Translations under genes and position numbers: made by a program
In this document: positions 1-15,458 of the stretch, in pieces
How the letters are laid out: the number at the start of each line of letters is the position of its first letter
Numbering within the stretch: position 1 is the stretch's first letter
Notes under the pieces: generated by a model
Told to the model about the DNA's origin: nothing
Database searches by the model: none
Seen by the model: the letters and a program-made list of their open reading frames with translations, nothing else
Assembly: GCA_016302655.1 (NCBI GenBank)
Contig: JAEDNF010000010.1
Location: forward strand, 1 to 15,458
DNA from: Oscillospiraceae bacterium
GTDB taxonomy: Bacteria; Bacillota; Clostridia; Oscillospirales; Ruminococcaceae
Direction: 5' to 3'
DNA length: 15,458 bases

Positions 1-13
1 CAGTCCGAACAGG

Positions 14-61
14 GCTGCTTTTTTGTTTGTTAAGCGGAAAATAATTCCGTAAAAAAGCAGC
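14..61 (+). other. Inverted repeat upstream of pflB
   Basis: An 11-bp perfect inverted repeat (14-24 with 51-61, GCTGCTTTTTT/AAAAAAGCAGC) encloses a smaller dyad CGGAA/TTCCG at 35-39 and 45-49. As RNA it would form a long hairpin ending about 40 nt before the pflB start. It could be a 5' leader structure, or the T-run at 19-24 could be the tail of a terminator of a gene that lies outside the window. No convincing -35/-10 pair is visible between position 1 and the pflB start, so the pfl promoter probably lies further upstream. The structure is seen; its role is not known. Confidence 0.45.
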
Positions 62-102
62 AAACGCATTTTGCGTATATCGCAGAAAGGAAAGGTAAAA
101 CA

Positions 103-2364
103 ATGGAAAACAAAGCTACTGATCTTAGCGTTCGCTTCAAGGAGTACTGGGACGGCTTCAAGCCCGGTGCATGGCAGGAGGGTATCAATACCCGTGACTT
201 TATAATGACTAACTTTACTCCGTACTTTGACGGACCGGAGTTTCTCAGCGGTCCTACAGAGCGTACAAAGGCTCTCAACGAAAAGCTGAACGAGCTGTTC
301 AGAAAAGAGCGTGAGAACGGCGGAGTACTGGATATAAATACCGAAGTGGTATCATCACTTTGCAATTATCCTGCGGCATATCTCGACAAGGAAAACGAGC
401 TTATCGTAGGCTATCAGACCGACGCACCGCTTCGCAGAGGCGTAAATCCCTTCGGCGGTATCAGAATGGCAAGAAGCGCCTGCGAGGCATACGGCTATAA
501 GCTTTCTGATAAGGTTGAGGAGCATTTTGAGTACCGTACCACTCACAACGACGGCGTGTTCAGAGTATACACAGACGAAATGAAGCTTGCCCGCCATGTA
601 GGTATAATTACCGGTTTACCCGACGCCTACGGCAGAGGAAGAATAATCGGCGACTACCGCAGAGTAGCGCTCTACGGCGTAGATTATCTTATAGAGCAAA
701 AACAGCTCGATAAGAAAAAAGTCGGCGAAAATGTGATGGATGTTGATACGATAAGGCTGTCAGAGGAGCTTTTCCAGCAGATAAACTTCCTTAAAAAGAT
801 GAAGGAAATGGCTGCTATGTACGGCTATGATATCAGTATGCCTGCAAGAAACACAAGAGAAGCTATCCAGTGGACATATTTTGCATATCTTGCTTCTATC
901 AAGGAACAGAACGGTGCGGCTATGTCGCTTGGCAGAACTTCTACATTCTTTGATATATATGTATGCCGTGATATGGAAAGAGGCGAGCTTACCGAAGAGC
1001 AGGCTCAGGAGCTTATTGACGATTTCGTTATGAAGCTCCGCAGTGCAAGACACCTGCGTACCCCCGAGTACAATGAGCTTTTCGGCGGCGACCCGATGTG
1101 GATAACCGAAAGCGTGGGCGGCGTAAACAAAAACGGCGTTCCGCTGGTTACAAAGGGAAGCTACAGAATGCTGAACACTCTTTATAATCTCGGTTCTTCG
1201 CCCGAGCCCAATCTTACGATACTCTGGTCGGAAAGACTGCCCGAACCTTTCAAGAAGTTCTGTGCAAAGCTGTCTATCGATACCGATTCTATCCAGTATG
1301 AAAACGACGACCTTATGAGAATGGAATACGGCGACGACTACGCTATTGCCTGCTGTGTATCCGCTATGAAGGTCGGCAAGCAGATGCAGTTCTTCGGCGC
1401 ACGCTTTAATCTGCCCAAGCTTCTTCTGCTCGCTATTAACGGCGGCTATGACAATGTTACCGGTATGAAGCTCGGCCCTCAGATGGAGCCTTTACAGGGC
1501 GATAAGCTCGACTTCTATGAAGTAAGAGGAAGACTTGAAGTATACCGTGAGTGGCTGTGCAAGCTGTATGTGAATACGATGAATGTTATCCACTATATGC
1601 ACGATAAATACGCTTACGAGAAGACGCAGATGGCGCTTCACGACACCGATGTTGACAGAATGATGGCGTTCGGTATTGCAGGACTTTCCGTTATGGCTGA
1701 CTCGCTCAGTGCGATAAAATACGCAGATGTAAAGCCTATCCGTGACGAGAACGGATATATTGTGGATTTTGATACAAAGGGCGACTTCCCCAAGTTCGGC
1801 AATGACGACAACAGAGTTGACAAGATAGCTCAGAACATAATCCAGGAGGTATCGCAGGAGCTTCGCAAGAATCCTACCTACAGAGGAGCACGCCATACGC
1901 TGTCTGCTCTTACCATCACATCAAATGTTGTATACGGCAAGAAGACAGGTTCTACCCCCGACGGCAGAAAGAAGGGCGAGCCGTTTGCACCCGGTGCAAA
2001 CCCGATGCACAACCGTGAAACAAACGGTGCTATTGCATCGCTCAACTCCGTTTCAAAGCTCCAGTACGATTATTGCCGTGACGGTATATCAAATACCTTC
2101 TCGATTATTCCCGAAGCACTGGGAAAAACCGACGAGCAGAGAACAGCAAACCTTGTTGCCGTGCTTGACGGATACTTCTCAAACTATGCGCATCACCTCA
2201 ATGTAAATGTTCTCAACAAGGAAACGCTTATCGCCGCATACGAGAATCCCGACGCTTATCCCAACCTTACCATCCGTGTATCCGGTTATGCAGTCAACTT
2301 CCATAAGCTCTCAAAAGAGCAGCAGCGTGAGGTTATCAGCAGAACATTCCACACGGTAATGTGA
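103..2364 (+). CDS. pflB: Pyruvate formate-lyase (formate C-acetyltransferase)
   Basis: This cytosolic glycyl-radical enzyme converts pyruvate and CoA to acetyl-CoA and formate, a central step of anaerobic fermentation. The 753-residue product has the usual full PFL length. The adjacent catalytic cysteines are Cys417-Cys418 in the context AIACCVSAM, and the C-terminal glycyl-radical loop RVSGYAV places the radical on Gly728. These correspond to Cys418/419 and Gly734 of the E. coli enzyme. The ATG at 103 follows an AGAAAGGAAAGG ribosome-binding site at about 84-95. The activase gene starts 1 nt after the stop codon, so the two are surely one operon. The CC pair and the pyruvate-type loop argue for true PFL over a glycerol dehydratase or choline lyase homologue. 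No truncation or frameshift is seen. Confidence 0.97.
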
Positions 2365-2365
2365 T

Positions 2366-3082
2366 ATGACTCAGTGCAGATACAGTGCTATACAGACGCT
2401 GGGTACGGTTGACGGACCGGGAGTGAGATTTGTCCTTTTCCTGCAAGGATGTCCCTTGCACTGCGGCTATTGCCACAATCCCGAAACAAGAGATATGACG
2501 GGCGGAAAAACGGCGACGGTGGGCGAGATAATGCAGAAGGTACTGCGCTGCCGCAGTTATTTCGGCAAGGACGGCGGTATAACGGTATCGGGCGGAGAAC
2601 CGCTTGTTCAGGCAGAATTTATCACAGAGCTGTTTACCGAGTGCAAAAAGCAGGGGATAAACACCTGCCTTGATACATCGGGATGCATACTGAATGACAG
2701 CGTTCTTAAACTGCTTGAAGTTACCGATTTGTGTATGCTTGACATAAAGATGACAAACGAAGAGGATTATAAAAAGCATATCGGCTGTTCTATGGCGACG
2801 CCGCTTGCATTTCTTGACAAGCTTAGCGAAATGAAGGTAGAGACATGGATAAGACAGGTCATAGTCTGCGGCGTTAATGATGACGATATCAATATCGGGC
2901 GGCTGAACGAAATAGCAAATGCCCACGATAATGTTACGCTGGCAGAGCTGCTTCCTTTCCGCAAGCTGTGCAGTACCAAGTATGACGAGATGGGTATCCC
3001 TTTCCCGTTTGACTGTTATGAGCAAACGCCCGAGAGCGTTATAGAAACGCTGAAGGCAAAAGTAGACAAATTCAGCTATTAA
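2366..3082 (+). CDS. pflA: Pyruvate formate-lyase activating enzyme (radical SAM)
   Basis: This radical-SAM enzyme uses a [4Fe-4S] cluster and S-adenosylmethionine to abstract a hydrogen from the PFL glycine and so switch PFL on. The 238-residue product carries the family's CxxxCxxC cluster motif at Cys29, Cys33 and Cys36 (GCPLHCGYCHNPET), followed by the SAM-binding GGEP motif at residues 76-79. The length is typical for short PFL activases without an extra ferredoxin insert. The ATG lies 1 nt after the pflB stop and has no clear Shine-Dalgarno of its own, which suggests translational coupling with pflB. A strong hairpin follows the stop codon and ends the operon. Pairing with the immediately upstream PFL makes the substrate assignment secure. 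Confidence 0.96.
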   Translation: MTQCRYSAIQTLGTVDGPGVRFVLFLQGCPLHCGYCHNPETRDMTGGKTATVGEIMQKVLRCRSYFGKDGGITVSGGEPLVQAEFITELFTECKKQGINTCLDTSGCILNDSVLKLLEVTDLCMLDIKMTNEEDYKKHIGCSMATPLAFLDKLSEMKVETWIRQVIVCGVNDDDINIGRLNEIANAHDNVTLAELLPFRKLCSTKYDEMGIPFPFDCYEQTPESVIETLKAKVDKFSY

Positions 3083-3085
3083 AAT

Positions 3086-3160
3086 ATACCTGCTGTAAAA
3101 AATATCCGCTAAGAAGGTCAACCGTTTTCTTGGCGAATAAAAAACAGCAGGTATTCTTTT
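3086..3160 (+). terminator. Nested long-hairpin terminator after pflA
   Basis: An outer 11-bp perfect stem pairs 3086-3096 with 3144-3154 (ATACCTGCTGT/ACAGCAGGTAT). Inside it, after an A-rich internal loop, 3103-3115 pairs with 3127-3139 over 13 positions with one mismatch and one G-T wobble. A T-rich run (TTCTTTTATTTA) follows. This is a rho-independent terminator for pflBA with an unusually long composite stem. The A-runs within the stem could let it work in the other direction too, although no converging gene is seen. Confidence 0.85.
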
Positions 3161-3188
3161 ATTTATCTTGTAAATCTCTTAAAATTTA

Positions 3189-3217
3189 TTGACTTTTTCG
3201 GCTTGATATAGTAAAAT
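3189..3217 (+). promoter_or_regulatory. Sigma-A-like promoter of the glycosyltransferase operon
   Basis: A -35 box TTGACT at 3189-3194 and a -10 box TAAAAT at 3212-3217 are separated by 17 bp, which is ideal spacing for the housekeeping sigma factor. The site lies between the pflA terminator and the GT4 gene start at 3267, so it likely drives the three overlapping glycan genes. Confidence 0.7.
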
Positions 3218-3266
3218 AAAATTTGTATAGGGACTGCAGAAATAATAAGCGAAAGGGGGAATCGAT

Positions 3267-4445
3267 ATGAGTAAAACAGTGTTATTTGTTGCTTCTGTAA
3301 CAAAGAAACATATTATTCAGTTCCACCTTCCTTATATGAAATGGCTGCAGGAACACGGATATAAGGTTCATGTATGTTCGGGCGATGATTTTGAGCCCGA
3401 TGAGCCTAAGACCGTTCCCTATTGTGACGAATATTTTATAGTGCCCTTTTATCGTTCTCCGTTTGCAACCAGTAATTTCCGCTCATACAGAGAGCTTCGC
3501 AAGCTGATTGCCGAAAACAAATATGAGCTTGTGCACTGTCATACACCCGTTGCCGCCGCAATCGCACGATATGCGCTGAGAACGGCGAGAAAAAAACAAG
3601 GCACTAAGGTTCTGTATACTGCTCATGGGTTCCATTTTTACAAAGGTGCGCCTAAGATAAGCAAGCTGTATTATCTTGTGGAAAAGATAATGGCGAGATA
3701 TACCGATGCGGTAATCACAATAAACCGTGAGGATTATCAGGCGGCAGAGAAGATGTGCCGTAAGCACAGCTGTGAAGTATATGAGATACCCGGAATAGGC
3801 GTTGATGTAAAGCGCATTGCAGACTGTCAAAGAACCCGTGAGAGTATCCGTGACGAATTTAAAATACCGCATGACGCTTTTCTTGTTATGTCAAATTCCG
3901 AGATAAACGAGAATAAGAATGTTGAATGCTCTATCGAGGCGGTTGCCGCAAACAAGGGCGTATATATGCTTATCTGCGGTACGGGAAAGAGTATGGATAA
4001 ATGCCGTGAACTTGTCGGCAGACTGGGCTGTGAGGACAGAATAATTTTTGCAGGCTATCGGTACGACGCAAAGGAGCTTTTGCACGGCGCAGACGCTTTC
4101 ATTTTCCCAAGCTACAGAGAGGGTCTCGGACTTGCGGCTATAGAAGCTATGGCGGCAGGACTGCCTCTTATAGTGTCGGATAACAGAGGAACAAGAGAAT
4201 ATGCAATAAACGGTACCAATGCAATAGTATGCGACGCAGGCAATGTTTCACAGTTTGCAGACGCGGTAAAGCTTCTGAGCTCAGATGCCGGGCTTTGCAG
4301 TAAGTATGGTGAGAACGGCAGAAAAACCGCCGAAAAATACAGTATAGAAAGTTCTTTGGCTAAGATGGCTGAAATATACGGACGATACATTGAACTACCG
4401 GAAAGAAAAAATGAAACGGGAGTGTTATCCGGTGAAAACAGATAA
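3267..4445 (+). CDS. GT4-family glycosyltransferase (EpsD-like)
   Basis: A retaining GT-B glycosyltransferase of 392 residues, likely cytosolic or membrane-associated, that adds a sugar from a nucleotide donor to a growing surface glycan. The N-terminal half carries the acceptor-side pattern seen in EpsD/capsular transferases (VLFVASVTKKHIIQFHLPY, then HCHTPVAA and YTAHGFHFYKG). The C-terminal half carries the donor-site E-x7-E motif, Glu285 and Glu293 in the segment SYREGLGLAAIEA, followed by AGLPLIVSD. The ATG has a strong GAAAGGGGGA ribosome-binding site 6 nt upstream. The next gene overlaps its 3' end, so it is the first gene of a tightly packed operon. The donor and acceptor sugars cannot be read from sequence. 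No transmembrane segment is evident. Confidence 0.9.
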   Translation: MSKTVLFVASVTKKHIIQFHLPYMKWLQEHGYKVHVCSGDDFEPDEPKTVPYCDEYFIVPFYRSPFATSNFRSYRELRKLIAENKYELVHCHTPVAAAIARYALRTARKKQGTKVLYTAHGFHFYKGAPKISKLYYLVEKIMARYTDAVITINREDYQAAEKMCRKHSCEVYEIPGIGVDVKRIADCQRTRESIRDEFKIPHDAFLVMSNSEINENKNVECSIEAVAANKGVYMLICGTGKSMDKCRELVGRLGCEDRIIFAGYRYDAKELLHGADAFIFPSYREGLGLAAIEAMAAGLPLIVSDNRGTREYAINGTNAIVCDAGNVSQFADAVKLLSSDAGLCSKYGENGRKTAEKYSIESSLAKMAEIYGRYIELPERKNETGVLSGENR

Positions 4446-5766
4446 ATATCTAAGGCTGCTCGGAAAATATCCCGGGCTTGCCGATGCCGCAGTAACAGCG
4501 GCAGACGGAAAAGAAGATACTTTAGCACAGGTCACGGCGAGCGTCACAGCACCTGTGCTGTTTTGCTATGTGAAAAGTGTGCTTGAAAACGCCGCAAAAA
4601 GCGGTATAAAGCGGCTGTATTTTCTTGCCCGTGACGGTTATATAATGAAAGCGGCGGCAGACGCCATAACAGAAGCGTCGGGATATGACATCGAGACTTG
4701 TTATCTTTATGTATCACGCTATGCGCTGAGAAATGCGCTGTACTGTAAATGCGGTACGACAGAAGATTTTGAAAAGGCGGGATTTTTCGGTCACTGTGCC
4801 GTACAGAGCGCAGAAAATACTCTGAAAAGAGCCGGCATTGACAAAGATGAGCGTAAAGAAGTATATAAAAGGATCGGCTTTGACGGTGACGAGAGCAGGA
4901 TAATGAGCGACGGAGAATTTGACCGTTTCTGCGATATGCTGAGAAGCGACAGCACGCTTTTTGATGCTATAAGAGAACGCTCGGCACCAAAATATGAAGC
5001 GCTTATTGCATATCTCAGACAGAACGGCTTTTTTGAAAATAAGCGCCTCGCCGTTGTGGACAGCGGATGGCTCGGCTCGGTTCAGAAAACGCTGACACAG
5101 CTTACCGACGGGATGATACAAGACGGAAGTATCATAGGGTATTACTTCGGTTTGTACAGAAAACAGGATGATAATTACCGTTCATTTTTATTTGATATAT
5201 CCGACGCTCACAGATATGTACCGACCTTTTGCAATAATCTGTTTGAATGTTTCTGCTCGGCACCGCACGGTATGACTGTGGGCTATGAAGAAAAAGACGG
5301 CACTGTTGTGCCTGTACTTAATCGGGAGAATAAAACGGTGTCGGATATGGCTGATAAACAGACCGATATCGTAAGGCGTTTTTCTTATGCCGCCTGCAAG
5401 GAAGGATCACAGCTTAGCGTTGAGAGTGCAAGAAAGCTTTGCACAAAATTGCTTAAAGCGCTGATGTACAAGCCCGATTATGATGAAGCAAAAACGCTCG
5501 GAGCGTTTCCTTTCTGTGATGACGCTACCGAAACCGAGCTTACCTGCCTTGCGGACGAATGCAAAAACAGCATTGGCAACATTCTGTTCTTTAACAGGCT
5601 TTTAAGAAAAAGAAAAGGCATGAGCATATATCCCGATAAAGGTATGTACTGGCTGTACGGGAGCATTGTGCTGAGCGGCTGCAGACCAAAGGCTGTTTAC
5701 AGAGTAAGCGTCAGGGCTTGGGAAAAGCTGAGACTGCTCAGGGAAAAGAGGCGCTTATGCCGCTGA
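4432..5766 (+). CDS. COG5610-like (HAD-related) protein of a glycan cluster
   Basis: The 444-residue product is not a glycosyltransferase I can name. It carries two segments I associate with COG5610-type 'predicted hydrolase, HAD superfamily' proteins that accompany polysaccharide genes: RLYFLARDGY (Phe64-Tyr70 region, with Asp68) and AVVDSGWLGSVQ (Asp210 to Ser216), followed by GYYFGL. Its biochemical role is unknown; a part in glycan modification or assembly is inferred from context. The GTG at 4432 is preferred because GGGAG at 4418-4422 lies 9 nt upstream and the resulting overlap with the GT4 gene is only 14 nt. Earlier ATG codons at 4390 and 4411 would give longer overlaps without a better ribosome-binding site. 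The following GT2 gene overlaps its end by 10 nt. No signal peptide is seen. Confidence 0.72.
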   Translation: MKTDKYLRLLGKYPGLADAAVTAADGKEDTLAQVTASVTAPVLFCYVKSVLENAAKSGIKRLYFLARDGYIMKAAADAITEASGYDIETCYLYVSRYALRNALYCKCGTTEDFEKAGFFGHCAVQSAENTLKRAGIDKDERKEVYKRIGFDGDESRIMSDGEFDRFCDMLRSDSTLFDAIRERSAPKYEALIAYLRQNGFFENKRLAVVDSGWLGSVQKTLTQLTDGMIQDGSIIGYYFGLYRKQDDNYRSFLFDISDAHRYVPTFCNNLFECFCSAPHGMTVGYEEKDGTVVPVLNRENKTVSDMADKQTDIVRRFSYAACKEGSQLSVESARKLCTKLLKALMYKPDYDEAKTLGAFPFCDDATETELTCLADECKNSIGNILFFNRLLRKRKGMSIYPDKGMYWLYGSIVLSGCRPKAVYRVSVRAWEKLRLLREKRRLCR

Positions 5767-6551
5767 TATCGGTTATAATGGGCATTTACAACAGCGATGA
5801 GCAAAAGCTTATAAGTGCCGTAAATTCTGTCCTTAGTCAGTCGGTAAGCGACATTGAGCTTATTATCTGCGACGATGGCTCAACTGAGGATATAAGCGAT
5901 ACGCTGAACAAAATATGCCGTGACAGCAGAGTTAAGCTGATTCGCTTTGATGAGAACAAGGGGCTTGCCGCCGCACTGAACGCCTGCCTTGACGATGCAA
6001 ATGGTGAATATATAGCAAGACAGGATGACGACGACATCAGCCTTCCCGGAAGATTTGAAAAGCAGATAGATTATCTTTCAAAGCACAGCGATATAGATTT
6101 TATCGGCACTGCCTGCGAGCTGTATTCCGACTGCAATGGCGTGTATGGGCAAAGGGTAATGCCTGCGGATATAGAAAAGAACAGCTTTCTTTTCAATTCT
6201 CCGTTTATACACGGCAGTATGATGTTCAGAAGAAAGGTGTTTGAAAAGTATCGTTACCGCACGCTCGGCAAGAACAGAAAGTACGAGGATTACGACCTGT
6301 TTATGCGGCTTGTTGCAGGCGGATATAAAGCGGCAAATATGACCGAAAAGCTGTACAGGTTCTTTTACGACACGGATATAAGAGGCGTTTCATTTTCAAT
6401 GCGCCGTGACGAGTATAAAGTCAGAATGGACGGCTTTAAACGGCTCGGTCTTATGCCGAAAGGTTTTGTGTATGCATTAAAACCTCTGGCGCTGGGCATC
6501 TTACCTCGCAAGGCTGTTATGAAACTTAAGAAAAAGACGGGTAATGTGTGA
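5757..6551 (+). CDS. GT2-family glycosyltransferase
   Basis: An inverting GT-A glycosyltransferase of 264 residues. The N-terminus is the classic GT2 fold entry (PLISVIMGIYN), with the nucleotide-binding DDGS at residues 39-42 and the metal-binding acidic cluster DDDD at 90-93 in RQDDDDISLPGRF. A downstream YEDYDLFMRL segment matches the usual acceptor/catalytic-base region of the family. The ATG at 5757 is chosen over an in-frame ATG at 5718 because AAAAGAGG sits 6 nt upstream of it, GT2 proteins begin just before this motif, and the overlap with the upstream gene shrinks to 10 nt. It ends the three-gene operon. The sugar specificity is unknown. No clear terminator is visible behind it, so read-through into the transporter genes is possible. 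Confidence 0.9.
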   Translation: MPLISVIMGIYNSDEQKLISAVNSVLSQSVSDIELIICDDGSTEDISDTLNKICRDSRVKLIRFDENKGLAAALNACLDDANGEYIARQDDDDISLPGRFEKQIDYLSKHSDIDFIGTACELYSDCNGVYGQRVMPADIEKNSFLFNSPFIHGSMMFRRKVFEKYRYRTLGKNRKYEDYDLFMRLVAGGYKAANMTEKLYRFFYDTDIRGVSFSMRRDEYKVRMDGFKRLGLMPKGFVYALKPLALGILPRKAVMKLKKKTGNV

Positions 6552-6604
6552 CTATATTGACAATACTATGCTCATATAACAGCGTTATTTGTCGTAATTG
6601 CATA

Positions 6605-6633
6605 TTGTAATAAGTCGAAAAATGTGATAAAAT
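6605..6633 (+). promoter_or_regulatory. Extended -10 promoter before the Wzm-like gene
   Basis: A weak -35 box TTGTAA at 6605-6610 lies 17 bp from a -10 box TAAAAT at 6628-6633. The spacer ends in GTGA, giving a TGn extended -10 that can make up for the weak -35. It lies 50 nt before the TTG start of the ABC permease. Confidence 0.6.
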
Positions 6634-6682
6634 AATCTTTATAGATGTTTTTTAAGCACGATCAGAGGGAGTTGAAATATAG

Positions 6683-8137
6683 TTGAGCGATAAATTCAGC
6701 ATTGATGATATTCTTGCCGAATTCTCAGAGCAAAACAAACAAAGCACAAGCAATGTCGCAGAGAATAACAGAAAAAGCAATGCAGCACCGACGAAAAAAG
6801 AGCCGAGTGCGACAATGATACTGAATTCTATTGATGAAAATAAAAAGCCCGAAAAAAAGCCGGAAGATACAAGAGAGGTAACGGCTCAGAGTATCCGTGA
6901 AGCTATGCAAAAGCAAAAAGAGGCAAAGGCGGCTCAAAATTCGCAAGATAAAGCAAAAGCTGCTCAGAAGTCGGGTGAGAATGCAAAGGCAGAAATTAAT
7001 CAGGCACAAAGAAAGCCTGCCGAAAAGGAGCATATTTCAAAGAATAACGCAGACTCAGATAGCGGATATAAAAGACTGTCTGATTTTGAAGACGAAGAGC
7101 CGAAGCAGCAAAAAAAGACGGCTGTCAGCAAGCACGCAGAAAAGAAGCCTGCAGAAAAACCTGTTGCAGAGAAAAAAACTGCGGATGAATCTGCTGATAA
7201 GAAGCATTTTGCCGCCGCTAAGAAAAATTCCGGTGCTGACTCTAAAGCAAAAAGCGTTTCGGAAAAAAAGCCTGAGGACAGCATAAAATATAAGCAATTA
7301 TCCGAAAAACAAACTAAGCCCGTAAAGGATAAGGCGAGCGTTTCCATAATCACTCGGGCGAATATGACAATTGTCGACAGAATAAAGCAGAACCGCTTCC
7401 TATTTGAAGAGCTTACAAAGCGTGACTTCAAGAAGAAGTATAAAAGAACTGCGCTGGGAATATTATGGAGTGTTATTTCTCCGTTCCTGACATTTATGAT
7501 ACAATATTTCGTGTTCGGCTATATATTCAACCGTCTTGACTCGGGATTTGTGGTATACCTGCTTACCGGTACGCTTATGTATTCATTCTTCAGTAATGCA
7601 ACTACCGCAGGAATGTTCTCAATGTATTCAAACGGAGCGATACTGTCAAAAGTCAAGGTGCCTAAGTCGCTGTTTGTACTTTCGTCAAACTCAGCCGCAA
7701 CCTTTAACTTTTTCCTGACGCTAATAGTTTACTTCGGCTTTATGCTGGTTTGCGGAGTAAGTATAGGACCGCACCTTCTTCTTATGGTATATCCGATATT
7801 ATGTCTGATAATCTTTAATATCGGAATGAGCTATGTGCTGTCCACTCTGTTTGTATTCTTTAAGGATATACAGTATCTGTATCAGATTTTCACTATGCTG
7901 CTGACATATTTGTCTGCTATTTTCTATGATGTAAAATCATTCCCGGATAATCTGCAGTTTATATTCCAGATAAATCCGATATATCAGTTTATTTCATATA
8001 TGAGAGAGCTTGTAATGCAGTCGTCTGTGCCGAGTTTCGAGCATCATATCGTGTGTCTTGCGTTCTCTCTCGGAATGCTCGGAATAGGTCTGCTCATTCA
8101 TAAGAAGACAGAGCAGAAGTTCGTATATTACTATTGA
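6683..8137 (+). CDS. Wzm-type ABC-2 polysaccharide export permease with long charged N-terminal extension
   Basis: The membrane subunit of an ABC-2 exporter for a finished polysaccharide or polyol-phosphate polymer. Residues from about 227 to 484 form the permease: an amphipathic RFLFEELTKRDFKKKY entry, a first helix in GILWSVISPFLTFMIQYFVF, about six membrane segments in all, and the typical end KKTEQKFVYYY. Residues 1-225 are extra: a short FSIDDILAEF start followed by a Lys/Glu/Ala/Ser-rich, Gln-containing stretch that looks disordered. The start is TTG at 6683 with AGAGGGAG 11 nt upstream. An ATG at 7364 would give an ordinary-length permease but has no close ribosome-binding site, and the frame stays open and protein-like from 6683. 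The Wzt-like ATPase follows 13 nt downstream. The substrate is inferred from the glycosyltransferases upstream. Confidence 0.85.
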   Translation: MSDKFSIDDILAEFSEQNKQSTSNVAENNRKSNAAPTKKEPSATMILNSIDENKKPEKKPEDTREVTAQSIREAMQKQKEAKAAQNSQDKAKAAQKSGENAKAEINQAQRKPAEKEHISKNNADSDSGYKRLSDFEDEEPKQQKKTAVSKHAEKKPAEKPVAEKKTADESADKKHFAAAKKNSGADSKAKSVSEKKPEDSIKYKQLSEKQTKPVKDKASVSIITRANMTIVDRIKQNRFLFEELTKRDFKKKYKRTALGILWSVISPFLTFMIQYFVFGYIFNRLDSGFVVYLLTGTLMYSFFSNATTAGMFSMYSNGAILSKVKVPKSLFVLSSNSAATFNFFLTLIVYFGFMLVCGVSIGPHLLLMVYPILCLIIFNIGMSYVLSTLFVFFKDIQYLYQIFTMLLTYLSAIFYDVKSFPDNLQFIFQINPIYQFISYMRELVMQSSVPSFEHHIVCLAFSLGMLGIGLLIHKKTEQKFVYYY

Positions 8138-8150
8138 TCCGGAGTAGATA

Positions 8151-8906
8151 ATGATTATAGAAGTAAAAAATGTCACTGTCAATTACAACTTAAGCAATTT
8201 CAGGGATATAGGTCTTAAGGAATATATCATCAAGAAGGCAAAGCACGAAATCAAGACCGAACACTTTACCGCTGTCAATGATGTATCATTTTCTCTTGAC
8301 GAAGGCGATATGCTCGGAATTATCGGCACTAACGGTGCAGGCAAATCGACATTGCTCAAGGTAATATCGGGCATTATGAAACCAGCAAAGGGCAGCGTCA
8401 CGGTAAACGGAAAGATTGCCGCATTGCTGGAGCTGGGTTCGGGCTTTGACGGAGACCTCACGGTAAAGGAGAATATATTCCTGCGTGGTGCAATGCTCGG
8501 ATATACCAAAGAATTTGTAACGGAAAAATATACGAGTATTCTCAGCTATTCGGAGCTTACCGACTTTGAAAACAGAGCCTTTAAACAGCTGTCCTCAGGT
8601 ATGAAGACAAGGCTTGCTTTTTCACTCGCCTGCCTTATGGAACCCGAAATACTGATACTTGACGAGGTGCTGTCGGTCGGTGACGCCGCTTTCAGAGCAA
8701 AGAGCGAAGCAACAATGATGAAGATAATAAAAAGTGGTTGCTGTACGCTGTTCGTATCGCATTCTATCCCACAGGTACGAAGACTGTGCAACAAGGTGCT
8801 GTGGCTTGACAAGGGCAAGCAGATAGCCTTCGGCGATGTCAACACGGTCTGCGACAAGTACGATAGGTACATTCAGACGGTAACAAATATGCAGAAGATC
8901 GATTAA
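8151..8906 (+). CDS. Wzt-type ABC exporter ATPase
   Basis: The nucleotide-binding subunit that powers the adjacent permease in polysaccharide or teichoic-acid-type export at the cytoplasmic face. The 251-residue product has Walker A GTNGAGKST (59-67), the LSSGM signature (147-151), Walker B ILILDE (Asp171-Glu172) and the switch histidine His204 in FVSHS. Polysaccharide ATPases often begin with a segment before the first strand like YIIKKAKHEIKTEHFTAVNDVSF, as here. It ends soon after the H-loop and therefore lacks the C-terminal carbohydrate-binding domain of E. coli O9a-type Wzt and the long tail of Bacillus TagH. The ATG has GGAG 6 nt upstream. It is co-transcribed with the permease before it and probably with the PIN-like gene 17 nt after it. 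Confidence 0.92.
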   Translation: MIIEVKNVTVNYNLSNFRDIGLKEYIIKKAKHEIKTEHFTAVNDVSFSLDEGDMLGIIGTNGAGKSTLLKVISGIMKPAKGSVTVNGKIAALLELGSGFDGDLTVKENIFLRGAMLGYTKEFVTEKYTSILSYSELTDFENRAFKQLSSGMKTRLAFSLACLMEPEILILDEVLSVGDAAFRAKSEATMMKIIKSGCCTLFVSHSIPQVRRLCNKVLWLDKGKQIAFGDVNTVCDKYDRYIQTVTNMQKID

Positions 8907-8923
8907 ACGGGAGACGGCATAAT

Positions 8924-9505
8924 ATGGCAATCTACCTTATTGATTTTGAAAATGTCCATTCCGACGGATTAAAGGGCATAGAGCAGCTTTCGCAAACCGA
9001 TATATGTTATGTGTTCTACAGCGAGCACGCAGGGGTACTTACCTTTAATATCCATAAAAAGATAATCGAGAGCAGAGCAAAGATATATTATGTCGAGGCA
9101 CAGGTCGGCATGAAAAACGCACTCGACTTCCAGCTCGTATCGTATCTCGGATATATGATAAGAGAAAATCAGGAAGCCTCTTATTGCGTTATCTCAAATG
9201 ACAGGGCATTCGCTCTTGTGGCTGACTTCTGGAAAAATAAAGGAGTAGATGTTGCGTCTGCGGTTTCTTTAGCCGCCGCTGTCCGCTTAAAACAGAATGA
9301 AAAGACAGCATCACAGCTCTCTTCTCTTATCCCCGATAGAGAAGAGCGTGAATTTGTCGCAAAGTGCATAGAAGAGCTTTCCACAAAGCAGGGCATAAAT
9401 AACCGCATCGCAAAGAAATACGGCACAACAAGAGCCGGAGAGATATATAAGCTGATAAAGCCGCTTATTGCCGATAAAAAGGGAGGAACGGAGAAAGACG
9501 CCTGA
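8924..9505 (+). CDS. PIN/NYN-like domain protein, putative nuclease
   Basis: A 193-residue soluble protein whose first ~115 residues look like a PIN/NYN-type RNase fold: IYLIDFENV at the N-terminus (Asp7, Asn10), a middle acidic residue Asp68 in NALDFQL, and Asp93 in VISNDRAF. Asp7, Asp68 and Asp93 fit the metal-binding acidic set of this superfamily. The remaining ~75 residues are helical-looking and charged, and I do not recognise them. GGGAG lies about 10 nt before the ATG and only 17 nt separate it from the ABC ATPase gene, so it is probably the last gene of that operon. The terminator at 9598 follows. Whether it cuts RNA, and why it sits with glycan export genes, is unknown. There is no antitoxin-like partner beside it, so a VapC-type toxin role is not supported. 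Confidence 0.75.
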   Translation: MAIYLIDFENVHSDGLKGIEQLSQTDICYVFYSEHAGVLTFNIHKKIIESRAKIYYVEAQVGMKNALDFQLVSYLGYMIRENQEASYCVISNDRAFALVADFWKNKGVDVASAVSLAAAVRLKQNEKTASQLSSLIPDREEREFVAKCIEELSTKQGINNRIAKKYGTTRAGEIYKLIKPLIADKKGGTEKDA

Positions 9506-9529
9506 CAGCGCCGACCGCTTTTCCGTCTG

Positions 9530-9537
9530 TTCGACAA
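9530..9537 (-). promoter_or_regulatory. Candidate Spo0A box upstream of spoIIE
   Basis: TTCGACAA at 9530-9537 contains a perfect reverse-strand match to the 0A-box core TGNCGAA (TTCGACA at 9530-9536). A weaker copy, TACGACA, lies at 9580-9586, 50 nt downstream. In Bacillus subtilis spoIIE is activated by phosphorylated Spo0A, so the position makes sense. The match is short and could arise by chance; its place before spoIIE is what gives it weight. Confidence 0.5.
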
Positions 9538-9593
9538 TACGACTTTACACGCCTGCATTCGCAGTTTACGGTTCCTTATTACGACAAAATACA

Positions 9594-9624
9594 TTGACCT
9601 GAAAAAGTAAAATTACGGTATAGC
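9594..9624 (+). promoter_or_regulatory. Possible spoIIE promoter with long spacer
   Basis: A -35-like TTGACC at 9594-9599 is followed 19 bp later by TATAGC at 9619-9624. The spacing is longer than the usual 17 bp; the B. subtilis spoIIE promoter is also known for abnormally long spacing and Spo0A dependence. The putative -10 lies in the loop of the upstream gene's terminator, so the two elements overlap. This is a tentative call. Confidence 0.35.
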
Positions 9625-9652
9625 CGGTTTTACTTTTTCGGGTTTTTATTTT
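9598..9652 (+). terminator. Terminator of the ABC exporter/PIN operon
   Basis: A perfect 12-bp stem pairs 9601-9612 with 9628-9639 (GAAAAAGTAAAA/TTTTACTTTTTC). It is extended by CCT/GGG (one wobble) to 9598-9642 and has a small inner CGG/CCG dyad. A T-rich tract follows at 9643-9652. It ends just before the spoIIE ribosome-binding site. Confidence 0.88.
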
Positions 9653-9668
9653 GCGAAAGGATGTATAT

Positions 9669-11945
9669 ATGCTAAGGGCAGTATCAAAGGATAGAATAAA
9701 ACTGAAAGAACATTCCTTTGTCAGATGTGCGGTGATAATACTTGTGGCGGCATTGATATCAATGAGTACGGTATTCGGCAGGCCGTCGCCGTTTGCGGCG
9801 TCGTTTGCGGCGGCAATGAGCGGAGTGGACTGCATATCGGCGTTTGTCGGGAGTGTGGCAGGATTTATACTGGGCGGAAACTACTCAGACGGAGTTACCG
9901 TTACTTCGTCGTTGCTTTCTGTAATAGCTATCAGAATGATAGTATCAAGGCGAAAGTCCGCTTTATCGGATGTCATATCCGCTATAACTGCGGCTGGTTC
10001 GGTATTTGCGGCGAATTTTCTGACTTCGGCTACCGTAAGCGACCTTATGAATTGCATTATACTGTCGGTTATGGCAGGACTGGGAGCAACGGTTGCGCTG
10101 AGACTTGTCAAACTGTTTTCAAAGCGTGAGCTTATCCATGCAACATTAAGGAGCGATCCGTTCAGCCTTATATGCGTGATTGCAGGCTGTGCCATTTCGG
10201 CAGGGGTACTGTCACATTATAATATCGGAATATTCAGCATAGGGATAATATTTGCCGCAACAGCGTCCTTGCTTACGGCTATGAAATACGGTACGGGCGC
10301 AGGAGCCGTGTGTGCGGCTGCGGCGGCTCTGGGAGCGTCGGTCGCTTCGGGGGAGAACGCTTTTCTTGCGGCGGCACTTGCGCCTGCGGCTGCGGCGGCA
10401 GGCATATTTACAGGCGGCAAAAAGATGAACGCCGCATCGGCTTATGTACTTACCGCAACACTGTGTATTGCGCTGTTTACTATGGATAACGCAAAGCTTG
10501 CGGTTGCTGCAGATGTTTTTGCCTCTGCCGCTGTATTTATGCTTGTGCCTGCACGATTTACACAGCTTCACACCGACGCTGTGCGGCTAACGGCAAAGGA
10601 GAACAGCATACGCAGACTTTTTGCAAAGCGGCTGAAATTCGCCGAGGGCGCTATCGGAGAGGTCAGAAGAACGGTAGATATTGCGGCGGACAAGCTCGAC
10701 GGAGAAACCGGCAGAGATATCAGTTGGGTGTATGATACCGCCTGCGACAGCATATGCAGACGATGCAGATATAATATGCAATGCTGGGGCAAAGAGTACA
10801 CAGACAGCATAAAGCAGTTTTCAAAGCTTACTCTTGCAATTAAGTCGGGCGACACTCCCACGCCCGAGATGTTTTCTTCTCCGCTGTCGGAAAGATGTCC
10901 CAAAAAACAGCAGTTATGCGACAAGCTGACAAAGCTGTATGACAGCTACGCATCTGCACAGAGCGAGCGCAGAAGAGTGGCTCGTATGAGAAGCGTACTG
11001 ACCGCCCAATTATCCGCTACAGAGCAGATACTCTCACAGCTGTCAAGCGAGATAGAAAACAGCGGCGATATCGATCCGGGATATAACGAGACTGCCGCCA
11101 ATGTTCTCAGTAAGCTGGGGTGCGAGGACGCACAGGCGGTCAGCGTTGAAACGGGAGAGCAGGGAAGAATGTCGGTAGAGGCATATTCCGACACGGGCTT
11201 CTTCCCGTCAAAACAGGAGATATGCGAGGCGCTTACGCTTGCTTTCAGGCGGCAGTTTGACCTGCCTGTGATAAGCCGTGTCGGAGGAGGCTGTAAGCTG
11301 AGTGTTTTTTCAAAAACAACATACACGCTTGATGTCGAGGTGTGCCAGATAAGCAAGGACGACGGTACTGCCTGCGGCGACTATTACGAGAGCTTTATAG
11401 ATAAAAGCGGAATAGCTTATGTTGTGCTTTCCGACGGAATGGGAAGCGGCGGCAGAGCAAGAGTCGATTCTTCATTTGCCTGCGGTATGCTGATAAGGCT
11501 GTTGCAGGCAGGTATAGGCGTAGAGGCGGCAATAAAGATTATCAATACATCTTTACTGTGCAAGTCTTCCGATGAGAGCTTTGCAACGCTTGAGATATGC
11601 GCTGTTGACCTGTACAGCGGCAAAACCGAGCTGTATAAGGCAGGAAGCGCAAATACTTATATTAAGTGCGGTGAACGCTGTGTCAAGCTCGGCTGTAAAG
11701 GTCTGCCCGTCGGGGTTAAAGAAGAGCCTGTTTACGAGCGGCGGTCTTTTACCATTGGGAGCCGTGATATGATAGTAATAACGAGCGACGGAGCAGAGCT
11801 GAACGATAAGTGGCTTTATCGTGAAATGGACAAGCAGACGGATTTGAAGGAGTTTTCAAAAGAGGTTGCCAACACGGCAAAATTCTATGCAGGAGACGGT
11901 AAGAGCGATGATATATCCGTTATTGCAATGCGGCTGTGCAAATAA
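9669..11945 (+). CDS. spoIIE: Stage II sporulation protein E (PP2C-type phosphatase)
   Basis: A membrane phosphatase that dephosphorylates the anti-anti-sigma factor SpoIIAA in the forespore and so releases sigma-F. The 758-residue product (827 in B. subtilis) has a hydrophobic N-terminal third, residues ~15 to 300, with about ten membrane segments rich in Ala, Gly and Ile. A central linker contains the clostridial/bacillar cysteine pattern C359-x3-C-x2-C-x5-C372-W. The C-terminal PP2C domain has the metal-binding Asp589 in VVLSDGMGSGG and Asp747-Asp748 in the closing SDDISVIAM segment. The ATG at 9669 is chosen over a TTG at 9651 because GAAAGGA at 9655-9661 fits it with 7-nt spacing. The gene stands alone between two transcription units. 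Its presence says the organism, or a recent ancestor, forms endospores. Confidence 0.95.
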   Translation: MLRAVSKDRIKLKEHSFVRCAVIILVAALISMSTVFGRPSPFAASFAAAMSGVDCISAFVGSVAGFILGGNYSDGVTVTSSLLSVIAIRMIVSRRKSALSDVISAITAAGSVFAANFLTSATVSDLMNCIILSVMAGLGATVALRLVKLFSKRELIHATLRSDPFSLICVIAGCAISAGVLSHYNIGIFSIGIIFAATASLLTAMKYGTGAGAVCAAAAALGASVASGENAFLAAALAPAAAAAGIFTGGKKMNAASAYVLTATLCIALFTMDNAKLAVAADVFASAAVFMLVPARFTQLHTDAVRLTAKENSIRRLFAKRLKFAEGAIGEVRRTVDIAADKLDGETGRDISWVYDTACDSICRRCRYNMQCWGKEYTDSIKQFSKLTLAIKSGDTPTPEMFSSPLSERCPKKQQLCDKLTKLYDSYASAQSERRRVARMRSVLTAQLSATEQILSQLSSEIENSGDIDPGYNETAANVLSKLGCEDAQAVSVETGEQGRMSVEAYSDTGFFPSKQEICEALTLAFRRQFDLPVISRVGGGCKLSVFSKTTYTLDVEVCQISKDDGTACGDYYESFIDKSGIAYVVLSDGMGSGGRARVDSSFACGMLIRLLQAGIGVEAAIKIINTSLLCKSSDESFATLEICAVDLYSGKTELYKAGSANTYIKCGERCVKLGCKGLPVGVKEEPVYERRSFTIGSRDMIVITSDGAELNDKWLYREMDKQTDLKEFSKEVANTAKFYAGDGKSDDISVIAMRLCK

Positions 11946-11948
11946 ATG

Positions 11949-11977
11949 TTGACTTGATATACCGAAAGTGATAGAAT
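11949..11977 (+). promoter_or_regulatory. Extended -10 promoter of the DMT permease gene
   Basis: TTGACT at 11949-11954 and TAGAAT at 11972-11977 are separated by 17 bp, with GTGA directly before the -10. The -35 begins only 4 nt after the spoIIE stop codon. A transcript would start near 11984, exactly where a hairpin begins. Confidence 0.65.
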
Positions 11978-11983
11978 GTGAAA

Positions 11984-12011
11984 CGGAGCCTGCGAAAAAG
12001 CGAAGGCTCCG
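11984..12011 (+). other. Hairpin at the predicted 5' end of the DMT permease mRNA / possible spoIIE terminator
   Basis: An 8-bp perfect GC-rich stem pairs 11984-11991 (CGGAGCCT) with 12004-12011 (AGGCTCCG). The sequence after it, CTTTCCATCTC, is only weakly T-rich, so it is a poor intrinsic terminator for spoIIE. Given the promoter just upstream, it more likely folds at the very 5' end of the permease transcript, as mRNA-protecting leader stems do. Both roles are possible. Confidence 0.5.
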
Positions 12012-12040
12012 CTTTCCATCTCACACAAGAAGGTAGATAT

Positions 12041-12979
12041 ATGAAATCAAATATATTGCAGAAAACTCCGGTAGCAGCACTTCTTGCGCTTTTTTGCTCG
12101 GCATTGTGGGGGAGCGCTTTTCCCTGCGTAAAAATCGGGTATGAGTTGTTCGGGATAGATAAGGCTTCTACGCCGTCGATTATACTTTTCGCAGGAGTGA
12201 GATTCTTCATCGCCGGAATAATGGTAATAATAATCGGGAGCATAATGCGCAAAAAGCCTCTCGTTCCAAAGCCTGCCGAAATTCCGAAGGTTATGTTGCT
12301 CAGTCTGTTTCAGACGATATTGCAATACCTGTTTTTCTACATAGGACTTGCCAACACAAGCGGCGTGAAATCTTCCGTCATCGAAGGTATGAGCGTATTT
12401 GTCTGCATACTTGTTTCTGCGCTTATCTTCCGCCTTGAAAAGCTGACAATTGCAAAGATAGCAGGCTGTATTCTCGGTACGGCAGGTATAATAGCGATAA
12501 ATCTTGACAGCTCTCTTGTTAGCGATATCAACTTTACGGGCGACGGATTTATACTTATTTCTACGGTAGCGTATGCAATTTCATCCGTGCTTATAAAGCG
12601 CTTTTCTGCCGATACCGATACAATGATGCTCAGCGGCTGGCAATTCTTGTTCGGCGGCACTGTGATGAGCATAATAGGATTATTGTTAGGCGGCAGATTT
12701 GAATACGGTAATATAGGTGTAGAAGCGGTGCTGATGCTGATGTATCTTGCATTTATCTCTGCCTGCGCTTATTCGATATGGAGTCTTTTGCTGAAATACA
12801 ACCCCGTATCAAAGATTGCGGTGTTCGGTTTTATGAATCCCGTATGCGGCGTACTGCTGTCTGCCGTATTGCTCGGTGAAACGGAACAGGCGTTCCGCCT
12901 TGAATCAGCCGCCGCACTTGTTCTTATCAGCGCAGGAATTTTCATTGTCAACAGATTCAATGAACGCTCCGATACATAG
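12041..12979 (+). CDS. EamA/DMT-superfamily permease
   Basis: A 312-residue integral membrane protein of the drug/metabolite transporter superfamily, with two EamA repeats of about five helices each (residues ~10-150 and ~165-305). The N-terminal helix carries the family's LCSALWGSAFPCVKIGY pattern (a W-G-S/N-F signature), and the second repeat shows AYSIWSLLLKYNPVSKIAVFGFMNPV, typical of this family. Members export amino acids, nucleosides or drugs; nothing here fixes the substrate. The ATG at 12041 with AGAAGGT at 12028-12034 is chosen over a GTG at 11978, which would fall inside the predicted promoter's transcript start and leader hairpin. The gene is monocistronic: its own promoter lies upstream and a long structured non-coding region follows. 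Confidence 0.9.
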   Translation: MKSNILQKTPVAALLALFCSALWGSAFPCVKIGYELFGIDKASTPSIILFAGVRFFIAGIMVIIIGSIMRKKPLVPKPAEIPKVMLLSLFQTILQYLFFYIGLANTSGVKSSVIEGMSVFVCILVSALIFRLEKLTIAKIAGCILGTAGIIAINLDSSLVSDINFTGDGFILISTVAYAISSVLIKRFSADTDTMMLSGWQFLFGGTVMSIIGLLLGGRFEYGNIGVEAVLMLMYLAFISACAYSIWSLLLKYNPVSKIAVFGFMNPVCGVLLSAVLLGETEQAFRLESAAALVLISAGIFIVNRFNERSDT

Positions 12980-12992
12980 AGCAAATGAGAAG

Positions 12993-13015
12993 AGCTATTC
13001 GTTATACGAATAGTA
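12993..13015. repeat. 23-nt dyad repeat, copy 1
   Basis: A 23-nt stretch that matches 13186-13208 at 22 of 23 positions. Its core is a perfect inverted repeat, CTATTCG-TTATA-CGAATAG (12995-13013). It sits 13 nt after the DMT permease stop. Lacking a T-run, it does not look like a standard terminator. Confidence 0.65.
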
Positions 13016-13052
13016 CAGACTTTAAAAAAACTAAACATTTCATTAAAGGGGT

Positions 13053-13126
13053 TTGGGGCGAAGCCCCAAGCAAGGTCGCAGGGGCGGCAGCCCCCGATTA
13101 TTAAGCCCCTTCCCGAGGGGAAGGGG
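13053..13126. repeat. G/C-rich triple-hairpin intergenic element
   Basis: Three successive hairpins: TTGGGGC-GAA-GCCCCAA at 13053-13069, GGGGC-GGCA-GCCCC at 13081-13094, and a 9-bp stem CCCCTTCCC-GAG-GGGAAGGGG at 13106-13126. GGGGTTTGGGG-type runs stand on both sides (13048-13058 and about 13123-13139). The composition is far from the AT-rich flanks. It resembles dispersed intergenic repeats of clostridial genomes, but I cannot see other copies in this window. No coding potential is visible. Confidence 0.6.
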
Positions 13127-13152
13127 TTTGGGGAAGGGGTTAGAGAGTTTGT

Positions 13153-13169
13153 TCTATTTATTAAATAGA
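13153..13169. repeat. AT-rich 17-nt palindrome
   Basis: TCTATTTA-T-TAAATAGA is a perfect 8-bp dyad with a single central base, lying between the triple-hairpin element and copy 2 of the 23-nt repeat. It could be a protein-binding site or part of a mobile-element remnant. The rest of 13142-13288 is AT-rich and shows no gene. Confidence 0.4.
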
Positions 13170-13185
13170 CTTTTTCTATAAGCTA

Positions 13186-13208
13186 AGCTATTCGTTATAC
13201 AAATAGTA
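13186..13208. repeat. 23-nt dyad repeat, copy 2
   Basis: The direct repeat of 12993-13015, exactly 193 nt downstream, with one substitution (G13008 to A13201) that breaks one base pair of the dyad. Together the copies bracket the G/C-rich element. Confidence 0.65.
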
Positions 13209-13288
13209 TAAAATACAGCATAAATTACTCATTGTGGGCTATACTAAAACATAATCTCAATGAAAACAAAATTTTTTGAAAAATATGC

Positions 13289-13317
13289 TTGACATTCCGT
13301 TTTCGCTGTGATATAAT
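13289..13317 (+). promoter_or_regulatory. Consensus promoter of tRNA-Gln
   Basis: TTGACA at 13289-13294 and TATAAT at 13312-13317 are both exact consensus boxes, with 17-bp spacing and a GTGA-ended spacer (extended -10). This is the strongest promoter in the window and fits a stable RNA gene. It lies 34 nt before the tRNA. Confidence 0.9.
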
Positions 13318-13327
13318 ATCTTATGTT

Positions 13328-13341
13328 GTCACGGTCGTGAC
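13328..13341. promoter_or_regulatory. Dyad at the tRNA-Gln transcription start
   Basis: GTCACG-GT-CGTGAC is a perfect 6-bp inverted repeat that begins about 10 nt after the -10 box, in the 5' leader of the tRNA precursor. It could be an operator or simply a leader stem trimmed off by RNase P processing. Confidence 0.4.
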
Positions 13342-13351
13342 GGAAAAATAT

Positions 13352-13427
13352 TGGGGTGTCGCCAAGTGGTAAGGCATCGGACTCTGACTCCGCCATTTCG
13401 AGGGTTCAAATCCTTCCACCCCAGCCA
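13352..13427 (+). tRNA. tRNA-Gln (anticodon CTG)
   Basis: The acceptor stem TGGGGTG (13352-13358) pairs with CACCCCA, and the discriminator G and a genome-encoded CCA end at 13427. The D arm is GCC-AAGTGGTAA-GGC (13361-13375). The anticodon loop CTCTGAC at 13382-13388 gives anticodon CTG (13384-13386), reading CAG. The T arm GAGGG-TTCAAAT-CCTTC is complete with one G-U pair. The overall sequence is close to bacterial glutamine tRNAs. It is a single gene, not a cluster. Confidence 0.95.
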
Positions 13428-13465
13428 TTGAAAAAAAGCACGCTTCGGCGTGCTTTTTTTCAATT
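13427..13465 (+). terminator. Terminator of tRNA-Gln
   Basis: A 17-bp perfect stem, ATTGAAAAAAAGCACGC (13427-13443) with its complement at 13448-13464, is closed by a TTCG tetraloop. The T7 run at 13454-13460 is part of the 3' arm. The matching A-run makes it symmetrical and possibly bidirectional. It begins at the last A of the tRNA's CCA. Confidence 0.92.
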
Positions 13466-13683
13466 ATATCCGTTCCTATCGGAACGGGTGATATACCTGT
13501 CGGTATGATATCTGCTTTGCAGATGATATATGCCTGCGGCATATGAAGGGAACGGATATTATATCATACTTGCAAAGCAAGTATATCATACGGCGTAGCC
13601 GTATATCATCACCGAAGGTGCATACTACTGCGGATTGATGATATACAACACTTTGTGTTGATGATATGCAATGCTTCGCATTG
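13466..13683. repeat. Tandem array of nine variable-stem hairpins with TGATAT/ATATCA linkers
   Basis: Nine short perfect stem-loops follow one another: 13470-13487, 13493-13506, 13510-13524, 13528-13544, 13566-13584, 13588-13604, 13610-13620, 13646-13660 and 13669-13683. Stems are 4-8 bp, loops 3-4 nt (TATC, TGTC, TTT, TGC, AAA, GTA, GAA, TTT, TTC), and every stem has a different sequence. The linkers are conserved: TGATAT between the first four, the reverse complement ATATCA(T) around the next three, then TGATGATAT/ATGATAT around the last two. An 11-bp outer inverted repeat (13466-13476 with 13549-13559) encloses the first four and competes with the first hairpin. Positions 13621-13640 look like a decayed unit. 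No open reading frame of interest is present. Function is unknown. Confidence 0.8.
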
Positions 13684-13687
13684 ATGA

Positions 13688-13729
13688 TTTGTGCAAACCA
13701 AAACACAAAATGGATACTACTTCCATTTT
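13688..13729 (+). other. Two hairpins closing the array region
   Basis: TTTGTG (13688-13693) pairs with CACAAA (13704-13709), and AAAATGGA (13707-13714) pairs with TCCATTTT (13722-13729). The stems overlap by three bases and exclude each other at their edge. The second, with its T-rich 3' arm, could act as a weak terminator before the promoter at 13795. Confidence 0.4.
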
Positions 13730-13751
13730 TATATCCGTTTTCTCCGCCTTT

Positions 13752-13792
13752 ATGTCAATTCATACCGTTTTGATGTCTTTTCGTGCCGTTTC
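13752..13792. promoter_or_regulatory. 21-nt imperfect tandem repeat before the GLUG gene promoter
   Basis: Two adjacent copies with a 21-nt period, each running from ATGTC to CCGTTT (13752-13770 and 13773-13791), match at about 15 of 20 positions. A further TCCGTTTT lies at 13734-13741. The second copy ends 3 nt before the -35 box of the promoter. A 21-nt period is two helical turns, as expected for an activator or repressor bound in tandem. This is inference only. Confidence 0.35.
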
Positions 13793-13794
13793 TA

Positions 13795-13823
13795 TTGACA
13801 AAAGCGATAAAAAGTGATATAAA
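13795..13823 (+). promoter_or_regulatory. Promoter of the GLUG-repeat protein gene
   Basis: TTGACA at 13795-13800 (exact consensus) and TATAAA at 13818-13823 are 17 bp apart, with GTGA before the -10. The gene starts at 13933, leaving a leader of about 100 nt. Confidence 0.8.
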
Positions 13824-13857
13824 AAGACTAATAATAGTTATTTTTACCGCTTTAAAA

Positions 13858-13884
13858 ACACTCGGCGTTAATGCCGAATAGTGT
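13858..13884 (+). other. Leader hairpin of the GLUG gene
   Basis: ACACT-CGGC (13858-13866) pairs with GCCG (13873-13876) and AGTGT (13880-13884), leaving a 6-nt loop and a 3-nt bulge. It lies about 28 nt after the predicted transcription start, followed by an AT-rich stretch to the GGAGG ribosome-binding site. It has no T-run of its own. It matches no riboswitch class that I recognise. Confidence 0.4.
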
Positions 13885-13932
13885 GTTCATCGGTATATTA
13901 AAACTGCTATATTTTTAATGGAGGAAGAAAAT

Positions 13933-15458
13933 ATGACAAAGACAAAAGCGCGGCTGATTTCAGCCGGCATTGCGATACTGGTACTCGCGGCGGCTCTGTT
14001 TGTGCTGTTGCCGTCTGTACTGTCTACCACGGCAGGCGGGGCGGCATGGAGCGGTCTGCCTGCTGACGGGATTGAAACCGGCGCAGGCACGGAAAGCAAT
14101 CCATATCAGATAAAGACCGCGGAAGAGCTTGCTTTTATGGCAAGCAAGGTAAACGCGGGCGACACAAGCTACGCCTCGGCTTACTACCGGCTCACGACAG
14201 ACATCGTGCTGAACGAGAGCCTTGACGACAGGCCTAATGAGTGGACTGCTATCGGTACTTATTCAACCCACTTCACCGGCAAATTCAGCGGCGACGGCCA
14301 CACCGTATCGGGTATAGTTATAAATAAATCCGATGAAAATGATCAGGGTCTGTTCGGCTGGTCGGAAGGCACTATAATGAATGTCGGCGTGATAGACAGC
14401 AGTATCAGCGGCGGCAATAATGTCGGCGGCGTCTGCGGCAGAAACAGCGGCACAATCGAAAACTGCTACAGCACCGGAGATGTCAGCGGAACAGGCAATA
14501 ATGTCGGCGGCGTCTGCGGCTGGAACGACGGCACAATCAAAAACTGCTACAGCACCGGCGCAGTCAGCGCAGCAGGCAATTATGTCGGCGGCGTCTGCGG
14601 CGATAACTACAGCACAATCAAAAACTGCTACAGCACCGGCGCAGTAAGCGCAGCAGGATATGTCGGCGGCGTCTGCGGCAGGAACGAAGGCGGCACAATC
14701 ACAAGCTGCTACTACGATACCGATTTCTACACCGGAAACGCTATAGGCGATGCTCAGGGAACAGCTGATAATGTAATCGGCAAAACCACCGCCGACCTCT
14801 GCGGTTCTCTTGATGACTTAGGCTTTGATTCCGCAGTATGGACAGCGGGCAGCTTCACAATCGATCCGGAAGACGGCAAAAAAGCCACCGCTACACTCCC
14901 TCAGCTGAAAGTATTTGAAAACACAAGCGCACCAAAGACAACGCTTTCACTCTACAACTTCGGCACGGACGAAGCCCCCGACTGGGATACCTACACCGAA
15001 ATATCCACAGCCGAAGAGCTTCAGAACATAAACCTTAGCGGCAACTACGTCCTCACAGCCGACATCACCCTCACAGCACCCGCGACCGAGAGTGACAGCA
15101 ACTGGACTGCTATCGGTACTGAAGCAGCCCCCTTCACCGGCAAATTTGACGGTAACGGCCACACCATATCGGGTATAGTTATAAATAAATCCGGTGAAAA
15201 TGATCAGGGTCTGTTCGGCTACTCGAAAGGCACTATAATAAATGTCGGCGTGATAAATAGTGACATCACGGGCAAGTATAATGTCGGCGGCGTCTGCGGC
15301 AGGAACTACTACGGCACAATCACAAACTGCTACAGCACCGGCACAGTCAGCGGTTCAAGTTGGGTCGGCGGCGTCTGCGGCTATAACAACGGCGGCACAA
15401 TCAAAAACTGCTACAGCACCGGCGCAGTCAGCGGTTCAAGCTATGTCGGCGGCGTCTG
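13933..15458 (+). CDS. Secreted GLUG-repeat protein, 3' end outside window
   Basis: The frame is open from 13933 to the window end, giving 508 codons. The ATG has a strong GGAGG at 13920-13924. Residues 1-33 are a signal sequence: MTKTKARL, then the hydrophobic core ISAGIAILVLAAALFVLLP and a small-residue region. The mature protein has two blocks. Each starts with an AEEL segment and a TADI/TTDI strand, passes through WTAIGT-FTGKFxGxGHTxSGIVINKS and LFGxSxGTIxNVGVI, and ends in 27-residue GLUG units of the form VGGVCGxNxGTIxNCYSTGxVS. Block 1 has four units and block 2 at least three. GLUG repeats are expected to form a beta-helix and are found in bacterial surface or adhesin-like proteins. 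No anchor or catalytic domain is visible so far. Each unit holds two cysteines. GC is higher than in neighbouring genes, with heavy GGC/GTC/AGC use. Confidence 0.88.
   Translation, partial: MTKTKARLISAGIAILVLAAALFVLLPSVLSTTAGGAAWSGLPADGIETGAGTESNPYQIKTAEELAFMASKVNAGDTSYASAYYRLTTDIVLNESLDDRPNEWTAIGTYSTHFTGKFSGDGHTVSGIVINKSDENDQGLFGWSEGTIMNVGVIDSSISGGNNVGGVCGRNSGTIENCYSTGDVSGTGNNVGGVCGWNDGTIKNCYSTGAVSAAGNYVGGVCGDNYSTIKNCYSTGAVSAAGYVGGVCGRNEGGTITSCYYDTDFYTGNAIGDAQGTADNVIGKTTADLCGSLDDLGFDSAVWTAGSFTIDPEDGKKATATLPQLKVFENTSAPKTTLSLYNFGTDEAPDWDTYTEISTAEELQNINLSGNYVLTADITLTAPATESDSNWTAIGTEAAPFTGKFDGNGHTISGIVINKSGENDQGLFGYSKGTIINVGVINSDITGKYNVGGVCGRNYYGTITNCYSTGTVSGSSWVGGVCGYNNGGTIKNCYSTGAVSGSSYVGGV
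14242..14394 (+). repeat. 153-nt intragenic macro-repeat, copy 1
   Basis: This segment of the GLUG gene, from TGGACTGCT to GTCGGCGTGATA, recurs at 15103-15255 in the same frame with a constant offset of 861 nt. A hand count gives about 16 mismatches in 153 nt. It encodes the conserved WTAIGT-to-NVGVI region that introduces each set of GLUG units. Confidence 0.85.
14422..14739 (+). repeat. GLUG unit array, block 1
   Basis: The segment encoding VGGVCG starts at 14422, 14503, 14584 and 14662, i.e. periods of 81, 81 and 78 nt (27, 27 and 26 residues). The last unit diverges after SCYYDTDF into a non-repeat region with a conserved-looking ADLCG segment. Confidence 0.85.
15103..15255 (+). repeat. 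153-nt intragenic macro-repeat, copy 2
   Basis: The second copy of 14242-14394, opening the second block of the GLUG protein. The most divergent part is the short stretch after ATCGGTACT; the middle, ATAGTTATAAATAAATCC and onward, is nearly identical. Confidence 0.85.
15283..15458 (+). repeat. GLUG unit array, block 2 (cut by window end)
   Basis: VGGVCG-coding segments start at 15283, 15364 and 15445, exactly 81 nt apart. The array continues past the end of the window, so the total number of units is unknown. Confidence 0.85.

Follow-up and report, generated by a model that had tools for sequence, protein, structure and literature searches.

A nine-hairpin array behind a tRNA-Gln gene as the probable end region of a small Gut-1/IVP-class mobile element

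The nine-hairpin array in the 15,458-nt stretch of Oscillospiraceae DNA analysed here (the window) probably represents the non-coding end region of a small Gut-1/IVP-class mobile element, located behind tRNA-Gln. This reading builds on the observed family identity of the array, the inverted-pair anatomy of the elements, their linkage to tRNA and tmRNA genes and to genes for IVP (PF05635), the turnover at orthologous sites and the chimeric composition seen by alignment. The window carries the following features.

13352–13427, plus strand: tRNA-Gln (CTG), neighbour of the insertion (ARAGORN, Rfam tRNA)
13427–13464, plus strand: hp0, 17-bp terminator-like hairpin, ATTGAAAAAAAGCACGC..GCGTGCTTTTTTTCAAT (hairpin scan)
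13461–13554, plus strand: left half-array, Rfam Gut-1 match of 51.1 bits (cut-off 50)
13463–13476, plus strand: arm A, complement of both the 3' arm of hp1 and 13549–13562 (inverted-repeat scan)
13467–13490, plus strand: hp1 (hairpin scan)
13492–13507, plus strand: hp2, ATACCTGTCGGTAT, identical in L177 (alignment, hairpin scan)
13509–13525, plus strand: hp3 (hairpin scan)
13527–13545, plus strand: hp4 (hairpin scan)
13549–13562, plus strand: second copy of arm A' (GGAACGGATATTAT), element centre (inverted-repeat scan, arrangement in relatives)
13556–13630, minus strand: right half-array, Gut-1 match of 40.5 bits, below cut-off
13566–13604, plus strand: hp5 (13566–13584) and hp6 (13588–13604), as in the GATAT subfamily (alignment, hairpin scan)
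13605–13690, plus strand: apparent right-hand remains of another element (hp7–hp9), aligning with L184; junction approximate, set by alignment
13610–13620, plus strand: hp7 (hairpin scan)
13646–13660, plus strand: hp8 (hairpin scan)
13669–13683, plus strand: hp9 (hairpin scan)
13933–15456, plus strand: gene for a GLUG-motif protein, downstream of the array and open at the window end

A hairpin scan recovers the nine hairpins described in the first-pass annotation, between 13467 and 13683, and also lists a 4-bp palindrome at 13555–13565. The placement of the array behind a tRNA terminator holds as well: both the tRNA-Gln(CTG) gene and its terminator hairpin were found, and the T-run of hp0 (TTTTTTTCAAT) directly adjoins the array, a layout shared by relatives. 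Two other points of that annotation stand in part. The linker orientation does flip after hairpin 4, but it flips twice rather than once: TGATAT occurs at 13489, 13506 and 13524 (among hairpins 1–4), ATATCA at 13561, 13583 and 13603 (among hairpins 5–7), and TGATAT again at 13639 and 13662 (before hairpins 8 and 9). Likewise, an outer inverted repeat encloses hairpins 1–4, but it measures 14 nt (93% complementary) and not 11 bp. Hairpins 7 and 8 are separated by a stretch without a good hairpin (near 13621–13645). RNA folding of positions 13461–13690 gives −87.7 kcal/mol, whereas 200 shuffles average −57.4 (sd 4.36); z is −6.95, and no shuffle reaches that stability. Elsewhere in the window, a GGTTTGGGGCGAAGCCCCAAGC.. 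repeat at 13050–13140 resembles, by eye, stretches beside family-B elements in two genomes (G033, G035).

The first-pass annotation knew of no named family of such design, but cmscan matches the array to Rfam Gut-1 (RF01706). Judged by covariance-model score, the left half narrowly passes the gathering cut-off with an E-value of 8.8e-8, whereas the minus-strand half does not pass. Given this E-value and the stability of the fold relative to shuffles, the array is more than a chance arrangement. The Rfam model resembles the window array in consisting of three hairpins joined by UGAAAU-type linkers. Unlike the full elements, it spans one half only; hp0, the second A' copy, the inverted second half and linkers besides GAAAT all lie beyond it. 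Since the halves are inverted, no single strand carries the Gut-1 motif throughout. In the part of the 2010 paper available to us (PMC2864571), Gut-1 is a noncoding RNA candidate known from environmental (human gut) sequence only, whereas we find it in many genomes. Starting from relatives reached through the SpoIIE gene of the window (L001, whose best segment is 97% identical, plus eight more), second arrays were sought in related genomes, whose lack the first-pass annotation would have counted against itself, and they are present. Gut-1 matches were obtained in nine of the 71 genomes of the closest relative's genus, with up to 38 in one genome, and in 162 of the 394 genomes of its order (127 above the cut-off) in a search with strict filters, which lose weak matches.

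Loci of relatives, read individually, reveal the layout of a full element: hp0, followed by A-loop-A'-X-A'-X'. Here hp0 is either the tRNA-terminator hairpin or TTGAAATTTG..CAAATTTCAA; X consists of 7-nt linkers (GTGAAAT, GTGATAT, GTGAAGT and others) alternating with hairpins of free sequence, and X' is its reverse. Thus hp0 is followed by a linker, the A-loop-A' hairpin, two or three further hairpins with like linkers, in family A the second A', and the mirrored half. Linkers vary between elements (GTGAAAT, GTGATAT, GTGAAGT, GTGATGT) yet agree within one element. Among the loci examined, there are 30 distinct convergent half pairs, and in 29 of them both halves have a common linker core; five divergent pairs, not deduplicated, are also present. 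The outer repeat formed by arm A recurs in 16 of 19 elements. In a three-copy arm test, matches of at least 9 nt were found within all 19 elements, versus 121 of 342 comparisons between elements; the lower count of 16 reflects L015, L039 and L151, in which the best match differs from arm A. The stems themselves are free in sequence, with 78 different outer 5-mers in 169 stems of at least 5 bp. Nevertheless, 148 of 199 distinct inter-linker segments, picked by their linkers only, can pair into a stem of 4 bp or more, versus 1457 of 5910 (25%) after exchange of 3' halves among segments. This count is fairer than an earlier one of 203/245, because the latter was selected partly on stems. The suggestion that pairing is kept while stems change is thereby borne out; the paired changes might be products of hairpin-templated repair or of selection for pairing. 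As a separate observation, several canonical Gut-1 elements are followed by a conserved tail, GAGTTCGAATTCATACGCAAAACTGCCGAAAATATCTTTTTTGTAGCCCATAGACA and variants (L148, 1690–2300; L139, L140, L142, L146, L153, L154). Its reverse strand reads MGYKKDIFGSFAYEFELLHNR.. and holds no long frame; a short frame (MGYKKDIFGSF..) within the tail, beyond the right end, led nowhere.

Copies occupy the T-runs of tRNA and tmRNA terminators as well as other intergenic sites. Counting elements away from contig ends only, 11 of 18 in family A (gap between halves ≤35) begin 39–68 nt behind a tRNA 3' end, with no tRNA found beside the other seven; in family B, two of eight begin likewise, and beside the other six no tRNA was found. 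In total, a tRNA lies beside 13 of 26 such elements, versus 12 of 128 single half-arrays within 120 nt of a tRNA, a tally that includes right halves and copies elsewhere. Three further copies (L018, L105, L153) follow tmRNA. At L080 (G030:C22), a tandem unit contains a duplication of the tRNA-Leu 3' end (about 27 nt), the terminator and Gut-1. Orthologous sites differ in their occupants. Behind the same tRNA-Leu, genome G030 has a GAAAT element (L079) and G042 has GATAT elements (L106); the same tRNA-Arg is followed by differing elements in G030 (L086) and G035 (L123); and at one intergenic site with flanks 86.8 and 87.1% identical, L093 and L126 contain other linkers and other stems. Nearly unchanged orthologous arrays occur too (L081 and L122; L084 and L109). 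In G033, where ten loci were scanned, one 89-nt half is present in nine near-identical copies, five of them identical; no exact match above 16 nt is common to their upstream flanks, and most of the differences among copies fall in loops. The arrays thus behave as mobile DNA, since orthologous sites hold different arrays or none and near-identical copies are dispersed in one genome. We consider it very probable that Gut-1/IVP-class arrays are mobile elements, and among the options raised in the first-pass annotation, that of a mobile intergenic element is the preferred one.

The window copy itself looks like a chimera. In alignment, the stretch between 13461 and about 13605 corresponds to GATAT-subfamily elements located at other tRNAs (L177, L197, L120), the terminators being different; its hp2 is that of L177 and its hp3 is the same as in L177 except for the loop. 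Beyond about 13605, and as far as 13690, the aligning counterpart is instead L184, and the closest relative has an L184-class array behind the same tRNA-Gln (L001). In L002, which comprises an EamA-type gene and tRNA-Gln, a plain terminator and no array is visible. In the simplest history, the left part of an L184-class array would have been replaced by a GATAT element via a shared linker. Such a replacement accounts for the second linker flip and for the poor stretch near 13621–13645. More generally, parts appear to be exchanged among copies by recombination at shared linkers.

Near-identical dispersed copies and differently occupied or empty orthologous sites are both seen in MITE-like elements. 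REP/BIME elements and MITEs are short non-coding palindromic repeats present in many copies and in inverted pairs. A REP/BIME-like element moved by a Y1 (IS200/RAYT) transposase would likewise present hairpin pairs with short conserved flanks, and within the genus Y1 genes are found in eight of nine Gut-1 genomes versus 12 of 62 others (p = 9e-5). However, this association vanishes across the order (Y1 × Gut-1 counts 50/72/52/106, odds ratio 1.4, p = 0.17), ten Y1 loci contain at most four linkers per 300 nt where five Gut-1 loci score six, and Gut-1-type stems, unlike those of REP/BIME elements and MITEs, are unconserved in sequence. Mobilisation by Y1/RAYT was therefore rejected as highly improbable.

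A protein that accompanies the arrays is IVP, the Avd-like, four-helix-bundle 23S rRNA intervening-sequence protein of family PF05635, which is encoded at 11 distinct places in the loci originally collected for Gut-1 (84.7 bits in Pfam; sole match of solved structure, 2rld). Within the genus, PF05635 is found in seven of nine Gut-1 genomes versus 12 of 62 others, and in the order in 139 of 295 genomes (131 above the cut-off). In a set of 280 genomes (G072–G351, an assumed universe), 105 have both Gut-1 and PF05635, 17 Gut-1 only, 33 PF05635 only and 125 neither, giving an odds ratio of 23 (p = 4e-29, phylogeny being ignored); the 17 among 122 Gut-1 genomes without a PF05635 match are unfinished bins. 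We read a non-random sample of PF05635 loci, namely, 28 of 31 matches in 12 Gut-1 genomes, 12 from genus genomes without Gut-1 and the 30 best-scoring loci of the order, of which tblastn placed 67 out of 70. Hairpin-linker arrays lie upstream of IVP in 25 of the 67, and in 17 of these 25 a tRNA is within 500 nt; 42 of the 67 have a heptamer tract (lag-7 at least 0.8) or an inverted match of at least 10 nt. With cuts of four linkers, lag-7 of 0.8 and 10 nt inverted, chosen after viewing the loci, 62 of 67 adjoin Gut-1-type arrays or heptamer/inverted tracts, the exceptions being L181, L193, L196, L213 and L215. Among control genes, the corresponding counts are 0/159 for linkers, 0/159 for tRNA, 0/162 for lag-7 and 4/162 for inverted matches. 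A looser lag-7 cut of 0.68, which has no control, yields 64 of 67.

In many relatives, the order is array, promoter-like site, PF05635 gene and often a cargo gene. A promoter-like site (up to three mismatches, within 110 nt before IVP) is present in 20 of 25 array-bearing loci versus 110 of 500 shuffled sequences. In 19 of the 20, the −10 box is 24–41 nt before the IVP start, whereas the site of L180 is within the array; in L181, L187, L189, L192 and L198 a terminal TTGAAA serves as the −35 box. Because this site is between array and IVP, the array is probably outside the IVP message, which bears on the possibility that Gut-1 is an expressed structured RNA, either a small RNA or a cis-regulator in which arm A switches between hp1 and the outer helix as the regulatory step. 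We regard this as quite unlikely: the paired changes in the stems, the stable fold, whose minimum-energy form uses the outer helix, and the published view of Gut-1 as most likely a noncoding RNA (Weinberg 2010, PMC2864571, in the portion accessible) agree with it, but besides the position of the promoter-like site, the array follows a strong terminator hairpin, its halves are inverted, so that neither strand has the motif throughout, and mobile DNA agrees better with the copy number and turnover. Of 16 loci tried, 11 have a cargo frame that overlaps the stop of IVP. Nine cargo proteins were scanned, revealing two acetyltransferases, one DUF4357 protein (GIY-YIG below the cut-off) and one Exo_endo_phos protein, with no match above the cut-off for the other five. 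In L172–L174, L187, L189, L192, L193 and L227, varied small cargo genes overlap the IVP stop codon with their start, which recalls a cassette slot.

No PF05635 gene was found in the window: tblastn with IVP gave no match up to the window end at 15458. The window copy is at most an IVP-less relative. Nonetheless, its hp1–hp6 align with L197 and L177, whose arrays precede a PF05635 gene, and the end structure matches that of IVP-bearing relatives. We suppose that the array acts as DNA, at an element end, and not as a transcript, and that this end would be recognised through its linkers and hairpins, with IVP binding either of them and assisting mobilisation. That IVP helps to move the elements is a tentative proposal. 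Among the element contents, no enzyme with known DNA-breaking chemistry was found, and we know of no such chemistry for PF05635.

IVP also occurs with heptamer tracts. L226, in which hairpin-linker arrays (GCTAAAT) flank IVP on both sides, is a bridge between the hairpin and heptamer forms. Flanking direct repeats of 14, 19 and 23 bp are found in L228, L230 and L236, at tRNA-Leu 5' ends; these are three of the 23 heptamer-type loci examined and three of the seven lying before tRNA-Leu, and other direct repeats among the 23 fall inside tracts or far off. All three are of the heptamer type; no target duplication was seen at a Gut-1-type copy or in the window. The fliP-fliQ junction provides a further case of variable occupancy. 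Out of 30 genus loci, four have heptamer tracts (lag-7 0.79–0.96) and 26 do not (0.21–0.57); X-IVP-X' is present in G020, whereas G023 and G014 carry IVP-less tracts and G054 retains a remnant. The G023 bin may be mixed, because a second fliP contig is followed by an IVP element (L203). In a phylum-wide draw of 29 PF05635 loci, 14 were unplaced and 13 of the 15 placed pass the loose test; placement used a motif of our own making, which may pick another frame. All eight plasmid records read, of 25 with a PF05635 match, show a tract of 7-nt periodicity no farther than 200 nt away (lag-7 0.71–1.0, no control), and the plasmid tracts span Bacteroidota, Spirochaetota, Cyanobacteriota, Bacillota and Chloroflexota. 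In both phage-labelled gut contigs, ATATCAC or ATTTCAT linkers are visible by eye upstream of PF05635. The TAACTGA repeats of Beggiatoaceae, Cyanobacteria and Bacteroidetes are likewise intergenic direct heptamers; in the main text of PMC4679880, as far as it was available, they are suspected of horizontal spread with no mechanism evident, and S23, 23S rRNA and four helix have no match. We suggest that they are related to the heptamer-type IVP tracts.

This breadth also bears on whether the arrays are passive selfish repeats that spread and diversify by recombination and by replication slippage through hairpins, IVP being a passenger in the same hotspots. Copies without IVP are common (that of the window is one), the window chimera suggests exchange between shared linkers, and the loop-centred differences among the G033 copies are in line with it. 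Yet IVP is physically linked to tracts of many unrelated sequences, in other phyla as well, and we find the passenger scenario rather unlikely. On the mobile-element reading, PF05635 genes would mark previously unrecognised small mobile elements of several phyla, with inverted 7-nt-repeat ends (and, in gut Clostridia of this order, free-sequence hairpins between the repeats), in which Gut-1 is an element end and not an RNA gene, the Avd-like protein drives movement with a target duplication of variable length at tRNA genes, and cargo is carried along. This wider scheme is still slightly more tentative than a helping role of IVP.

A known parallel in gene content is the intervening sequence (IVS) of 23S rRNA, in which a PF05635-type (IVP/S23) gene is in an element with complementary ends; the accessible text of PMC4990558 describes IVSs as possibly mobile and of unclear origin. 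Instead of lying inside rRNA, our elements precede or follow tRNA genes or occupy other intergenic space, and their tracts are 7-nt repeats with or without hairpins; the window array, behind a tRNA gene, is not in an rRNA helix, where IVSs are located and from which RNase III excises them. The old guess of IVS mobility (PMC4990558, same extent) becomes testable, since members of this protein family also lie between inverted heptamer tracts, thrice with flanking direct repeats at tRNA-Leu. In a CRISPR survey (PMC10910872, from the part seen), a figure legend names the 23S rRNA IVP. In the open PMC literature, to which our search was confined (subscription papers, preprints and supplements being outside its scope), no link among Gut-1, PF05635 and heptamer tracts was found. 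The orphan Rfam motif Gut-1 thus gains a genomic identity tied to a protein family of unclear role outside diversity-generating retroelements (DGRs), and, if the proposal is true, what has been classed as an RNA without explanation may belong to a jumping DNA element. The same elements could account for hypervariable hairpin or heptamer arrays that otherwise resemble CRISPR-like or regulatory oddities.

PF05635 also resembles Avd, the accessory protein of DGRs (PMC10053308, in the section available). Dependence on a reverse transcriptase was rejected: RVT_1 is found in four of nine Gut-1 genomes versus 20 of the 62 remaining genomes in the genus, with no enrichment, which sets the present elements apart from DGRs. 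In four related genomes, reverse transcriptase matches (open frames of 406–409 aa) do share a contig with Gut-1 copies, at a distance of about 2–6 kb (G030:C22:5536, G042:C63:5461, G035:C105:13082, G033:C50:13125). In G041:C242 and G053:C16, a PF05635 match stands beside a reverse transcriptase match, and these two are probably true Avd genes of DGRs.
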